This document shows positions 1 through 64,000 of a stretch of DNA of 64,000 bases, in pieces. Every line of letters begins with the position of its first letter. Positions within the stretch are counted from its first letter, which is position 1. The translations under genes were made by a program, and so were the position numbers. The notes under the pieces are model-generated. The model had not been told where the DNA came from. It saw only the letters and a program-made list of their open reading frames with translations, and did no database searches. This DNA comes from Salisaeta longa DSM 21114 (GTDB taxonomy: Bacteria > Bacteroidota > Rhodothermia > Rhodothermales > Salinibacteraceae): NCBI RefSeq assembly GCF_000419585.1, contig NZ_ATTH01000001.1, positions 1,634,005 to 1,698,004 of the forward strand, in the 5' to 3' direction.

Positions 1-177
1 GGGCCCGGTGCTATGTCAACAAAGTGGGCATAGCGCGTTATGCGATATCGCATGTAGCCACGGGCCAGCATGCGAGGGTAATGCTTACAAAATGTACAGG
101 CGATCTGAAAGAACTGCAAACGGAAGGCCCTGGCAACGGTCCGCGCGGGCGACAGCCGCCCGCAAACGGAGCCATTG
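1..177. other. Left-edge intergenic stretch, no gene seen
   Basis: This stretch lies downstream of the leftward ribD gene and holds no convincing coding frame. The only structure I see is a perfect 14-base palindrome at 40-53 (atgcgatatcgcat). I see no RFN/FMN riboswitch signature and no terminator with a T-tract. Confidence 0.4.
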
Positions 178-1380
178 CTAGGAAGAAGCCCGCGTCTCGC
201 CTGCTTCGGCCGGGTGCATGTAGCCGCGAAACAGCATGTCGTCGCCCACCGGCTCCCACGCGCCGGCCGCGAAGGTCCGGGCCTCGGCCATGGCCTCGAT
301 GCCTAGATCCCTGAGCGTAGGCCGCCCGGCGCCCACGAGCTTCGGGGCGATGAAGAGAAAGAAGCGGTCCACCAACGCCTGCCGCACGAGGGCCGTGGCC
401 AGCCCGGGCCCCGCCTCCACCAGCAGCGACTGCACCGGACGTGCCTCGCCGGCGCCGTCGCCCAGGTGCTGCAGCAACACCGACAGGTCGAGGTGCCCGT
501 CGCGCTCGGGGATGCGCAGCACCCGTCCGCCCGCGGCACGCAGGGCCTCGGCGTAAGGGGGCGCGGCGCGCGTTGCGCCAAGCACGGCTGTCGTCGTGGC
601 GGCCTGGTCGTCGCTAAACAGGTGCAACGACGGATCGAGCGTGCCCCGGCGGTCGAGCACCAGGCGCTGCGGCTGCGGCCCCTCCACATGGCGCACGGTC
701 AGGCGCGGGTTGTCGGCCGCGGCCGTACCGGCGCCCACCAGCACCCCATCGGCCGCGGCCCGCCAGGCGTGCACCATGGTCCGTGCCTCGGTGCCCGAGA
801 TCCACCGGCTGTCGCCGGTGCGCGTGGCAATGCGCCCGTCGAGCGTCTGCGCGATCTTGAGCGTCACCAGCGGCCGCCCGGTGCGCACATGGTGCACAAA
901 CGCCTCGTTGAGCCGGTAGCAGCGCTCCGGCAGCACGCCCACGGTCACGTCGACCCCCGCGGCGCGCAACCGCTCGATGCCCCGTCCCGCAACCGCCGGA
1001 AACGGATCGACCATGCCCACCACCACCCGCGGAATGTCGTGCGCCAGGATGCGGTCGGTGCAGGGCGGCGTCTTGCCGTGGTGGTTGCACGGCTCCAGGT
1101 TCACGTAGAGCGTGGCCTGCCGCAGCGCCGCCGCGTCATGCGTGGCCCGGGCGTCGGCCAGCGCGCGCGCCTCGGCGTGGGCCTCGCCATACCGCGCGTG
1201 GTAGCCCTCGCCCAGCACGGTGCCGTCAGCCCCCACAATCACGGCGCCCACCCGCGGGTTCGGACTCACGAAGCCGGTGCCGCGGCGGGCCAGCGTCAGG
1301 CAGCGGGCCATCCAGCGGGCGTCGGACGAGGCGGGCGCTACAGTTCCGTGATGTACGTCGGAAGCGACGTTAGCTGCCAT
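178..1380 (-). CDS. ribD: Bifunctional riboflavin deaminase/reductase RibD
   Basis: RibD carries out two steps of riboflavin synthesis in the cytoplasm: deamination of the pyrimidine intermediate, then NADPH-dependent reduction of its ribosyl side chain. The N-terminal deaminase domain has the zinc ligands HAE (about 68-70) and the pair PC (97-98) and C107 within LEPCNHHGKTPPC. The reductase domain begins near residue 170 with VTLKIAQTLDGRIA. The length of 400 aa is slightly above the usual 360-380, because the start at 1380 gives about 20 extra residues before the conserved ARWMAR. The start lies inside the upstream unknown gene (43-base overlap), which suggests translational coupling. A later start at 1311 is possible. 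No other rib genes are in the window and no FMN riboswitch is visible. Confidence 0.95.
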   Translation of the reverse strand: MAANVASDVHHGTVAPASSDARWMARCLTLARRGTGFVSPNPRVGAVIVGADGTVLGEGYHARYGEAHAEARALADARATHDAAALRQATLYVNLEPCNHHGKTPPCTDRILAHDIPRVVVGMVDPFPAVAGRGIERLRAAGVDVTVGVLPERCYRLNEAFVHHVRTGRPLVTLKIAQTLDGRIATRTGDSRWISGTEARTMVHAWRAAADGVLVGAGTAAADNPRLTVRHVEGPQPQRLVLDRRGTLDPSLHLFSDDQAATTTAVLGATRAAPPYAEALRAAGGRVLRIPERDGHLDLSVLLQHLGDGAGEARPVQSLLVEAGPGLATALVRQALVDRFFLFIAPKLVGAGRPTLRDLGIEAMAEARTFAAGAWEPVGDDMLFRGYMHPAEAGETRASS

Positions 1381-1994
1381 TGCTCAAAGTAAAACTTGGA
1401 TTCAGATCGGGCTTTTTGGTACGGCAGCACAAACTGCCGCATCGTGGGATGGGTGAGCGCCCCCAGGACGTCCACAACCGTCGCACGCAACGGATGGGCG
1501 GCAAACAGGCTCCAGTCGGATCCGTCATGGGCGGGCTCGCGGAAGCACACGAGCGCATCGTCGTCCAAAAGCGTGCGCAGCGCCGCCAGCGTGTCGCGCC
1601 GCGGCCCGCGGGCCACCGTGGCGAGGGCCTCGGGCGCGGGCGGCGTCGGACCCGTCGCCAGCACGGCGCTTCCGGTTGGGGCCATCCATTCGGCAATCAC
1701 CGCCTCCGGTGACAGCGCGTCAACCCCTTCATCAGCCCAGCGCGTCCACCGGTCTTTTGGGAAGGCCTCCACGAGCGCCCGCGCCACCTCCTCCGCGTTC
1801 TGCAACGCCGTGAAGCCAACGCGCCCCGTCGACAGGTTGGTGCCGGCCAGGTAGCCGCGGTGGTAATCGGATGTGCGCAACAAGGCGTCCAGCGGAAGCT
1901 GTGGGCCCTCGCGGCGCCGGGCATCCGCGCTCGTATCCGGCGTCACGGGCTCCACCAGCACCGGCTCCTCGAAAAAGTACTTGACAATGTCCAC
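1338..1994 (-). CDS. Unknown protein coupled to ribD
   Basis: I do not recognise this 218-aa protein. It starts with GTG at 1994, with an in-frame TGA 12 bases upstream, and its last 43 bases overlap the start of ribD, so the two are probably co-translated. It is soluble by composition, with no signal peptide or membrane segment, and has an acidic N-terminus (FFEEPVLVEPVTPD). The middle contains alternating Ala-rich helices and a long region rich in Pro/Ala (about 100-125). A YHRGYLAGTN segment near residue 45 and a basic-aromatic tail (SKFYFEQWQL) are the most distinctive parts. Its codon use matches its neighbours. A role in flavin metabolism would be guesswork based only on the overlap. 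Confidence 0.75.
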   Translation of the reverse strand: MDIVKYFFEEPVLVEPVTPDTSADARRREGPQLPLDALLRTSDYHRGYLAGTNLSTGRVGFTALQNAEEVARALVEAFPKDRWTRWADEGVDALSPEAVIAEWMAPTGSAVLATGPTPPAPEALATVARGPRRDTLAALRTLLDDDALVCFREPAHDGSDWSLFAAHPLRATVVDVLGALTHPTMRQFVLPYQKARSESKFYFEQWQLTSLPTYITEL

Positions 1995-2110
1995 AACGAT
2001 ACGTCATTACGATGGTAGAACAAGGCAAACGGCGCAGCACAGGCTCGCGTTTCTGCCATCATGCGCTGCCGCGTGCCGTTGCTTTTTCGTTTCCATTGAT
2101 ACGCAAGCCC

Positions 2111-2800
2111 ATGTCGCTTCCTTCCGCCGAAGAACGTGCCGAATGGTCGTTTGACCGACGCCGCGAACGCCTCGTGCGTACCCTGCGCGAGCGGGGGATC
2201 GAAGATGAACGCGTGCTGGAGGCGATCGGGCGCGTGCCCCGGCATCGGTTTGTGGAGCCGGGCCTGCGGCACCGGGCGTACAACGACGAGGCGCTGCCCA
2301 TCGGGCGCGATCAGACCATCTCCCAGCCCTTTACGGTGGCCTACCAGACCATGCTGCTGGGCGTTACGCCGCGCATGAAGGTGCTGGAGGTGGGCACCGG
2401 GAGCGGCTACCAGGCGGCCGTCCTGTGCGAGCTCGGCGCCCGCGTCTTTTCCATCGAGCGGCACGCCGATCTGTTGTCGCGCACGCGCGACCTGCTCCGC
2501 ACGCTGGGCTATCGCATCACGGCCAAAAGCGGCGACGGCTCGAACGGCTGGCGGGCCTTTGCCCCGTACGATGGCATCATCGTAACCGCCGGCGCCACCG
2601 CGGTGCCCGACGCGCTGGTCGATCAGCTGCGTGCGCCGGAGGCCGAAACCGAGGACGCGCGCGGCGGCCGCCTTGTGATTCCGGTGGGCGACCGCGAGAG
2701 CCAGGAGATGCTGCGCATCACCCGCACCGGACCGGAGGCCGTGCAGCGCGAATCGTTTGGCGACTTTCGCTTCGTTCCGCTTGTCAGCGATGGGGACTAA
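2111..2800 (+). CDS. pcm: Protein-L-isoaspartate O-methyltransferase
   Basis: This SAM-dependent enzyme methylates isoaspartyl residues formed by ageing of proteins and so starts their repair. The 229-aa product has the family's active-site loop DQTISQPFTVAYQ (about 68-80) followed by SAM-binding motif I, VGTGSGYQAAVL (about 94-105), and an IER motif after it. The ATG at 2111 was chosen because conservation begins soon after it; the open frame upstream to 2012 looks non-homologous. It is transcribed divergently from the unknown gene/ribD pair and converges on htpX with only 20 bases between. Confidence 0.93.
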   Translation: MSLPSAEERAEWSFDRRRERLVRTLRERGIEDERVLEAIGRVPRHRFVEPGLRHRAYNDEALPIGRDQTISQPFTVAYQTMLLGVTPRMKVLEVGTGSGYQAAVLCELGARVFSIERHADLLSRTRDLLRTLGYRITAKSGDGSNGWRAFAPYDGIIVTAGATAVPDALVDQLRAPEAETEDARGGRLVIPVGDRESQEMLRITRTGPEAVQRESFGDFRFVPLVSDGD

Positions 2801-2820
2801 CCAGGCCCACCCGGCACCCG

Positions 2821-3666
2821 CTACGCCCGGTAGCTGCCGTCGCGCGCCATTTCTTCGAGGCGTGCCACGCGCTCCTCCGTGGCCGGGTGCGTGGAAAAGA
2901 GCGACCGCAAGCCGCTCAGCGCCCCGCTAAACGGGTTCACGATGAACAGGTGCGACGTCGACTCCTGCGCCTGCGGCATTGCATACCGCGCCGCGCCCGC
3001 CTCCAGCCGCTGCAGGGCATGGGCCAGACCCATCGGATTCTGCGCGATGCGCGCGCCCTCCCGGTCGGCCGCGTACTCCCGCGACCGCGAGATGGCCATC
3101 TGGATCATGACGGCCGCGAGCGGGGCCAGAATCAGCATGAGGAGCGACGTGAACACGCCGTCGCGGTCGCCGCGGTCGAAGAAGATGCCGAAGCGCGCCA
3201 GCAGCGTAATGGCCGCCGCCAGCGTGGCCGCAACCGACGACGTGAGGATGTCGCGGTTTTTGATGTGCGCCAGCTCGTGCGCAATCACGCCCTCCAGCTC
3301 CTCATCGGTGAGCTGCTGCAGGATGCCGGTGGTAACCGCCACCACGCCATGCGCCGGGTTGCGCCCCGTGGCAAAGGCGTTCGGCTGATCCGACGCGATG
3401 ATGCACACCTGCGGCATGGGCAGGTCGGCCCGTTGGCGGAGCCGGTCGACCATGGCGTAGAGCTCCGGCGCCTCGTCGGCCGACACGGGCTCCGCGCCGT
3501 GCACCTTCAGCACGATGCTCGCGCTAAACCAGTAGCTAAACGCATTCAGCCCAACGGCCACCAAAAGCGCCACCAGCATGCCGCCGGGGCCGGCGAGGGC
3601 GCGCCCAATGAGCGCAAACAAAACAATGAGTGCCGCCATCAGGGCGGTGGTACGAAAAGCATTCAT
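2821..3666 (-). CDS. htpX: M48 zinc metalloprotease HtpX
   Basis: HtpX is an inner-membrane zinc protease that helps clear damaged membrane proteins. The 281-aa sequence has two N-terminal membrane segments (about 8-24 and 28-46), the zinc motif HELAH at about 130-134, and a downstream glutamate ligand in SREYAADREGARI. Two further hydrophobic segments (about 145-165 and 180-195) lie between them. The length and order match the family. A GAG-rich purine stretch (aaggaggg) lies about 18 bases upstream of the start, rather far for a ribosome site. Confidence 0.95.
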   Translation of the reverse strand: MNAFRTTALMAALIVLFALIGRALAGPGGMLVALLVAVGLNAFSYWFSASIVLKVHGAEPVSADEAPELYAMVDRLRQRADLPMPQVCIIASDQPNAFATGRNPAHGVVAVTTGILQQLTDEELEGVIAHELAHIKNRDILTSSVAATLAAAITLLARFGIFFDRGDRDGVFTSLLMLILAPLAAVMIQMAISRSREYAADREGARIAQNPMGLAHALQRLEAGAARYAMPQAQESTSHLFIVNPFSGALSGLRSLFSTHPATEERVARLEEMARDGSYRA

Positions 3667-3749
3667 TGCACTACGTGAGCGTAAGGAGGGAAACGTCGGG
3701 CGATACGAAGGTCAAAGGGTGTGCCAGCCGCAGGCGGGCTGCCGAAGTG

Positions 3750-4454
3750 TCAGCCCAGCAGGCCGAGCGTAAGGAAAACGTTGTACAGGGCGTGCGTCCA
3801 GGCCGCTACAGCAAATCCGCGCCACAAAAACAATCCGTTGAGGACGAGCCCAAAGAGAAACCGGAAGGTGAACGATGCGAGCGCGAAGGCATCGCCCATG
3901 GGGCCGAGGTAATGCACCGCGCTAAACACGAGGGCGCCGATAAGCGCGGCCAGCGGGTAGGCCCACCCGCGGCGGGCCATCAGGTGGCGCAGCGTCCACG
4001 CGAGGCCGCCCACCAGCAGCACGCGAAAGACGAGCTCCTCGTACACCCCGGCGCCCACAGAGAGCGCGAGCCGCGTGCCGAGGGCGCCCCCGCCCGGCGC
4101 CCACTGGCCCAGCACAAGCCCCACGGTTCCCGAAACCAGCGCCGCCCCCACCACCGCGTAGAGGCCACTCTCGGCCACGACGAGGCTTGCAACGTCCCAC
4201 CGCAACGGCACCTGACGGCCGCGCTCGGCCCACCACACCAGCGCCGCCACGCAGCCCACGGCCACCGCCAGGGCCGCCACGCCCCGCAATCCAACCACCG
4301 CCAGCCCCTGCCACATCCACACCTCCGCGCCCACGCGCACCCCATGGGCCCCAGCCGTCCACCGCAGTCCTTCGTACAGCAGCACCAGCAGGATTCCGTG
4401 GATGAAGCCGTAGGTGGGCGACCGCGTCGCGCGATGATACACCGTCCATGTCAT
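3750..4454 (-). CDS. CPBP family intramembrane protease
   Basis: This is a 234-aa polytopic membrane protein of the CPBP (Abi/Rce1-like) family, which cleaves within or beside the membrane. All three signature motifs are present: EELVFR (about 139-144), FSAVH (177-181) and HALYN (221-225). About seven hydrophobic segments can be counted. I chose the ATG at 4454 because GGAGG lies 9 bases upstream on the coding strand; the frame stays open upstream to 4628 but the extra residues look random. The substrate is unknown. It is divergent from the ArsR regulator. Confidence 0.85.
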   Translation of the reverse strand: MTWTVYHRATRSPTYGFIHGILLVLLYEGLRWTAGAHGVRVGAEVWMWQGLAVVGLRGVAALAVAVGCVAALVWWAERGRQVPLRWDVASLVVAESGLYAVVGAALVSGTVGLVLGQWAPGGGALGTRLALSVGAGVYEELVFRVLLVGGLAWTLRHLMARRGWAYPLAALIGALVFSAVHYLGPMGDAFALASFTFRFLFGLVLNGLFLWRGFAVAAWTHALYNVFLTLGLLG

Positions 4455-4711
4455 GGGTGCGTCCTCCGTTTGGTCTGGATCACCGAGCATAACGTGCAAC
4501 ACGAGGCTTCGGTTACACCCCGTGCGCCCAGCGGGGCCACAATAGACCGCCGCTGCATCCTGCGTTAAGAACGTGTGGGGTATTGCGCGCGGCCTCTCCC
4601 TTCTGCATATTACAAATGTACGTTGCATGCAAAAACGCCCACGAGCCCCGCTGCTCGCATACCGCAGCGCCCCGGCTGCACAGTGCTTCCCCGGAAGGAT
4701 TTCGCGTCGTT

Positions 4712-5035
4712 ATGGCAAACACCCTCATTCCTGCCGATCAGATTCGTCTTGCGGCGCGTCGCTTCAAGATTCTGAGCGAACCGGTACGGCTTGAACTCCT
4801 GAACCAGTTGCAAAAGAAAGGCGAGATGACGGTGAGCGAGCTGGTGGACGCCACCGACCATCAACAGGCCAATGTAAGCAAGCACCTGGGCCTGATGGCC
4901 CGCGAGGGGCTGCTCCATCGCCGCAAGGAGGGGTTGTACGTGCACTACTCCATCTCGGACCCCACGCTGTCGGCCCTGTGTATGCTGGTATGCGGGCGCT
5001 TGCGTGACGAATCGGACGCCGACGATGCGCCGTAG
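4712..5035 (+). CDS. ArsR-family winged-helix regulator
   Basis: The 107-aa protein has the ArsR fold: a start helix (ARRFKILSEPVRLELLNQL), a recognition helix in QQANVSKHLGLMAREGL (about 48-64) and the beta-wing RRKEGLYVHYSI. It lacks the CVC metal motif of classical ArsR, but has a C-terminal LCMLVCGRL with two cysteines that could respond to thiols or oxidants (inference). The ATG at 4712 follows GGAAGGA at a 12-base distance. It shares its upstream region with the divergent CPBP protease. No obvious target operon lies next to it apart from that gene. Confidence 0.85.
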   Translation: MANTLIPADQIRLAARRFKILSEPVRLELLNQLQKKGEMTVSELVDATDHQQANVSKHLGLMAREGLLHRRKEGLYVHYSISDPTLSALCMLVCGRLRDESDADDAP

Positions 5036-5132
5036 AACGATGCTGCGGCTCTGTTAATCCCTGTCGAAACCAGGCGGGCAGCGGATCCTAACGCCCAATG
5101 CCTCGTGAGAAAGCGCCGACATTACAACACCC

Positions 5133-5205
5133 GCCAACGTAGCTCAGTTGGTAGAGCAGTCCCCTCGTAAGGGACAGGTCACCGGTTCGAGTCCGGTCGT
5201 TGGCT
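5133..5205 (+). tRNA. tRNA-Thr (anticodon CGT)
   Basis: The 73-base cloverleaf has acceptor stem GCCAACG/CGTTGGC, D stem GCTC/GAGC, anticodon stem GTCCC/GGGAC with loop CTCGTAA, and T arm ACCGG-TTCGAGT-CCGGT. The loop gives anticodon CGT, which reads ACG threonine codons. The 3' CCA is not encoded directly after the discriminator base. A terminator follows within about 10 bases. Confidence 0.95.
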
Positions 5206-5212
5206 CACCACA

Positions 5213-5243
5213 AGCCCTGCAGCGTTCGCTGTGGGGCTTTTTT
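5213..5243 (+). terminator. Rho-independent terminator of tRNA-Thr
   Basis: The inverted repeat AGCCCTGCAGCG / CGCTGTGGGGCT forms an 11-12 bp stem with two G-T wobbles and a tight loop. It is followed directly by TTTTTT. It ends transcription of the tRNA before the yjbQ-like gene. Confidence 0.85.
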
Positions 5244-5290
5244 GTTGCTCATGCGCCCCCGTTTCTTCGTATTAACACGACGCGCCCGTT

Positions 5291-5722
5291 ATGTGGACCC
5301 AGCGCACCCTGACCCTCGACCCGCGCCCGCGCGGTTTTCACCTCATCACGGATGCCGTGCGCGACGCCCTCGACCTGTCAAACGTCGCCGTGGGCGTGCT
5401 GCACGTGTTCATCCAGCACACCTCCGCGGCGCTCACGATTAACGAAAACGCCAGCCCCGCAGTGCGCGGCGACCTAGAGCGGCACTTCAACGAGATGGTT
5501 CCCGAAGGCCAGCCCTACTACGAGCACACCCTAGAGGGCCCCGACGACATGCCGGCGCACATCAAGGCGTCCATGCTCAGCCACACCCTTACGGTGCCCA
5601 TCAACAACGGCACGCTGCAGCTTGGCACCTGGCAGGGGTTGTACCTGTGTGAGCACCGCACCCAGGGCGGGCCGCGCACGCTGGTGCTTACCGTGCACGG
5701 CCAGGCCCCCGAGGCCGCCTAA
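5291..5722 (+). CDS. YjbQ/UPF0047 family protein
   Basis: The 143-aa protein is a full-length member of the YjbQ (UPF0047) family of small cytoplasmic beta-rich proteins, some of which show weak thiamine-phosphate synthase activity in vitro. The family core is clear: FIQHTSAALTINENA (about 43-57), ERHFNEMVPE and the histidine-containing HIKASMLSHTLTVPI, then GTWQGLYLCEHR near the C-terminus. These conserved His/Glu residues are thought to form the ligand site. The physiological role is unsettled. It sits alone between two terminators, so it is probably monocistronic. Confidence 0.9.
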   Translation: MWTQRTLTLDPRPRGFHLITDAVRDALDLSNVAVGVLHVFIQHTSAALTINENASPAVRGDLERHFNEMVPEGQPYYEHTLEGPDDMPAHIKASMLSHTLTVPINNGTLQLGTWQGLYLCEHRTQGGPRTLVLTVHGQAPEAA

Positions 5723-5740
5723 TGGTGCCCACACATGGAA

Positions 5741-5768
5741 AAGGCAACCCATGGGCCGGGTTGCCTTT
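5741..5768. terminator. Bidirectional terminator between yjbQ-like gene and rpsU
   Basis: AAAGGCAACCC and GGGTTGCCTTT form a perfect 11-bp stem around a 7-base loop. T-runs lie on either side for both directions, which suits the convergent genes yjbQ (plus) and rpsU (minus). Confidence 0.85.
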
Positions 5769-5833
5769 CAGGGGCTACAGCGCCACACCGTAGCCTCCAC
5801 GATGCTTCAAAACAGGTTCTCAGAACCGCAGCG

Positions 5834-6034
5834 TTAGAGGCGCTTCCGGCTCCGGTTGCGGTGCCGCCGCCGACGCGCACGCTTCGCCTTCAGCCGCTTC
5901 TCCTCCGACGGCTTCAGGTAATTCATGTTTTGGCGAAACTCCCGCAGCACGCGGCTCCGGTTTACCTGACGCCGAAAACGCTTGAGTGCACGATCGATCG
6001 ATTCGTTGTTACGAACTTTCACTCCAACAGCCAA
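5834..6034 (-). CDS. rpsU: Ribosomal protein bS21
   Basis: The 66-aa, very basic protein is bS21 of the small ribosomal subunit, which sits next to the 3' end of 16S rRNA. The core VKVRNNESIDRALKRFRRQ and the Arg/Lys-rich tail are typical. The start codon is TTG at 6034, because no ATG or GTG is in register near it and a textbook Shine-Dalgarno sequence, AGGAGGG (6042-6048), lies 7 bases upstream. A weak start codon with a very strong ribosome site is unusual in this lineage, where most genes lack such sites, and points to autogenous control. Confidence 0.95.
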   Translation of the reverse strand: MAVGVKVRNNESIDRALKRFRRQVNRSRVLREFRQNMNYLKPSEEKRLKAKRARRRRHRNRSRKRL

Positions 6035-6048
6035 GATGGATCCCTCCT
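6032..6048 (-). promoter_or_regulatory. Strong Shine-Dalgarno and TTG start of rpsU
   Basis: Read on the minus strand, AGGAGGG is followed by the spacer atccatc and TTG. Many genes in this window, such as gyrA, dnaX and the carboxyltransferase, have no comparable purine tract. This fits known translational autoregulation by bS21 in other Bacteroidota (inference for this organism). Confidence 0.75.
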
Positions 6049-6167
6049 TGCGATGTCTGGTTACGATGATTAACTTAGTTGGGCCTCACACCCGAGGTAG
6101 TAGCTGAGTTACAGGCCCTGTGCCGACATGTTTCTCCGTCCTCGTCCTTGCGTACCCCTCGTTGTTC

Positions 6168-6764
6168 ATGCAGATCCCTCGCCGCCTGGTGCTGGCTACC
6201 GGAAACCCCGGAAAGGTCCGTGAAATTCAAGCCCTTCTTGCCGATCTGCCCATTGCTTTAATGACGCTCGATGCGCCGCCCGCGGTGGATGAGGATCGGG
6301 CGACGCTGGCGGGCAACGCAATCAAAAAGGCCCGCGCCTCCGCCGAGCAGTCGGGGGCTGTGGCGCTGGCTGACGACACCGGCTTGTTTGTGGATGCGCT
6401 GAACGGGCGGCCCGGCGTGCGCACCGCGCGCTTTGCGGGCGATGCGGCCACGGCCGATGACAACAAACGCCACCTGCTCTCGGTAATGGATGGGGTGACG
6501 GAGCGCGCCGCCCGCTTTCGGACCGTTGCGGCGCTGGTTTGGCCCGACGGCCCCGCCCGCACGTTTGCGGGCGTTTGCGAGGGACGCATTGCCGCGTCGC
6601 CCCGTGGCGAGGGCGGCTTTGGCTACGATGCGCTGTTCATTCCCACCGGGCACACGCGCACCTTCGCGGAAATGCCGGAGCACGAGAAAAACGCGATCAG
6701 TCACCGGAAACGGGCACTCGATGCCGTTCGCACCTTCCTTTCCACCCACGCTTCGTCGGAATGA
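6168..6764 (+). CDS. rdgB: RdgB/HAM1 non-canonical purine NTP pyrophosphatase
   Basis: This enzyme hydrolyses ITP, dITP and XTP to the monophosphates, keeping deaminated purines out of DNA and RNA. The 198-aa product opens with VLATGNPGKVREI (about 8-20), the nucleotide-binding signature, and has ADDTGLFVDALNGRPGV in the middle and GFGYDALFIP and ISHRKRA near the end. The ATG at 6168 is preferred over an upstream one at 6120, because homology starts at the second. Its stop overlaps the start of dtd (ATGA, 6761-6764), so the two quality-control enzymes are translationally coupled. Confidence 0.95.
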   Translation: MQIPRRLVLATGNPGKVREIQALLADLPIALMTLDAPPAVDEDRATLAGNAIKKARASAEQSGAVALADDTGLFVDALNGRPGVRTARFAGDAATADDNKRHLLSVMDGVTERAARFRTVAALVWPDGPARTFAGVCEGRIAASPRGEGGFGYDALFIPTGHTRTFAEMPEHEKNAISHRKRALDAVRTFLSTHASSE

Positions 6765-7216
6765 TTGCTCTCGTTCAGCGCGTGTCATCGGCGGCCGTAA
6801 CCGTTGACGCCTCCACCACCGGACAGATTGGCGATGGCTTGCTGATTTTTCTTGGCGTGGCCACCGGCGACACCACCGACGAGAGCGCGTGGCTCGCCCA
6901 CAAGTGCGCCCACCTGCGTGTCTTTTCGGACGCCGATGGCCGCATGAACCACTCCGCCTTGGATGTGGGCGCCGAGGCGCTGGTGGTGCCGCAGTTTACG
7001 CTGTGCGCCGACGTGGCCAGCGGGCACCGGCCCTCGTTTACCGACGCGGCCCCGCCCGACCAAGCGAAGCGCCTGTACCGGCACTTTGTCGAGGAACTGT
7101 CCGCCCAGCTCGACCGCCCCGTTCCCACCGGCGTCTTTGGGGCGATGATGGACGTATCGCTTACCAATCACGGACCGGCCACCTTCTGGCTTGAGCGCTC
7201 GCCCACCGACGCCTAA
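6761..7216 (+). CDS. dtd: D-aminoacyl-tRNA deacylase
   Basis: Dtd removes D-amino acids (and glycine mischarged on tRNA-Ala) from tRNA in the cytoplasm. The 151-aa protein shows MIALVQRVSSAAVTV at the start, the motif VPQFTLCADV (the family usually has SQFTL), and the Gly-cisPro active-site element NHGPATFW near the end. The start overlaps the rdgB stop in an ATGA arrangement. The amidohydrolase gene follows after 28 bases, so this is probably the second gene of a five-gene operon. Confidence 0.95.
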   Translation: MIALVQRVSSAAVTVDASTTGQIGDGLLIFLGVATGDTTDESAWLAHKCAHLRVFSDADGRMNHSALDVGAEALVVPQFTLCADVASGHRPSFTDAAPPDQAKRLYRHFVEELSAQLDRPVPTGVFGAMMDVSLTNHGPATFWLERSPTDA

Positions 7217-7244
7217 GTTTTCCTACCCATTGCTTCTACACTCC

Positions 7245-8921
7245 ATGCGCTATCTGCTCTCGCTGCTTGCTCTTTTGCTCATGCCCCACCTGGCTGCTGC
7301 ACAGGCAACGTACGTGTTGCACAACGCCACCATCTACACCGCCAACACCGAGCAGCCAACGGCCGAGGCACTTGCGGTGCGCGGCAACCGGCTGGTGATG
7401 GTGGGCTCCGCCGCGGATGTGCTGGCCTCCTACCCCGAGGCCCGTCGCATCGACGCGGGCGGGCGCACGGTGGTGCCGGGCCTGATTGACGCGCACGGGC
7501 ACCTGATGGGCCTCGCCACGAGCCTGATCCAGGCCGACCTCGTCGGCACGCCGTCCAAAGCAGCCATTGTGGATACGCTCCAGGCGTTTGCAGCCACGCT
7601 CCCCGAGGGCGCGTGGCTGCGCGGCCGCGGCTGGGACCAGAACGACTGGCCCACCACCCAATTTCCCACCCGCCAGGTGCTGGATGCGGCCTTTCCCGAT
7701 CGTCCGGTGTACCTCGAACGCATCGACGGGCACGCGGCCTGGGTGAACACGGCGGCCATTGAAGCAACGGTGGGCCTCGGCAGCCTGCGCACGATGGACG
7801 ATCCCCCCGGCGGCCACATTGTGCGCACCGACGACGGCGCACCCACCGGTGTGTTTGTTGACGCAGCGGCACAGCTCATCAGCGACCAGATGCCGCCGCT
7901 CTCGGACGAGGCGCTGGATGAGGGGTTGTCGCGCGCGCTGGACGTCACCGCTCGCAACGGCCTTACCGGCGTTCATGACGCGGGCGTCGACCGGGCCACG
8001 GTACAGCGCTACCAGGACTTTATTGACGCGGGCGCTTTTCCGCTGCGCCTGTACGGCATGATTGCCGGCCGCGGCGACACGTTCACGCACTTCTGCCAAA
8101 ACGGCCTGCTGCACGACTACAACGGCCGCCTCACGGTCCGATCGGTGAAGTTTTACATGGACGGCGCGCTGGGCAGCCGGGGCGCTGCGCTGCTGGAGGA
8201 CTACAGCGACGATGCGGGCAATCGCGGGCTGCTGCTGCAATCGCCCGATACGTTTGCGGCCAACGTGCGCGCTGCGCTTCGGTGCGGGCTGCAGGTCAAC
8301 ACGCATGCCATTGGCGACCGCGCCAACCGGGTGGTGCTCGACACGTACGAAGCGGCCATCGACTCGCTGGGCGCGGGCCCCGGGCGGCATCGCATTGAAC
8401 ATGCGCAGATTTTGCATCCCGACGACCTGCCACGCTTTGCCGCGCTGAACGTCATCGCGTCGATGCAACCCACGCACGCCACGAGCGACATGCCCTGGGC
8501 CGATGAACGGCTGGGCGACGAGCGGCTGCAGACGGCGTATGCGTGGAATTCGCTGCTCGAAAGCGGCGCGCGCCTCGCGTTGGGCTCCGATTTTCCCGTG
8601 GAGGACGTGAGCCCCATCGAAGGCTTTTACGCGGCCGTCACCCGGCAAGACGCGCAGGGGCAGCCGGCCGGCGGCTGGTACCCCAGCGAACGCCTCTCGC
8701 GCACCGCGGCGCTGCACGGATTTACCATCGACGCGGCCTACGCCGCCTTTCAGGCCGACGACCGCGGCTCGCTCGAAGTGGGCAAGTACGCCGACTTCGT
8801 CGTCCTCTCGCAGGACCTGATGCAGGTGCCCGCCCAACAGATCCTCGACACCCGCGTGATTGCAACCTACGTGGGCGGCGCGCCGGTCTACCACGACGAC
8901 GCCTGGCCCCACACCCCGTAA
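7245..8921 (+). CDS. Exported YtcJ-like amidohydrolase
   Basis: The 558-aa protein has a signal peptide (MRYLLSLLALLLMPHLAAAQ) and belongs to the amidohydrolase-3 (YtcJ/NfdA-like) family of metal-dependent hydrolases. Metal-ligand motifs are visible in order: DAHGHL near residue 85, HAIGDRAN and HRIEHAQILHPDD in the middle, and LGSDFPVEDVSP near residue 450. The start at 7245 is the one that gives a proper signal peptide. The substrate is unknown; relatives act on formamides or cyclic amides. It lies 28 bases after dtd and 35 before the biotin carrier gene. Confidence 0.85.
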   Translation: MRYLLSLLALLLMPHLAAAQATYVLHNATIYTANTEQPTAEALAVRGNRLVMVGSAADVLASYPEARRIDAGGRTVVPGLIDAHGHLMGLATSLIQADLVGTPSKAAIVDTLQAFAATLPEGAWLRGRGWDQNDWPTTQFPTRQVLDAAFPDRPVYLERIDGHAAWVNTAAIEATVGLGSLRTMDDPPGGHIVRTDDGAPTGVFVDAAAQLISDQMPPLSDEALDEGLSRALDVTARNGLTGVHDAGVDRATVQRYQDFIDAGAFPLRLYGMIAGRGDTFTHFCQNGLLHDYNGRLTVRSVKFYMDGALGSRGAALLEDYSDDAGNRGLLLQSPDTFAANVRAALRCGLQVNTHAIGDRANRVVLDTYEAAIDSLGAGPGRHRIEHAQILHPDDLPRFAALNVIASMQPTHATSDMPWADERLGDERLQTAYAWNSLLESGARLALGSDFPVEDVSPIEGFYAAVTRQDAQGQPAGGWYPSERLSRTAALHGFTIDAAYAAFQADDRGSLEVGKYADFVVLSQDLMQVPAQQILDTRVIATYVGGAPVYHDDAWPHTP

Positions 8922-8956
8922 CGGCTTCCACCCCGCTCACCCATTCCCCGCTGCTC

Positions 8957-9463
8957 ATGCCTACCTTTCGCGCCACGGTTGACGACCAAACGTTTGACCT
9001 GTCCCTCGACGACGGATCGCTCACCGTCGACGGCGAACCCGTCGCCTACTCGTTTGAGCAGATCCGTCCCGGCTACGTCTCGCTGATCGTTAACGGCCGC
9101 AGCATTCCGCTTGCCATCGCCCCCACCGACACCGACGGAACGCTGGCGGTGACCATTGCCGGTCGCCGCACCACCGTTGCGGTCCAGGACGAGCGGGCGC
9201 TGCTGCTGGAAGAGTTTGGACTCGCTGATGCGCTTGCGGCCGGACAGCAGGAGGTGCGCGCGCCCATGCCCGGCCTCGTGTTGGACCTGCTCGTTTCGGA
9301 GGGCGACACCGTGGCGACCGATGACGGCCTGCTCGTGCTGGAAGCCATGAAGATGGAAAACGAGCTGCACGCGCCCGCCGATGGGGTTGTGGAAGCCATT
9401 CATGTGGCCCCGGGCGATGCCGTCGACAAGAACGCCTTGCTCCTCGAAATTAACGCGGGATAG
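8957..9463 (+). CDS. Biotin carboxyl carrier-like protein
   Basis: This 168-aa protein ends in a biotinyl/lipoyl-attachment domain with the canonical AMKMEN (about 130-135), in which Lys132 would carry biotin. The preceding APMPG and following APADGVV...G are typical of acyl-CoA carboxylase or oxaloacetate decarboxylase carriers. The N-terminal 95 residues are a beta-rich extension like that of stand-alone propionyl-/acyl-CoA carboxylase carriers. No biotin carboxylase is adjacent; a carboxyltransferase lies far away at 37486-39174 and may be the partner (inference). Confidence 0.85.
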   Translation: MPTFRATVDDQTFDLSLDDGSLTVDGEPVAYSFEQIRPGYVSLIVNGRSIPLAIAPTDTDGTLAVTIAGRRTTVAVQDERALLLEEFGLADALAAGQQEVRAPMPGLVLDLLVSEGDTVATDDGLLVLEAMKMENELHAPADGVVEAIHVAPGDAVDKNALLLEINAG

Positions 9464-9466
9464 CCT

Positions 9467-10438
9467 GTGCATGTACTTGTAACCGGCGCCACCGGCCTGC
9501 TCGGCTCGGTGCTCACGCGCCAGTTGGTGGATGACGGCGCGACGGTGCGCATCTTTCGGCGCGCCACCTCCTCGTTGGAGGCGCTGGGCGACTACAGCGC
9601 GCAGGTGGAGCACGCCACGGGCGACCTCCGCGATGTGTACGCCGTGCAGGAAGCCATGCACGGCATCACGCACGTCTACCACACCGCCGCCGTTGTCCCG
9701 TCGGGCACGCTCCGCGAGGAAACGTTGCATGCCGTGAACGTGCAGGGCACCGCCCACGTGGTGGACACCGCGCGCGTTGCGGGGGTGCAGCGGCTCGTGT
9801 ACACCTCAAGCATTGCCGCCCTGGGGCGCCACGGCGACCAGACGGTCTCCGAGGAGACGGTTGCAGCGCACGCGGCCCTGTCGGGGTACGGCCAATCGAA
9901 GCGCGCGGCCGAGCGCGAGGTGCACCGCGGCATTGCGGAAGGCCTCGACGCGGTCATCGTGAACCCGTCGCTGATGTTTGGCCTGGGGCGTCCCCACGAA
10001 AATACGCGCCGGATTGTGGAGCTGGCGCGCCGCGGGTGGCTGCGCGTGGTGCCGCCGGGCGGTACCGGCGTTGTCGATGCGCGCGATGTGGCCGCCGGGC
10101 ACCGCCGCGCCATGCGCCACGGCGCCACCGGCACCCGGTACATCCTGTCGAGCGAAAACCTGTCGTGGCACGCGATCGGGCGCACGCTCAACGCGGCCTT
10201 CGGGCAGGCCCCGCCCCGCTACACGCTGCCGGCCGCCGCGCTGCACCTCACCGGCCGCACGGCCGGACTCTTGGCGCGCGTCGGGTTGCCCACCAGCGCA
10301 CTCCGCGATCAGGCGCGGGCTGCCACCCGCCGCACGCGTTATTCCAACCGCCGCGCCATCGAGGAACTCGGCTGCTCGTTTCGTCCCTTTGCCGACACGG
10401 CCGCCTTCCTTGCCAACGCGCTGCCTTCGGATACGTAG
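9467..10438 (+). CDS. NAD-dependent epimerase/dehydratase (extended SDR)
   Basis: The 323-aa protein begins with the Rossmann motif VTGATGLLGSVL and has the catalytic YGQSK (YxxxK) near residue 144, with a preceding TSSIAALG. It resembles HpnA-like and dihydroflavonol reductase-like SDRs, so its substrate may be a sugar nucleotide or an isoprenoid, which cannot be told apart here. The start is GTG at 9467, 3 bases after the biotin carrier stop; the ATG at 9471 is out of frame and closes at once. It is the last gene of the rdgB cluster. Confidence 0.8.
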   Translation: MHVLVTGATGLLGSVLTRQLVDDGATVRIFRRATSSLEALGDYSAQVEHATGDLRDVYAVQEAMHGITHVYHTAAVVPSGTLREETLHAVNVQGTAHVVDTARVAGVQRLVYTSSIAALGRHGDQTVSEETVAAHAALSGYGQSKRAAEREVHRGIAEGLDAVIVNPSLMFGLGRPHENTRRIVELARRGWLRVVPPGGTGVVDARDVAAGHRRAMRHGATGTRYILSSENLSWHAIGRTLNAAFGQAPPRYTLPAAALHLTGRTAGLLARVGLPTSALRDQARAATRRTRYSNRRAIEELGCSFRPFADTAAFLANALPSDT

Positions 10439-10561
10439 CCCCTGGATGCGCGCCCAATAGCACAATGGTAATCTCCGATTAACAGTATCACGAAAACGAA
10501 TGCTGGCGGAACGCATACGGGCTGTGTCCGCGATATGTCTGGGACGTGCCCCGATGCTACG

Positions 10562-11266
10562 ATGTCTACAACGCGTCTTTTCTGCTTCCTCTTGCTCATC
10601 GGCCTTGTGCCGCTCGCGGGGCGCGCGCAATCGGGCACGGGCAGTGTGCGCGTGGCGCGCGTCCTGGAAGGCGACATGCTGCAGCTCGCCGACGGCCGCC
10701 GGGTGCACCTTGTGGGCGTCGATGCCCTCTCGCCCTACACGGGGCTGCAGCTTCGGCGCTGGGCCCGTGCCTCCGGCCGCTCCCTGGAGGATCTGCAATC
10801 GCTCGGACGGCTGGCCCGGGGCTATGCCCGCCTGCTCCTTGACAGCGCCCGCGTCCAAGTCGTACCGGCCGCCGCCCGCCCCACCAAAGATGCGTACGTC
10901 TGGGTGACCGACGCGCAGGGCACACGCCGGTTTATGCTCAATGCGCGGATGATTGTAGACGGCTACGCCTACGCGCGCTTGACCCGCCCCTTCAAACAGC
11001 TAGAATCGTTTTGGGCGTACGAAATCGAGGCGCGCCAGAACAAGCGCGGCCTCTGGGGCAACACAACGCTGCCCGCACTGGAAGCCACCACCCATCCCGT
11101 GCCCCCGCATGTTGCCACCTCAGCCATCTCGTGCCAGACGTTTCCGTCACCGGCCTTTGCGCAACGGTTCTTTCGCCGCTTTGGCGGTCCGGCCCGCGAT
11201 CCTTATGGCCTGGACCCCGACGGCGACGGCGCGGCATGCGGCGCGGCATCCATTGCACGTCCGTAA
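10562..11266 (+). CDS. Secreted SNase-like protein with Excalibur-like tail, probably non-catalytic
   Basis: The 234-aa protein has a signal peptide (to about residue 22), a staphylococcal-nuclease-like domain (about 28-165, VLEGDMLQLADGRRVHLVGVD) and a C-terminal Excalibur-like calcium-binding motif, DPDGDGAACG, preceded by paired cysteines. When I align it by eye with staphylococcal nuclease, the catalytic Arg35 falls on His49, Glu43 on Ser57, and Arg87 near the KDAYVW stretch without an arginine. Asp54, matching the calcium ligand Asp40, is kept. It may therefore bind nucleic acid or calcium without cleaving. An upstream in-frame ATG at 10535 would spoil the signal peptide. Confidence 0.75.
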   Translation: MSTTRLFCFLLLIGLVPLAGRAQSGTGSVRVARVLEGDMLQLADGRRVHLVGVDALSPYTGLQLRRWARASGRSLEDLQSLGRLARGYARLLLDSARVQVVPAAARPTKDAYVWVTDAQGTRRFMLNARMIVDGYAYARLTRPFKQLESFWAYEIEARQNKRGLWGNTTLPALEATTHPVPPHVATSAISCQTFPSPAFAQRFFRRFGGPARDPYGLDPDGDGAACGAASIARP

Positions 11267-11311
11267 CGCCTTGCGCCCCGCACGCGCCCGGCACCGCAGA
11301 AACCCCGGCGC

Positions 11312-11368
11312 CCGCTCTCCATAGGAGCGGACAACACGGCGCGCCCCCCGCTCCTTCAACGAGGAGCG
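11312..11368 (+). other. Two tandem hairpins before moaC
   Basis: CCGCTC-tccatag-GAGCGG (11312-11330) and CGCTCCT-tcaacg-AGGAGCG (11349-11368) are two neighbouring stem-loops with related stem sequences. Neither has a T-tract. They could protect the 3' end of the nuclease-like transcript or form a leader for moaC. Confidence 0.4.
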
Positions 11369-11404
11369 TTCGCCTACCCCCTTTGACGAAATGCATCATG
11401 TGCC

Positions 11405-11887
11405 ATGAGTGGCTCCTCGACGCTTGCCGCGTCAACCCAGCACCTTTCATCCGAATCGTCCGGCGGCGAAGGCATCCGCACGGCGGTTGCGCAAGGACGC
11501 GTGCTGCTGTCCACCGAAGCGTTTGAGCAGCTCCGCGAGGGCACGATTCAGAAAGGCGATGTGCTTACCGTGGCCAATATCGCCGGCATCATGGGCGCCA
11601 AACAAACCAGCACGCTCCTCCCCCTCTGCCATGACGCCCAAATCAACGGCATCGACATCGACTTCTCGCTCGATGCCGAGGCCGAAGCGGTTGTCATTCG
11701 TGCGTACGCCAAGTCGCTGGGCATCACCGGCGTGGGTATGGAAGCTTTAACCGCCGTTTCGGTGGCCGCACTCACCGTCTTCGACATGTGCAAGTCGATC
11801 GACAAAAACATCCAGATCACCGACATCCGCTTGTTGGCCAAAACGGGCGGCCAAAGCGGTAGCTGGAAGCGCGCCGTCGACGCGTGA
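11405..11887 (+). CDS. moaC: Cyclic pyranopterin monophosphate synthase MoaC
   Basis: MoaC completes formation of cyclic pyranopterin monophosphate, the first stable intermediate of molybdenum cofactor synthesis. The 160-aa protein has the expected active-site pieces: KQTSTLLPLCHDAQI with the conserved His, GVGMEALTAVSVAALTV, and DMCKSIDK with the conserved Asp and Lys. The N-terminal 20 residues (Ser-rich) replace the usual MVDVSDKPVT region and look degenerate. No moaA or other Mo genes are in the window. The stop overlaps the next gene's ATG (TGATG). Confidence 0.92.
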   Translation: MSGSSTLAASTQHLSSESSGGEGIRTAVAQGRVLLSTEAFEQLREGTIQKGDVLTVANIAGIMGAKQTSTLLPLCHDAQINGIDIDFSLDAEAEAVVIRAYAKSLGITGVGMEALTAVSVAALTVFDMCKSIDKNIQITDIRLLAKTGGQSGSWKRAVDA

Positions 11888-12495
11888 TGCCCGTTGCTCC
11901 CGTCCCTTCACCTGCGTGTGCACCTATGCCTTCGCTGTCTCCCGATACCACCGCCCGCTACGCCACATTCGCCACCGTGGGGGCGCTTGGCCTTACGCAA
12001 GACCTGACCCACACGATGCTGCGCTCGCTTGGGGACATAGAGGGCGCCGATCCGGAACTGATTGCAGAAGAGACGCTCTGCCTCGTCGCGACTGCCACAG
12101 CGCGTGCCGTGGCGGTCGCGCTTTCGAAGCGCACCGACGATGCGTCGCTCCCCGATGCGCTGCTTGCCCTGCCGTACACCTACCGCGATTACCTCCTGGG
12201 GCTGTCGATGATGGAAGCGCCCGACGCCCCCGGCGACGCCAACGCTACCGATGCCATCCACGCGCGGCTGGAGCGGAAGCTCTCCTTCTATCGGACGCAC
12301 CTGCCCGACGGACGCTTTCCGGGGCCGCGTGCGTTATCTGACAAGATGGAGCTGTGGATGGGCCGCATCAGCCCGCCGGGCCTTCCCGAATCGCCGCAAG
12401 AGCGCCTCGCGTCGCTCGACCTGGTGCCGCCCGTCGTGCGCCACCTCAAGCTCGTGCTCGCGTACGGACGGCAGCCCGAAGCCAGCACAACGTAA
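11887..12495 (+). CDS. Unknown protein coupled to moaC
   Basis: I do not recognise this 202-aa protein. Its ATG at 11887 overlaps the moaC stop codon, so it is probably co-translated; a later ATG at 11926 is also possible. It is predicted soluble and helical. A first half with TLCLVATATARAVAVAL could be one amphipathic helix, followed by a charged section (HARLERKLSFYRTHLPDGRFPGPRALSDKM in two parts) and a Pro-rich SPPGLPESP linker. No cofactor motif is visible. A link with molybdopterin metabolism would rest only on gene order. Confidence 0.7.
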   Translation: MPVAPVPSPACAPMPSLSPDTTARYATFATVGALGLTQDLTHTMLRSLGDIEGADPELIAEETLCLVATATARAVAVALSKRTDDASLPDALLALPYTYRDYLLGLSMMEAPDAPGDANATDAIHARLERKLSFYRTHLPDGRFPGPRALSDKMELWMGRISPPGLPESPQERLASLDLVPPVVRHLKLVLAYGRQPEASTT

Positions 12496-12503
12496 CGTAC
12501 AAA

Positions 12504-12542
12504 CGCGGGCTGCGCCTGCGTAGTGCGTAGACACAGCCCGCG
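12504..12542. terminator. GC-rich hairpin between convergent genes
   Basis: CGCGGGCTG and CAGCCCGCG form a perfect 9-bp stem with a 21-base loop, between the unknown plus-strand gene and the minus-strand gene at 12570. There is no T-tract, so its role as a terminator is likely but not certain. Confidence 0.5.
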
Positions 12543-12569
12543 CGGCGGGTTCGTGAAAACGGTCGTTTC

Positions 12570-13058
12570 TCAAGGCGTGCGCGACGTCAGCTGATACGCC
12601 TCCTGAAGGTTCATGCTCGTGCGCAGCAAGAACCACGGCAGCAACTGTTGGCGGCATTCCTCGGGATTGTCTTGCATCCGTTCGAGCCACCACGCGCCGG
12701 CATCCGTGTCCTCGTCGGTGCACTCCAGGACGTACTTGTAGAAGAAGCGGATGGACCGCTCCAGCTCGCCATACTGTTCGTCCGATAGACGATACAATGT
12801 GCGTGCAACCTGCAGGTAGGCACGCGCATGCGCCACCGAGACCTCGCCCGGCGTCACCTCTGCATAGTACTGGCAAAAACGACGCACCCAGTACAGCATG
12901 GTCTGTGTGTCCTCGGCGACGATATTCTCCTGTGTCGCCGCAGCCTGCAACGCTTCTCCAATAGTTGGCAGTTGGTCGATGAGATGCGCGTCATCAGCGA
13001 TCATTTCCCCAGGACGCTGAGCCGAGTCGAAATAACGGAGCGGATTGACAAGCTTCAT
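12570..13058 (-). CDS. Stand-alone integrase core-binding (SAM-like) domain protein
   Basis: The 162-aa protein looks like the N-terminal DNA-binding half of a tyrosine recombinase. The stretch 50-112 has the order T-x3-Y-WVRRF-x-YY, then AxAYLQV and IRFFYKYVL, which matches integron integrase and XerC core-binding domains position by position as I recall them. The catalytic half is absent: after residue 112 only about 50 acidic and aromatic residues remain, with no Arg-HxxR-Tyr set. It may be a remnant or a domain reused as a DNA-binding or inhibitory protein. It borders a 630-base patch without genes. The start at 13058 is the only ATG that fits. Confidence 0.65.
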   Translation of the reverse strand: MKLVNPLRYFDSAQRPGEMIADDAHLIDQLPTIGEALQAAATQENIVAEDTQTMLYWVRRFCQYYAEVTPGEVSVAHARAYLQVARTLYRLSDEQYGELERSIRFFYKYVLECTDEDTDAGAWWLERMQDNPEECRQQLLPWFLLRTSMNLQEAYQLTSRTP

Positions 13059-13687
13059 GATGAAATCTCAAATCTGCTTCGATGAACGGAATCCTCCCTC
13101 CAAGCCTGTGGCGTCCACCGCAGCCGCCGCGAGGCGACGATCGATGTACAGCAACGACTTGCATACACTGTCACCATGAGTACGAAAGAGCAGTCATAAG
13201 TTCCAGTGCAGGTTACATATTTGCTCCAAAAGATGATGTTTTGCCGCCAACAATAATCATGCCCGTATTGTATTCCCGAACAAAAAAAGGGCTAGAATGG
13301 CGTGAGTCCGTGGTTTTGTGAAGTGAAGCGCACTGTCGTCGCCATGACTCCCCACACCGCTTGATTTAATCTTTACATTCTTAGGACTTGCCAATCGACG
13401 GACAACGGGGTGTTTTGTACCTCTTGCACCCTGTGGGCGTTAGATGTGCGGGGGCGTTTTATCCATGAACGGATGGCTCGCGCCTGCTTGCCCCGATGGG
13501 ATCTGGGAAGTGATGATGGTGGGCCGGCCACAGAACCTGAGCGGCCGCATAGCCGCCCCCTGCGCCCCCTTCTCGTGCCACGACCGCGCATACGCGGGGC
13601 CCGCGAACAGCCGGGCGTTATCTGCCCTCTGCGGACGCGCTTGCATCCTGACGTTTCGAACAACGCCTACACGACCGATGCCCTCAT
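13059..13687. other. Gene-poor patch with a lower-GC core
   Basis: I see no supportable gene in these 629 bases. Positions 13180-13400 are clearly richer in A+T than the surroundings, with runs such as aaaaaaag, while 13480-13640 returns to high GC. Short open frames on both strands look random. With the recombinase-like gene on its left, it could be a worn remnant of a mobile element, or hold an unrecognised small RNA. Confidence 0.4.
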
Positions 13688-14188
13688 CTAAAAGATGATT
13701 CCAAGACGCAACGGGAGCACCAGGTCGACGGCCGTTTCGCCAATGACGAGTGACGGGTCGGCTTCGACGAAGAACGAGCTGTCACGCAGCAGCCAAGCCC
13801 GCCCGAGGCCCAGATGAAACGTGGGGCTGCCGCCGGCTTGCGTTTCTCCAAACGGCACGTACGCGCCCACACCGCCCATCACGTACGTACCTACGGCGTT
13901 CCCAATGGGCACCGTGACAATCGCCGACACCTGCGGATTGAACGCATATGAGGCTTCGTCTTGTCCCTCCAGCACGTAGCCCGTGAACGACGATCCAATA
14001 GCGAGCGACACGTCGGCATTGATGGGCGCCGACATGCGCAAGAGCACGCCCGGCCCCACGCCCTGCTCCGTGCTCGCCTGCACATTTAACCCTAAGCCGA
14101 CCCGCGGCCCGCTTTGTGCCTGGCTCGCCGCCACTTGTAGGCCCCATAGAAGAAAACATACGAACAATGTGCGGGCTGCGTATCTCAT
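13688..14188 (-). CDS. Small outer-membrane beta-barrel-like protein
   Basis: The 166-aa product has a signal peptide (MRYAARTLFVCFLLWGLQVAASQAQ, cleaved after about 25) and a mature part made of alternating polar and hydrophobic strands (VGLGLNVQAS, VGPGVLLRMSAP, DVSLAIGSSFTGYVL), ending in an aromatic residue (LRLGIIF). This is the pattern of an OmpA/OmpW-sized porin-like barrel. No family-level function can be read. The start at 14188 was chosen to give the signal peptide; an upstream in-frame ATG at 14239 would put 17 residues before it. Confidence 0.7.
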   Translation of the reverse strand: MRYAARTLFVCFLLWGLQVAASQAQSGPRVGLGLNVQASTEQGVGPGVLLRMSAPINADVSLAIGSSFTGYVLEGQDEASYAFNPQVSAIVTVPIGNAVGTYVMGGVGAYVPFGETQAGGSPTFHLGLGRAWLLRDSSFFVEADPSLVIGETAVDLVLPLRLGIIF

Positions 14189-14422
14189 GTAAAAACCAGA
14201 AGTCGTTTGATGAATCATGGGGGTGCACGAGCCGTACATACGGCGTCTGTTCGGGTCGGCTCCTTGTGGGCTTGGCGCCCGTTAGCATAGCCGCCGCCAC
14301 AGCGCACAATAGAACGTAGGCGGTGGCCCGTAGAGGGTCAACCACCAACGCGCCGCCCCCGAACGATTCAGCACGTTTGTGCAGTGCTTTCACCAAGCCG
14401 CCTTCATTAAGCCCCTGGCTGC

Positions 14423-15661
14423 ATGCCTGACGCCACCCCTGCCGCGCCCCTCAACGGAACCGCTTCCGCCGCTTCGTCCACCTGGGACCCCGCGGCCTAC
14501 GAAGGACTCGACTACTACGCCCTCGACGACCTGCTCCCCGCCGACGCCCGCGCCATCCGCGACCGCGTGCGCGGTTTCGTGACGGATGCCGTCCTTCCCA
14601 TCATTGAGGATTACGCGGAGTCGAAGACGTTTCCCGAGCACCTCATTCCGCAATTTGCCAAGCACGGTCTGCTGGGGCCGCACCTGCCCGCGGCCTACGG
14701 CGGCGGAGGCCACAGCAACCTCGTGTATGGCCTTATGATGCAAGAAATTGAACGGGCCGACTCGGGGCTGCGCTCGTTTTGCTCGGTCACCGGCTCGCTC
14801 GTCATGTATCCGATCTGGCGGTACGGCAGCGACGCGCAGAAGGACCGCTGGCTGCCGGCCCTAGCCGCCGGTGAGGCTATCGGCTGCTTTGGACTCACCG
14901 AGCCCCATCACGGCTCAAACCCGGCGGGGATGGAGACGCGCGCCGTGCGCGACGGCGACGACTGGATACTAACGGGCCACAAGCGCTGGTCAACCAATGC
15001 CTCCATCGCCGATGTGGCAGTCATTTGGGCAAAGGACGAGGCGGGCACCGTGCACGGGTTTCTTGTGGAAACCGATCGCGACGGCGTCTCCACACCGACC
15101 ATCGACGATACGTGGTCATTGCGGGCCGCGGTGACGAGCGAGGTGATCCTCGACGAGGTGCGCATTCCTGATGCGCATCGCCTGCCCAACGTGGAAGGAC
15201 TTCGCGGCCCGCTCTCGTGCCTGACGCAGGCCCGGTACGGCATTTGTTGGGGCGCTACGGGGGCCGCAATGGCTTGTTACGACGTCGCCCGCCAGCATGC
15301 CACCAAGCGCAAGCAGTTTGGACGCCCCATTGGCGGCTTCCAGCTGATTCAAGAACGCCTCACCGACATGGTGCAAGAAATCACCAAAGCCCAGCTGCTC
15401 AACTGGCGCCTAAGCACCCTGAAGGACGACGGCACCATGCGCCCGCAACAGGTGTCGCTGGCGAAGCGCAACAACTGCCAGATGGCGCTGGACGTCGCCC
15501 GCTCGGCGCGCCAAATTCTGGGCGGCAACGGCGTTACCGGCATGTATCCGGTGATGCGCCACATGGCCAACCTTGAGTCGGTTATCACGTATGAAGGCAC
15601 GCACGAGGTGCACACGTTGGTGGTTGGCCAAGACGTAACAGGCGAAAATGCCTTCACGTAA
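14423..15661 (+). CDS. Acyl-CoA dehydrogenase, glutaryl-CoA dehydrogenase-like
   Basis: This FAD flavoenzyme oxidises an acyl-CoA and passes electrons to ETF. The 412-aa sequence follows glutaryl-CoA dehydrogenases in its signature segments: RADSGLRSFCSV, GCFGLTEPHHGSNPAGM (about 155-171), and the catalytic-base region YEGTHEVHTLVVGQ with Glu391. The glutaryl-CoA group also decarboxylates, but substrate choice cannot be proved from the sequence. The N-terminus has a 25-residue Ala-rich extension. It is followed after 56 bases by mrdA. Confidence 0.88.
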   Translation: MPDATPAAPLNGTASAASSTWDPAAYEGLDYYALDDLLPADARAIRDRVRGFVTDAVLPIIEDYAESKTFPEHLIPQFAKHGLLGPHLPAAYGGGGHSNLVYGLMMQEIERADSGLRSFCSVTGSLVMYPIWRYGSDAQKDRWLPALAAGEAIGCFGLTEPHHGSNPAGMETRAVRDGDDWILTGHKRWSTNASIADVAVIWAKDEAGTVHGFLVETDRDGVSTPTIDDTWSLRAAVTSEVILDEVRIPDAHRLPNVEGLRGPLSCLTQARYGICWGATGAAMACYDVARQHATKRKQFGRPIGGFQLIQERLTDMVQEITKAQLLNWRLSTLKDDGTMRPQQVSLAKRNNCQMALDVARSARQILGGNGVTGMYPVMRHMANLESVITYEGTHEVHTLVVGQDVTGENAFT

Positions 15662-15717
15662 GGCACGCTGCCCTCACCCCTTTCTCTCTTTGCCTGATTT
15701 GATGTTTCCCTCTGTCT

Positions 15718-17619
15718 ATGGATGAACCGCGCGGGCGTGTCCGGTTGTATGCCGGAGCTGTCCTGGTCGTGCTTTGCCTTCTCTTGGGCCGCCTGGTGCA
15801 GTTGCAGCTGGTGAGCGGCGACACGTACTGGGGCACGGCCCAGAGCATTGCCGTACACGAGCGGTCGGTGCCCTCGGCGCGAGGTGCCATCTACGGCCGT
15901 AACGGCACGCTGCTCGTTGACAACCAGCCGGCGTACACCATCACCCTCACGCCGCGCTACTTCGACCGCTCGAAGCTGCCCCTGTTGGCGGACCTGCTGC
16001 GCGTGCCCGACAGCACCGTTGCCCGCAAGCTCGCCGAAGCGCGCGCCTGGAGTCCCTTTCGTGCCAGCCGTTCGTTCAAAAACCTGCCGTTTAAGACCTT
16101 CAGCCGCGTCCAAGAACATCTGTACCGGCTCCCCGGCGTTTCCTACGTCATCGATCAGCGGCGGCGCTACCGCACCGAAGCAAACTTCACCCATACCCTG
16201 GGCTACGTCCGCGAGATCGGCGACCGCGCCCTGCGGCGCCTGCGCGATGACGGCTATCGCCTGGGCGACCGCATGGGGATTACGGGCCTGGAAGAATCCT
16301 ACGAGGAACAACTGCGCGGGCGCGACGGCACCGAGTACGTGTTTGTGAACGTCCGCGGCATGCCGGTGCAACCGTACCGCAACGGCGCGATGGACCAGGC
16401 CCCCACCAGCGGCTTCAACCTGCACCTTACCCTCGACCCGCAGGTGCAAGCCCTGGCCGAATCGCTGTTTGTGGGCAAGCGCGGCGCTGCCGTGGCGCTT
16501 GACCCGGACAACGGGGAAATTATCTCGTTCGTCAGCCACCCAGACTTTTCGCTTGAGCGCTTTTCGCAGACCATCGATCCGGCCGTGTGGGACAGCATCC
16601 GCACCGCGCCGTCCGATCCGCTTTACAACCGCGCATCGATGAGTGGCTTTCCGCCGGGTTCTACCTGGAAACCGTTCATGTCGCTTGTGGCCCTGCAGGA
16701 GGGCATCCTTTCGCCCGGCGAAACCCTCAATTGCCCCCCCGCATGGCGCATTGGCCGGCGGTATTTCCATAACCACGGCACCAAGGATTACGGGCGCATC
16801 ACCATCCCCAAAGCCCTGGAGGTGTCCTGCAACACCTTCTTCTACCAGGTGATGCTCAAGATGGACGTCAACACGTGGCACGACTGGGCCCTCAAGTTTG
16901 GGTTTGGACAGCGCGCGCCCCTCGACATCGACGATCAGTTGCCGGGCCTCATCCCCGATTCCTCGTACTTCAACCGAACCTACGGCCGCTGGACCCGGGG
17001 CTACACCGTAAACCTGGGCATCGGCCAGGGCGACATGAGCGTTACGCCGCTGCAACTGGCGCGCTACGCGGCGGCCTTGGCCAACAAAGGCACGCTGGTG
17101 CCCCCCCATTTTGTGCGGAAGATGGTGCACCCTGAAACCGGCCGCGTGATACGCCCCGATCACCCGCCCGAAAAATCCATTCCCATAAAAACGGACTACT
17201 TTGACATTGTGCGCGAGGGCATGCACCGGGTGATGCTGAACGGCACCGGCCAGTGGGTGCAAATTCCAGGCATCCCCAGCGCGGGCAAGACGGGAACGGC
17301 GCAGAACCCGCACGGCAAAGATCACTCGCTGTTCATCATGTTTGCCCCGTTCGACGATCCCGAGATTGCCATCGCCGTGGCGGTCGAGAACGCGGGCTAC
17401 GGCTCTACAGCCGCTGCGCCCATTGCCAGCCTCATGGCCGAGCAATACCTGACCGGCACCATCGCCGACACCTGGCAGCGCCGCTACTGGATCAAGCGCT
17501 TGATGAACGAGGTACGCAGCGCGCCGCTCACGCCCCCCGACTCGGTGCAGCCCCCTCCTGCGCCGGAGGAGGCCCCCGCGTCGTCCGTCACGGCGGCCGC
17601 TACTGTTCAAACCGACTGA
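15718..17619 (+). CDS. mrdA: Penicillin-binding protein 2 (transpeptidase)
   Basis: PBP2 cross-links peptidoglycan for cell elongation in the rod complex. The 633-aa protein has one N-terminal membrane anchor (about 8-28), a dimerisation domain, and a transpeptidase domain with all three motifs: STWK with nucleophile Ser315, SCN at 370-372, and KTGT at 524-527. The C-terminus ends in a Pro/Ala-rich tail. rodA starts 6 bases after its stop, the usual pairing of a class B PBP with its SEDS glycosyltransferase. Confidence 0.95.
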   Translation: MDEPRGRVRLYAGAVLVVLCLLLGRLVQLQLVSGDTYWGTAQSIAVHERSVPSARGAIYGRNGTLLVDNQPAYTITLTPRYFDRSKLPLLADLLRVPDSTVARKLAEARAWSPFRASRSFKNLPFKTFSRVQEHLYRLPGVSYVIDQRRRYRTEANFTHTLGYVREIGDRALRRLRDDGYRLGDRMGITGLEESYEEQLRGRDGTEYVFVNVRGMPVQPYRNGAMDQAPTSGFNLHLTLDPQVQALAESLFVGKRGAAVALDPDNGEIISFVSHPDFSLERFSQTIDPAVWDSIRTAPSDPLYNRASMSGFPPGSTWKPFMSLVALQEGILSPGETLNCPPAWRIGRRYFHNHGTKDYGRITIPKALEVSCNTFFYQVMLKMDVNTWHDWALKFGFGQRAPLDIDDQLPGLIPDSSYFNRTYGRWTRGYTVNLGIGQGDMSVTPLQLARYAAALANKGTLVPPHFVRKMVHPETGRVIRPDHPPEKSIPIKTDYFDIVREGMHRVMLNGTGQWVQIPGIPSAGKTGTAQNPHGKDHSLFIMFAPFDDPEIAIAVAVENAGYGSTAAAPIASLMAEQYLTGTIADTWQRRYWIKRLMNEVRSAPLTPPDSVQPPPAPEEAPASSVTAAATVQTD

Positions 17620-17625
17620 CGCCCC

Positions 17626-18891
17626 ATGGCCCGCGCTTATACCCAACGCCTGGATCTGTTTGCGCTTGCGGCCTGGGTGGGCCTGGTGGCCACCGGACTC
17701 ATCGCCATCTACAGCACCACGCATGGCCCCGCGGCGGCGTTTGCGCCCGAGGGAACCGGCAACAACTTCCAACGACAGCTGATGTGGGCCGGGCTGTGCA
17801 TCGTGGGGCTCGCCATTGCCCTCACCATTCCGGTGCGGTACTACCGGCACCTGGCGTTTCCGGCGTACGTCGTGTCGATCCTTCTGCTTATCGCCTCACT
17901 CGTCATTGGCGTAGAGGTGAACGGTGCAAAGTCCTGGATTGCCCTGGGACCGGTGCGGCTGCAAGTCGCCGAGATTGCCAAAGTGGGCACCGTGCTGGCC
18001 GTCGCCCAGTTGCTCTCTGAGCGCCGCATCAACAAGGCACGGAAGGTAAACGCCGCCCTGCAAGCGGTGGGGCTGCTTCTGCTTCCGGCCGTGCTCATCC
18101 TCATGCAAAACGATACCGGCACGGCCCTCGTCTTTTTGGGGCTGGTGCCCGTCGTGCTGTTCTGGAGCGGCATGCCGCTGTACATCATCGCGCTCATTTT
18201 GTCGCCCGCCGTGACGGGGTACATCGCCCTGCTATCGCCGCCGGTCGCCCTCGGGTTCGGGTTGGTGTTTACCGGAGGGCTGTACTGGTACACCCGTCAG
18301 CGCTACGTAACGGCCCTGGCGGCGCTCCTTACGGGCGGCGTAGCTGCGAGCCTTTCCGTGTTGATGACGTACGTCTTCCAGCCGCACCAGGTGGCCCGGC
18401 TGGTGTCGTTCACGAACCCCGAGGCCGAGCAATGGCGCCAGGGCGTAGGCTTTCACCTCGTGCAATCCAAAGCGGCCATCGGGTCGGGCGGCCTCTGGGG
18501 GAAGGGCTTCATGCAGGGCACCCAAACCCAAGGCGCCTACGTGCCCGAACAGTCAACGGACTTCATATTTAGCGTGATTGCCGAAGAGTTTGGGTTTGTG
18601 GGCAGCGTGGTGCTGCTTGCGCTGTTTGCTGCGCTGCTGCTTCGCCTGATCCATCTCGGCAGCAAGGTCAAGCACCCGTTTGGGTCGATGGTGGCCGCCG
18701 GCACGGTGGGCGTGTACCTCATTCACATCTTCGTGAATATTGGAATGGCCACAGGCCTGCTGCCGGTTATTGGCATTCCGCTCCCGTTCGTGTCGTACGG
18801 CGGCAGCGCCCTGGTAGCCAACACCGCCATGCTGGCCATCGTCCTGAACACCCACATGCGGCGCGACGACCTCTCCATCTACGGCTATTGA
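17626..18891 (+). CDS. rodA: SEDS glycosyltransferase RodA
   Basis: RodA polymerises lipid II into glycan strands during elongation, together with PBP2 encoded just upstream. The 421-aa polytopic protein has about ten membrane segments and the SEDS signatures GAKSWI near residue 98, ESTDFIF-like QSTDFIFSVIAEEFGF (about 306-321), and PLPFVSYGGSALVANTAML near the C-terminus. Its last 7 bases overlap the end of the convergent MFS gene, so there is no room for a terminator between them. Confidence 0.95.
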   Translation: MARAYTQRLDLFALAAWVGLVATGLIAIYSTTHGPAAAFAPEGTGNNFQRQLMWAGLCIVGLAIALTIPVRYYRHLAFPAYVVSILLLIASLVIGVEVNGAKSWIALGPVRLQVAEIAKVGTVLAVAQLLSERRINKARKVNAALQAVGLLLLPAVLILMQNDTGTALVFLGLVPVVLFWSGMPLYIIALILSPAVTGYIALLSPPVALGFGLVFTGGLYWYTRQRYVTALAALLTGGVAASLSVLMTYVFQPHQVARLVSFTNPEAEQWRQGVGFHLVQSKAAIGSGGLWGKGFMQGTQTQGAYVPEQSTDFIFSVIAEEFGFVGSVVLLALFAALLLRLIHLGSKVKHPFGSMVAAGTVGVYLIHIFVNIGMATGLLPVIGIPLPFVSYGGSALVANTAMLAIVLNTHMRRDDLSIYGY

Positions 18892-20135
18892 GCAGGCTCG
18901 CGTACCTGCGTAACCACGAGCACCACGGCGCCCACAGCCAACGCGGCGCCCACGGCAAACGGCACCACAAAGCCAAAGCGCACCATGTAGCCCGCCACGA
19001 TCTGTCCGAAGCCGATGCCCAGGCCAAACGACACCGTGAGCACCGAGAGCTCGGCCCCCGACTGCCCCTTGCGCGCCAGGTCGCCCGCCAGCGCAAGCGA
19101 CGGCGCAAACACCATCGCCCCGGCAATGCCCTGCAGCGCCCGCGCGGCAATCATCGCGGCCGGCGTCGTCACCAGCCCCTGCGCCAGCGTAGTGGGCACA
19201 AGGCTCACCAGCCCAATTACGATGAACACCTTGCGTCCCCACGTGTCGCTGGCGTTGCCAATCAATGGCTGAAAAAGAGCAAGCGACAGCACCAGGGCTG
19301 CAAACTCGATGGAGAACAGCGTAGGGCCTTGCGACAGGCGGGCGTTGAGCTGCGGCTCTAGCGTGGCAAGCATCGAAAAGCAGAGCGACAGGACGAGCGT
19401 TCCGATGCCCAGCACAAAGATCGAGTCGAGCCATGTGCGGCCGGACGGGTCACGCACGCGCAGCGGCACGGACCGATCGGGCGGCTCGATGTCGTCCGGG
19501 TCGCGCACCAGCAGGCCCACCAACCCGGCGCTCACCAGGGCCGAAGCCCCCGCCACATAAAACGCTGCCTCGAAGCCCGACACCTGCCACGCGGCCACCG
19601 CATACGGACCGCCCTCAATGAGAAGGCTTGCGAGCAACGGCCCCGACCCAAAGCCGACGAGGCGAAAGGCATTGTACACGCCCATGTTGCCGCCACGGTC
19701 GCCGCCTGTGCTCACCTCGTTGACGAGCGCCAGGCTGGCCGTAATGGTGAACGCCGCCGCCAGCCCCTGCACAATGCGCAGCCCAAAAAGAAAGACGTAG
19801 GTGGTGGCCCACACGAAGGCCACATTGGCCACGCTAAACACGAACAATCCGGCCAGCACAAACAGCTTCCGCCGGCCCACGCGATCCGAAAAGCGCCCCG
19901 CAAACGGCTGAGCCGCACTGCTCGCAAAGCCAAACAAGGCAAGCACCACGCCCGTCACCAACGACTCCGACAGCCCAAATACCACACCGGTCACCGTGCC
20001 ACTTGCGATGTACAGGGGCAAGACAATAATGAGAAACGAATTGCCCAGCGCGTCGGCCATGCGCGCAAACGCCAGCGCCAGCACACGCCGATCCATGCCC
20101 AACAAATGCGTCGGCGAAGTCGCTATAGAAGCCAT
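18885..20135 (-). CDS. MFS transporter, DHA1-type exporter
   Basis: The 416-aa protein has twelve hydrophobic segments and the MFS loop motif GRFSDRVGRRKLFV (about 78-91) between segments 2 and 3, with a second copy-like NASDTWGRKVFIV in the other half. This is the drug/metabolite exporter (DHA1) type; the substrate is unknown. The ATG at 20135 was chosen because the membrane domain begins soon after it. A GntR-type palindrome lies only 5 bases upstream of the start, so repression by a regulator outside the window is likely. Confidence 0.85.
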   Translation of the reverse strand: MASIATSPTHLLGMDRRVLALAFARMADALGNSFLIIVLPLYIASGTVTGVVFGLSESLVTGVVLALFGFASSAAQPFAGRFSDRVGRRKLFVLAGLFVFSVANVAFVWATTYVFLFGLRIVQGLAAAFTITASLALVNEVSTGGDRGGNMGVYNAFRLVGFGSGPLLASLLIEGGPYAVAAWQVSGFEAAFYVAGASALVSAGLVGLLVRDPDDIEPPDRSVPLRVRDPSGRTWLDSIFVLGIGTLVLSLCFSMLATLEPQLNARLSQGPTLFSIEFAALVLSLALFQPLIGNASDTWGRKVFIVIGLVSLVPTTLAQGLVTTPAAMIAARALQGIAGAMVFAPSLALAGDLARKGQSGAELSVLTVSFGLGIGFGQIVAGYMVRFGFVVPFAVGAALAVGAVVLVVTQVREPAQ

Positions 20136-20139
20136 ACAG

Positions 20140-20150
20140 TTGTTATACAA
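20140..20150. promoter_or_regulatory. GntR/FadR-type operator at MFS gene start
   Basis: TTGTATAACAA (minus-strand reading) is a palindrome of the form TNGTNNNACNA, typical for FadR-subfamily GntR repressors. It overlaps the ribosome-binding region of the MFS gene. Two related TGTAT units flank it (within 20134-20160), so it may be part of a longer repeat array. Confidence 0.5.
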
Positions 20151-20354
20151 GTGATACAGTGCGGTAGGGCCTCTACGATACCCCAATTTGAGAAGTGCCG
20201 GCCCTTCATCCGGTGTACACGATAAAGGCATTTTGTTGCGGAATTTTGGCGAGCGCCGCGGGCGCTACCGGCGGTTTGCTTGACGTTTCACGTTCTTCGC
20301 CCGGCCGCTTTTGTAGTGTAGAGGTGCGCTCTGTTTCCCAATGTATGGTACTTC

Positions 20355-21197
20355 ATGGCTATCGACGTTCAGGATCTGAAAGACCGCATCACCGCGCTTG
20401 TGGCCGACGACGCGCCCGACGGCGGCGCAGCAGGCAACGCCGTCGCCGACCTCCTGCGCGCGCTGAACAACGGCACGGTGCGCGCGGCCCAGCGCACCGC
20501 CGATGGCACCTGGCGCGCCAACGCCTGGGTGAAGGAGGGCATTTTGCTCGGCTTTCGCATCGGCCGCATCGTCGACTATTCCACCGACCACTTCCCCTTC
20601 TTCGATAAGAACACCTACCCGCTGAAGCCACTCCAGCTGGGCGACGGCGTGCGCGTGGTCCCCGGCGGCTCGTCGGTGCGTACCGGGGCGCACCTCGCCT
20701 CGGGCGTGGTGTGCATGCCGCCAATGTACGTCAACGTGGGGGCCTATGTGGGCGCCGACACGATGATCGACTCGCACGCGCTCGTCGGCAGTTGCGCCCA
20801 AATCGGCGCCCGCGTGCACCTCTCGGCAGCGGCGCAGGTGGGCGGCGTGCTGGAGCCGGTGAACGCCACGCCCGTGATTGTAGAGGACGACGTGTTTGTG
20901 GGCGGCGGCTGCGGCCTCTACGAAGGCTGCGTGGTGCGCGAAGGCGCCGTACTGGCGGCAGGCGTTCGCCTTACGGCATCGACGCGTCTCTACGACACGG
21001 TCAACGAAACCGTCATCGCAGGCACCGCCCAGGAGCCGCTGGAAGTGCCTGCAGGCGCTGTGGTTGTGCCCGGCACCCGCCCCATGACCTCCGACTTTGG
21101 ACGCGAGCACGGGCTGTCGCTGTACGCGCCCATCATCGTGAAGTACCGCGATGCGAGCACCGACGCGGCCACCGTGCTCGAAGAGGCGCTGCGCTAG
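20355..21197 (+). CDS. dapD: Tetrahydrodipicolinate N-succinyltransferase
   Basis: DapD transfers succinyl from succinyl-CoA in the lysine/diaminopimelate pathway, and so feeds peptidoglycan synthesis. The 280-aa length fits the family. A left-handed beta-helix of hexapeptide repeats covers about residues 95-245 (for example YVGADTMIDSHALVGSCAQIG), and the substrate region YSTDHFPFFDKNTYPL sits before it. It stands alone, divergent from the MFS gene and convergent with a metallo-beta-lactamase-fold gene. Confidence 0.93.
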   Translation: MAIDVQDLKDRITALVADDAPDGGAAGNAVADLLRALNNGTVRAAQRTADGTWRANAWVKEGILLGFRIGRIVDYSTDHFPFFDKNTYPLKPLQLGDGVRVVPGGSSVRTGAHLASGVVCMPPMYVNVGAYVGADTMIDSHALVGSCAQIGARVHLSAAAQVGGVLEPVNATPVIVEDDVFVGGGCGLYEGCVVREGAVLAAGVRLTASTRLYDTVNETVIAGTAQEPLEVPAGAVVVPGTRPMTSDFGREHGLSLYAPIIVKYRDASTDAATVLEEALR

Positions 21198-21248
21198 GGC
21201 GCTGGTTGGGCCCCCGCGGGCCGCGCCTGGCCGAGGGGGGCCTTGGTG

Positions 21249-22247
21249 CTACGTGGGCAGGGCAAACGACCCGCCGAGATCGAGCACGTGCAGGCGATCG
21301 GCGATGCCGGCCGCCTGCGCAGCCTCGCGCGCCCGCTCCGGTGGCTCGTGCAGCGGTTCATCGGACAGCGCAAACGTGCCCCAGTGGATCGGGACGGTTG
21401 GCGGTGCGCCCAAATCGGTCATGGCCTGCACCGCCTCTTCTGGACTGACGTGTACGGCCTGCATCATCCACCGCGGCGCGTAGGCGCCAATGGGCAACAG
21501 CGCAGCATCGGGCGTGCCCCAGTGCGCGTGGATGGCCTGAAAGTGCGGGCTGTAAGCACTGTCGCCCCCAAAGTAGACGGTCGCCTGCGTCGCGTCGGTG
21601 GGCTCCAGCCACCAGCTGGCCCACAGCGTTTCGTTGCGGTCGGTGAGCGTGCGCCCCGAGAAGTGCACCGCCGGCGCGCAGCGTACGGTCATGCCCCACG
21701 CGGGCACCTCGGCAAACTGCCACCAGTCGAAGGGCACCACGCGGGTGCATCCCCACCCGATCAGGTGGTTGTGCGCGCCGAGGGGCGCAATGAACAGCGG
21801 GTTGTCGCGCGCGGCTAAGAGCCGGAGCGAGGCGCGATCCATGTGATCGTAGTGGTCGTGCGAAAGGACAACCCCGTCGATGGGCGGCAGCCCGCGCGGG
21901 TCGAGCGGCAGCGCCGGAATGCGCTCGGGGCCGGCCCACGCGGTGGGGCTTGCGCGCGTGCTAAACACCGGGTCGGTAAGCAGCGTAAGGTGCGGCCACT
22001 GAATCAGCGCGGTGGCATGGCCAAGCCACGTGATGCGCAGCCGCTCGGGCGGTGGGGCAAGCGCTTCGGACGTGGGGCGCACCACCGCAGGCGGCCGGTG
22101 GTAGGTGCCGTCGACGGCCTTCCCGGCCATCCAGCGCATGGTCTTCCAGAGAGAAGCGTCACGCGACGGGCCCTGCAGATTGTAAAACCTGCCGTTGTGG
22201 TGATGGTGTTGGGTGTACCACGCGTGCGATCGAACGGTGGGAAGCAT
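21249..22247 (-). CDS. Metallo-beta-lactamase-fold hydrolase, UlaG/NAPE-PLD-like
   Basis: The 332-aa protein has the MBL-fold signature SHDHYDHMD (about 125-133), an upstream ITWLGHATALI, a distal GGDSAYSPHF and a final HWGTF. This order is that of the UlaG/NAPE-PLD-like branch (beta-lactamase superfamily domain 2), whose members cleave phosphodiesters or lactones. No signal peptide is present. The ATG at 22247 is preferred; the frame stays open far upstream, but into the promoter region of the divergent gene. The substrate is unknown. Confidence 0.8.
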   Translation of the reverse strand: MLPTVRSHAWYTQHHHHNGRFYNLQGPSRDASLWKTMRWMAGKAVDGTYHRPPAVVRPTSEALAPPPERLRITWLGHATALIQWPHLTLLTDPVFSTRASPTAWAGPERIPALPLDPRGLPPIDGVVLSHDHYDHMDRASLRLLAARDNPLFIAPLGAHNHLIGWGCTRVVPFDWWQFAEVPAWGMTVRCAPAVHFSGRTLTDRNETLWASWWLEPTDATQATVYFGGDSAYSPHFQAIHAHWGTPDAALLPIGAYAPRWMMQAVHVSPEEAVQAMTDLGAPPTVPIHWGTFALSDEPLHEPPERAREAAQAAGIADRLHVLDLGGSFALPT

Positions 22248-22302
22248 ACAGTACACAGCATTAGGAGCATAAGCCGCTAAGAAACAATCAAACGCCCGGT
22301 AA

Positions 22303-22329
22303 AGTTTTCCGGACGGCTTATCACCGGGC
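22303..22329. promoter_or_regulatory. Inverted repeats in the divergent intergenic region
   Basis: The 120 bases between the two head-to-head MBL-fold genes contain GCCCGGT (22294-22300) and ACCGGGC (22323-22329), 7-base arms 22 bases apart. The marked span runs from the centre to the right arm. It could be an operator or an RNA hairpin in the leader of the rightward gene. Confidence 0.3.
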
Positions 22330-22367
22330 CTTGCTTGCTCTCTCCCCACTTTTTCTTCCGGCTTTTT

Positions 22368-23759
22368 ATGGAGTTTATCGCACTGGGCGATACCGACGAC
22401 GTGGCGGCCAGCTGCCATTTCGTGCGCATCCACAACACGGGCCTCGTGCTCGATGCGGGCGTCGACCCGCGACGCGACGGCCGCGCTTCCCTTCCCAACT
22501 TCGACATCATCCACAGCCACCGCGACCGCTACGTCAACCATGCGCTGATAACGCATGCCCACCACGACCACCTGGGCGGATTGCCGGTGCTGGTGCAGGA
22601 GTTTCCGAACGTGGTAGCCCACATGACGGAGGCCACGCACCTCCTGGCCGAGATGCTGCTTCCGGCCTCGGCGCGGCTGCAGCGGCGACAGCGCGAGGAG
22701 GGCACCACCGATGCCGATCCGCTCTTTACCGAGGACGAGGCCGAGCTCTACCAGCAGCTGTACCTCACGCACCAGCTGCAGCAAACCTTCGACGTAACCG
22801 GCCACAGCCCCACCCCCGTGAAGGCCCGGTTCTACGATGCCGGGCACATCCTGGGCTCGGTGGGCGTGGCGCTGCAGTTTGAAGAGGAGGGCCAAACGCG
22901 CGACGTCTTTTACACCAGCGACACGAACGTCAAGCCGCAGTCGATCATTGCAGGGGCGTCGTACCCCAACAGCACCGACGTGCTCATCCTGGAGTCGACG
23001 CTGGGCAGCGACCCGGAAGCGGAGCAGACCACCCGCGGGCTGGAGACGAAGCGGTTTACCGAGCTGCTGCAGCGCACCCTAAAGCGCGGCGGCACGGCGC
23101 TCATCCCCGTGTTTGTGATGGGCCGCGCGCAGGAAATGATTGCGGTGCTTGGCCAGCTGAAGCGGCAGGGCAAAATCCCGGACGACGTGCCCATCTACAC
23201 GGCCGGCTCCATGCGCGGCGTGGCCGACATCTACGACCGCACCCGAAACAACACGCCCCGCCTCGATTCCGACTTTCGCGTGTTTGGCGTTTCGCAAGAG
23301 CGTCTGCCCTACAGCGATAGCGGGCTCCGCGAGGCGCTTAAGGAACCCAGCATCATGGTGGTAAGCAGCGGGATGATGTTTGAGCCCACCCTCTCCAACC
23401 GCCTGGGCCGCCGCCTCATTGAGGACGAAAAGAACGCCGTTCTGCTCGTGGGGTACTCCAAGGAGGACACCCCGGCGCGCCGCCTGCTCGATGCCGCCGC
23501 CGAGGGTCCCGGCACTGAAGTGGTGCTCTCGGAGGCGCGCGGGCCCCAGCCCGTTCGCTGCGCCGTCGAGCGCTTTCGCTTTTCGGGCCATAGCAACCGG
23601 CGGGAGCTGCTCGACATCGTTGCGACGCTCTCCCCCGACACCGTGGTGCTGGTGCATGGCGAACCCGCCGCCCGCGCATGGATGCAGGAGCAGATTGAGG
23701 AGCGCCACCCCACCGTCACGGTGCACAAGCCCGACGGCGGCGAGGTCTTGACGCTGTAA
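22368..23759 (+). CDS. MBL-fold/beta-CASP ribonuclease-like protein
   Basis: The 463-aa protein combines an MBL nuclease core, with THAHHDHLGG (about 57-66), and a beta-CASP insert with ESTLG and VFVMGRAQEM, followed by the motif GMM and a C-terminal FSGHSNRREL and VHGE. This is the architecture of Ysh1/CPSF-73-like RNA-processing nucleases. Bacterial members are thought to degrade or process RNA, so this is probably a ribonuclease with two zinc ions. The ATG at 22368 is the best match to homologues. It converges on the type IX plug gene. Confidence 0.85.
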   Translation: MEFIALGDTDDVAASCHFVRIHNTGLVLDAGVDPRRDGRASLPNFDIIHSHRDRYVNHALITHAHHDHLGGLPVLVQEFPNVVAHMTEATHLLAEMLLPASARLQRRQREEGTTDADPLFTEDEAELYQQLYLTHQLQQTFDVTGHSPTPVKARFYDAGHILGSVGVALQFEEEGQTRDVFYTSDTNVKPQSIIAGASYPNSTDVLILESTLGSDPEAEQTTRGLETKRFTELLQRTLKRGGTALIPVFVMGRAQEMIAVLGQLKRQGKIPDDVPIYTAGSMRGVADIYDRTRNNTPRLDSDFRVFGVSQERLPYSDSGLREALKEPSIMVVSSGMMFEPTLSNRLGRRLIEDEKNAVLLVGYSKEDTPARRLLDAAAEGPGTEVVLSEARGPQPVRCAVERFRFSGHSNRRELLDIVATLSPDTVVLVHGEPAARAWMQEQIEERHPTVTVHKPDGGEVLTL

Positions 23760-23760
23760 C

Positions 23761-23784
23761 GCGGCGCCCGCGCACGGGCACCGC
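23761..23784. terminator. GC-rich hairpin between convergent genes
   Basis: GCGG-c-GCCCG, a short loop CGCA, then CGGGC-a-CCGC form a compact stem-loop filling the 25 bases between the RNase-like gene and the plug gene. It has no T-tract. Confidence 0.45.
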
Positions 23785-25083
23785 TCAATAAGCAATCGTT
23801 TGAAGGGCCAGCAGGCGATCGGTGCCCAGTCGCGGATCGCGGTAGTAGGCATACGCCGTGTACAGCGCGCGCCCCGAGAGCGTCCGCGCCATCAGCGCGC
23901 GGTCGTCCGACCGGTAGGCGTACGCGTAGAGCCCCTGCTTTAGCAGCACGTTGCCCTCGTAGCGCGCCTGCTTGGCGTCCCAGGCCAGCCGAAAATCGGT
24001 GGGGGGCCGGCCTTCCGTAAAGCTCCCCTGCAGATACACCGAGCGGCGGAGCGGCTGCCGGTTGGGGGGCACAAAGCGGAACGTGGTCCGAACGTACTCG
24101 GCCCTCCGCGCAGGCGTTGCCAAGGCATCCACCACGCCGCCCACCACAATTTGTCCGCCCAGCAGCGGCGCAGGCAGGCTGCCCGAGAAGTCGGCAATGT
24201 CGGGCTCCAGCTGCACCTGAAACGGCGTTACGGTGCGGTCGATGCGCTCGATGGACGCTCCTATTTGCAGCCGGCCAAGATCCAACCGATACTGCGGCGG
24301 GGCGGGCGGAAAGGCTTCGGCACGGTCCAGCACAAACCGCAGCCCGTCTTGTAGCGACAGGCGCGGGCGCTCCATGCAACGGCGCATCGGCGCGTTCCCC
24401 TGGCGCACCACGCACACGGTAAACCCAAACGCATCGCCACGTATGTCGCCGGGCGGGGTGAGCTGCACCACCGGCCGCATGGCGTTCGAGGATTGTCCGG
24501 TCATCACCACCTCGTCCATCGACAGCTGAAGCAGGGCGGTACCGTCGGACACATAGAAGGGGCGCTCCAGCAAGACCCGGTCCGGTTCCCCCTGCGCGGT
24601 GACGCGCACGAGGTACCGGCCGCTCACCCGAAACTGGATGTCGTCGTTTGGGAAGCGGTACGTGTAGTGCACGTACGGCACGCGCGTGCCGAGGGCCGCG
24701 TCGTACGAGAGGATGTTGTCGCGCGTGAAGCCGTCCATGTACTGCACGGGCGACAGGTCGGGACGGCCCTGGCGATCGGTGTGAATGAACTGGACCGATA
24801 GCGGCCGTCCGCGCGCCTCCATCAGATCAAACGCGAGCGTGAGCGACTGATCGCTGCCCAGCGTAAGGTGGGGCAGGGCGCGCTCATCGGTGCCGCGGTA
24901 CAGCTGCACGGTGCGCACGGCCGGACTGGTGCGGGCCGGCGCGGGCTGCGAGGAGGGGGCCGCGGCGCTTGACGCTCCGGCTGCGCCCCCGCCCGACGTA
25001 GACTGCGGCGCCACGCACCCAGCCAGGCTGCCCCCAACGAGCCCACCGATGACGAGCAGCCAGGCGACGCGACGAACAATCAT
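23785..25083 (-). CDS. Type IX secretion plug-like lipoprotein (DUF5103)
   Basis: The 432-aa lipoprotein (lipobox SLAGC, Cys23) matches the DUF5103 family, including the plug protein of the Bacteroidota type IX secretion translocon. Typical features are LTLAFDLMEARGRPLSVQ, the stretch YMDGFTRDNILSYDAALGT (about 118-136), and YVHYTYRFPNDDIQF with SGRYLVRV. The protein should sit on the periplasmic face of the outer membrane and close the Sov/SprA pore when idle. Residues 25-55 are a low-complexity Ser/Ala/Pro linker. msrA lies 39 bases upstream in the same direction. Confidence 0.78.
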   Translation of the reverse strand: MIVRRVAWLLVIGGLVGGSLAGCVAPQSTSGGGAAGASSAAAPSSQPAPARTSPAVRTVQLYRGTDERALPHLTLGSDQSLTLAFDLMEARGRPLSVQFIHTDRQGRPDLSPVQYMDGFTRDNILSYDAALGTRVPYVHYTYRFPNDDIQFRVSGRYLVRVTAQGEPDRVLLERPFYVSDGTALLQLSMDEVVMTGQSSNAMRPVVQLTPPGDIRGDAFGFTVCVVRQGNAPMRRCMERPRLSLQDGLRFVLDRAEAFPPAPPQYRLDLGRLQIGASIERIDRTVTPFQVQLEPDIADFSGSLPAPLLGGQIVVGGVVDALATPARRAEYVRTTFRFVPPNRQPLRRSVYLQGSFTEGRPPTDFRLAWDAKQARYEGNVLLKQGLYAYAYRSDDRALMARTLSGRALYTAYAYYRDPRLGTDRLLALQTIAY

Positions 25084-25122
25084 ACCAGAAGAGAAACGTT
25101 GAAGGTCAGTCGGCCGCGAGAG

Positions 25123-25827
25123 CTACAGCGAATCGGGCACCGGATGGCCGCCCGCCGCTTCGCCCCACAGGGCGCGCAGCCGGGCATCGCGCCCACACCC
25201 CACGCGGTACGTCTTGTAGCGCTTCGGGTTTTTCTTGTAGTAGTTTTGGTGGTACTGCTCGGCGGCATAAAAAGCGATCAGCGGCTGCACCGGCACGACA
25301 ATCGGCTGATCGAAGTCGTCGGTGAGCGCTTGCTTCGACGCGCGGGCCAGCCGGGCCTGCCGGTCGTTGAGCGCAAAAATGACCGGACGATACTGCGATC
25401 CGCGGTCGCAGAACTGCCCCTGGTCGTCGAGCAGGTCGACGTTGCGCCAGTACACGTACAGCAGCTCCTCGTACGACACCTGCGACGAGTCGTACACCAC
25501 CTGCACGCTCTCGGTGTGGTCGGTGGCGCCGCTGGCCACCTGGCGGTAGCTCGGGTTTTCGATCGAGCCGCCTGCAAAGCCGCTGATGGTTGACTGCACG
25601 CCCGCGAGCTTGTCGAACGGCGGCTCCATGCACCAGAAGCACCCGCCCGCAAAGACGGCTGTGTCGGCCAGTGCCGGGCGCAGCGTAAGGGCCGCGGGGT
25701 CTGCCGGCACGTCCGTGCGCGACGCGGCCTCCGAGGAGGTCGAAGATTGGCAGCCGCCAAGCAGGGCGGCGCTCATAAGCACCGCGGCGAGGAAACCGCC
25801 GAAACGGTTAGCAAAGAGGATGCGCAT
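25123..25827 (-). CDS. msrA: Exported peptide-methionine (S)-S-oxide reductase MsrA
   Basis: MsrA reduces the S-epimer of methionine sulfoxide in proteins. The 234-aa protein has a lipoprotein signal (LLGGC, Cys26), so it acts in the periplasm, then the catalytic GCFWCMEPPF (Cys63), SGFAGGS and GATDHTESVQVVYD. The tail AEQYHQNYYKKNP is typical. The start at 25827 gives the lipobox at the usual place. With msrB just upstream and the plug gene downstream it forms an envelope repair group. Confidence 0.92.
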   Translation of the reverse strand: MRILFANRFGGFLAAVLMSAALLGGCQSSTSSEAASRTDVPADPAALTLRPALADTAVFAGGCFWCMEPPFDKLAGVQSTISGFAGGSIENPSYRQVASGATDHTESVQVVYDSSQVSYEELLYVYWRNVDLLDDQGQFCDRGSQYRPVIFALNDRQARLARASKQALTDDFDQPIVVPVQPLIAFYAAEQYHQNYYKKNPKRYKTYRVGCGRDARLRALWGEAAGGHPVPDSL

Positions 25828-25929
25828 AACGTGTATTCTACTGGTTCGGTAAAAGGATGGCGCCGTGCACGCTTGGTGCGATGTCCCCCCCCCGCTGCGC
25901 GCCTTCTGATGCAGGATCAGCACGGGGTC

Positions 25930-26514
25930 TTAAAGGCTTCGTAGCGCCGGGAGCGCCTCGTGCTCTGGAATGAAGTTGAGCGCAAGGCCATTGTTGCAAT
26001 ACCGCAATCCGGTCGGCTCGGGGCCGTCCATAAACACGTGGCCCTGGTGGCCGCTGCAGCGCGCGCAGTGGTACTCGGTGCGCACCATGCCCAGGCTCGT
26101 GTCGCGCGACGTCTCGATGTACTTCTCGGTGAGGGGCGCCCAAAAGCTCGGCCAGCCGGTGCCGCTTTTGAACTTCGTCTCGGACGAAAACAGGGGAAGG
26201 TAGCACGCCGCGCAGATGTACGTGCCCCGGCGCTGCTCCTCCAGGAGCGGACTCGAAAAACGCGGCTCGGTGCCTGCTTCAAACAAGATGCGGTACGCAT
26301 CGGCCGGCAGCACCTCTTTCCACCGGGCCGTTGAAACCTGCAGCGGCTGAAACGCCTCCACCGGCGGGTGCACGTAGAAAGTGTCGGGCGGCGCGGCAGA
26401 CGCTGCCGCCGGCGCCGACGCACGGGGGGTCGACGAACCACGCGTGCAGGCCGCGAGCGCCGAGGGCACGAGGGCCGCGCCCAACAGGCCCTTCAAAAAG
26501 GTTTTACGATCCAT
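25930..26514 (-). CDS. msrB: Exported peptide-methionine (R)-S-oxide reductase MsrB
   Basis: MsrB repairs the R-epimer of methionine sulfoxide. The 194-aa protein starts with an RKTFLKG segment and a hydrophobic stretch ending in ALAAC (Cys23), a lipoprotein signal with a Tat-like look. The domain shows YICAACYLPLF and CARCSGHQGH (zinc-binding CxxC pairs) and the catalytic RYCNN (Cys173). It lies 102 bases upstream of msrA, also exported, so both epimers are handled in the same compartment. Confidence 0.92.
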   Translation of the reverse strand: MDRKTFLKGLLGAALVPSALAACTRGSSTPRASAPAAASAAPPDTFYVHPPVEAFQPLQVSTARWKEVLPADAYRILFEAGTEPRFSSPLLEEQRRGTYICAACYLPLFSSETKFKSGTGWPSFWAPLTEKYIETSRDTSLGMVRTEYHCARCSGHQGHVFMDGPEPTGLRYCNNGLALNFIPEHEALPALRSL

Positions 26515-26703
26515 AATGCCAGACCGGTTGGTGATTGCATAAACTACGCGCTGGGTGAACCGCCACGCAGGAACATAAGCCTGCGAAGGACGACAACCAA
26601 CGCATGTTTTCTAACGACAGCGTGTGCCAAACGATGCCCGCACGGTGTTACGTTGTCGTTGGTGGTACGCCCGGTGCGTCCTCTCGGCCGCCCAAGCAGC
26701 CGC

Positions 26704-27699
26704 TCACCGGGTCCCGTACGTGTGCTCCGAACGTTCCTCCACCCGATCGGTCGCGGGCGGCGGCGTGGGGGCACACGCAGCAATGGCGTCGTACAATTCC
26801 TCGGTCATGTCGATGTCGAGGGCGCCGAGCGAGCCTTCCAGCTGCTCCACCGAGCGCGCGCCGATGATTGGGGCGGTTACGCCGGGATGGTGCATCGCCC
26901 AGGCCACCGCGAGGCTCACGGGATGGAAGCCGCGGTCGGCCGCAAGGGCTGCAAACCGCTCGGCAATCTCGTAATGCACCCGGTCGCCATAGCGCGTCTG
27001 GTACATCTTGTTTTCCACGAGGCGCCCATCATCGGGCCGCTTATCTACGCCGTACTTCCCAGTCAGCAGCCCGCCCCCTAGCGGACTGTACGACAGCACG
27101 CCCAGGCCTTCGTGCTGCGCAAGGGGCAGCAGCTCCACCTCGGCCTGCCGCTTCGCCAAGTTGTACATCGGCTGAATGACGTGAAAGGGCGTCCAGCCGC
27201 GCGCCCGCTGCATGCCCAGCGCCTTCATCACCTGCCACGCCGCAAAATTACTCGCGCCCAGGTACAGGACCTTGCCCTGTCGCACCAGATCATCCAGCGC
27301 CCGGAGGGTTTCCGCCAGGTCGGTCTTTTCGTCGAAGCGATGGACAAAGTAGCAGTCGATGTATGCGGTGTTCAGGCGGCGCAGGCTCGCCTCCACCGCC
27401 CGGCGGATGTGGTAGCGCGAGCTGCCGCGGGCGTTAGGGCCGGCGCCGGTGGGAAAGTACACCTTGCTTGTGATGAACACCTCGTCGCGGCAGCCGGCCA
27501 TGAGCCCGCCCAAGATTTCCTCCGAGCGCCCATCGGCGTACACATCGGCGCAGTCGAACGCGTTGATCCCAGCCGCGCGGCATCGATCGAACATGCGCGC
27601 TGCCATCTCGGCGTCCGCGGCATCGCCAAACGACATGGTGCCCATGCACAGCGGGGAAATTTTCACGCCCGTAGTGCCCAAGTATCGGAAATTGGTCAT
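26704..27699 (-). CDS. Aldo/keto reductase
   Basis: The 331-aa NADPH-dependent oxidoreductase has the AKR pattern: RYLGTTGVKISPLCMGTMSFGD at the start (shown here in two parts, RYLGTTG and LCMGTMSFGD), catalytic Asp/Tyr in DCADVYADGRSE (about 45-56), VFITSKVYFPT with the active-site lysine, YFVHRFD with the histidine, and YSPLGGGLLTGKY. It is closest to the general YajO/Tas-like reductases of unknown substrate. The start at 27699 was chosen because 72 upstream in-frame codons are unlike the family. Confidence 0.88.
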   Translation of the reverse strand: MTNFRYLGTTGVKISPLCMGTMSFGDAADAEMAARMFDRCRAAGINAFDCADVYADGRSEEILGGLMAGCRDEVFITSKVYFPTGAGPNARGSSRYHIRRAVEASLRRLNTAYIDCYFVHRFDEKTDLAETLRALDDLVRQGKVLYLGASNFAAWQVMKALGMQRARGWTPFHVIQPMYNLAKRQAEVELLPLAQHEGLGVLSYSPLGGGLLTGKYGVDKRPDDGRLVENKMYQTRYGDRVHYEIAERFAALAADRGFHPVSLAVAWAMHHPGVTAPIIGARSVEQLEGSLGALDIDMTEELYDAIAACAPTPPPATDRVEERSEHTYGTR

Positions 27700-27884
27700 A
27701 CGCGCAAGAAGCTTTTGACAGGGCAACCGATGGGTGGACCCCAAAAGAAGCAGGTCGTCGGAAGGTAGCCACCGCGCGGCATAGATCCAAACGCGCACGA
27801 CACAGCGCGGGCATGGAGCGATTGCTCTGCTGCGCCGTTTCACTGCTTCCAACGTTTGATCTTCTGCTTCTTGCTTCCGTCCGT

Positions 27885-28325
27885 ATGCCTTCGATAGACG
27901 ACATTGCGGCCCCATTTGAGATGGTAAACCGCGACATGCGCATTGAGCTGCTGTTGGAGTACGCCGATAAGCTGCCGCCGCTGCCGCCCGATTACGAGGA
28001 AATGCGCAACGCCGGGCTCAACATGGTGCACGAGTGCCAGTCGCCCGTCTTTTTACGGCCCGAGGTGCGCGATGGCACCGTCCGCGTCAATGCCTACGCG
28101 CCCCGCGAGGCCCCCACCGCCCGCGCGTTCGTCTCCATCCTGCACGACGCCTTCGATGGCGAGCCGCCGGCCACCCTCCTCAACGCGCCCGATGACCTGC
28201 TCGACCGCCTCGGCCTGCGCGCGCTGCTGGGCGCGCGGCGCCTCCAGGGCTTGTCGGCCATCTATCAGCGGCTGCGCCAGGCGGTGCGCGCGCACGTCGA
28301 CCAGGCCGCACCGGACGCCTCCTAA
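27885..28325 (+). CDS. sufE: SufE-like Fe-S assembly protein
   Basis: SufE accepts persulfide sulfur from the cysteine desulfurase SufS and passes it to the SufBCD scaffold. The 146-aa protein has the conserved pattern RIELLLEYADKLPPLP followed by the sulfur-acceptor cysteine in HECQSPVFL (Cys51 or so), where typical members have GC(Q/E)S(Q/P)VW. It ends with LGLRALLGARRLQGLSAIYQRL. No suf genes are next to it. The ATG at 27885 lies within a longer open frame from 27813 that adds an unlikely hydrophobic leader. Confidence 0.85.
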   Translation: MPSIDDIAAPFEMVNRDMRIELLLEYADKLPPLPPDYEEMRNAGLNMVHECQSPVFLRPEVRDGTVRVNAYAPREAPTARAFVSILHDAFDGEPPATLLNAPDDLLDRLGLRALLGARRLQGLSAIYQRLRQAVRAHVDQAAPDAS

Positions 28326-28349
28326 GCGCAACCAAATTTCAACAGTTGT

Positions 28350-28383
28350 TGGCGTGCGTGCGGCGCCCGCGCGGTAGCTTTTG
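28350..28383 (+). promoter_or_regulatory. Bacteroidota-type promoter upstream of gyrA
   Basis: TTG (28350-28352), 23 bases, then a perfect TAnnTTTG box, TAGCTTTG (28376-28383). Transcription would start near 28390, about 100 bases before gyrA. Confidence 0.55.
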
Positions 28384-28456
28384 GCCTCGCGGATTCGTAC
28401 GTTGTACTGTTTCGCATTCGACGACGCCCCGCAAAAAATAGGACGGGGCGCGACGG

Positions 28457-28464
28457 TAGCTTTG
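28457..28464 (+). promoter_or_regulatory. Second -7 box near gyrA
   Basis: An identical TAGCTTTG lies 81 bases downstream of the first one. No TTG is at the right distance, so it is weaker. It would give a leader of about 18 bases. Confidence 0.4.
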
Positions 28465-28488
28465 TGTACGCATTTTACTTGACGCTTT

Positions 28489-31167
28489 ATGGAAGCGGAC
28501 AACTCCCGCATCATTCCGATCAACATCGAGGAGGAAATGAAATCCTCCTACATCGACTATTCGATGTCGGTGATTGTGAGCCGCGCCCTGCCCGACGTGC
28601 GCGACGGCCTGAAGCCGGTGCACCGGCGCGTGCTGTACGGCATGCACGACCTGGGCCTTACCGCCGGCGCGGCCTACAAAAAGAGCGCGCGCATCGTGGG
28701 CGAGGTACTCGGAAAGTATCATCCACACGGCGACTCGTCGGTGTACGATACGCTCGTACGGCTGGCCCAGGACTTCTCGATGCGCTATCCGCTGGTGGAT
28801 GGCCAGGGCAACTTTGGCTCGATCGACGGCGACTCGGCAGCGGCGATGCGCTACACCGAGGCCCGCATGACCAAGCTGGCCGAGGAGCTGCTGCGCGACC
28901 TGGGCAAGGAAACCGTCAACACGCAGGAAAACTTCGACGGCTCGCTCGAAGAACCCACCGTGCTGCCGGCCGCCTTCCCCAACATGCTCGTGAGCGGCGC
29001 CGATGGCATTGCCGTGGGCATGGCCACCAAAATTCCGCCGCATAACCTGGGCGAGGCCATCGATGCCACGGTGGCCTACATCGACAACCCGGAGTGCTCC
29101 ATCGAGGATCTGATGGCGCATTGCCCGGCGCCCGACTTCCCCACCGGCGGCATCATCTACGGCTACAAGGGCGTGCACGATGCCTACCACACCGGCCGCG
29201 GCCGCGTCATCATGCGGGCCAAGATGCACGAGGAGGAAATCCGTAAGGGCCGCCAAGCCCTCGTCATCACCGAAATTCCGTACCAGGTTAACAAGAGCAA
29301 CGAGCTGGAGCGCATTGCCAAGCGCGTGCGCGATGACAAGATTGAAGGCATCTCTGACCTGCGCGACGAGAGCGACCGCGACGGCATGCGCATCGTGGTG
29401 GAGCTGAAGCAAAACGCGGTGCCCGATGTCGTCAAGAACCAAATCTACAAGCACTCGCGCCTGCAAGACACCTTTGGCGTGAACATGGTGGCGCTCGTCA
29501 ACGGCCGCCCGCGCGTGCTCAACCTCAAGCAGGCGATTCAGCACTACGTGGAGCACCGCCACGAGATTGTGGTGCGCCGTACGCGCTACGACCTCGACAA
29601 GGCGCAGGCTCGGGCCCACACGCTGGCCGGCCTCACGCGGGCGCTCGATAACCTCGACGCCGTCATCGCGATTGTGCGACACTCGCCGGATTCCGACGCG
29701 GCCCGCGAGAACCTGATGCGCGGCGTGTATCCCGACACGCTCTCCGATGCCGATTTGGAGGACCTGGGCGTCTCCCTCGCCCCGCCGCACACGCGCCCGG
29801 ACCGCAACGAAAATGCCCTCATGCACCGTCCCGACGAGGGATGGATGACCGAGGAGCAAGCCCGCGCCATCCTTCGCCTTACGCTCAACCGCCTCACCGG
29901 CATGGAGCGGGAGAAGATCGTGGCCGAGTACGACGACATCCTGGGCGAGATCGACCGGCTGCAAACAATCTTGGACAGCCGCGAGCGGCGCCTGGCCATC
30001 GTCCGCGAAGAGCTGCTGGAGGTGAAGGACCGCTTCAACGACGAGCGCCGCACCGCCATCGACTATACCGGTGGCGACATCATCATGGAGGACCTGATTG
30101 AGCGCGAGCACGTGGTGGTTACGCTCACGCATCAGGGCCTCACCAAGCGCACCAGCCTCGACGTCTACCGGGCGCAGGGCCGCGGCGGCGTGGGCCTGAA
30201 GGCCACCGGACGCCGCGACGACGACTACATCGAGCATCTGTTCGTGACGCACTCGCACGACATGCTCCTCTTCTTTACCGACCACGGCCAGTGCTACTGG
30301 CTCCGTGTGTTTGAAATCCCGGAAGGCAGCCGCACCGCCAAAGGCCGCTCCATCCGCAACCTCATCGACATTGCGCCCGACGACCGCGTGCGGGCGGTGC
30401 TGTCCGTGAGCAAAGACGACTTCGAGGACGACGACTTCCTTAACAGCCACTACGTCCTCATGGCCACCCGCAAAGGGCAGGTCAAGAAGTCGGTGCTTGA
30501 AGCCTTCAGCCGGCCGCGTACCAACGGCATCATCGCCATCTCGATCGACGAAGACGATCAGCTCATTGAGGCCGCGCTCACCGGCGGCGACAACACCGTG
30601 GTGGTAGGATCCTCTGGCGGGCGGGCGGTGCATTTCCACGAAGACGATGTGCGCCCCACCGGCCGCAACACCCGCGGCGTGCGGGGCATCACCCTGGGCG
30701 ACGACGAACGAATGGTGGGGATGGTCTCCGTGGCGCCCGACATGCGCGAGGCGCTCGACATTTTAGCTGTGGGCGCCAACGGCTACGGCAAACGTACGGC
30801 CCTCACGGAGTACCGCACCCAAAGCCGGGGCGGCAAGGGCCTCATCACCATGAAGACGACCAACCGCACCGGTCCGCTCGTGGCCCTGAAAGGCGTGACC
30901 GACGACGAAGACCTGATGGTGATCACCGAAAACGGCATCATGATTCGCACCGGCGTGGAGGGCATCTCCACCATGGGGCGCAACACGCAGGGCGTGCGCA
31001 TCATCAACCTGAAGTCGAAGGATGCCATTGCCGACATCACCCGTGTGGTGGTTGAGGAAGAGGCCGACGGCGCGGAGGAAACGGCCGATGAACGCGCGGC
31101 CGACGAAGACACAGATCCAACGGTGGCCGTCGATACGCCAACCAACGGACAATCGCCGGAGGCGTGA
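28489..31167 (+). CDS. gyrA: DNA gyrase subunit A
   Basis: GyrA is the DNA-cleaving subunit of gyrase, which introduces negative supercoils. The 892-aa protein has the catalytic tyrosine at Tyr122 (RYTEARM), the same number as in E. coli. The quinolone-determining positions read Ser83 and Asp87 ([11 protein letters not shown]), a susceptible-type sequence. The C-terminal beta-pinwheel starts near residue 520, with the GyrA box in QSRGGKG (about 783-789). The last 40 residues are a very acidic, low-complexity tail, which is known to tune supercoiling in E. coli GyrA. Confidence 0.97.
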
Positions 31168-31295
31168 GCGCGCTACGGCGGTTTGCACCGGCCGATGCGG
31201 ATAGCGCCTGGGCACGCACTACGGCTGCGCTATGGCGCGTGCGGCGTGCTGTAGCCGCGGCGCGTCCTTCATCGAAATTGGGCGCATTTTGTGCA

Positions 31296-31350
31296 TTGCA
31301 GATGGACAAGCTGTCCCTCATTTTGTATCGTGGTGGTGCAGTATGCACCA
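31296..31350 (+). promoter_or_regulatory. fbaB promoter with two operator-like palindromes
   Basis: A Bacteroidota-type promoter is formed by TTG (31296-31298), a 19-base gap and TCATTTTG (31318-31325, one mismatch to TAnnTTTG). Inside the gap lies GGACA-agc-TGTCC (31304-31316); over the expected start (about 31332) lies the 7-bp-arm repeat TGGTGCA-gta-TGCACCA (31334-31350). Two unlike dyads on one promoter suggest control by two regulators, or a repressor and an RNA hairpin. Confidence 0.6.
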
Positions 31351-31390
31351 TCCGCTGTTTCTGTAGCTCGCTCACATAAGACTTCATATT

Positions 31391-32470
31391 ATGGCTGAAG
31401 CAACGACGTCCCACATCGCCGACCTTTTGGGCGACGAAGCCGCCTCGCTCCTCGATCATACCTGCGACAAGATCAGCAAAGACCAGTTGCATCTGCCGGG
31501 TCCGGACTTTGTGGACCGCGTGTGGATCGACTCCGACCGCAACCCGCGTGTGCTGCGCAACCTCCAGCAGATGTTCAACACCGGCCGCTTGGCCGGAACG
31601 GGCTACCTCTCCATTTTGCCCGTCGACCAGGGCATCGAGCACTCCGGCGGCGCGTCGTTTGCCCCGAACCCGATCTATTTTGATCCGGAGAACATCATTG
31701 AGCTGGCCATTGAAGGCGGGTGCAACGCGGTGGCTACCACCTACGGCGTACTGGGCAGCGTGGCCCGCAAGTACGCCCACAAGATTCCGTTCATCCTGAA
31801 GTTCAATCACAACGAGCTGCTGTCGTACCCCAACACGTACGACCAGACGCTCTACGCATCGGTTGAGGACGCCTTCGACATGGGCTGTGCCGGCGTGGGC
31901 GCCACCATCTACTTTGGCTCGGACAACTCGACGCGCCAGATTCAGGAGGTGACGCAGGCCTTTGCGCGGGCCCACGAGTTGGGCATGTTCACCATTTTGT
32001 GGTGCTACGTGCGCAATTCGGCCTTCACAATTGACGGCAAAAACTACGAAGCCTCGGCCGACCTCACCGGGCAGGCCAACCACATCGGCGTAACCATTGA
32101 GGCGGACATCATCAAGCAGAAGCAGCCCACCCTGAACGGCGGCTACAAGGCGCTTAACATGGGCGATTCGAGCTACGGGAAGCTTGATGAGCGCATCTAC
32201 ACGAAGCTCTCGGGCGATCACCCGATCGACATGACGCGCTATCAGGTGGCCAACTGCTACATGGGGCGCGCCGGGCTCATTAACTCGGGCGGCGGCTCGG
32301 GCAAAAATGACCTGCAGCAGGTGGTGCGCACCGCTGTGATTAACAAGCGGGCCGGCGGGATGGGCCTCATCTCCGGCCGCAAAGCCTTCCAGAAGCCCAT
32401 GGAGGACGGCGTTGAGATCTTGAACGCCATTCAGGATGTGTACCGCAACGAGGACATCACCGTCGCCTAA
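31391..32470 (+). CDS. fbaB: Class I fructose-bisphosphate aldolase (FbaB/DhnA type)
   Basis: This cytoplasmic glycolysis/gluconeogenesis enzyme splits fructose 1,6-bisphosphate to dihydroxyacetone phosphate and glyceraldehyde 3-phosphate through a Schiff base. The 359-aa protein is of the archaeal/DhnA type: [15 protein letters not shown] (about 74-88), then [21 protein letters not shown], and the Schiff-base lysine in ADIIKQKQP (Lys242). SSGG-like [10 protein letters not shown] near residue 300 binds phosphate. It stands alone behind a structured promoter and ends at a terminator. Confidence 0.95.
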
Positions 32471-32524
32471 CCCACGATATCCTTGCATCCAAGCAGCAGG
32501 GTCCCGCAGGTACCTGCTATCCCG

Positions 32525-32557
32525 AAGCGCACTCTCTGTCTGAGGGTGCGCTTTTTT
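32525..32557 (+). terminator. fbaB terminator
   Basis: AAGCGCAC and GTGCGCTT form an 8-bp stem extended by a T-G pair and a C-G pair, with a short loop, then a TTTTTT run. Confidence 0.8.
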
Positions 32558-32594
32558 GTGCAATACGTCCACCGTTCAAATCTCAACAAGCAAA

Positions 32595-32627
32595 CAGCCC
32601 GTCGGCCGCGTGTGGACCGACGGGCTG
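32595..32627 (-). terminator. Terminator of the minus-strand membrane protein gene
   Basis: CAGCCCGTCGG and CCGACGGGCTG form a perfect 11-bp stem with an 11-base loop; on the minus strand it is followed by TTTGCTTGTT. Confidence 0.7.
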
Positions 32628-32659
32628 CTATGTATGGTACCCAAACGTGAAGCGTGCGG

Positions 32660-33142
32660 CTACTGTGTAACTTTGTAGATCCAGGCCGTGAGCGTCCCGT
32701 AGCCCGCAAAGACCAACGCCACGGCAACGTGCTGCCCTACCCCCATCGGCTCGGTGTTCAGGATGAAGTACGTCAGCGCGTAGAGCGACAGCCCAAAGCT
32801 CGTGCCTAGAGGGAGCGCCAGGCTTTTCGATCGGCGATGGATGAGCCACCCCAGGGGCACCGTCACAAGCGTCGCAATCACAAAGTGGATGAACAGGATG
32901 GGCGCCAGGTACGTCACCAGCTGCGGGCCCGGCTCAAAGTTAAGCACCTTCGGAATGAAGTGCGTGGGGCCCATTGGGTTGTCGGCCCCCATCCAGTGCG
33001 TGGCGTACTCGAAGAAGATGAACGCACCGCCGGCAAGAAACGCTGCGCACAAAATGCCGCGCAGGCTAATGTCGGAGACATACTCGGCACTTTCGCCGGT
33101 CGAACCAAGCTGCTGAGGAGGCTTTGCCTTGGTGGTAGCCAT
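32660..33142 (-). CDS. Four-segment membrane protein of unknown function
   Basis: I do not recognise this 160-aa protein. It has a polar N-terminus of about 25 residues, then four hydrophobic segments (about 28-46, 73-98, 108-128 and 136-156). Short loops contain a conserved-looking GADNPMGPTHFIP near residue 53 and an RRSKS basic patch after segment 2, which would place that loop inside the cell. No catalytic motif is visible. It is a single-gene unit between fbaB and dusB, with its own terminator. Confidence 0.75.
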   Translation of the reverse strand: MATTKAKPPQQLGSTGESAEYVSDISLRGILCAAFLAGGAFIFFEYATHWMGADNPMGPTHFIPKVLNFEPGPQLVTYLAPILFIHFVIATLVTVPLGWLIHRRSKSLALPLGTSFGLSLYALTYFILNTEPMGVGQHVAVALVFAGYGTLTAWIYKVTQ

Positions 33143-33276
33143 AACTGATGAAGCAACGGTGAAAAAATAGCATATGTTGTACCTACCGCTGCTCGTCTTG
33201 CCGGTTGCAGCAGACGCTGTCTAGTTACAAAGTCCGTACATCCACGAAGCCCCGCATCCATGCGCTACGGCGGACA

Positions 33277-34332
33277 TCACGCGGGTGCCGGGAGCTCCGC
33301 CTTTTTCGTTTTGGGCGCGGCCGTCTCGGAAGGAAGGGAAGCGCTGGGAAGTTGAATGTCCGGGGCGTCGGGGCGAAAGTTGAGGAGCACCTCCAGCACC
33401 TCGTCTTTGGTGTCTTGCTGCATGAGCCGGTGCCGCAGCTTGCTGGCGTTACGAAAGCCTTTGAAGTAGCCGCTGTAGTTTTTTCGCATCTCCAGCACGC
33501 CGGTCCGCTCGCCCAGCCACTCGCACTTCATCGACAAGTGCTCGGCCACCACCTGCACGCGCTCTTCCCAGCCGGGCGGCGGGGGGACCTCGCCCGTTTC
33601 CATATACGTTTTTGCCTGCTGAAAAATCCAGGGGTTGCCGATCGCGCCGCGGCCAATCATCACGGCATCGACGCCCGTCTCGTTGAACATGGCATCAATC
33701 CGCTCGGGGTCGAGCGCGTCGCCGTTGCCAATGAGCGGGATGTTGGTTACGCCGTCCGTCTTAATACGCCGCAGCCACGGCCAGCGCGCATCCCCGGTGT
33801 ACTGCTGCTCGCGCGTGCGGGCATGCACGGCTAGCGCCGCAATGCCCAGGCGCTCCAGCCGCCGGGCAACCTCCACAATGCGAATAGAGTCGTCGTCCCA
33901 GCCCAGACGCGTTTTGACGGTGACCGGACGGTTCGAGTGCTCGAGCACGGCGGCCGTGATGGCTTCCATCTTGTCGAGGTCGCGGAGGATGCCCGCGCCG
34001 CCGTCCTTGCGCACGATTTTACGCACCGGACAGCCGAAGTTGATGTCGATCACATCGGGGCCCGCGGCATCCACGAGTGGGGTTGCCCGGCGCACCTCGT
34101 CGAGCGCGCCGCCCCACACCTGAATGCCGATGGGACGCTCCGCCTCGTAGATGTCGAGCTTCTGGTGCGCATCGTCTACGTCCCGCAGGAGCCCGGCCGA
34201 CGAGACAAACTCGGTGTAGAGCATGTCTGCGCCGTACCGCTTGCACAGGATGCGAAACGGCGGGTCGCTCACGTCCTCCATGGGCGCGAGAAACAAGGGG
34301 CGGTCGGAAAATTCGAGGGGGCCAATGCGCAT
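33277..34332 (-). CDS. dusB: tRNA-dihydrouridine synthase (DusB type)
   Basis: Dus enzymes reduce uridines in the tRNA D-loop, using FMN and NADPH. The 351-aa protein has the TIM-barrel start FLAPMEDVSDPPFR, the catalytic-cysteine segment INFGCPVRKIVRKDGG (about 98-113, Cys of NFGCP), VKTRLGWDDDS, and AVHARTREQQYTG. VMIGRGAIGNPWIF closes the barrel. Of the three bacterial types it is closest to DusB. The start at 34332 gives MRIGPLEF; the frame upstream to 34383 looks non-coding. The last 30 residues are a Pro/Lys/Ala tail. Confidence 0.92.
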   Translation of the reverse strand: MRIGPLEFSDRPLFLAPMEDVSDPPFRILCKRYGADMLYTEFVSSAGLLRDVDDAHQKLDIYEAERPIGIQVWGGALDEVRRATPLVDAAGPDVIDINFGCPVRKIVRKDGGAGILRDLDKMEAITAAVLEHSNRPVTVKTRLGWDDDSIRIVEVARRLERLGIAALAVHARTREQQYTGDARWPWLRRIKTDGVTNIPLIGNGDALDPERIDAMFNETGVDAVMIGRGAIGNPWIFQQAKTYMETGEVPPPPGWEERVQVVAEHLSMKCEWLGERTGVLEMRKNYSGYFKGFRNASKLRHRLMQQDTKDEVLEVLLNFRPDAPDIQLPSASLPSETAAPKTKKAELPAPA

Positions 34333-34498
34333 GGCACGCGAAGCACAGAACCGGGATGACACCGAAACATGGATGCGGCCCAACTTTTTTCCTCAGCGGG
34401 CTGTTCCTTTGCAGGGGAAGCAGACGCGACCGTTTCTTTTGTGCGACGCCTGATCTATACTTCAGCGCAACCGCCGCTCACCGTTACCCTCGTGCCTC

Positions 34499-37090
34499 AT
34501 GCGACGCCTCGTTGCCGCCTGGTGTGTTCTCCTCCTGATGCCCGCCGCCCTACCCGCGCAGCCCGCGCAATGGATCGAACCGTTTGCGCGCGACTCCACG
34601 CGCCTCGTCCTCTCGCGGCCCGCGCAAAAAGGCGCCTTCCTGGATGTGGTGGGACGCCGCGCAGCACTGCTCGGCTACGAAAACGAATCGTTTGAGGTGT
34701 GGACCTATCCGCTGAAGCTGGTGCACGACTGGCGGCTGAAGTTCTCCATTGCGGGCTACCCGCTGGCCTACGACGGGCGCGACCTCATGACCCGCATCAC
34801 GGTGCGGCCGGAGGCGACAACCATCACCTACACCCACGCGGCGTTCACCGTGCGGCAAGTTGTGTTTGCCCCGATTGACGCGCCCGGCGTGGTGATGCTC
34901 CTGGATGTGGAAAGCGTGCGGCCGGTGACGGTACACGGCGTCTTTCGGCCCGACCTGCGCCTGATGTGGCCCGCGGGCATGCCGCAAGACAACATCGCGT
35001 TTGACGCGGCCCGCGATCGCTACCAGCTGACGGTGCCCGGCCATCCCTACGCCGGGGTCATCGCGGCCCCCGGGGCGCGCGACGTCTCGCTGATGCCGTA
35101 CCAGGAGGAGCCGCGCAACGTGCCCGCCGAGTTTGTCATCGAGACGACGCCCGCTACGACCCGTAACCGGTGGCTGCCCATCGTCTTTGCCGGCAGCATG
35201 GACAGCCTCGCCGCTGCCCACGCCACCGCCGACCGGCTTCTGCAAAACGCTGCCTCGCTCTATCAGCAGAATGTCGCGCACTACCGCGCGGTGTTGCGCG
35301 AATCGGTGCAGCTCGACACGCCCGACGACCGCCTTGACCGGGCCATGGACTGGGCCCTGATTGGAATGGACAAGGGCTTTGCCACCAATCCGCAGCTGGG
35401 CACCGGGCTCGTGGCGGGCTTCCGCACGGCGGGCGCGAGCGACCGCCCCGGCTTTGCCTGGTTCTTTGGCCGCGATGCGCTCTGGACCGCCTTCGCCCTG
35501 ACGGCCGCGGGCGACACGGAAGGGACCCGCACGGCGCTCAACTTCCTCCAGACCTATCAGCGTGCCGACGGCAAAATTCCCCACGAGGTGTCGCAGAGCG
35601 CTGCTCTTGTGGACTGGTTTGCCGACTTTCCGTACCCCTGGGCCAGCGCCGATGCGACGCCGTTGTTCATCATTGCGCACGCCGATCTCTACCAGACCAC
35701 CGGCGACCGCGCCTTCCTCCAAAAGCACTGGGAGGCCCTCCGGAAGGCCTACCGCTTCTCGAAACGCACCGATACCGACGGCGATCATCTCATCGAGAAC
35801 ACGAACGTGGGCCACGCCTGGATTGAGGGGGGCCTGCTGTACCCGTCGCACGAAGAGCTCTACCTGCAAGGGTTGTGGGCCGAGGCCGCCCGCAGCATGG
35901 CCACGCTCGCTACCGTCATGGACGCTCCGGCGTTGGCCCGCGAGGCCCGCGCGGTGCACGCGCAGGTTGTGGCGGCGATGGAGGCCACCTACTGGCTCCC
36001 CCGACGCGGCCACTACGCCCTGGGCACCCGGCGGCCCGCCCCCGGCAACGAGCGCTACACCGCAAGCAGCGTGCTTCCGGCCGTGCCGCTGTGGTGGGGC
36101 CTGCTCGACAGCGCCCGTGCGGCCTCGCAAATTGACCACCTGGGCAGTGGCGCCCTGGCTACCGACTGGGGGCACCGCATTGTGGCACAGACGAGCGACG
36201 TGTACGATCCGTTGTCGTATCACAACGGATCGGTGTGGCCCCTCTTTACCGGATGGGCCGCGATGGGCGCCTATCGGTACACGCGGCCGCACGTGGGGTA
36301 CCAGGCCCTGATGAGCACGGCCCTGCTCACCACGCAAGATGCCCTGGGCTACATCACCGAACTGCTGTCGGGCGACTTCAACACCGCCTTTGGACGCACC
36401 TCGCACCACCAGATCTGGTCGGAAGCGATGATTGTGACGCCGGCGTTGCGCGGGCTCCTGGGCCTGCGCGTGCGGGATGGCGGACGCACGCTGCACGTTG
36501 CGCCGCAGCTACCGGCCAACTGGGACCACCTGCAGGCACGCAATGTGCCGGCCGGCAACGAGCGCTACACGCTGACGCTGCTTCGCACCGACAGCACCTA
36601 TCGCCTCACGCTCGCGCCGCAATCCCCGGCAGCGGCCCTTCCGGACGTTGTCTTTGCCCCGGCGCTGCCCGGCGACGCGACGGTCCGTGGCGCGCGCGTG
36701 AACGGGGCGGCGGTGGACGTTCGGACGCACGCGGCCGGCGATCGCATGCGGGCGGTCGTTCGGGCATCGAGCGCCGCCGATACGCTGACCCTCACGCTGC
36801 AACGCACGCGCGGTACCGATGCGCTGTTGCCCGTGCACGCGCCGGCCCAGGGGGCGATGAATCGCGGGCTGCGGGTGCTGCGCGCTGCCGCCACCACGGG
36901 TACGCTGCGCCTCGTGCTGGAGGGCCGCGCCGGGCGCACCTACCGCGTGCCCATCCGCTCGCCCCACCGCCTCACGGCGCCCCCGGGCACATCCATTGTA
37001 GAACGCCGCGGCGACATCACCGTGCTGTCTGTGCCTTTTCCGCCCGCCGACACGCGCTACGTGCGGCAGACCCTTCGCGTGCGGTGGTAG
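34499..37090 (+). CDS. Exported six-hairpin glycosidase (amylo-alpha-1,6-glucosidase-like)
   Basis: The 863-aa protein has a signal peptide (to about residue 20) and a beta-sandwich N-terminal part, followed by an (alpha/alpha)6 barrel from about residue 270 to 670. Signature pieces of the debranching-enzyme/GH15-related group are WFFGRDALWTAFAL (about 321-334), GKIPHEVSQS, and SYHNGSVWPLFTGWAAMG (about 575-592). The final 200 residues are beta-rich. Being exported, it probably trims extracellular or periplasmic alpha-glucans, not internal glycogen (inference). Its specificity is unknown. Confidence 0.75.
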   Translation: MRRLVAAWCVLLLMPAALPAQPAQWIEPFARDSTRLVLSRPAQKGAFLDVVGRRAALLGYENESFEVWTYPLKLVHDWRLKFSIAGYPLAYDGRDLMTRITVRPEATTITYTHAAFTVRQVVFAPIDAPGVVMLLDVESVRPVTVHGVFRPDLRLMWPAGMPQDNIAFDAARDRYQLTVPGHPYAGVIAAPGARDVSLMPYQEEPRNVPAEFVIETTPATTRNRWLPIVFAGSMDSLAAAHATADRLLQNAASLYQQNVAHYRAVLRESVQLDTPDDRLDRAMDWALIGMDKGFATNPQLGTGLVAGFRTAGASDRPGFAWFFGRDALWTAFALTAAGDTEGTRTALNFLQTYQRADGKIPHEVSQSAALVDWFADFPYPWASADATPLFIIAHADLYQTTGDRAFLQKHWEALRKAYRFSKRTDTDGDHLIENTNVGHAWIEGGLLYPSHEELYLQGLWAEAARSMATLATVMDAPALAREARAVHAQVVAAMEATYWLPRRGHYALGTRRPAPGNERYTASSVLPAVPLWWGLLDSARAASQIDHLGSGALATDWGHRIVAQTSDVYDPLSYHNGSVWPLFTGWAAMGAYRYTRPHVGYQALMSTALLTTQDALGYITELLSGDFNTAFGRTSHHQIWSEAMIVTPALRGLLGLRVRDGGRTLHVAPQLPANWDHLQARNVPAGNERYTLTLLRTDSTYRLTLAPQSPAAALPDVVFAPALPGDATVRGARVNGAAVDVRTHAAGDRMRAVVRASSAADTLTLTLQRTRGTDALLPVHAPAQGAMNRGLRVLRAAATTGTLRLVLEGRAGRTYRVPIRSPHRLTAPPGTSIVERRGDITVLSVPFPPADTRYVRQTLRVRW

Positions 37091-37182
37091 ACGCGCCCGT
37101 CGGCAGCGCGCGGAACGTAGCCGGTAAATTTACGGTTAGATAGGCATCCGACTATTGAAATAAGCGCACCGGAGGCTGTATT

Positions 37183-37377
37183 ATGGCAACAGAGGCAATG
37201 AACGAAAGCTGGCGTCGCATTCGCGACCAGATCAAAGAAATCTGGGAAGAGGCCGACTTCGACGACAAAGAGATGAAGCGGGCCCGCGGCGAGATGCACA
37301 AGATCGTCGGGCTGATTCACGACAAGACCGGCGAATCGCGTGAGGAAATCCGCCGCAAAATGGGCGCAATCCTGTAG
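37183..37377 (+). CDS. CsbD-like small stress protein
   Basis: The 64-aa, highly charged protein resembles the CsbD family: two amphipathic helices with ESWRRIRDQIKEIWEEADF at the start and GLIHDKTGESREEIRRKM at the end, the second in the family's GxIQExYGxSxEE layout. CsbD proteins are abundant in general stress, with unknown molecular function. The ATG follows GGAGG at 9 bases. It is closed by a strong terminator. Confidence 0.7.
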   Translation: MATEAMNESWRRIRDQIKEIWEEADFDDKEMKRARGEMHKIVGLIHDKTGESREEIRRKMGAIL

Positions 37378-37419
37378 CTTTCGTCCGCGCTCGCTTGCTT
37401 TCTTGCGCACTGCGCACCG

Positions 37420-37464
37420 GCGCCTGTCTCGCACTTGCGGACAGGCGCTTTCGTTTGGTTTTTA
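37420..37464 (+). terminator. Terminator after the CsbD-like gene
   Basis: GCGCCTGTC and GACAGGCGC form a 9-bp stem with an 11-base loop, followed by tttcgtttggttttt. It ends only 20 bases before the carboxyltransferase start. Confidence 0.85.
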
Positions 37465-37485
37465 CGCACACACCCTTGCTGTTGC

Positions 37486-39174
37486 ATGTCTGATGTTGAC
37501 GCTACATCCCTTGGCGCCGCTGCCGATCATGAAAGCGCTTCCTACCAGGAGCACGCGGCCCGCTACGAAGCCCTGCTGCAAACCATGAACGAACGCGCCG
37601 CCGCCGTGCGCGCCGGCGGGGGCCAGCGGCGCATTGACCGCCAGCACGAGCGCGGCAAGCTCACGGCCCGCGAGCGCATCGAATACGTGCTCGACGATCC
37701 GGACGACTTCAAGGAGCTTGGGCTCTTTGCGGGCTACGAGATGTACGAGGAGGAAGGCGGCTGCCCGGCCGGCGGCACCGTGATGGGCCTCGGCACCATC
37801 AGCGGACGCCTCACCCTGGTGGTGGCCAACGATGCCACCGTAAAGGCCGGCGCGTGGTTTCCCATTACCGCCAAGAAGAACCTGCGGGCCCAGGAAATTG
37901 CCCTGGAGAACCACGTGCCCATCGTGTACCTCGTCGACTCGGCCGGGGTCTACCTGCCCATGCAGGACGAAATCTTTCCCGACAAAGAGCACTTTGGGCG
38001 CATCTTTCGCAACAACGCCCGTCTCTCCAGCCGCGGCATCCCGCAGATTGCCGCCATCATGGGCAGTTGCGTAGCGGGCGGCGCCTACCTGCCGATTATG
38101 TCGGACGAGGCCATCATCGTCAATGGCACCGGCTCGGTCTTTTTGGCCGGACCGTTTTTGGTAAAGGCGGCCATCGGCGAGGAAGTGGACGAGGACGAGC
38201 TGGGCGGTGCGGTAACGCACTCTGAAATCTCGGGCGTGACCGACTACACCGCCGCGACGGACGAAGAGGCGCTCGACATTGTGCGCAACCTGATGGACCA
38301 CATGGGGCCGGTGGAGCGCTTCGGCTTTACGCGCGCGACGCCCCAAGAACCAGCGTTTGCCGCTGATGAGCTGTACGGCCTCTTCCCCAGCGCAGGCACG
38401 CCGCAGTACGACGCCCGCGACATCCTGGCGCGCATCGTAGATGCCGAGTCGTGGACGGAATACAAGGCGGGCTACGGGCAAACGCTCGTTACCGGCTACG
38501 CCCGCATCGACGGCTGGAACGTGGGTGTTGTGGCCAACCAGCGCAACATCGTCCGTAAAAATGTGGGCCACGAGAAGCGCGGCGAAATCCAAGTGGGCGG
38601 CGTGATCTATGGCGACGCAGCAGACAAGGCCGCACGCTTCATCATGAATTGCAATCAGAAGCACATCCCGCTGGTGTTCTTCCAGGACGTCACCGGCTTC
38701 ATGGTGGGCAAGCGCGCCGAGCACAGCGGCATCATCAAGGACGGCGCCAAGATGGTGAACGCGGTCGCCAACAGCACCGTGCCCAAGTTTACGGTGGTCA
38801 TGGGCAACTCGTACGGCGCCGGCAACTACGCCATGTGCGGGCGGGCATACGACCCGCGCTTGATGCTCGCCTGGCCAACGGCCAAGATCGCCGTGATGGG
38901 CGGCACACAAGCGGCGAAGGTGCTCAAGCAGATCCAGGTGCGCGCCCTGCAGAAGAAAGGCAAGGAGCTCTCGGAAGAAGACGAGCAGGAGCTTCTCTCA
39001 ACCATCGAGGACCGCTACGAAGAGCAAACGACCGCCTACTACGCCGCGGCCCGCCTCTGGACCGACGCCCTCATCGATCCCACCGCCACGCGCGAGTGGC
39101 TGTCGTTAGGCATCGAGATGGCCGATCACAACCCAACCATGGAGCCGTTCAATCCGGGCGTCATCCAAACCTGA
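37486..39174 (+). CDS. Acyl-CoA carboxylase carboxyltransferase subunit
   Basis: The 562-aa protein carries carboxyl from biotin to an acyl-CoA, probably propionyl- or methylcrotonyl-CoA, the choice not being fixed by sequence alone. It has two crotonase-like halves. The N-half has HERGKLTARERIEYVLD (about 50-66), then YLVDSAGVYLP and GSCVAGGAYLPIM; the C-half has FFQDVTGFMVG, GNSYGAGNYAMCGRAYDP and AVMGGTQAAKV. The pattern with GGCPAGGTV is close to methylcrotonyl-CoA carboxylase beta. The carrier at 8957-9463 may be its partner; no biotin carboxylase is seen. The start at 37486 lies close behind the upstream terminator. Confidence 0.9.
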   Translation: MSDVDATSLGAAADHESASYQEHAARYEALLQTMNERAAAVRAGGGQRRIDRQHERGKLTARERIEYVLDDPDDFKELGLFAGYEMYEEEGGCPAGGTVMGLGTISGRLTLVVANDATVKAGAWFPITAKKNLRAQEIALENHVPIVYLVDSAGVYLPMQDEIFPDKEHFGRIFRNNARLSSRGIPQIAAIMGSCVAGGAYLPIMSDEAIIVNGTGSVFLAGPFLVKAAIGEEVDEDELGGAVTHSEISGVTDYTAATDEEALDIVRNLMDHMGPVERFGFTRATPQEPAFAADELYGLFPSAGTPQYDARDILARIVDAESWTEYKAGYGQTLVTGYARIDGWNVGVVANQRNIVRKNVGHEKRGEIQVGGVIYGDAADKAARFIMNCNQKHIPLVFFQDVTGFMVGKRAEHSGIIKDGAKMVNAVANSTVPKFTVVMGNSYGAGNYAMCGRAYDPRLMLAWPTAKIAVMGGTQAAKVLKQIQVRALQKKGKELSEEDEQELLSTIEDRYEEQTTAYYAAARLWTDALIDPTATREWLSLGIEMADHNPTMEPFNPGVIQT

Positions 39175-39273
39175 TGATGGCCGTTCGAAGCTCACTCGTG
39201 CCTTGTTATCAGGATTTGCCGCCGAAAGTCGCACTTACCGTAAGGCCTCGATGCGCGCCCGGTCGACGCGGGT

Positions 39274-39696
39274 CTATTGCACGAGCGCACCGCGCTGCTG
39301 TCCCAGCTGCTTATCCAGACTGCTGAAGAAGGCCTGCACAACGTCCGCCGGGGCTTCGTCGCCGTCGGCCGCGAGAAGTTGCACGGTTACGCGGGCGTTG
39401 GTACGCGTCGTGGCTTCTTTGTCTGCGATAACGACGCGATACGGCGTTCGCGTCTTGGCGTCCTGGCGAACAAACGAGAGTTCGTAACGCGATCGCGCGG
39501 GCCGGGCGGTGCCCGCGAGTTGGAAATTGGACGCACGGATGACCGCTTGCGCGGCCGTTAGCACCTGCCCAACGGACGACTGGCTGTACGTACGCATTGC
39601 GCCCTCCCCAGCGCCACCCGATAGGGACTGCGTGACCGAACAACCAGCAACAAGAACAGACACGCTCAGAAGAAATGCAGCGAGCACGTGATTCAT
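39274..39696 (-). CDS. Small lipoprotein of unknown function
   Basis: I do not recognise this 140-aa protein. It is a lipoprotein (lipobox LVAGC, Cys19), followed by a Gly/Ser linker and a compact alpha/beta domain with a helix at VGQVLTAAQAVIRASNF and strands at YELSFVR and ARVTVQLLAADG, ending in a helix AFFSSLDKQL. The start at 39696 was chosen to place the lipobox. It follows the osmoprotectant transporter gene by 71 bases in the same direction. Confidence 0.65.
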   Translation of the reverse strand: MNHVLAAFLLSVSVLVAGCSVTQSLSGGAGEGAMRTYSQSSVGQVLTAAQAVIRASNFQLAGTARPARSRYELSFVRQDAKTRTPYRVVIADKEATTRTNARVTVQLLAADGDEAPADVVQAFFSSLDKQLGQQRGALVQ

Positions 39697-39767
39697 AAAG
39701 GTAGCATGTAAGCAATAAAGGCCAGGTACGTCAGGATACGCACTGCGCTGGATGAAGACAAGCCGCG

Positions 39768-41348
39768 TCACTCGGATGTGCGCAGGCTGCGGGGCAGAAG
39801 GCCGCGCTGCACCCCTTCCAACACGGCAAGCACCGCAACGGTGAGCACGGCCGCCGGCACGGTGCCTTCCAAGATGAGACCTACGTCGGCGCGGCGAATG
39901 CCGGTGAGGATTGGCTGCCCATAGCCGCCGGCGCCAATGAGGGCACCGAGCGTGGCCGTTCCGATGTTGATGACGGCCGCGATTTTGATGCCCGCCCCTA
40001 TCGAGCGGGCGGCCAGCGGAAGATCGACGCGCAGGAGCTTAGCCGTGGGAGAGAGTCCGAGCACCGCCGCCGATTCCTGCAGCGACGGTTCGATGCCGCG
40101 CAGTCCGGTGAAGGTATTCCACACGATGGGCAGCAGGCTATAGAGCGTAAGCGCCAGCACCGCCGGCGCGTAGCCCAATCCGATGAGCGGCACCATGAGG
40201 GCCAGCAGCGCCAGGGAGGGAATCGTGTAGGTGACGCCCACGAGCAACAGCACGCCGGGGCCTACCCACCGCACGCGGGCCGCGACAATACCCAGCGGAA
40301 TGCCCAGCACTACGGCCACGGCCAGCGAAACGCCCACCAGCCCCACGTGCTCGCGCGTCCGCTGCCACACGCGATCGACCCACGACGCGGCCGGTGGCGG
40401 CGTTACGCGCAGCGACGAGAAGGTACGATTGAGGAAGCGCGCCGCGACGACGGTCTCCCGCTGCCCGTCAATTTTGGCGCGCCGGTTGAGCCGCTGCATG
40501 GTGGCCGCATCGATGCGGCCGGCCAGCCGCTGAAGGGCCTGTGCCGCCGCAGCCGGCAGATCGGCCCGGTAGACGTAGACGGCCTGGTATGCCGGAAAAA
40601 AGTTGCGGGTGTCCGCAAGCACGCGCAGATCGTGGGCCGCCAGTTCGGCATCGGTGGTGTACACATCGGTGACGTCGATCGCCCCGCTGCGCAGCCCGCG
40701 ATAGGCCAGCGCGTGGTCGACGCCCTGCGCCGACTGCGGCAGCTCGTAGGCCCGCTTCAGCGCCGGCCAGCCATCGCTGCGCTTCATAAACTCGTTGGTG
40801 AACGCAAACGTGAGGTCCGGATGCGCCCGCAGGTCGGCAATGGACTCGATGCCCAGGCGCCGGGCCTGCGCGGCGCGCATGCCGAGGGCGTAGGTGTTGT
40901 TGAAGCCGAGCGGCGCGGTCATGCGCAGGTTGTAGTGCGCGAGCGTATCGCGGAGCGCGGCCCGCGTAGGGGCAGTGCCCGGCAAAATTTCTTGCGTAAG
41001 CGTGCCCGTGTACGCCGGATACACATCGAGCCCGCCGCGCAGCAGGGCCTCCCACAGAAAGCGCGAGCCGCCCAGTTCCGCTTCGTGGCGCGCCGGTAGC
41101 GACGTGGTCGCTTCGATGAGGTGCGTAGCCATCCAGCCCAGGATGACGTTCTCGGTGAACTTCTTCGAGCCCACCACCACGCGCGTGCTGTCGGCCGGTT
41201 GAGCAGATGTGGGCGCCGGGCCAATCGCCAGCAGAAGCGCCAGCCCCCCGATCAGGCTCCACCGAGATACTTCGGGAGGCCGGGGGAGGCTAAAACGAGC
41301 ACGTTGAAGAAGCCAGCGGACGGGTTGCATACGGATCATGAGGCGCAT
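39768..41348 (-). CDS. Osmoprotectant ABC transporter, binding protein fused to permease
   Basis: This 526-aa protein imports a quaternary amine such as glycine betaine or choline. After an N-terminal hydrophobic stretch (signal or membrane anchor, about 30-50) comes an OpuC/YehZ-type binding domain, with VVVGSKKFTENVILG (about 57-71) and GFNNTYALGMR. A permease domain with about six membrane segments (from about 325) includes LYSLLPIVWNTFTGLRGI and AAVINIGTATLGALIGAGGYGQP. The order is binding domain first, permease second; the better-known fusions have permease first. No ATPase gene is beside it. The exact start is uncertain (ATGs at 41348, 41339 and 41330). Confidence 0.85.
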   Translation of the reverse strand: MRLMIRMQPVRWLLQRARFSLPRPPEVSRWSLIGGLALLLAIGPAPTSAQPADSTRVVVGSKKFTENVILGWMATHLIEATTSLPARHEAELGGSRFLWEALLRGGLDVYPAYTGTLTQEILPGTAPTRAALRDTLAHYNLRMTAPLGFNNTYALGMRAAQARRLGIESIADLRAHPDLTFAFTNEFMKRSDGWPALKRAYELPQSAQGVDHALAYRGLRSGAIDVTDVYTTDAELAAHDLRVLADTRNFFPAYQAVYVYRADLPAAAAQALQRLAGRIDAATMQRLNRRAKIDGQRETVVAARFLNRTFSSLRVTPPPAASWVDRVWQRTREHVGLVGVSLAVAVVLGIPLGIVAARVRWVGPGVLLLVGVTYTIPSLALLALMVPLIGLGYAPAVLALTLYSLLPIVWNTFTGLRGIEPSLQESAAVLGLSPTAKLLRVDLPLAARSIGAGIKIAAVINIGTATLGALIGAGGYGQPILTGIRRADVGLILEGTVPAAVLTVAVLAVLEGVQRGLLPRSLRTSE

Positions 41349-41606
41349 CGGGACTTGCGAACGGCCATTGGGCGACAAAGCACCGTGCCTTAACACCGAT
41401 AGGCCGGCGGTTGTGGTCCCCTCCGTCGAGGATTGGGCAACGGCGTTTCAAGTTGTCAATACGACCGAGCACATAAAAAGCACGCCCCGCCGTTTTGCCG
41501 CAGCAGCCGGCTGGGCCCCATCGCCGGTTCCGGACACGGCTGGACCTCCCGCCCGGCTCATATCGTACAAGCGGGGAACGTTTTTCTCATCTCAGCCCGA
41601 ACGACC

Positions 41607-42242
41607 ATGGTCACCATCATCGACTACGGGATTGGCAATCTGCGGTCTATCGAGAAGGCGCTGGAGCGCGTGGGCGCGTCGGTCACGCGCACCGATGATC
41701 CAGCGGCCATTGCAGCCGCCGATCGGTTGGTCCTACCAGGCGTGGGCGCCTTTGGGGCATGCGCCGACGCCATCCGAAGCCGCGGCCTGGAAGCGCCCCT
41801 GCAGGAGGCGGTGGGCCGCGGCACGCCGCTGCTGGGCGTATGTGTGGGCATGCAGCTCCTGTTTGATGTGGGCCTCGAACACGGCACCCACGAGGGGCTC
41901 GGCCTCCTGCCCGGCCGCGTGGTGCACTTCCACAAGGCGCCCGCCGGAGAAGCCGACGCCCTCAAGGTGCCGCACATGGGCTGGAACCAGTTGGCCATTC
42001 GGCGCGCAACGCCTCTGACGCGCGACCTGGGCGATGCGCCGTACGTCTACTTTGTGCACTCGTATCACGCCGTCGCCGACAGCCCGCGCGATGTCGTGGC
42101 GACGGCGACCTACGGACACGCGTTTCCGGCCATCGTGCAGCGCGACAACGTGTATGGCGTCCAGTTCCACCCCGAAAAGAGTCAGTTGCCGGGGCTGCGC
42201 ATCCTCCAAAACTTTGCCACCCTGGCGCCGGTGCCCGCATAG
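41607..42242 (+). CDS. hisH: Imidazole glycerol phosphate synthase glutaminase subunit HisH
   Basis: HisH hydrolyses glutamine and channels ammonia to HisF, in histidine synthesis. The 211-aa class I glutaminase has MVTIIDYGIGNLRS at the start, the oxyanion region LPGVGAFG (43-50), nucleophile Cys79 in LGVCVGMQLLF, and His/Glu in HPEKSQ near residue 190. None of the other his genes is nearby; dnaX follows after 117 bases with its own promoter, so this is an isolated his gene. Confidence 0.93.
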   Translation: MVTIIDYGIGNLRSIEKALERVGASVTRTDDPAAIAAADRLVLPGVGAFGACADAIRSRGLEAPLQEAVGRGTPLLGVCVGMQLLFDVGLEHGTHEGLGLLPGRVVHFHKAPAGEADALKVPHMGWNQLAIRRATPLTRDLGDAPYVYFVHSYHAVADSPRDVVATATYGHAFPAIVQRDNVYGVQFHPEKSQLPGLRILQNFATLAPVPA

Positions 42243-42293
42243 AGGCTTCCGACAGGGCATGAGCAGGGCCCGGACCGCTTCACCCGTAATCGG

Positions 42294-42325
42294 TTTGCGC
42301 GTCGGCGCGCCGGCGGCTATATTTA
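42294..42325 (+). promoter_or_regulatory. dnaX promoter
   Basis: TTTG (42294-42297), 20 bases, TATATTTA (42318-42325). This is the Bacteroidota form with one mismatch in the last base of the -7 box. Transcription would start about 28 bases before dnaX. Confidence 0.6.
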
Positions 42326-42359
42326 TCCCGCGTATCGTTCAGCAACCCGCCGCCCGCTT

Positions 42360-44588
42360 ATGGCCGAGCGCTATCTCGTAAGTGCCCGCAAGTACCGCCC
42401 CCGCCAGTTCGACGAGCTGGTGGCGCAGGAGCACGTGGCGAGCACGCTCAAAAATGCGATCCGCCGCGACCGGCTCAGCCACGCCTATCTCTTTAGCGGA
42501 CCGCGCGGAGTGGGCAAAACCACCGCCGCGCGCATCCTGGCCAAGGCCATCAACTGCGAGACCCCGCGCGACGAACGCCCCGACAACGCCGAGCCGTGCT
42601 GCGCCTGTCCGTCGTGCAAGGCGTTTGAGGAGGGCCGCAGCCTGAACGTATTTGAGGTCGATGCCGCCTCCAACAACAAGGTCGACGACATCCGCGAGCT
42701 GCGTGAGAAGGTGCGCATCCCGCCGCAGGGGAGCAAAAAGAAAGTGTACATCCTCGACGAGGTGCACATGCTCTCCACCCAGGCCTTCAACGCGCTGCTG
42801 AAGACCCTGGAGGAGCCGCCGCCGCACGCGCTGTTCATCTTTGCCACCACCGAGCCGCACAAGGTGCTGCCCACCATCTTGTCGCGCTGCCAGCGGTTCG
42901 ACTTCCGCCGCATCCCCGTCGCAGACATTGTGGAGCGCCTCCAGGAAATCTGCACGGCCGAAGACATCACGGCCGATGATGAGTCGCTCATGCTCATCGC
43001 GCGCAAGGGGGAAGGCGCCCTCCGCGACGCCCTCTCCGCGTTCGATCAGGCCCTCTCGCTCTGTGGCACCACGCTCACGTACGAAGCGCTCGCGCAGGCG
43101 CTGGGCGTGGTCGACCGCGACCTCTACTTCAAGGCCACTACCCACGCGGCCGGGCAAGACAGCGCCGGAATGCTCCAGCTGGTGCAGCGCGTGGTGCACG
43201 AGGGCTACGACCTCCGCGAATTTCTCAATGGACTGGCCGAGCACCTGCGCCACCTGCTCGTGGTGGAAACGCTGGGCCCCGAAGCCCTTACCGAAGTCGC
43301 CGCGGGCGCCCGCAGCCGCTACGTCGCGGCCGCCGCCCCGTTTGGGGAAGCCGATCTGTTGCGCCTGCTCATGGTGGCCAGCGACGCCGAAGCCGACGTC
43401 AAGGGGAGCCCGCAGCCGCGCCTGAAGCTGGAGCTCGCCCTGCTGAAGATGGCGCACATGCAGCGCGCCGCCGACCTTGAGCGGGCCCTGGACGCGATCG
43501 ATGCCCTGGAAACGTTGGTAGACGAAGGAGAACTGCCCGATACGTGGACGGCCCCCGACCGCCCGTCAGCCTCCGACCCCACACAAGGAACAACCGGCGC
43601 TTCAACCGAATCGAGCGCTTCGAACTCCGACGCAGCATCGACGCCGCCCGCAACGTCCACCGAAAGCGCTCCGGATGCCGGAGACGCTTCGGACGTTGAC
43701 GAGGACACCGAGGCATCCCCCACCGACGATCCAATTCCGGGCCCCCCCACGCCGCACGCACCGGCCGACCCGTCCGCCGCACGTGATGATGAATCGGAGG
43801 CCGCACCGGCCGATCCCGACGATGAACCTGCGGATGCGCCGGCGCAGGATACGACGCCTGCGGCCGATGCAGACGCTTCTGACCCGAAGCCCGCGGAGGA
43901 CGAAACGCCCACCGCGGCGCCAGGCGACGAGGCTTCCTCGGGCGAGGACGGAACCGGCGCGGACGACGGAGCGGACGACGCCCCCAGCAACCGGCCTCCG
44001 TCGGACGACACCGCACCGCCTGCAGCAGGTTCCTCACCGTCCGATCGCAGCGACGACCTGTACAACGACCTCTTTAGCCAGCCCGCCCTCTCGCCCGACG
44101 ACGAGACTGCCGGCGAGGCGGCGAGCGGCGACGACGCCCCACGCGATGACGCAAGTTCCACAGCCACGGCGGTAGCTGAGCCCCCCGCCCCCACCGCGCG
44201 CTACGATGCGGACGCCCAGGCGCGCATCGAAAAGGAATGGCCACGCATCGTGCAGTCGGCCACGCAGGGGCACATTGCCGTTCGATCGGTGCTCAAAAAC
44301 GTAGCGCCCGGCGCACTCTCCAACGGCGTGCTGACGCTTACGGTGGAGGACGACCTGCAGCGGCGCACCGTCCGCGAGCAGCAGCAGGCCCTGTTGACCG
44401 CCATCGCCGAGGAAACGGATGTGGATGTGAAGCGGCTGAACCCGGAGGTGCACACCGCCCCCGCCGACACCTCGGCTGCCACGCCCGACGCGTTCCTCTC
44501 GCCCATCAAACGGCTCGAAAAATTGCGGCCCACGTACGACGCCCTCGACGCCCTCTTTGAAGGCTTCGACCTCGAATCGGCCTGGTAG
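42360..44588 (+). CDS. dnaX: DNA polymerase III gamma/tau subunit
   Basis: DnaX is the AAA+ motor of the sliding-clamp loader. The 742-aa protein has Walker A GPRGVGKTTAARIL (about 43-56), four zinc-binding cysteines (Cys63, then C-CACPSC near 76-82), Walker B ILDEVHMLS, and the SRC sensor LSRCQRFDF. A linker of about 200 residues (roughly 395-605) is almost only Asp, Glu, Ala, Pro, Ser and Thr. The C-terminal 130 residues form the tau-type tail that binds polymerase. I see no frameshift site for a short gamma form in the usual place. Confidence 0.94.
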   Translation: MAERYLVSARKYRPRQFDELVAQEHVASTLKNAIRRDRLSHAYLFSGPRGVGKTTAARILAKAINCETPRDERPDNAEPCCACPSCKAFEEGRSLNVFEVDAASNNKVDDIRELREKVRIPPQGSKKKVYILDEVHMLSTQAFNALLKTLEEPPPHALFIFATTEPHKVLPTILSRCQRFDFRRIPVADIVERLQEICTAEDITADDESLMLIARKGEGALRDALSAFDQALSLCGTTLTYEALAQALGVVDRDLYFKATTHAAGQDSAGMLQLVQRVVHEGYDLREFLNGLAEHLRHLLVVETLGPEALTEVAAGARSRYVAAAAPFGEADLLRLLMVASDAEADVKGSPQPRLKLELALLKMAHMQRAADLERALDAIDALETLVDEGELPDTWTAPDRPSASDPTQGTTGASTESSASNSDAASTPPATSTESAPDAGDASDVDEDTEASPTDDPIPGPPTPHAPADPSAARDDESEAAPADPDDEPADAPAQDTTPAADADASDPKPAEDETPTAAPGDEASSGEDGTGADDGADDAPSNRPPSDDTAPPAAGSSPSDRSDDLYNDLFSQPALSPDDETAGEAASGDDAPRDDASSTATAVAEPPAPTARYDADAQARIEKEWPRIVQSATQGHIAVRSVLKNVAPGALSNGVLTLTVEDDLQRRTVREQQQALLTAIAEETDVDVKRLNPEVHTAPADTSAATPDAFLSPIKRLEKLRPTYDALDALFEGFDLESAW

Positions 44589-44749
44589 CGCATGCCCGCC
44601 TCCGTTAACCCGCGCACCGCGGGCGGGCTGCCCCGTCAATGCCTAACGATGGGTTCACATCGTTTCGCCCGTGGGAGCGGATCGGCAGGAGCACTTCCTC
44701 GTACACTACCCGCTTGTACGCACACAATTTCTTAAGCCCTACCCCTTTT

Positions 44750-45088
44750 ATGTCCAACGGAATGGATATGTCGAAGATGTTTGGCCAAATGATGGACATG
44801 CAGAAAAAGATGTCCGAGGCCAAGGAATCGCTTGGTAAGAAAACGACCACCGCGGAAGCCGGCGGCGGCATGGTGAAGGTTACCGCCAACGGCAACCAGG
44901 AAGTCACGGCCATCGAGATTGACCCCGATGCCGTTGATCCTGACGATCTCGAACTGCTCGAAGACCTCATCATCGCGGGCGTGAACAAGGCGTTGGAAGA
45001 AGCCGGCGACCTCGCGCAGGAAGAGATGAAAAAGTCGATGGGCAACATGCTGCCGCCGGGCATGGACCTGAGCCAGCTGGGACTGTAG
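44750..45088 (+). CDS. YbaB/EbfC nucleoid-associated protein
   Basis: YbaB/EbfC proteins bind DNA as dimers and sit by convention between dnaX and recR, as here. The 112-aa protein has a Met-rich helix start (MSKMFGQMMDMQKKMSEAKE), the core GGGMVKVTANGNQEVTAIEIDPDAV (about 37-61) and a helical end. The start at 44750 was chosen because the helix begins right after it. The order dnaX-ybaB-recR suggests one transcript. Confidence 0.92.
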   Translation: MSNGMDMSKMFGQMMDMQKKMSEAKESLGKKTTTAEAGGGMVKVTANGNQEVTAIEIDPDAVDPDDLELLEDLIIAGVNKALEEAGDLAQEEMKKSMGNMLPPGMDLSQLGL

Positions 45089-45174
45089 ACCGAACCGCGT
45101 TGTGATGGTGTAGGCGCCCCGTCGCGTGTCGCTTCGGGGCCGCTGCGCCGGTATTGCTGATAAGTGGGTGCACT

Positions 45175-45822
45175 ATGCAATTTACATCGGAGTCTGTGGA
45201 AGCGCTGGTGGAGCAATTCACCAAGCTCCCCACCATTGGGCAAAAAACGGCACGCCGCCTGGCCAACTACGTGCTCAAGATGCCCGACGATGAGGTGGCG
45301 GCGATTGCGCAGGCCCTGCTCGACGTAAAAGAGCGCGTACAGCGGTGTTCAAGGTGCTACGTGGTTGCGGACGCCGATCCGTGCCCCATCTGCCAGTCGG
45401 AAGAACGCGACCGTACCACGATTTGCGTTGTGGAAGAGTCGAGCGACCTGCTGGCCATTGAGCGCACCGGCGAATATCGCGGGCTGTACCACGTGCTTGG
45501 GGGCGTCATCTCGCCGCTCGACGGCATAGGCCCCGACGACCTGCGCATCCGCGAGCTGGCGCAACGCCTCGATCCGTCGTTTGGCAACGGCACGGCCGAA
45601 GAAGAAGCCCCCGCACCGGAAGACCTCGCCATTCAAGAGCTCATTTTGGCGGTGAACCCCAACGTGGAGGGCGACACCACGGCCTACTACATCACGCAAC
45701 TGCTGGAATCGTTTGACGTCCGCATAACGCGCATTGCCCGCGGCCTGCCCATTGGAGGCGACTTAGAGTACGCCGATGAAGCCACCCTCTCGCGGGCGCT
45801 CGAAGGACGCGGCCACGTCTAA
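45175..45822 (+). CDS. recR: Recombination mediator RecR
   Basis: RecR works with RecF and RecO to load RecA on gapped DNA. The 215-aa protein has the helix-hairpin-helix [17 protein letters not shown] (about 17-33), a C4 zinc finger in [17 protein letters not shown] (about 57-73), and a Toprim domain with [12 protein letters not shown] and YYITQLL. One insertion, [12 protein letters not shown] (about 137-150), lies in the Toprim domain where most RecR proteins have no linker. The ATG at 45175 is preferred to one 21 bases upstream. Confidence 0.94.
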
Positions 45823-45874
45823 GGGCGGTGCTGCGTTCCCCACGTGTTCCTCTCCCCTTCGGAACTGCAACGGT

Positions 45875-47071
45875 ATGAAAATTACAGTCATCGGCGCCGG
45901 CTCCATCGGCGCAGCCGTCACCCGTCACCTGTGCGCGCACACCGATGACGTCTCGCAGGTGCAGGTGTGCGATACGCATGCCAGCTCGCTGCAAAAGCTG
46001 CACGACCAGACCGACGCGCCGGTGCTGCGGTCGTTTCAGGCCGACGCGCGCGACACCAACGTGATCGACCAGATTATTCGGGGCAGCGACTGCGTGATTA
46101 GCTGCGTGCCGCCTGAGCTAAACCCCGAGCTCGCCGAGCTCTGCGTGCACCTTGGCATCAACTTTTGCGACCTGGGCGGCAACGACCAGATTGTGAACCG
46201 CGAGCTGGCTCTCGACGAGCAGGCCCGCGAAAAGTCGATATGGGTGGTGCCCAACTGCGGCCTCGCGCCGGGGCTCATCAACGTGTTGTGCATGCGCGGG
46301 CTGGCGCAGTTCGACACCCCGCAGGCCGCGCACTTGCGCGTGGGCGACGTGCCCCTGGAGCCGCAGCCCCCGTTCAACTTCCGCATCTCGTGGTCGGCAC
46401 AGCGCATCCTCGACGACTACACCAATCCTGCGCAGCACCTCCGAGGCGGCACGCTCACCACCGTCGACGCCCTCTCGGGCGCCGAAGACATCACGTTCGA
46501 TCCGCCGTTTGAAGGGATGCAGGCCTTTTGCACGCAGGGCGGCCTCTCCACGCTGGCCGAGTCGTTGGCCGGCACCATCGAAACGTTTGATCACAAGACG
46601 ATCCGCTGGCCCGGACACCTCTCGCAGATGCAGTTTGTGCTGGGCCTGGGCCTTGCCGAAGATCGCAAGATTGGCGTCCAAACGCATCTCACGTACCGCG
46701 ATGTGCTGGTGCGCAAGATGCGCGATCGGCTGGGGGGCGTGTACAAAGACGCCGTGCTCTTGCGCGTGGTGCTCCACGGCGAAAAGGACGGCGCCCCGCA
46801 CACGCTGGTCTACGAGATGGCTGAGCGCTTCAACGACGACACCCACGAGACGGCCATGATGCGCAGCACAGCCATTCCGGCCATTGCCTCAGCGCTCCTC
46901 ATCGCAAGGCGCGACGGGGCCGTTACGGGCGGGGGGGCTGGCGTCCTTGAAGATGTGGTACCCCTCGATGCGTTCTACGACATGGTGTGCGAGCAGGGGC
47001 TGGGCATCACCGAGCGCTGGCACGAGGGCTTTGTTGACGTGGCCACGGCCCGCCCGATGGAGCAAGCCTAA
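45875..47071 (+). CDS. Saccharopine dehydrogenase-like oxidoreductase
   Basis: The 398-aa protein belongs to the saccharopine dehydrogenase (NADP-binding) superfamily: MKITVIGAGSIGAAVTRHL at the start, CVISCVPPELN and LGGNDQIVN in the dinucleotide-binding half, then PNCGLAPGLINVL (about 126-138) and a C-terminal beta-rich catalytic half. Relatives act in lysine or polyamine metabolism (carboxynorspermidine dehydrogenase) or as L-amino-acid dehydrogenases; which applies here cannot be read. It follows recR by 52 bases. Confidence 0.78.
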   Translation: MKITVIGAGSIGAAVTRHLCAHTDDVSQVQVCDTHASSLQKLHDQTDAPVLRSFQADARDTNVIDQIIRGSDCVISCVPPELNPELAELCVHLGINFCDLGGNDQIVNRELALDEQAREKSIWVVPNCGLAPGLINVLCMRGLAQFDTPQAAHLRVGDVPLEPQPPFNFRISWSAQRILDDYTNPAQHLRGGTLTTVDALSGAEDITFDPPFEGMQAFCTQGGLSTLAESLAGTIETFDHKTIRWPGHLSQMQFVLGLGLAEDRKIGVQTHLTYRDVLVRKMRDRLGGVYKDAVLLRVVLHGEKDGAPHTLVYEMAERFNDDTHETAMMRSTAIPAIASALLIARRDGAVTGGGAGVLEDVVPLDAFYDMVCEQGLGITERWHEGFVDVATARPMEQA

Positions 47072-47093
47072 GCGCTCGACCGAGCCGGGCGGC

Positions 47094-48005
47094 TTACATG
47101 GGCGGCAGCGGCCGCCGATCGGGCGATGCGCTGTGCGGGTTGGCGCCGTGCACGGTGTAGGTGGGGTAAGCGATGGCAATGTTGGGGTGCGTCTCGAAGC
47201 GTTCCAGCAGCTCGATGGTTAGGCCATGCCGCAGGTTGCGACGGCCGCGCGTGTGTGTGAGGTGGCGCAGGGTGAGCCGCACGCCATGGTCGACCATGTC
47301 GACATACACGTACGGCGTAAGCACGCGGTAGCGCACCAGGTAGTCCCGCGTTACGGCCTGCAGCTGCTCGCGCGCCTCGCGCGTCACATCAGGCAGCAAC
47401 TCCTCGGCCACTTCTTCGACGATGCCGCGCGCCGCGCGCCAATCGCTCTGAAACGTAACCACGACGCTCACCTCATTCCAGATGAAGTCGAACCCGTCCG
47501 TGTAATTCTTAACGGCGTGCACAAAGAGCCAGCTGTTCGGAATGTGCACGATGCGGCCCGTGCTTTGGTCGGCCGCGACCCACTCGCCCACCTCCATGAC
47601 CGCCGTTTGGAGCGGCCCGATGTCGACAACGTCGCCGCGCACGCCGTTCACCTCGATGCGGTCGCCGTGCGCAAAGGGCACGTGCCACGACAGCCGCACG
47701 CCGCCCACAAGGCTCAGCAGTACGTCGCGCAGCGCAACGGCCAGCCCCGCACCAATGATGGTGAGGAGGGTAAACACGCCGCTTGCGCTGGGGGACCACA
47801 AGGCAATGGTGAAGACAGCAGCCAGCAGCACCGTGCCCCGCCGCACCCATTTGGCGGCCTGGTAGCGGTGCGTCGCGTCGTGCACGTAGCGCTTAATGAG
47901 CCGATGGCCCAGGCGGATGAGTCCGTAGGCCGCCCCCAGCACAGCAGCGGTAACCACCAGCCGGTAGATGAGCGTAGCATTGAGCGGCAGGGTGGAGAGG
48001 TCCAT
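47094..48005 (-). CDS. MscS-family mechanosensitive channel
   Basis: The 303-aa protein opens under membrane tension and relieves osmotic shock. It has membrane segments at about 10-32, 55-70 and 72-94, with the pore-lining TM3 pattern GAGLAVALRDVLLSLVGG, followed by the beta domain motif PFAHGDRIEVNGVRGDVVDIG (about 110-130) and VHIPNSWL. The C-terminal half is larger than in the shortest MscS. A Pro/Ser-rich tail closes it. Together with the betaine-type importer it points to osmotic stress. Confidence 0.88.
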   Translation of the reverse strand: MDLSTLPLNATLIYRLVVTAAVLGAAYGLIRLGHRLIKRYVHDATHRYQAAKWVRRGTVLLAAVFTIALWSPSASGVFTLLTIIGAGLAVALRDVLLSLVGGVRLSWHVPFAHGDRIEVNGVRGDVVDIGPLQTAVMEVGEWVAADQSTGRIVHIPNSWLFVHAVKNYTDGFDFIWNEVSVVVTFQSDWRAARGIVEEVAEELLPDVTREAREQLQAVTRDYLVRYRVLTPYVYVDMVDHGVRLTLRHLTHTRGRRNLRHGLTIELLERFETHPNIAIAYPTYTVHGANPHSASPDRRPLPPM

Positions 48006-48361
48006 GGCCTAAGAGACGTCGGAAGCAGCACGCTGCCCTGAAGGAAAGCGGGCGGCGGGAGAGATGCAACTGCTGGCGTGCGGATATTCTGCACGGGCAA
48101 TTACTCGTGTACGCACGGCCTGGATGACCGCCCCACGGTAGCAAAAGAGACGGTGGCGCAGCGCAAGCATGACACCGCAATGCGCCCAACCTCCGTCACT
48201 CGTTGGGTAGGAACGACCGTGTACGCCCCTGCGCCATCGTGTAGGTTATGCGACGATGAAACAACCGAGGTTGGTTGTCCTCACGCATGTTCTCGTTGCC
48301 TCATGGGCCTACCGGCAGGCTGCAAGGCTTTTCTACCTACTAAGCGTGCACACCTGTTCGT
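48006..48361. other. Regulatory intergenic region before the response regulator
   Basis: These 356 bases separate the divergent mscS and response regulator genes. I see no gene here. No good TAnnTTTG box could be assigned. A short inverted repeat, gcct-accggc-aggc, lies near 48310. Confidence 0.4.
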
Positions 48362-49090
48362 ATGAACGCACCGTCTCAACATCCACACGACTTTAGTGCT
48401 TCGACGCCTGATGAGCGCGTTCGCGTCTTTATCGTGGACGACCACCCCGCCATTCGCGAAGCACTCGCCTCCACCATCACTCGCACCCTTAACTTCCGCC
48501 TGATCGGAGAGGCCGGATCTGCGCAGACCGCGCTGGAGCTCCTGCGGCGACGCCCCCCCGACGTGGTCATCGTCGACCTCTCGCTGTCGGACGGCCACGG
48601 CTTTGACCTTATCGAGACGCTCCGCAACGAGATGCCCGACGTGCAAGCGCTCGTCTTTTCGATGTACGACGAGACGGTGTACGCCGAACGCGCCATCCGA
48701 GCCGGCGCCGCCGGATACGTGATGAAGAATGCCCCCACGCAGGATGTCATTCAGGCCATCGAGACGGTGATGCAGGGCGAGGTGTACCTGAGCCGCCGCA
48801 TGTCGTCGCGCATCCTCAACAAGGTGATCCATCAAAAGGATTACACCTTAGGGGCCGCCACCGAGCGCCTGACCGACCGCGAAATGACCGTTTTCCAGAT
48901 GTTGGGTGCCGGGCATAACGTCACCGACATCGCAGACCAGCTGGACTTGAGCCGCAAAACGATTGAGACCTATCGCCGACGGGCCAAGGAAAAACTGGGT
49001 TTCGATACCGTCTCCGAGCTGCTGCAGTATGCGGTGCAATGGACGTACGGCCGCGAGGCATCGTCTTCCTCAACCGAGACACATCCGTGA
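48362..49090 (+). CDS. NarL/FixJ-type response regulator
   Basis: The 242-aa protein has a receiver domain, with the acidic pair Asp26-Asp27 (FIVDDHP), phosphoacceptor Asp72 (VVIVDLSLSDG) and the usual Lys in YVMKNA, and a LuxR-type HTH at about 170-228 (LTDREMTVFQMLGAG, SRKTIETYRRRAKEKLGF). No sensor kinase is beside it, so it is an orphan. Its place directly before the exopolysaccharide genes makes it a likely regulator of them (inference). Confidence 0.9.
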   Translation: MNAPSQHPHDFSASTPDERVRVFIVDDHPAIREALASTITRTLNFRLIGEAGSAQTALELLRRRPPDVVIVDLSLSDGHGFDLIETLRNEMPDVQALVFSMYDETVYAERAIRAGAAGYVMKNAPTQDVIQAIETVMQGEVYLSRRMSSRILNKVIHQKDYTLGAATERLTDREMTVFQMLGAGHNVTDIADQLDLSRKTIETYRRRAKEKLGFDTVSELLQYAVQWTYGREASSSSTETHP

Positions 49091-49187
49091 GCGGCCCATT
49101 GGCGCGCTCCGTGGTTCGCGGCGCGCGCCTGGCCACCGCCCGGCGCGCCGCCCGCGGACGGTGGACCGCAACGATAGGTCGGTATGC

Positions 49188-49195
49188 TACTTTTG
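49188..49195 (+). promoter_or_regulatory. Possible -7 box of the exopolysaccharide operon
   Basis: TACTTTTG matches TAnnTTTG exactly and lies about 160 bases before the first glycosyltransferase gene. No TTG is at the expected distance upstream, so activator dependence is possible. Confidence 0.4.
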
Positions 49196-49354
49196 GCGCA
49201 TCCCGTCTCCAACTCTGGTAGGGCCTGCACGCACAGGACGGGTGAAAAGGCGCGGTGGGGATGCGCTGCAACCGCACCATGCCTCCTAGGGATGCGCCGT
49301 ATGCTATGGATCAACTGCCGCACGCCTCCTCCTGAACGTTTTGTTGGTGCTTCT

Positions 49355-50581
49355 ATGCCTTCATCGTCAACATCGCTTACCGCCTCTCATCCGGATGTGG
49401 CCGCCTGGCTGACCGGGGGCGATGGCCAATCGGGACTTCCAGCCATGGGATTCGTCCACGATTGGCTGCCTGTGTACGCAGGGGCTGAGCGGGTACTGGA
49501 GCAGATGCTTGTGTCGTTCCCATCGGCCGAGCTGTACAGCCTCATCGACTTTCTCCCCCCCGATCAGCGCGACTTCCTGCAAGGGAAGTCGGTACACACC
49601 TCGTTCGTTCAACACCTTCCCTTTGCTCGCTCAAAATACCGCTACTACCTTCCGCTGGCCCCGCTGGCCATTGAGCAGTTCGATCTGCGCGCGCACGACG
49701 TCATTGTGTCCTCCAGCTATGCAGTCGCCAAAGGCATCCTCACGCAGTCCGATCAGCTGCATATCAGCTATGTGCATAGCCCCATGCGCTACGCCTGGGA
49801 CCTGCACCACGATTACCTGAAGCAAAACAACCTGACGAGCGGACTACGGGGCTGGGTGGCGCGTGCGCTGCTTCACTACATGCGCCTCTTCGATGCCTGT
49901 AGCGCCCCGCGGGTGGATCTTTTTGTGGCGAACTCGCAACACGTAGCACGGCGCATCTGGAAAACGTACCGGCGCCGGGCCCCCGTGCTGTATCCGCCGG
50001 TGGATGTGGATGCTTTCTCGCTGCAAACCGACAAGGATGAGTACTACCTCACCCTCTCGCGGCTCGTCCCCTACAAGCGCATCGACCTCATCGTGGAGGC
50101 ATTTGCCGCGATGCCCGAGAAAGAGCTGATCGTCATCGGCGACGGCCCCGAGGCCCAGCAACTGCGCCAGCTGGCAGGGCCCAATGTATCGTTCTTGGGC
50201 TACCAGCCCAACGAAGCCGTGCAGTACTACATGCAGCACGCCCGCGCGTTTGTGTTTGCCGCCGAAGAAGACTTTGGCATCGTGCCGGTGGAGGCTCAAG
50301 CCTGCGGCACCCCCGTCATTGCCTACGGACGCGGCGGCGCCCGCGAAACGGTTGTGCCCGGCGAAACCGGCGTGTGGTTCGATCGCCAGACGACCGAAGC
50401 CCTGTGCGAGGCCGTCCGCACGTTCGAGAAGCGCCGCGCGTCGTTTGTCCCCGAGCGCATTCGTGCGCACGCCGAGCAGTTCTCCGTTCCTCGCTTTCGG
50501 CAGGCGTTCCATCAACTGGTGAGCGACACGCATGCCGCGTTTAACGACGACCCCTTCACGCTTGAGGATCACCTAACGTAG
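49355..50581 (+). CDS. GT4-family glycosyltransferase
   Basis: The 408-aa enzyme transfers a sugar from a nucleotide sugar with retention of configuration, probably onto the lipid-linked repeat unit. The GT-B fold shows MGFVHDWLPVYAGAERVLEQM near residue 31 (given as FVHDWLPVYAGAE), YVHSPMRYAWDL, YLTLSRLVPYKRIDLIVEAF, GDGPEAQQL and the E-x7-E motif in AEEDFGIVPVEAQACGTPVIA. The ATG at 49355 is the first reasonable one; a start at 49446 is possible. It opens the exopolysaccharide locus. Confidence 0.88.
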   Translation: MPSSSTSLTASHPDVAAWLTGGDGQSGLPAMGFVHDWLPVYAGAERVLEQMLVSFPSAELYSLIDFLPPDQRDFLQGKSVHTSFVQHLPFARSKYRYYLPLAPLAIEQFDLRAHDVIVSSSYAVAKGILTQSDQLHISYVHSPMRYAWDLHHDYLKQNNLTSGLRGWVARALLHYMRLFDACSAPRVDLFVANSQHVARRIWKTYRRRAPVLYPPVDVDAFSLQTDKDEYYLTLSRLVPYKRIDLIVEAFAAMPEKELIVIGDGPEAQQLRQLAGPNVSFLGYQPNEAVQYYMQHARAFVFAAEEDFGIVPVEAQACGTPVIAYGRGGARETVVPGETGVWFDRQTTEALCEAVRTFEKRRASFVPERIRAHAEQFSVPRFRQAFHQLVSDTHAAFNDDPFTLEDHLT

Positions 50582-50609
50582 CGCCGCTCTCCCCTTACGT
50601 TTTGTTCTC

Positions 50610-52115
50610 ATGATGCCCTCCGTATCTGTATCACCTACAGCGCCCTTTGCCCCGAAGGGTCTTACCAACCGCAGCCACCCGGTACCGGTGTTGGCAGAAA
50701 CCGCCCATCGCTCCGCCGCCTCAAGGGCCACGGTGCAGGTGCCGTGGGCGCCGCGCTACCTCGTAGCCGCGCTCATGGCAACCGCCGATCTGTTGGTGCT
50801 GAGCATGCTCGCCCTGGGCGTGCGGGCGGCCTTCCAGGTTCCCGGACCATCGCTGGTGGTGGCCACGGTGGCCCTGCTCGTGTTGATCGGCCTGAATGGC
50901 CTCTACCAGCAAGCGGCCCAGCACCCGGTGCACGTCATGCAACGCATGGCCATGCTCACCCTCGTGCTCTCGGTGGTTGCTGCCCTCTCCGTAGGACTCG
51001 CCACCGGGTCTACCGAACAGGCCCTGGAGCTGATGGTCTGGGGCCTGATGGCAACCCTCGTGCTTCCATTCACGCACGGCCTGGTGCGCATCCTGTTGGC
51101 CCAACAGTCGTGGTGGGGCATTCCGGCGGTCATCATCAACCGGAGCCAGTCGGCGCCCGCGGTGCTCGACACGCTGCGCCGGTGGCCCGAGCTGGGCATT
51201 CGGCCGGTAGCGCTGGTGGGCGACGCCCTGCCCGACGACGCGTCGGCGGCCGCCTCGGTGCCCTATGGCGGTGCCGAGGCCGAGGCGCTGCACCTGGCCA
51301 CCACCCACAAGATTCCGTACGTGGTGGTGGCGCTGCCCCACGTGCAGGCCGTCGACCGGGCCCGCCTCATCGAACGCTACAGCCGCTTCTTTGACAAGGT
51401 CTTTATCGTACCCGTGGCCGGCGAAGGGCCCGCGCTTTGGACGACCGGCGCAACGGCCGATGGGCTGATGGGCGTTGGCATCCGGCGCTACGCGCTGCGC
51501 CCCCTCGCGCGCGCCGCGAAGCGAACCGTTGACGTGGTAGGGAGCGCCATTCTGCTGGTCCTGCTTGCGCCAATTGTTGCATTGGTGGCGCTCCTAATCA
51601 AGCGCGACGATCCGGGGCCCGTGTTTTATCGTCAGCATCGCATGGGACGCGACGGTCGGTGCTTCTCCGTGCTCAAGTTTCGCACCATGTACACCAACGC
51701 CGATGCCATGCTGCGCGAGGTCTTGCTCCGCGACGATGCCCTGCGCGCGGAGTACCAACGGTTCCATAAGCTCCAAAACGACCCCCGCGTAACGCCCATT
51801 GGCCGCGTGCTGCGGCGCTACAGCCTCGACGAGCTGCCGCAGCTTTGGAACGTATTGCGCGGCGACATGAGCCTCGTGGGCCCGCGCGCCTACATGCCTG
51901 GCGAGTTGCACGAGATGCAAGGCCTCGCGCGCTGCGTCTTGCAAACGCCGCCCGGCATCACCGGCCTCTGGCAGGTGTCCGGCCGCAATCACCTGAGCTT
52001 TGAAGCCCGCGTGCACCTCGACGTGCACTACATTCAGCACTGGTCGCCCTGGCTCGACCTATACCTGCTGGCCCGCACCGCGCCGGTTGTGCTGCGTGGC
52101 GACGGCGCCTGCTAG
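50610..52115 (+). CDS. Polyprenyl-phosphate sugar-1-phosphate transferase (WbaP/WcaJ type)
   Basis: This integral membrane enzyme attaches the first sugar phosphate to undecaprenyl phosphate and so starts the repeat unit. The 501-aa protein has four or five N-terminal membrane segments (from about 48), a Rossmann-like central part, then a hairpin segment (about 310-330) and the catalytic domain: DDPGPVFYRQHRMGRDGR (about 331-348), VLKFRTMYTNAD, SLDELPQLWNVLRGDMSLVGPR, and TPPGITGLWQVSGR. The family transfers glucose-1-P or galactose-1-P. Confidence 0.93.
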   Translation: MMPSVSVSPTAPFAPKGLTNRSHPVPVLAETAHRSAASRATVQVPWAPRYLVAALMATADLLVLSMLALGVRAAFQVPGPSLVVATVALLVLIGLNGLYQQAAQHPVHVMQRMAMLTLVLSVVAALSVGLATGSTEQALELMVWGLMATLVLPFTHGLVRILLAQQSWWGIPAVIINRSQSAPAVLDTLRRWPELGIRPVALVGDALPDDASAAASVPYGGAEAEALHLATTHKIPYVVVALPHVQAVDRARLIERYSRFFDKVFIVPVAGEGPALWTTGATADGLMGVGIRRYALRPLARAAKRTVDVVGSAILLVLLAPIVALVALLIKRDDPGPVFYRQHRMGRDGRCFSVLKFRTMYTNADAMLREVLLRDDALRAEYQRFHKLQNDPRVTPIGRVLRRYSLDELPQLWNVLRGDMSLVGPRAYMPGELHEMQGLARCVLQTPPGITGLWQVSGRNHLSFEARVHLDVHYIQHWSPWLDLYLLARTAPVVLRGDGAC

Positions 52116-52172
52116 GCTGCTACGCCCCTTTGCGCCCCACTCACGAACCCCTTCGGTTCACCCCGTATCGCA

Positions 52173-54512
52173 ATGAAAAAAACAAACGAAACAGCCCTCG
52201 ATCTGCCCCGGAAAAAGGCCGCGGCCTCCTACGGCACGTCGCGTCCGCACGCCAACACGGCGGCGCCCGACACCGACGAAGCCGCCCTTGACCTGGGCGC
52301 CATTTGGAGCACCCTAAAGCGCGGCAAGTGGATCATCCTGGCCACCTGCGTGCTGGTAGCCGCCGCCTTTGGCGGTTACACGCTTACGCTGCCGCCGGTG
52401 TACGAATCGAGCGCCATCGTGTCGGTCGATCCCTCGCCCACGCAGCAGCGCGTCATCAACTTTGGCGCGGCCCCCGACCTGGCCAACGAGGTCGGCATCC
52501 TGGAGAACTCCGGCCAGCTGTCCCATCGCGTGATTCGCCGGCTCTACGCCATCGACGACACCAGCGCGGCGGCCTTCCCGCTGTTTCGTCCGGAAGACGG
52601 CGTGCCGGTTGATACGCTCGTGGCCATCGAACGCATGCGCGAGGTCGTGGACTTCAATGCGAACGATGAGCAGATGATGATCAAGATTACGGCCACGAGC
52701 GAGCTGCCCGCCGAGGCTGCGGCCATTGCGAACGTGTTTGCCCATGAGTACCGGCAGTTTAGCCGCGAGATGGCCCGTGTGGGCGTCGTGGCAGCCCGGA
52801 AGTTTCTTGAGGATCAGTTGGCCAAGCGGCGCGAGGATATCCGCCAGCTGGAAGACGAGTGGGCCACGTTTGCGCGCTCCAACCAGCTCGTCACGCAGGG
52901 CCCCGACGGCCAGCGCGTGGCGCAGGAGTACGTGGACCTGACGACGCAGCGCCAGGAGCTGGTCTTTCAGCTGGAGCAGGAGCAGCGCAAGCTGACGGTG
53001 ATGCAAGAACAGTTGGCGCAGCTGCAGCCCAACCTGCGGGCGAGCGTGCGCGACGAGCAAGAAGCCGCCAGCCTGCGCACCCAAATTCAGGCGCTGGAGC
53101 AACAAATTGCTTCGCTTAAGGCGCAGGCCGAACCGTACTACATCAACGACCCGACGCTGCGCGGAAACGAGGGGCGCGTGCCTGAGCTCGCCGAGCTGGT
53201 ACGGCGCGTTAAGGGCTTTGAGCAGCGCCGCGCCGCGCTTACCGACCGTCTGGTAGCCCACGCCGCCAACGCGCCCAACAGCGTGCAGGCGGGCGCGGCC
53301 ATCGGGCAGGTAGGCCTGTTGCGCACACAGATTGAGGAGCAAGAGCTTACGATCGGACAACTGCGCGCCCAAATTCGCACGCTCGACGAGCGCATTGCCA
53401 ACTTCCGCGGCCGCATTCAATCCATCCCGCAACAAACGGTACAGCGGGAGCAGCTGGAACGGCGCTTGGCTCAGGCCGAGCAGTTCTACAAAGACATTGC
53501 CATGGAGCTCCAGCGCACCATTATTGCCGAAGAGTCGGAGCTGGGCTACGTGCAGATGGTGCGGGCGGCGATTGTACCTACGCTGCCGGTGAGCCCCAAC
53601 ATGCAGCAAAACATCATCCTGGGCATTTTGCTGGGCCTGGTGCTGGGCATTGGCCTCGCGTTCGTACGGCAAGCCATGAACTGGCGCATCTACAACCCGG
53701 AAGACATCATGCAGCATGGCTTTAGCCTGGTGGGCGTCATCCCACGGATGGATCGCGAGATCAAGGAGTCCTTCAAGGGCAACGAGTCGGTGAAGGTGGA
53801 CGGGCGCGACGTGAGTACGCGCTTGTTTCCGATCCTGAACCCATGGTCGCCCGTGACGGAGAACTACCGCCTCGTGCGCACCAACCTCAAGTTTACCAAC
53901 GGCAGCAAGCAAGCGCCGCAGGTGCTTATGGTTACAAGCCCCGAGCCGTCGGATGGCAAGACCACCACAGCGGTGAACATTGCACTTACTATTGCCCTGA
54001 GTGGGCGTCGGGTGCTACTGATTGATGCCGACATGCGCCGGCCAAATGCTCACAAGCTGCTGGGCGTGTCCCGCTCGCCGGGGCTGGCCGAAATGCTGTC
54101 GGGCGCGGAAGACGTGGAGATCGTTCAGAAGACGTTCGTCGATGGCCTCTACTTTGTGCCGGCGGGTACGGTGAACCACCCGCCCACCGAGATGCTCGAT
54201 TCGCCGCGGATGCGTCGCCTCTTGGCGATGGGCCGCGAGCGCTGCGACGTTGTGATCGTCGACACCCCGCCGATTCTTGCGGCCAGCGATCCGCTCATCA
54301 TTGGCGACCTGTGCGATGCAACGCTCATGATTGCCTCGGCCGAAAAAACCGATCTGCGCGCCCTGCGCCAGGTCCGCGAGACGCTCGACGGCGTGGGCAT
54401 CAAAATTGCCGGCGTCATCTTTAACCGCTACGATGCCGACAAAGGGGATGGCGCCTACCAGTACGGGTACAGCTATGATCAGAAGTATGCCTATGCGCCC
54501 GAGGAGGCGTAA
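52173..54512 (+). CDS. Wzc-like polysaccharide co-polymerase and tyrosine kinase
   Basis: This inner-membrane protein controls chain length and export of the polysaccharide. The 779 aa comprise membrane segment 1 (about 50-70), a periplasmic Wzz domain with long coiled coil (about 200-440, Gln/Glu-rich), segment 2 (about 478-498), and a cytoplasmic BY-kinase with Walker A PSDGKTTTAVNI (Lys596), A' LLIDADMRRP and B CDVVIVDTPP. The C-terminus is a tyrosine cluster, GAYQYGYSYDQKYAYAP, with six tyrosines for autophosphorylation. It is fused in one chain as in Proteobacteria. Confidence 0.93.
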   Translation: MKKTNETALDLPRKKAAASYGTSRPHANTAAPDTDEAALDLGAIWSTLKRGKWIILATCVLVAAAFGGYTLTLPPVYESSAIVSVDPSPTQQRVINFGAAPDLANEVGILENSGQLSHRVIRRLYAIDDTSAAAFPLFRPEDGVPVDTLVAIERMREVVDFNANDEQMMIKITATSELPAEAAAIANVFAHEYRQFSREMARVGVVAARKFLEDQLAKRREDIRQLEDEWATFARSNQLVTQGPDGQRVAQEYVDLTTQRQELVFQLEQEQRKLTVMQEQLAQLQPNLRASVRDEQEAASLRTQIQALEQQIASLKAQAEPYYINDPTLRGNEGRVPELAELVRRVKGFEQRRAALTDRLVAHAANAPNSVQAGAAIGQVGLLRTQIEEQELTIGQLRAQIRTLDERIANFRGRIQSIPQQTVQREQLERRLAQAEQFYKDIAMELQRTIIAEESELGYVQMVRAAIVPTLPVSPNMQQNIILGILLGLVLGIGLAFVRQAMNWRIYNPEDIMQHGFSLVGVIPRMDREIKESFKGNESVKVDGRDVSTRLFPILNPWSPVTENYRLVRTNLKFTNGSKQAPQVLMVTSPEPSDGKTTTAVNIALTIALSGRRVLLIDADMRRPNAHKLLGVSRSPGLAEMLSGAEDVEIVQKTFVDGLYFVPAGTVNHPPTEMLDSPRMRRLLAMGRERCDVVIVDTPPILAASDPLIIGDLCDATLMIASAEKTDLRALRQVRETLDGVGIKIAGVIFNRYDADKGDGAYQYGYSYDQKYAYAPEEA

Positions 54513-54602
54513 GGCGGCCCCTCCGCTGCATGAACCGTAGTTCCTGCGCTGCATAGGGCGGCGCGCCCCAACCCCATTCCCTTCGATGATTCTACCACAC
54601 CC

Positions 54603-55118
54603 ATGATACGCACTGCTGCAACTTCTCTTGCCACGTTTGTCACCTGCTTCATGATTATGCTGCTTGCGGGCAGCGAGATGGCATACGCACAAACGATTCC
54701 CGATGCCAACACCAACCCGAACATTCAGACCTACGGCCGGCCGGGCTACCCAAAAATTACGATCTTCGTGTGGGGCACCCCCACCGGCGGCACGTGGTCT
54801 ATTGAAGAGGGCACCGACCTCGTGGAGTTCCTAAGCGTGTCGGCCGGCGGCGCCAACATGACGGATCGCAGCCCCGACCGCCGCATCATCTACACCGTGA
54901 AGCTGTACCGCCGCGGCCAAACCCAGGGCGACCCGATTTTTTCGGCCCGCCTGGAAAACTTATTCGCACGGCGCATCGATTATCCGAGCCTGCAAAATGG
55001 AGACATCCTGGTGCTAGACGCCGAGGCCAAGCGCCGCCTCTCGTGGCGCGACATCTCGCAGGTTACCGGAACCATCGCGTCGCTCGTCTCCACCTATTTG
55101 CTTCTCGATCGCCTGTAA
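54603..55118 (+). CDS. Minimal SLBB-domain polysaccharide export protein
   Basis: The 171-aa protein has a signal peptide (to about residue 29) and one SLBB-like domain: ITIFVWGTPTGGTWSIEEGTDLVEFLSVSAGG (about 51-82, here cited by its ends ITIFVWGTP and EFLSVSAGG), then PSLQNGDILVLD. It ends in a hydrophobic helix. The polysaccharide-export (PES) domain that precedes SLBB in Wza proteins is missing. It therefore may be a periplasmic or outer-membrane accessory to the co-polymerase encoded 90 bases upstream, not a full secretin-like channel. Confidence 0.75.
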   Translation: MIRTAATSLATFVTCFMIMLLAGSEMAYAQTIPDANTNPNIQTYGRPGYPKITIFVWGTPTGGTWSIEEGTDLVEFLSVSAGGANMTDRSPDRRIIYTVKLYRRGQTQGDPIFSARLENLFARRIDYPSLQNGDILVLDAEAKRRLSWRDISQVTGTIASLVSTYLLLDRL

Positions 55119-55148
55119 CCACTCCGTCCATGCTGCTTCGGACGTCCG

Positions 55149-55180
55149 CGGACGCTGCCCACAAGGTAGCGTCCGTTGTG
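55149..55180 (+). terminator. Hairpin within the exopolysaccharide locus
   Basis: CGGACGCT and AGCGTCCG form a perfect 8-bp stem with an 11-base loop, followed by TTGTG. It may attenuate transcription between the export and sugar-nucleotide halves of the locus. Confidence 0.5.
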
Positions 55181-55353
55181 CGTTTATACGGGCGGTAGCG
55201 CGTAGACCCGCGCCGCCCATGGGCCGCCTCTGCCCCCCGGCGTGCGCCAAAAGTCCATGGGGGTTGCGTCGGAATGTGCACGTCTGCCGGATCGCCGCTT
55301 CCGATGTTGAACCCGCAATCCACAGTGGCTCTCCGCGACCCGATTTCGTCCCA

Positions 55354-56304
55354 ATGCCTCCTGCTCCGCCGCGTCTCAGCATTGGCTTGCCGGTCTACAA
55401 CGGCGCTCGGTACCTGCGCACGGCGCTCGATTCGATCGTGCGTCAGTCGTTCACGGACGTTGAGATTATCGTGGCCGACAATGCCTCGACCGATGCCACG
55501 CCCGAGATTGCGCAGGCGTATGCCGCGCGTGATGATCGCATTCGCTTTGTGCGCCACACGACCAATCGGGGGGCCGCGGGCAATTTTAACTACGTGCTGC
55601 AGGCGGCGCGGGCCCCGCTTTTTCGCTGGGCGTGCGACGACGACGTGCTCGCCCCCGATTGCCTCCAAGCGTGCCTCGACGCGCTGCGCGCGCACCCCCA
55701 GGCGGTGCTGGCCTATCCGGCCACCCAAATGATTGACGCCGACGGCGAGCAGCTCCCCAACACCGGCTTCTCCATCCGCTCGCTGCACTTGCCCATGGCC
55801 GACCCGGTCGAGCGCTTCCGGCACTACCTGTGGCGGTACCTGCACGGCGGGCTGTGCACCCAGCAGTTTGGCATTGTACGCACCGACGTGCTGCGGCGCG
55901 TGGGCGGGTTGGGCGGCTACCCGGCGGCCGACATCGTCATGCTCGGGGCCCTCTTGCTGCACGGACCGATCGTTGAGGCCCCCGGGGCGCTGATGTATCG
56001 CCGCGACCACCCCAACAACTCCTCGCACGGCTACGCCACAGCCGCTGCCCGCGCGGCCTGGTTCGATCCGGCCAATACCGACCGCCTCGTGTTGCCCGCC
56101 TGGCGGTTTGTGCAGGCCTACCGAGACGCCATCGCCGACGCCCCGCTTACCACAGCGCAGCGCCTGATCTGCCAAAAACACGTCGTGACTGTCTACATGC
56201 GGTATCACCGGCGCAACCTGTTCCGCGAATGCTGCACAGCGACGCGTCATGCCATCCGTTCATACCTCGCACCTCGCCCTCCGGTGCACTCTGTACCCTC
56301 CTAA
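55354..56304 (+). CDS. GT2-family glycosyltransferase
   Basis: The 316-aa inverting transferase has the GT-A start [18 protein letters not shown] (about 8-25), [12 protein letters not shown] and a DXD-type metal motif in [10 protein letters not shown] (about 90-99). The C-terminal half carries an acceptor domain with Arg/His pairs. It has no membrane segment and probably adds a sugar to the lipid-linked unit. The frame is open from 55219, but conservation begins after the ATG at 55354. Confidence 0.87.
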
Positions 56305-56333
56305 ATGCCCCTTCATCCAACCCCTTCTGTCCC

Positions 56334-57107
56334 ATGAAAGCGGTTATCCTTGCCGGCGGATACGGCACGCGCCTGTCCGAAGAAACCTCGGTACGCCCCA
56401 AGCCCATGGTGGATATTGGGCGCCAGCCGATCCTCTGGCACATCATGAAGATCTACCTTGCCCACGGCGTCGACGAGTTTATCGTGTGCTGCGGCTATAA
56501 GGGCGAGGTCATCAAGCAGTACTTTGCCGACTACCGCCAGCAGCGGTCCGACATCACGTTCGACTTTCGCACCGGCACCGAGACGATCCACCGCAACCAT
56601 TGCGAGCCGTGGCAGGTGACCCTCGTAGACACCGGACAGGACACCATGACCGGCGGCCGCTTAAAGCGCGTGCGGTCTTTTGTGGGCGACGAGACGTTTT
56701 GCCTAACCTACGGCGACGGGGTCACCGATCTCAACGTGCGCGCCAGCATCGACTTTCACCGCTCGCACGGCAAGCACGCCACCCTCACCGCTATTCAGCC
56801 GCCCGGCCGCTTTGGCGTGTTCAACCTGCCCGACGACGATTCCACCATCACCCACTTCCGCGAAAAACCACAGGGCGATGGTGCCTGGATCAACGGCGGC
56901 TTCTTCGTCCTGGAGCCCGACGTGTTCGACTACATCGCGGGCGACGCCACGGTGTGGGAGCAGGAGCCGCTCATGCAGCTCGCCCACGATGCGCAACTAG
57001 CCGCCTTCCGTCACGAGGGCTTCTGGCAACCCATGGATACGCTGCGCGACAAGAACTATCTCGAATCACTCTGGGAATCAGACAGCCCGCCGTGGAAGAT
57101 CTGGTAA
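56334..57107 (+). CDS. rfbF: Glucose-1-phosphate cytidylyltransferase
   Basis: RfbF makes CDP-glucose from CTP and glucose 1-phosphate. The 257-aa protein carries the RfbF-specific signature: [20 protein letters not shown] (about 6-25), then [29 protein letters not shown] (the metal-binding Asp) and the terminal [17 protein letters not shown]. The next gene is not a CDP-glucose 4,6-dehydratase by clear signature, which leaves the CDP-sugar product open. Confidence 0.93.
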
Positions 57108-57139
57108 CCGCCCCCTGCCCCCCCGTCAACCCAAGCACT

Positions 57140-58285
57140 ATGCCTCCCTTCGCTCCTTCCGTGCCCACCGCCACCCGCACCGGTCCCCCGGTGCGCACGC
57201 TCGACCTCGACTACATGGCCGACGCGCTGGATGATACCTTCCGCGCCATGGCCGGCACGCGCCTCCTCATTACCGGCGGGGCGGGCTTCCTGGGCTACTA
57301 CCTGGTGCAGTCGGTCCTCCATTGGAACGCCACCCGCGGCGCCGATGCCCCCGTTGCGGTTGTGGCCGTCGACAACTTCATGCGCGGCCGCCCGCGCTGG
57401 CTCGACCGCTGCGCCGCCACCTACGACACGCTCACCGTAGGCACGCACGACATCACCGCGCCGCTGCCCGACACGTGGGGCGCGTTCGACTTCATCGTGC
57501 ATGCCGCCTCTATCGCCTCGCCCACGTTCTACCGCAAGCACCCGCTGGCCACGATGGATGCCAACGTGCAGGGCCTGCGCCACCTGCTCGACTATGCCGT
57601 GGCGCGCGACCACGCCGGCCACCCGCTGCACGGACTCCTCTTTTTCTCAAGCAGCGAAATCTACGGCGACCCGGAGCCCGCGGCCATCCCCACACCCGAG
57701 ACCTATCCCGGACGCGTATCGTGCACCGGCCCCCGCGCCTGCTACGACGAGTCGAAGCGCTATGGCGAAACGCTGTGCGTCAACTACGCAGCCGCGCACG
57801 GCGTGCCGGTGAAAACCGCGCGCCCCTTCAACAACTTCGGCCCCGGCCTCTCGCTGCACGACCGCCGCGTACCGCCTGACTTTGCGCGCGACGTGCTGGC
57901 CAATCGCGACATCGTGATGCTCTCCGACGGATCGCCCACCCGCACCTTCTGCTACGTGGCCGACGCCATCATCGGCTACTACAAGATTCTGGTGCACGGC
58001 ACGCCCGGCGCCGCCTACAACATTGGCACCGATGCGCCCGAGGTGTCCATCGCCGACCTTGGCGCGCGCTTCGTGACGCTCGGCCGTGAGCTGTTCGACT
58101 ACACCGGCCAGGTGGTCCGCGAAACCGCCGACGACCCGCAGTACCTCACCGACAACCCGAACCGGCGCTGCCCCGACATCACCAAGGCGCGCACGACGCT
58201 CAACTACGAGCCGCGCATCTCGCTCGACGAGGGCCTGAAGCGCTCGCTCTTATGGTACGCCACCACCTTCACCGAAGACTTTTGA
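57140..58285 (+). CDS. UXS-like NAD-dependent sugar-nucleotide SDR
   Basis: The 381-aa extended SDR has a 35-residue N-terminal extension, the NAD motif ITGGAGFLGYYL (about 48-59), catalytic SSSEIYGDP and YDESKRYGE (YxxxK), and GPRACYDESK, which is a hallmark of UDP-glucuronate decarboxylases. A role making UDP-xylose from the product of the next gene (ugd) fits, but the neighbour rfbF also allows a CDP-sugar substrate. Relatives next to rfbF are often simply called NAD-dependent epimerases. Confidence 0.75.
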   Translation: MPPFAPSVPTATRTGPPVRTLDLDYMADALDDTFRAMAGTRLLITGGAGFLGYYLVQSVLHWNATRGADAPVAVVAVDNFMRGRPRWLDRCAATYDTLTVGTHDITAPLPDTWGAFDFIVHAASIASPTFYRKHPLATMDANVQGLRHLLDYAVARDHAGHPLHGLLFFSSSEIYGDPEPAAIPTPETYPGRVSCTGPRACYDESKRYGETLCVNYAAAHGVPVKTARPFNNFGPGLSLHDRRVPPDFARDVLANRDIVMLSDGSPTRTFCYVADAIIGYYKILVHGTPGAAYNIGTDAPEVSIADLGARFVTLGRELFDYTGQVVRETADDPQYLTDNPNRRCPDITKARTTLNYEPRISLDEGLKRSLLWYATTFTEDF

Positions 58286-58290
58286 CCCCC

Positions 58291-59703
58291 ATGCATATCT
58301 CCATTGTTGGCACCGGATACGTTGGCCTCGTCAGCGGCGTGTGCCTTGCGGAAAAAGGCCACACGGTAACGTGCGTCGACATCGACGCCGCCAAAGTGCA
58401 GCAGATCAACCAGGGCGACCCGCCCATCTACGAAGCGGGGCTTGCCGAACTGCTCGCGCGCACCGTGGGCACGCGGCTTTTTGCCACCACCGATCTTCCC
58501 GCTGCGGTGCACGCCTCCGACCTCACGCTTATTGCCGTAGGCACGCCGTTTGACGGCACCACCATCGACCTCTCGTACATCAAACAGGCCGCCCGCGACG
58601 TGGGCGCGGCGCTGCGCACCAAAGACGCGTACCACGCTGTCATCGTAAAAAGTACCGTGGTGCCCGGCACCACGAGCGACGTTGTGCGCCCGCTGCTCGA
58701 AGAAGCCGCTGGAAAACGCGCGGGCCGCGATTTTGGCGTGGGCATGAACCCGGAGTTCCTGCGCGAGGGCACGGCCATCGAGGACTTTATGGCCCCCGAT
58801 CGCATCGTGATGGGGGGCATGGACGAACGCACGCTCGACCGGCTGGACGCGCTCTACGCCGTCTTCCCGGATACCGATAAGCTGCGCACAACGCCGCGTA
58901 CCGCCGAGATGATTAAGTATGCTGCCAACGCCTTGCTGGCTACGCTCATCTCGTACAGCAATGAAATCGGAAACCTGTGCAGCGCGCTGGGCGACATCGA
59001 CGCGCAAGACGTTATGCGCGGCGTGCACCTCGACAAGCGCATGAGCCCGCTCCTGCCCGACGGCTCGCGCATTACCCCCGGCTTTACAAGCTACCTGTCC
59101 GCGGGCTGCGGCTTTGGCGGCAGCTGTTTCCCGAAGGATGTGAAGGCGCTCGTCGCCCACGGCTCGTCGGCCCAGGTGCCTATGCCGTTGCTGCAATCGG
59201 TGCTCGACATCAACGCCGCGCAGCCGCAGCAGATGCTCCGCTTGTTGCGCGCGCACCTTCCCGACCTGCGCGGCCGCCGCGTGGCGGTGCTCGGCCTTGC
59301 CTTTAAGCCCGGCACCGACGACGTCCGCGAATCGCCCGCGCTGCCGGTGATCCGGTCGCTGCGCGCGGAAGGCGCCCACGTGATGGCATACGACCCGGTG
59401 GCCGCGCACGAGGCGCAGGCCGTGCTGGGCACCGAAGGCATCACGTATGCCCCCTCGCTTGCCGCGGCGCTTTCCGACGCTGAGGCTGTGCTGCTCATCA
59501 CGCGCTGGCCCGCGTTTGCCGAGGTCCCCGCGCTGCTGGAGGGCCGCTCGCCCGCGCCGGTGGTGATTGACGGGCGGCGCATGCTGGCCAAAGATAGCGT
59601 GCCGCGCTACGCGGCCATCGGGTGGTCGTCCACATCAACGACCGGCGACGGCACGGCCACGGCGGCGCCATCGCTTTCACACACAGCAACGGCCCCGTCA
59701 TGA
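58291..59703 (+). CDS. ugd: UDP-glucose 6-dehydrogenase
   Basis: Ugd oxidises UDP-glucose to UDP-glucuronate with two NAD. The 470-aa protein begins MHISIVGTGYVGLVSGVCLAE (given as VGTGYVGLV), then NPEFLREGTAIEDF (about 153-166), KYAANALLATLISYSNEI, and the catalytic cysteine Cys279 in GFGGSCFPKD. The C-terminal domain has GLAFKPGTDDVRESPA. Its last 25 residues are a Ser/Thr/Ala tail. Its stop overlaps the next start (ATGA, 59700-59703). Confidence 0.95.
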   Translation: MHISIVGTGYVGLVSGVCLAEKGHTVTCVDIDAAKVQQINQGDPPIYEAGLAELLARTVGTRLFATTDLPAAVHASDLTLIAVGTPFDGTTIDLSYIKQAARDVGAALRTKDAYHAVIVKSTVVPGTTSDVVRPLLEEAAGKRAGRDFGVGMNPEFLREGTAIEDFMAPDRIVMGGMDERTLDRLDALYAVFPDTDKLRTTPRTAEMIKYAANALLATLISYSNEIGNLCSALGDIDAQDVMRGVHLDKRMSPLLPDGSRITPGFTSYLSAGCGFGGSCFPKDVKALVAHGSSAQVPMPLLQSVLDINAAQPQQMLRLLRAHLPDLRGRRVAVLGLAFKPGTDDVRESPALPVIRSLRAEGAHVMAYDPVAAHEAQAVLGTEGITYAPSLAAALSDAEAVLLITRWPAFAEVPALLEGRSPAPVVIDGRRMLAKDSVPRYAAIGWSSTSTTGDGTATAAPSLSHTATAPS

Positions 59704-60248
59704 TCTTTACGCCCCTCGCCATCGCGGGCGCGTACCGCGTCGACCTTGCCACCCACGGCGACGACCGCGGCTTCTTTGCACGGATCTGGTGCGAAGACGA
59801 AGCCCGTGCCCACGGCTGCACGCCGCACATGGTGCAGGCCAACGCCAGCTACACCGCAGCGGCGGGCACCGTACGCGGCCTGCACTACCAGCGCGCGCCG
59901 CATGCCGAGGCGAAGCTCGTACGCTGCACGGCCGGCGCCCTCTACGACGTGATCGTCGACGTTCGCCCGGAGTCGCCGACGTACCTGCAGCACCTGGGGC
60001 TTGAGCTAACGGCAGCGAACCGCACGATGCTCTACCTGCCCGAAGGCTGTGCCCATGGCTACCAGACGCTAGCGCCCGACACCGAAGCGTTCTACTTCGT
60101 CTCGGCCCCGTACGCCCCCGCGGCCGAAGCCGGCCTGCGCTACGACGATCCGGCCCTCGCTATCGACTGGCCGCACGCGGTGACGAACGTCTCTGCCAAA
60201 GACCGCGCCTGGCCGCTGCTCCACGATGCAACCCCCTCTGCCCCATGA
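59700..60248 (+). CDS. RmlC/RfbC-like sugar 3,5-epimerase
   Basis: The 182-aa cupin follows dTDP-4-dehydrorhamnose 3,5-epimerase: GDDRGFFARIW (about 20-30), the catalytic histidine in GTVRGLHYQRAP (about 59-70), YLPEGCAHGYQTL with the catalytic-region residues, and YDDPALAIDWP near the end. In this cassette it may act on a keto-sugar other than the rhamnose precursor, since no rmlA/B/D genes are present. It is coupled by ATGA overlaps to both ugd and the next gene. Confidence 0.85.
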   Translation: MIFTPLAIAGAYRVDLATHGDDRGFFARIWCEDEARAHGCTPHMVQANASYTAAAGTVRGLHYQRAPHAEAKLVRCTAGALYDVIVDVRPESPTYLQHLGLELTAANRTMLYLPEGCAHGYQTLAPDTEAFYFVSAPYAPAAEAGLRYDDPALAIDWPHAVTNVSAKDRAWPLLHDATPSAP

Positions 60249-61012
60249 CGGCTCCCGTTGCTTTGTTGCCCTGCGCGGGGCGCGCGCGCCGATTGGGGCG
60301 CTTGCCGTGTAGCAAGGAAGTATTGCCGATCCGCTATGCCGCAGCCCCCACGGTAACGGTTGTGATGGAGCCCTTGCTGCGGCAGCTTCACGCCGCGGGC
60401 GTTGGCGAGGCCCACGTGATTCTACGCCGCGGCAAGTGGGACATCCCGGCGTTCTTGGGCGACGGCGCGGCCTACAACCTGGCGCTGAGCTACCTGATCG
60501 CCGCCACCGATTTCGGCACGCCCTTCACGCTGGATGCTGCCTATCCGTTTGTACACAACCGCACGGTGGTGCTCGGCTTTCCCGACATCCTGATCGAACC
60601 GGAGGGCGTGATCCGACCACTACTCGACCGCTTTTCGAACACAGCCGCCGACGTCGTGCTGGGATGCTTTCCGGCGCCCGAGCCGTCGAAGGTCGACATG
60701 GTACAGGTGGAAGCGGGTCGCGTGACCGACCTTGTGATCAAACCACCGGCCACCGACCTGACCCACGCCTGGGTGCTGGCCGTCTGGGGCCCGCGCTTCA
60801 CCCAGCACCTGCACGACACCGTCGCCGCGTGGCAGCGCCGGCCGGCCGATGCGCTCTATGCACACGAGCGCTACGTTGGCCACGTGCTGCAGGACGCACA
60901 TGCCGCCGGCCTCCGCATTGACGCCGTTTCGTTTCCTGATGGACGCTTTCGGGACGTAGGTACGCCCGACGCCCTCGCCCACACCTTTCATTCCGTTACC
61001 GACCAGCCATGA
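60245..61012 (+). CDS. Nucleotidyltransferase of the cassette (RmlA-like)
   Basis: The 255-aa protein has a sugar-1-phosphate nucleotidyltransferase N-terminus, but an altered one: LLPCAGRARRLGRLPCSKEVLPI (about 7-29; the usual form is AAGxGTRL followed by PK), then VVLGFPDILIEP with the metal Asp, MVQVEAGRVTDLVIKP and GRFRDVGTPDAL at the end. It may prefer an unusual sugar phosphate or have lost activity. The start overlaps the epimerase stop, and the stop overlaps the next start. Confidence 0.7.
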   Translation: MTAPVALLPCAGRARRLGRLPCSKEVLPIRYAAAPTVTVVMEPLLRQLHAAGVGEAHVILRRGKWDIPAFLGDGAAYNLALSYLIAATDFGTPFTLDAAYPFVHNRTVVLGFPDILIEPEGVIRPLLDRFSNTAADVVLGCFPAPEPSKVDMVQVEAGRVTDLVIKPPATDLTHAWVLAVWGPRFTQHLHDTVAAWQRRPADALYAHERYVGHVLQDAHAAGLRIDAVSFPDGRFRDVGTPDALAHTFHSVTDQP

Positions 61013-62310
61013 TTATCGTAGACACCGCCCTTAAGAAGCGCGCCGCGGCCAATAATCCAATTCGCGTTGCCCTCATCGGCGCCGGCTACATGGGCCGGGC
61101 CATAGTGCGCCACGTGCTGCACGAGGTGCCCGGCCTGGCGATCGTTGCCATCTTTAACCGCACGCTTCCGCGGGCTCGGGAAGCGTATACCGCCGCCGGA
61201 CTCGATGACAGCGCGGTTGTTACCGTGAACACCCCAGCCGAGGCCACCGCGGCCATCGAGCGGGGGCAATACGTCGTGAGCGACGTGCCCGAGGCCGTCG
61301 TGCAGGCCGGTCCCATCGACGCCGTGTTGGAAGCGACCGGCGCCGTCGCCTTTGGCCTCGACGTAACGCTCGACGCCATCCGCCACGGCAAGCACGTGGT
61401 GTTGCTCAACGCCGAGCTCGATGCCACCCTAGGACCGATCCTCAAGACCTACGCCGACGATGCGGGCGTCATCCTCACCAATGCCGACGGCGACCAGCCC
61501 GGCGTGGTCATGAACCTGATGCGCTTTGTCGAGATGACCGGCTACCGCCCTGTGCTCGCAGGCAACATCAAAGGACTCATCGACCCCTATCGGACGCCCA
61601 AAACGCAGCAGCGCTTTGCCGAGCAGCACAACCAGCGCCCGCATATGGTCACGTCGTTTGCCGACGGCACCAAGATTTCTGCAGAAATGGCCGTCGTGGC
61701 AAATGCCACCGGCTTTGGCGTGGGGCAACGCGGCATGTACGGTCCTACGTGCGCGCACGTGAACGACGCCGTCGGCCTGTTTCCAGAAGATCAGTTGCTG
61801 GACGGCGGTCTGGTGGATTACGTACTGGGCGCCGAGCCCGGTCCGGGCGTGTTTGTGATTGGGTACAACGAAGACCCCGTGCGCGCGCCGTACATGTCGT
61901 ACCTCAAGATGGGTGACGGGCCGTTCCACGTGTTCTACACGCCGTACCACCTGCCCATGTGGGAGGCCCCGCTCTCGGTGGCCCGTGCGGTGGACTTCCA
62001 TGACGCGGTTATCGCACCGCAGGGCGGCCCCGTTGCGCGCGTGCTCACGCTCGCCAAGCGCGACCTACGCGCCGGCGAGACGATCGACGGGCTGGGCGGC
62101 TTTATGACCTATGGCGTGCTGGAAACCGAAGCCGAGGCCGCTATGCACAACCTGCTACCCATCGGACTCGCCGAGGGCGCTACGCTCACCCGCGACGTGC
62201 CGCAGGATGAAGCGTTGACGTTCGATGCCATCGCGCGCCCCGCGGGGCGCCCCCTCGACCGGCTGTGGAATGAACAGGTCGAGCGATTTGGATCAACAGT
62301 CGACGCCTGA
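61009..62310 (+). CDS. Homoserine dehydrogenase-like oxidoreductase with SAF domain
   Basis: The 433-aa protein has an NAD(P)-binding domain (VALIGAGYMGRAIV, about 20-33, with VLEATGAVAFG and HVVLLNAELDATLGP) resembling homoserine dehydrogenase, then a middle domain and a C-terminal SAF-type domain (about 350-420, LAKRDLRAGETIDGLGGF). SAF domains also occur in sialic acid synthase and antifreeze-like proteins that handle sugar acids. Being the last gene of an ATGA-coupled sugar-nucleotide cassette, it probably makes or modifies an unusual sugar or its substituent. The substrate is unknown. Confidence 0.72.
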   Translation: MIIVDTALKKRAAANNPIRVALIGAGYMGRAIVRHVLHEVPGLAIVAIFNRTLPRAREAYTAAGLDDSAVVTVNTPAEATAAIERGQYVVSDVPEAVVQAGPIDAVLEATGAVAFGLDVTLDAIRHGKHVVLLNAELDATLGPILKTYADDAGVILTNADGDQPGVVMNLMRFVEMTGYRPVLAGNIKGLIDPYRTPKTQQRFAEQHNQRPHMVTSFADGTKISAEMAVVANATGFGVGQRGMYGPTCAHVNDAVGLFPEDQLLDGGLVDYVLGAEPGPGVFVIGYNEDPVRAPYMSYLKMGDGPFHVFYTPYHLPMWEAPLSVARAVDFHDAVIAPQGGPVARVLTLAKRDLRAGETIDGLGGFMTYGVLETEAEAAMHNLLPIGLAEGATLTRDVPQDEALTFDAIARPAGRPLDRLWNEQVERFGSTVDA

Positions 62311-62363
62311 TTGACGTCGGCCTCGCGGTACCATCGCCCCACAAAAACGTCGGCGAACATAAA

Positions 62364-62399
62364 AAAGAGGCTCACAAGCACACACTTGCGAGCCTCTTT
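62364..62399. terminator. Strong bidirectional terminator closing the exopolysaccharide locus
   Basis: AAAGAGGCTC-a-CAAG and CTTG-c-GAGCCTCTTT form a 14-bp stem with one mismatch around a 6-base loop, with A and T runs on the two sides. It serves the rightward locus and the leftward susD group. Confidence 0.9.
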
Positions 62400-62435
62400 G
62401 CTTTGGTATGCTATGCTGGAATCGTAACCAGCGTG

Positions 62436-62888
62436 TCAGTCTTGCGGATCGTCGACGATCTGCAGCTCAAAAGTCGACCAGTTCTCGGCCACCACAACCT
62501 CACTGGCATCAGCGCCCGTGAGCCTGAGTTCCACGACCTGCGTCGCGCCATCATTGACTCCGCTTTGTACGTTGATGGCCAGCGTGCCACTGCTGCTATC
62601 CGCCGGGATCGTAAGGCTATTTCCATTTGGCAACGAGTAGGCGCTTCCGCCCTCTGCCTGGAAGTTCACCGTGAGCGGCGCACTACGTTGCGGACCAACG
62701 AGCTCAACGGTCAGGCCAACAACGCCCGATCCTTCAAGCACGGCTGCCGAATACGCGCCGCCAACTTGTGCAAAAGCCACCTGAGGCGGTCCGTCGTAGG
62801 GTCCGCTAACTTCGTCAAAGCATCCCGTGAGCAGTAGCATGGAAGCAACCGCTACGGCAAGTACAAGTGTGTATCCTCGAGTTCTCAT
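62436..62888 (-). CDS. Lipoprotein partner of SusD (DUF4843/Calx-beta-like)
   Basis: The 150-aa lipoprotein (lipobox LLTGC, Cys23) has one immunoglobulin-like beta-sandwich, with VGLTVELVGPQRSAPLTVNF and SYSLPNGNSLTIPADSSSGTLAINV, which resembles DUF4843 or Calx-beta domains found next to SusD genes. It is probably a surface lipoprotein of a SusCD-type complex. The start at 62888 sets the lipobox. It lies 96 bases after susD in the same direction. Confidence 0.7.
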   Translation of the reverse strand: MRTRGYTLVLAVAVASMLLLTGCFDEVSGPYDGPPQVAFAQVGGAYSAAVLEGSGVVGLTVELVGPQRSAPLTVNFQAEGGSAYSLPNGNSLTIPADSSSGTLAINVQSGVNDGATQVVELRLTGADASEVVVAENWSTFELQIVDDPQD

Positions 62889-62984
62889 AACGTCAAAAGA
62901 GTTAAGACATACAAAATTGAGCAATCCATGGTACCGTGCTGCGTGACGCTCTCACGCCACGCAGCCTAGCACACCTGGCAACCG

Positions 62985-64000
62985 TTAGTATCCAGGATTT
63001 TGCACAAGCTCAGGATTGCTGTCGACCTGTGCCGACGGCAGCGGCGCCAAGATCCGGATATCAGAGTACGGAAGCGATCCGCCAAGCTGCGGCTTCGGAA
63101 TGTCGCGCGCATAGCGCTTCAGGTCAAAGAAGCGATGGCCTTCGTACACCAGTTCGCGACGACGCTCCAGCAGGATGCTGTCAATGAGTGCCGCCTGGCC
63201 GATGCTCGTTCCGATGCTCCCGACTCCACGGTTTGTGCGGATAACATCGAGGTCACTGCGTGCCCCCGGCAACTTGCCCTGTTGGGCGCGCGCCTCGGCA
63301 CGGGTCAGGTACATTTCCGATATCCGAATCACCGGGAGGCGATCGGTAAAGGGCGCAATCGTCCCCGTGTACTTCGCCAGGTACGTGGCACCATCGCTAT
63401 CCGTTCTGAGCAACTCACGACGCACATCATTTGCGGCGTACGTGCTGATCAGGTCTTGGGTCGGAAGGACCTCGTACGTGAATACCCCAGGCGTTGTAAG
63501 CGCAGTCAACGCTTCATTGGAGTTGGTTACAGCTCCATCAAGCCCGGAGGTTAGTGTAAGCTCGAAGATAGACTCAGGATGCGTGCTGCTCGCCCAGTCT
63601 CCTGCAAACGAAGACGGCGTACTCACTGTGACGCCCGCCGCTTCAGCGAGGTCAATAGCACGCGTGGCCCACGTTTCTGCTTCCGCCCACAAGGGATCGT
63701 TAGCAGCCGTGGGATCAGCATGGTACAAGTATACGCGGGCAAGCAGTGCTGCTGCCGCCGCTGCCGTCGCACGATTAGGAAGCGGCGCAGCCGTCGGATT
63801 ATCCAGGAGAAGGTCGTACGCAGTGCTCAGGTCACTCTCTATGAGGGCATAAACTTCTGACACTGGCGCCCGAGGCAGAAAGCTTGCATCTTCAACCGTT
63901 TGGGTTGGCTCCGTCCGAATGACGACGCCTGTTTGGGGCGTCCATCCCTGTGGTGCATCCGGTTGCTGAACGCCACGTCCTGGCTCATAGGCCTTGGTCC
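62985..64000 (-). CDS. SusD/RagB outer-membrane lipoprotein (5' end outside window)
   Basis: SusD proteins sit on the cell surface and hand a glycan or peptide to the TonB-dependent channel SusC. The visible part has at least 338 residues. The frame is open to the window edge; the start lies to the right. Typical pieces are LPRAPVSEVYALIESDLSTAY, RISEMYLTRAEARAQQ with the SusD helix motif, and RRRELVYEGHRFFDLKRYARD near the C-terminus. The matching susC should lie just beyond the right edge. Its ligand cannot be told. Confidence 0.92.
   Translation of the reverse strand, partial: TKAYEPGRGVQQPDAPQGWTPQTGVVIRTEPTQTVEDASFLPRAPVSEVYALIESDLSTAYDLLLDNPTAAPLPNRATAAAAAALLARVYLYHADPTAANDPLWAEAETWATRAIDLAEAAGVTVSTPSSFAGDWASSTHPESIFELTLTSGLDGAVTNSNEALTALTTPGVFTYEVLPTQDLISTYAANDVRRELLRTDSDGATYLAKYTGTIAPFTDRLPVIRISEMYLTRAEARAQQGKLPGARSDLDVIRTNRGVGSIGTSIGQAALIDSILLERRRELVYEGHRFFDLKRYARDIPKPQLGGSLPYSDIRILAPLPSAQVDSNPELVQNPGY

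Follow-up and report, generated by a model that had tools for sequence, protein, structure and literature searches.

The six-gene cassette found in a 64,000-nucleotide stretch of the Salisaeta longa DSM 21114 genome (the window) can tentatively be read, with a confidence a little short of even, as a modular pathway ending in ring contraction and reduction by the DXR-like protein DRL to give a branched furanose, which in this cassette would be an apiose-like CDP-sugar. A broader proposal, which we advance with somewhat more reserve, is that this is one form of a widespread pathway, where RmlC-processed 4-keto CDP-sugars undergo ring contraction by a DXR-like (DLO1) reductoisomerase to a family of C-branched furanoses (CDP-apiose, CDP-dihydrostreptose and CDP-dihydrohydroxystreptose types), the upstream unit choosing among them. 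The design would be that of a plug-in, with one epimerase-reductoisomerase core and three interchangeable makers of 4-keto sugars. It offers a function for the uncharacterised DLO1 family. If true, it also provides a candidate for the ring-contraction step named as an open problem for dihydrohydroxystreptose by Cross et al. 2022, and many polysaccharides, the heterocyst envelope of nitrogen-fixing cyanobacteria among them, should contain branched sugars not yet reported.

Layout of the Salisaeta longa cassette

All six genes lie on the plus strand. The first, rfbF (56334..57107), encodes a glucose-1-phosphate cytidylyltransferase, the maker of CDP-glucose (TIGR02623 equivalog, 438 bits, passing the cut-off of 300). 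It is followed by a UXS-like SDR (57140..58285), an NDP-glucuronate 4-oxidase/decarboxylase by its matches and the presumed source of a 4-keto-pentose, and by ugd (58291..59703), a nucleotide-sugar 6-dehydrogenase (TIGR03026, 412 bits) with the catalytic cysteine motif GCGFGGSCFPKD. An RmlC-like 3,5-epimerase (59700..60248), a sugar nucleotidyltransferase of the RmlA/GalU fold (60245..61012) and the DRL/DLO1 protein (61009..62310), a candidate terminal NAD(P)-dependent reductoisomerase with Rossmann, DRL_cat and SAF domains, complete the cassette, each overlapping the preceding gene by ATGA (at 59700, 60245 and 61009). The preliminary description had reported an ATGA-coupled sugar-nucleotide cassette of six genes, and its coordinates and all three overlaps proved exact. 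A 16-bp stem flanked on either side by T-rich tails (62364..62399, minus strand) is a probable bidirectional terminator closing the locus.

The nearest solved relative of the SDR is human UXS1 (PDB 2b69), and the S-x-E, YxxxK and Arg motifs of UXS are all present (SSSEIYGDP, GPRACYDESK and TRTF). The match is a divergent one, at E 6e-47 versus 2e-107 for a paralogous canonical UXS elsewhere in the genome. The RmlC-like protein scores 205 bits against PF00908 and 155.1 bits against TIGR01221, whose equivalog cut-off is 155.75; its catalytic set (R59, H62, K72, Y132 and D168) is invariant across 88 module RmlCs. Outside the cassette, the genome holds a canonical DXR, another ugd and UXS pair (the second ugd is 44% identical to that of the cassette) and two further rmlC genes, so the ugd, UXS-like SDR, rmlC and DRL of the cassette look dedicated.

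The predicted structure of the nucleotidyltransferase matches the GalU/RmlA fold (Z about 26). Weight had been placed on its altered GxGTRL motif, which reads GRARRL, but none of R16, K24, D114, K166 and D237 varies among 13 aligned members, and the change is thus ordinary variation of the enzyme's own family. The gene adjoins that of DRL in all five relatives having a close homologue. It is missing from 57 of the 66 homologous loci with full context (see below) and is hence an optional member of the module; we infer a role in the pathway for this extra nucleotidyltransferase.

The terminal protein and its relation to DXR-II

Judged by its sequence, the product of the last gene is a DXR-II-like protein of the DRL/DLO1 clade, placed in DLO1 by position 229, clade separation and taxon overlap. 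It matches PF21135 'DRL_cat' with 166 bits and carries a SAF domain, and its predicted model (pLDDT 85.7) superimposes on Brucella DXR-II (PDB 3upy) over 426 residues, with Z 47.1 and 34% identity. The Brucella abortus enzyme (PDB 3upl/3upy; PF21135) has the same fold, full-length homology and the same Rossmann, DRL_cat and SAF order, whereas the module proteins stand in a separate clade, have two anchors replaced and keep sugar-nucleotide gene neighbours, and the S. longa protein coexists with a canonical DXR elsewhere in the genome. In the DRL tree, Brucella and Priestia DXR-II cluster apart from all module proteins (97/94). The equivalents of Lys193 and Tyr322 are retained in the module proteins, Lys191 is Asn in 91 of 93, and Thr229 is Ile or Leu, likewise in 91 of 93; two of the three fosmidomycin/substrate anchors of DXR-II (Lys191, Lys193 and Thr229) are therefore replaced. 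This loss of phosphonate-anchoring residues fits the expectation for a non-DXP substrate.

The last gene had been described as homoserine dehydrogenase-like, with its SAF domain likened to sialic acid synthase, and neither view is supported. Among homoserine dehydrogenase Pfam domains only PF03447 is matched, through the Rossmann domain and below cut-off (21.4 versus 24 bits), and a Pfam search of DRL, in which SAF follows the oxidoreductase, gave no NeuB domain. Structure prediction, which had been proposed for the last two proteins, gave a GalU/RmlA fold for the nucleotidyltransferase, whose catalytic set is intact, and a DXR-II fold for the oxidoreductase. For homologues of these two genes, no unrelated established function was found. 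A pattern search found no relatives in viral contigs, and the phage records that gave matches are unannotated Listeria records at 34% identity.

A hydrophobic residue at position 229 and a clade distinct from DXR-II are what we observe in the module proteins, and the DLO1 family of Carretero-Paulet et al. 2013 has Ile, Leu or Val at the Thr229 position, with no function given (PMC3847144). The likeness extends to taxa, as Nostoc/Anabaena, Deinococcus, Cyclobacteriaceae, Rhodothermus and Coxiella are shared with the module loci. Because four DLO1/DLO2 representatives could not replace DXR (PMC3847144), reductoisomerase chemistry is ascribed to DRL by analogy, through its likeness to DXR-II. Its resemblance to an enzyme that rearranges carbon skeletons suggests a product from among the rare branched sugars, for example apiose or one of the streptose type.

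Exchange of step-2 units among homologous loci

We collected 93 loci by DRL similarity alone, 66 of them with full context. All 66 contain rmlC, and 62 encode a cytidylyltransferase of the rfbF type, counting divergent forms, so that the pairing of the SAF oxidoreductase with rfbF, for which a genome search had been suggested, is widespread. Exactly one of three step-2 units is also found in 62 of the 66, and five other DRL-family loci have none. These units are a CDP-glucose 4,6-dehydratase (rfbG; 13 loci), a GalE-like SDR (SDR2; 39 loci), often with LhgO, and a UXS-like SDR with ugd (10 loci), the type to which the window cassette belongs. On the DRL tree they have been exchanged about 12 times (minimum 2), for example in Pontibacter indicus (rfbG) within SDR2 Pontibacters and in Nodulariaceae (rfbG) within Nostocaceae. 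The same core recurs in at least 14 phyla, which argues that the arrangement is not chance. Gene order is conserved well beyond close relatives, from Cyanobacteria to Desulfobacterota, Chloroflexota and one contig binned as an archaeon. This conserved co-occurrence supports the earlier view that the six genes form one nucleotide-sugar module, making an unusual sugar for a surface polysaccharide.

The motifs of the three units (TSDKCYEN in rfbG; SSCSVYG and YAECK, with no dehydratase acid/base, in SDR2; SSSEIYGDP and YDESK in the UXS-like SDR) fit 4-keto chemistry, and all three should give a 4-keto nucleotide sugar. LhgO occurs in 27 of 39 SDR2 loci, in one of 13 rfbG loci and in none of 10 UXS loci; it could recycle 2-hydroxyglutarate from net oxidation in the SDR2 loci. 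At residue 278, DRL changes from Gly to Ala or Ser in all three within-clade SDR2/rfbG comparisons (4:0 independent pairs, chosen post hoc), so that DRL appears to follow the incoming sugar; with so few pairs the sign test stops at p 0.125, short of significance. Position 179 was rejected as a marker of the UXS class, being without independent support.

In RmlC, residue 50 is changed from Ser to Gly or Ala in 15 of 17 UXS-type proteins, which is suggestive; the window RmlC retains Ser. The idea that rmlC is dispensable in UXS-type loci was discarded, as profile labelling finds the gene in every full-context locus. Residue 121 corresponds to M123 of CBU1838, the residue proposed to accommodate the 6-hydroxyl. 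As a marker of 6-OH versus 6-deoxy sugars it was rejected, for it does not separate the classes (Tyr in rfbG, UXS and cyanobacterial SDR2 loci; Phe in the remaining SDR2 loci).

Proposed pathway and rival readings

In the proposed pathway, which would be self-contained within the cassette, RfbF would make CDP-glucose, Ugd would oxidise C6, and the UXS-like SDR would oxidise C4 and decarboxylate, giving a CDP-4-keto-pentose if CDP is carried through both enzymes. In other genomes RfbG would supply a 4-keto-6-deoxyhexose, and the GalE-like SDR a 4-keto-hexose. RmlC would then enolise and epimerise the 4-keto sugar at C3, and at C5 where present. By analogy with DXR-II, DRL would carry out an alpha-ketol (retro-aldol/aldol) rearrangement, contracting the ring, and would reduce the aldehyde with NAD(P)H to a C-branched furanose: apiose-like from the 4-keto-pentose, dihydrostreptose-like from the 4-keto-6-deoxyhexose and dihydrohydroxystreptose-like from the 4-keto-hexose. 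A branched sugar, already among the products first suggested, is taken as most likely. The original case for an undescribed pathway to an acidic or branched CDP- or UDP-sugar holds to the extent that our literature search found no described pathway accounting for the cassette and that a branched product is most likely; its arguments from the SAF domain, homoserine dehydrogenase and the nucleotidyltransferase motif are not supported. No paper connecting SAF proteins with CDP-glucose or with ring contraction turned up among open-licence publications.

Related routes are known or proposed. The TDP-dihydrostreptose pathway (StrD/E/M/L) and the proposed one to TDP-dihydrohydroxystreptose (DHHS; CBU1834/CBU1838) likewise use a nucleotidyltransferase, a 4-keto intermediate, an RmlC-type epimerase and ring contraction/reduction (PMC9095892); in those routes an RmlD-type SDR is credited with the contraction, on a TDP carrier, whereas the S. 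longa cassette has no RmlD, a DXR-like protein instead, and CDP as likely carrier. UDP-apiose/UDP-xylose synthase (UAXS) combines UXS-like oxidation/decarboxylation, retro-aldol/aldol contraction and NADH reduction in one SDR (PMC5324594), whereas the cassette would use a separate, unrelated enzyme for contraction and reduction, plus an epimerase. A DLO1 protein also occurs in Coxiella (PMC3847144), which synthesises DHHS, a branched sugar whose ring-contraction enzyme is named as missing (PMC9095892). The presumed carrier there is TDP, which speaks against the parallel, and our literature search found no publication linking the Coxiella DLO1 to CBU1838. In Anabaena PCC 7120, the heterocyst envelope polysaccharide island alr2825-alr2841 matches the SDR2-type module of Nostoc loci (alr2825, G1P cytidylyltransferase; alr2827, epimerase/dehydratase; alr2830, rfbC; alr2831, NAD(P) oxidoreductase; PMC4390870), with a GalE-like SDR and LhgO versus the UXS-like SDR and ugd of the window. 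No identity for its sugar was found in the literature searched.

The main rival of ring contraction is plain 4-ketoreduction. DRL would stand in for RmlD and reduce C4 after epimerisation by RmlC, so that the CDP-sugar formed would be unbranched (an L-hexose, a pentose epimer or a sugar resembling rhamnose or talose); we consider this unlikely, yet a serious contender. DRL is the sole evident terminal reductase of the module, and its structural relatives include homoserine dehydrogenase and simple reductases of the Gfo/Idh type, among them a TDP-sugar 3-ketoreductase. Ketoreduction would also more easily explain why UXS-type loci retain RmlC: a 4-keto-pentose offers no stereocentre at C5 to epimerise, and the one at C3 should be lost on ring contraction. 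Against this, DXR-II, the nearest of the characterised relatives (Z 47), is a reductoisomerase, and in Coxiella, the only DLO1 carrier for which a matching sugar is known, that sugar is branched (PMC9095892).

The cassette could instead hold two adjacent pathways, ugd and UXS making UDP-glucuronate/UDP-xylose for the polymer, and rfbF, rmlC, the nucleotidyltransferase and DRL a separate sugar. The catalytic motifs of both ugd and UXS are intact, the usual substrate of Ugd enzymes is UDP-glucose, and we know of no established Ugd activity on CDP-glucose. Such a split is nevertheless improbable, as ugd with UXS, rfbG and SDR2 substitute for each other in repeated exchange, a canonical ugd and UXS pair already exists elsewhere in the genome, and RmlC would be left with no evident 4-keto donor. 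Less probable still is a Dxr/IspD-like pair, in which DRL would act on a free sugar phosphate, forming a branched polyol phosphate to which the nucleotidyltransferase would add the nucleotide. A DXR-like protein does sit beside a nucleotidyltransferase, always adjoining it in the relatives that have one; but it is rmlC that is universal and the nucleotidyltransferase that is mostly absent, DRL has shed the phosphonate anchors of DXR-II, and the fold and catalytic set of the nucleotidyltransferase are those of the sugar-1-phosphate enzymes GalU and RmlA.

A nucleotide-sugar cassette closing an exopolysaccharide locus

The six-gene cassette forms the closing part of an exopolysaccharide locus that also encodes a GT4 protein (at 49184), a polyprenyl sugar transferase (50610), a Wzz/tyrosine-kinase chain-length protein (52173) and a GT2 protein (55351). 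The locus ends at a strong stem-loop (62364-62399), beyond which lies a convergent operon including a SusD gene. All on the forward strand, the cassette comprises rfbF (56334-57107), an SDR gene (57140-58285), ugd (58291-59703), rmlC (59700-60248), a nucleotidyltransferase gene (NTase, 60245-61012) and the gene for a SAF oxidoreductase (DRL, 61009-62310). Every gene named in the preliminary description is present, and the ATGA overlaps are exact at all three junctions claimed. Its proposal of a coherent cassette for one unusual, undescribed sugar also holds up, with a reach now extended to many phyla. The gene at 54603-55118, between the chain-length kinase and a glycosyltransferase, encodes a protein of 171 aa that seems to carry a signal peptide, belongs to no Pfam family and may be an export component.

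RfbF is unambiguously a glucose-1-phosphate cytidylyltransferase. The SDR is nearest to human UDP-xylose synthase (UXS) and keeps its catalytic motifs; the Cys motif of Ugd is intact, and the catalytic set of RmlC is complete. The NTase matches no Pfam family, and its predicted fold is GalU/RmlA-like (Z ~26). Its altered loop, previously considered striking, is unremarkable and no sign of lost activity, because equivalents of the RmlA catalytic Arg, Lys, Asp, Lys and Asp are invariant within its family. Elsewhere the genome carries a second ugd (44% identical) adjoining a canonical UXS (G000:C1:120531-122945, in the window's own genome; L002, L003, L159); that UXS matches UXS1 with an E value of 2e-107 versus 6e-47 for the SDR of the cassette. 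Close to RmlB-like genes lie two more copies of rmlC. For ordinary UDP-xylose or dTDP-rhamnose, then, the cassette copies are probably dispensable.

The last protein had been read as homoserine dehydrogenase-like, with a SAF domain of a kind that occurs in sialic acid synthase-type proteins. This was a misidentification: the protein is not a homoserine dehydrogenase, and it is no relative of sialic acid synthase. Its domain hit is to PF21135 (DRL_cat); overlaid on Brucella abortus DXR-II, its model aligns over 426 residues at Z 47.1 and 34% identity. It falls outside the DXR-II clade and is missing two of the three fosmidomycin-anchoring residues; a canonical DXR is encoded elsewhere in the genome. 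DRL fits the uncharacterised DLO1 group (PMC3847144), and four DLO1/DLO2 members failed to replace DXR when tested (PMC3847144).

A module with interchangeable upstream units

With the DRL protein as sole query, 80 loci were collected from genome contigs, together with those from relatives and plasmids; labelling by profiles gave 93 module loci, 66 of them with full context, in a set skewed to sequences close to the window's DRL and to cyanobacteria. The module loci span at least 14 phyla. Among the full-context loci, rmlC is present in 66/66 and an rfbF-type gene in 62/66. Exactly one of three upstream units occurs in 62 (rfbG in 13, a GalE-like SDR2 in 39, UXS-like SDR plus ugd in 10), two units in one and none in three. 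On the DRL tree the unit switched about 12 times (minimum 2), far fewer than shuffled labels require; Pontibacter and the heterocyst-forming cyanobacteria each contain such switches. The NTase is optional (9/66), co-directional and within 1 kb in 9/9, and adjoins DRL in 5/5 relatives. All ten UXS/ugd loci hold an rfbF-type gene (canonical in five, divergent in five), which argues from co-occurrence for CDP as the carrier used by Ugd and UXS even in this variant.

In about half of the UXS-type loci, canonical rfbF is replaced by a pair of a divergent RfbF-like NTase and a PIG-L deacetylase, which adjoins DRL in L039, L040, L062, L078, L080, L086, L090 and L095. One UXS-type module (L071) lies on a contig binned as the archaeon Candidatus Methanoperedens and could be a transfer or mis-binning. 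By profile labelling, the rmlC, rfbF-type and unit genes were all absent from five loci belonging to the wider DRL family. In relatives from the window's order (L041-L044), another clade of DRL-family proteins shares 35-39% identity with the window's DRL and lies in loci lacking any module gene.

Ring contraction or plain reduction

RfbG keeps its dehydratase motif (TSDKCYEN), SDR2 carries an oxidoreductase-type motif (SSCSVYG...YAECK) without the dehydratase acid/base, and the UXS-like SDR retains its oxidase/decarboxylase motifs. Each unit would be expected to yield a 4-keto nucleotide sugar, so that the RmlC-then-DRL core must process 4-keto sugars. A homologue of L-2-hydroxyglutarate oxidase (LhgO) accompanies SDR2 in 27/39 loci, rfbG in 1/13 and UXS in 0/10. 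Net C4 oxidation needs hydride disposal, and recycling via 2-hydroxyglutarate would account for this association, which suggests 2-oxoglutarate-dependent NAD recycling in nucleotide-sugar oxidation. LhgO is nearly confined to loci with the GalE-like SDR (L035, L051, L089 and most Nostoc/Deinococcus loci).

DRL is the sole evident terminal reductase of the module. DXR-II rearranges an alpha-hydroxyketone skeleton and then reduces the resulting aldehyde, as established for DXP. Similar chemistry on an RmlC-processed 4-keto pyranose could contract the ring to a 3-C-hydroxymethyl furanose, as UDP-apiose/UDP-xylose synthase does for apiose by retro-aldol/aldol chemistry (PMC5324594); streptose and dihydrohydroxystreptose (DHHS) likewise require ring contraction (PMC9095892). 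Plain C4 reduction by DRL, leaving the ring intact, is a serious rival and would better account for the retention of RmlC in UXS-type loci. The cassette is best explained as a candidate new form of branched nucleotide-sugar biosynthesis; if DRL contracts the ring, as proposed by analogy with DXR-II, the sugar made by the variant in the window would be apiose-like.

Residue 278, Coxiella and cyanobacterial polysaccharides

At position 278, DRL has Gly in SDR2-type members and Ala/Ser in rfbG-type ones in 3/3 within-clade comparisons; across the tree this residue tracks class in up to 4/4 informative independent pairs, for a site chosen post hoc and with significance out of reach (sign-test p 0.125).

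In Coxiella, which PMC3847144 lists as a DLO1 carrier, the branched sugar DHHS is produced. The RmlC of this organism (CBU1838) is believed to use a 6-hydroxylated 4-keto sugar as substrate, and PMC9095892 describes the other two enzymes of the pathway as unknown. By analogy with the SDR2 module, these are predicted to be a GalE-like 4-oxidase and DLO1. In Anabaena PCC 7120, alr2825, alr2827, alr2830 and alr2831 share annotations with module genes; they belong to the island for the heterocyst envelope polysaccharide (PMC4390870). In Synechocystis, rfbC of an rfbF operon is dispensable for rhamnose (PMC12285223), which is consistent with a role of such rfbC genes in making a different sugar, although a methyltransferase is also part of that operon and the comparison covered rfbF and rfbC.
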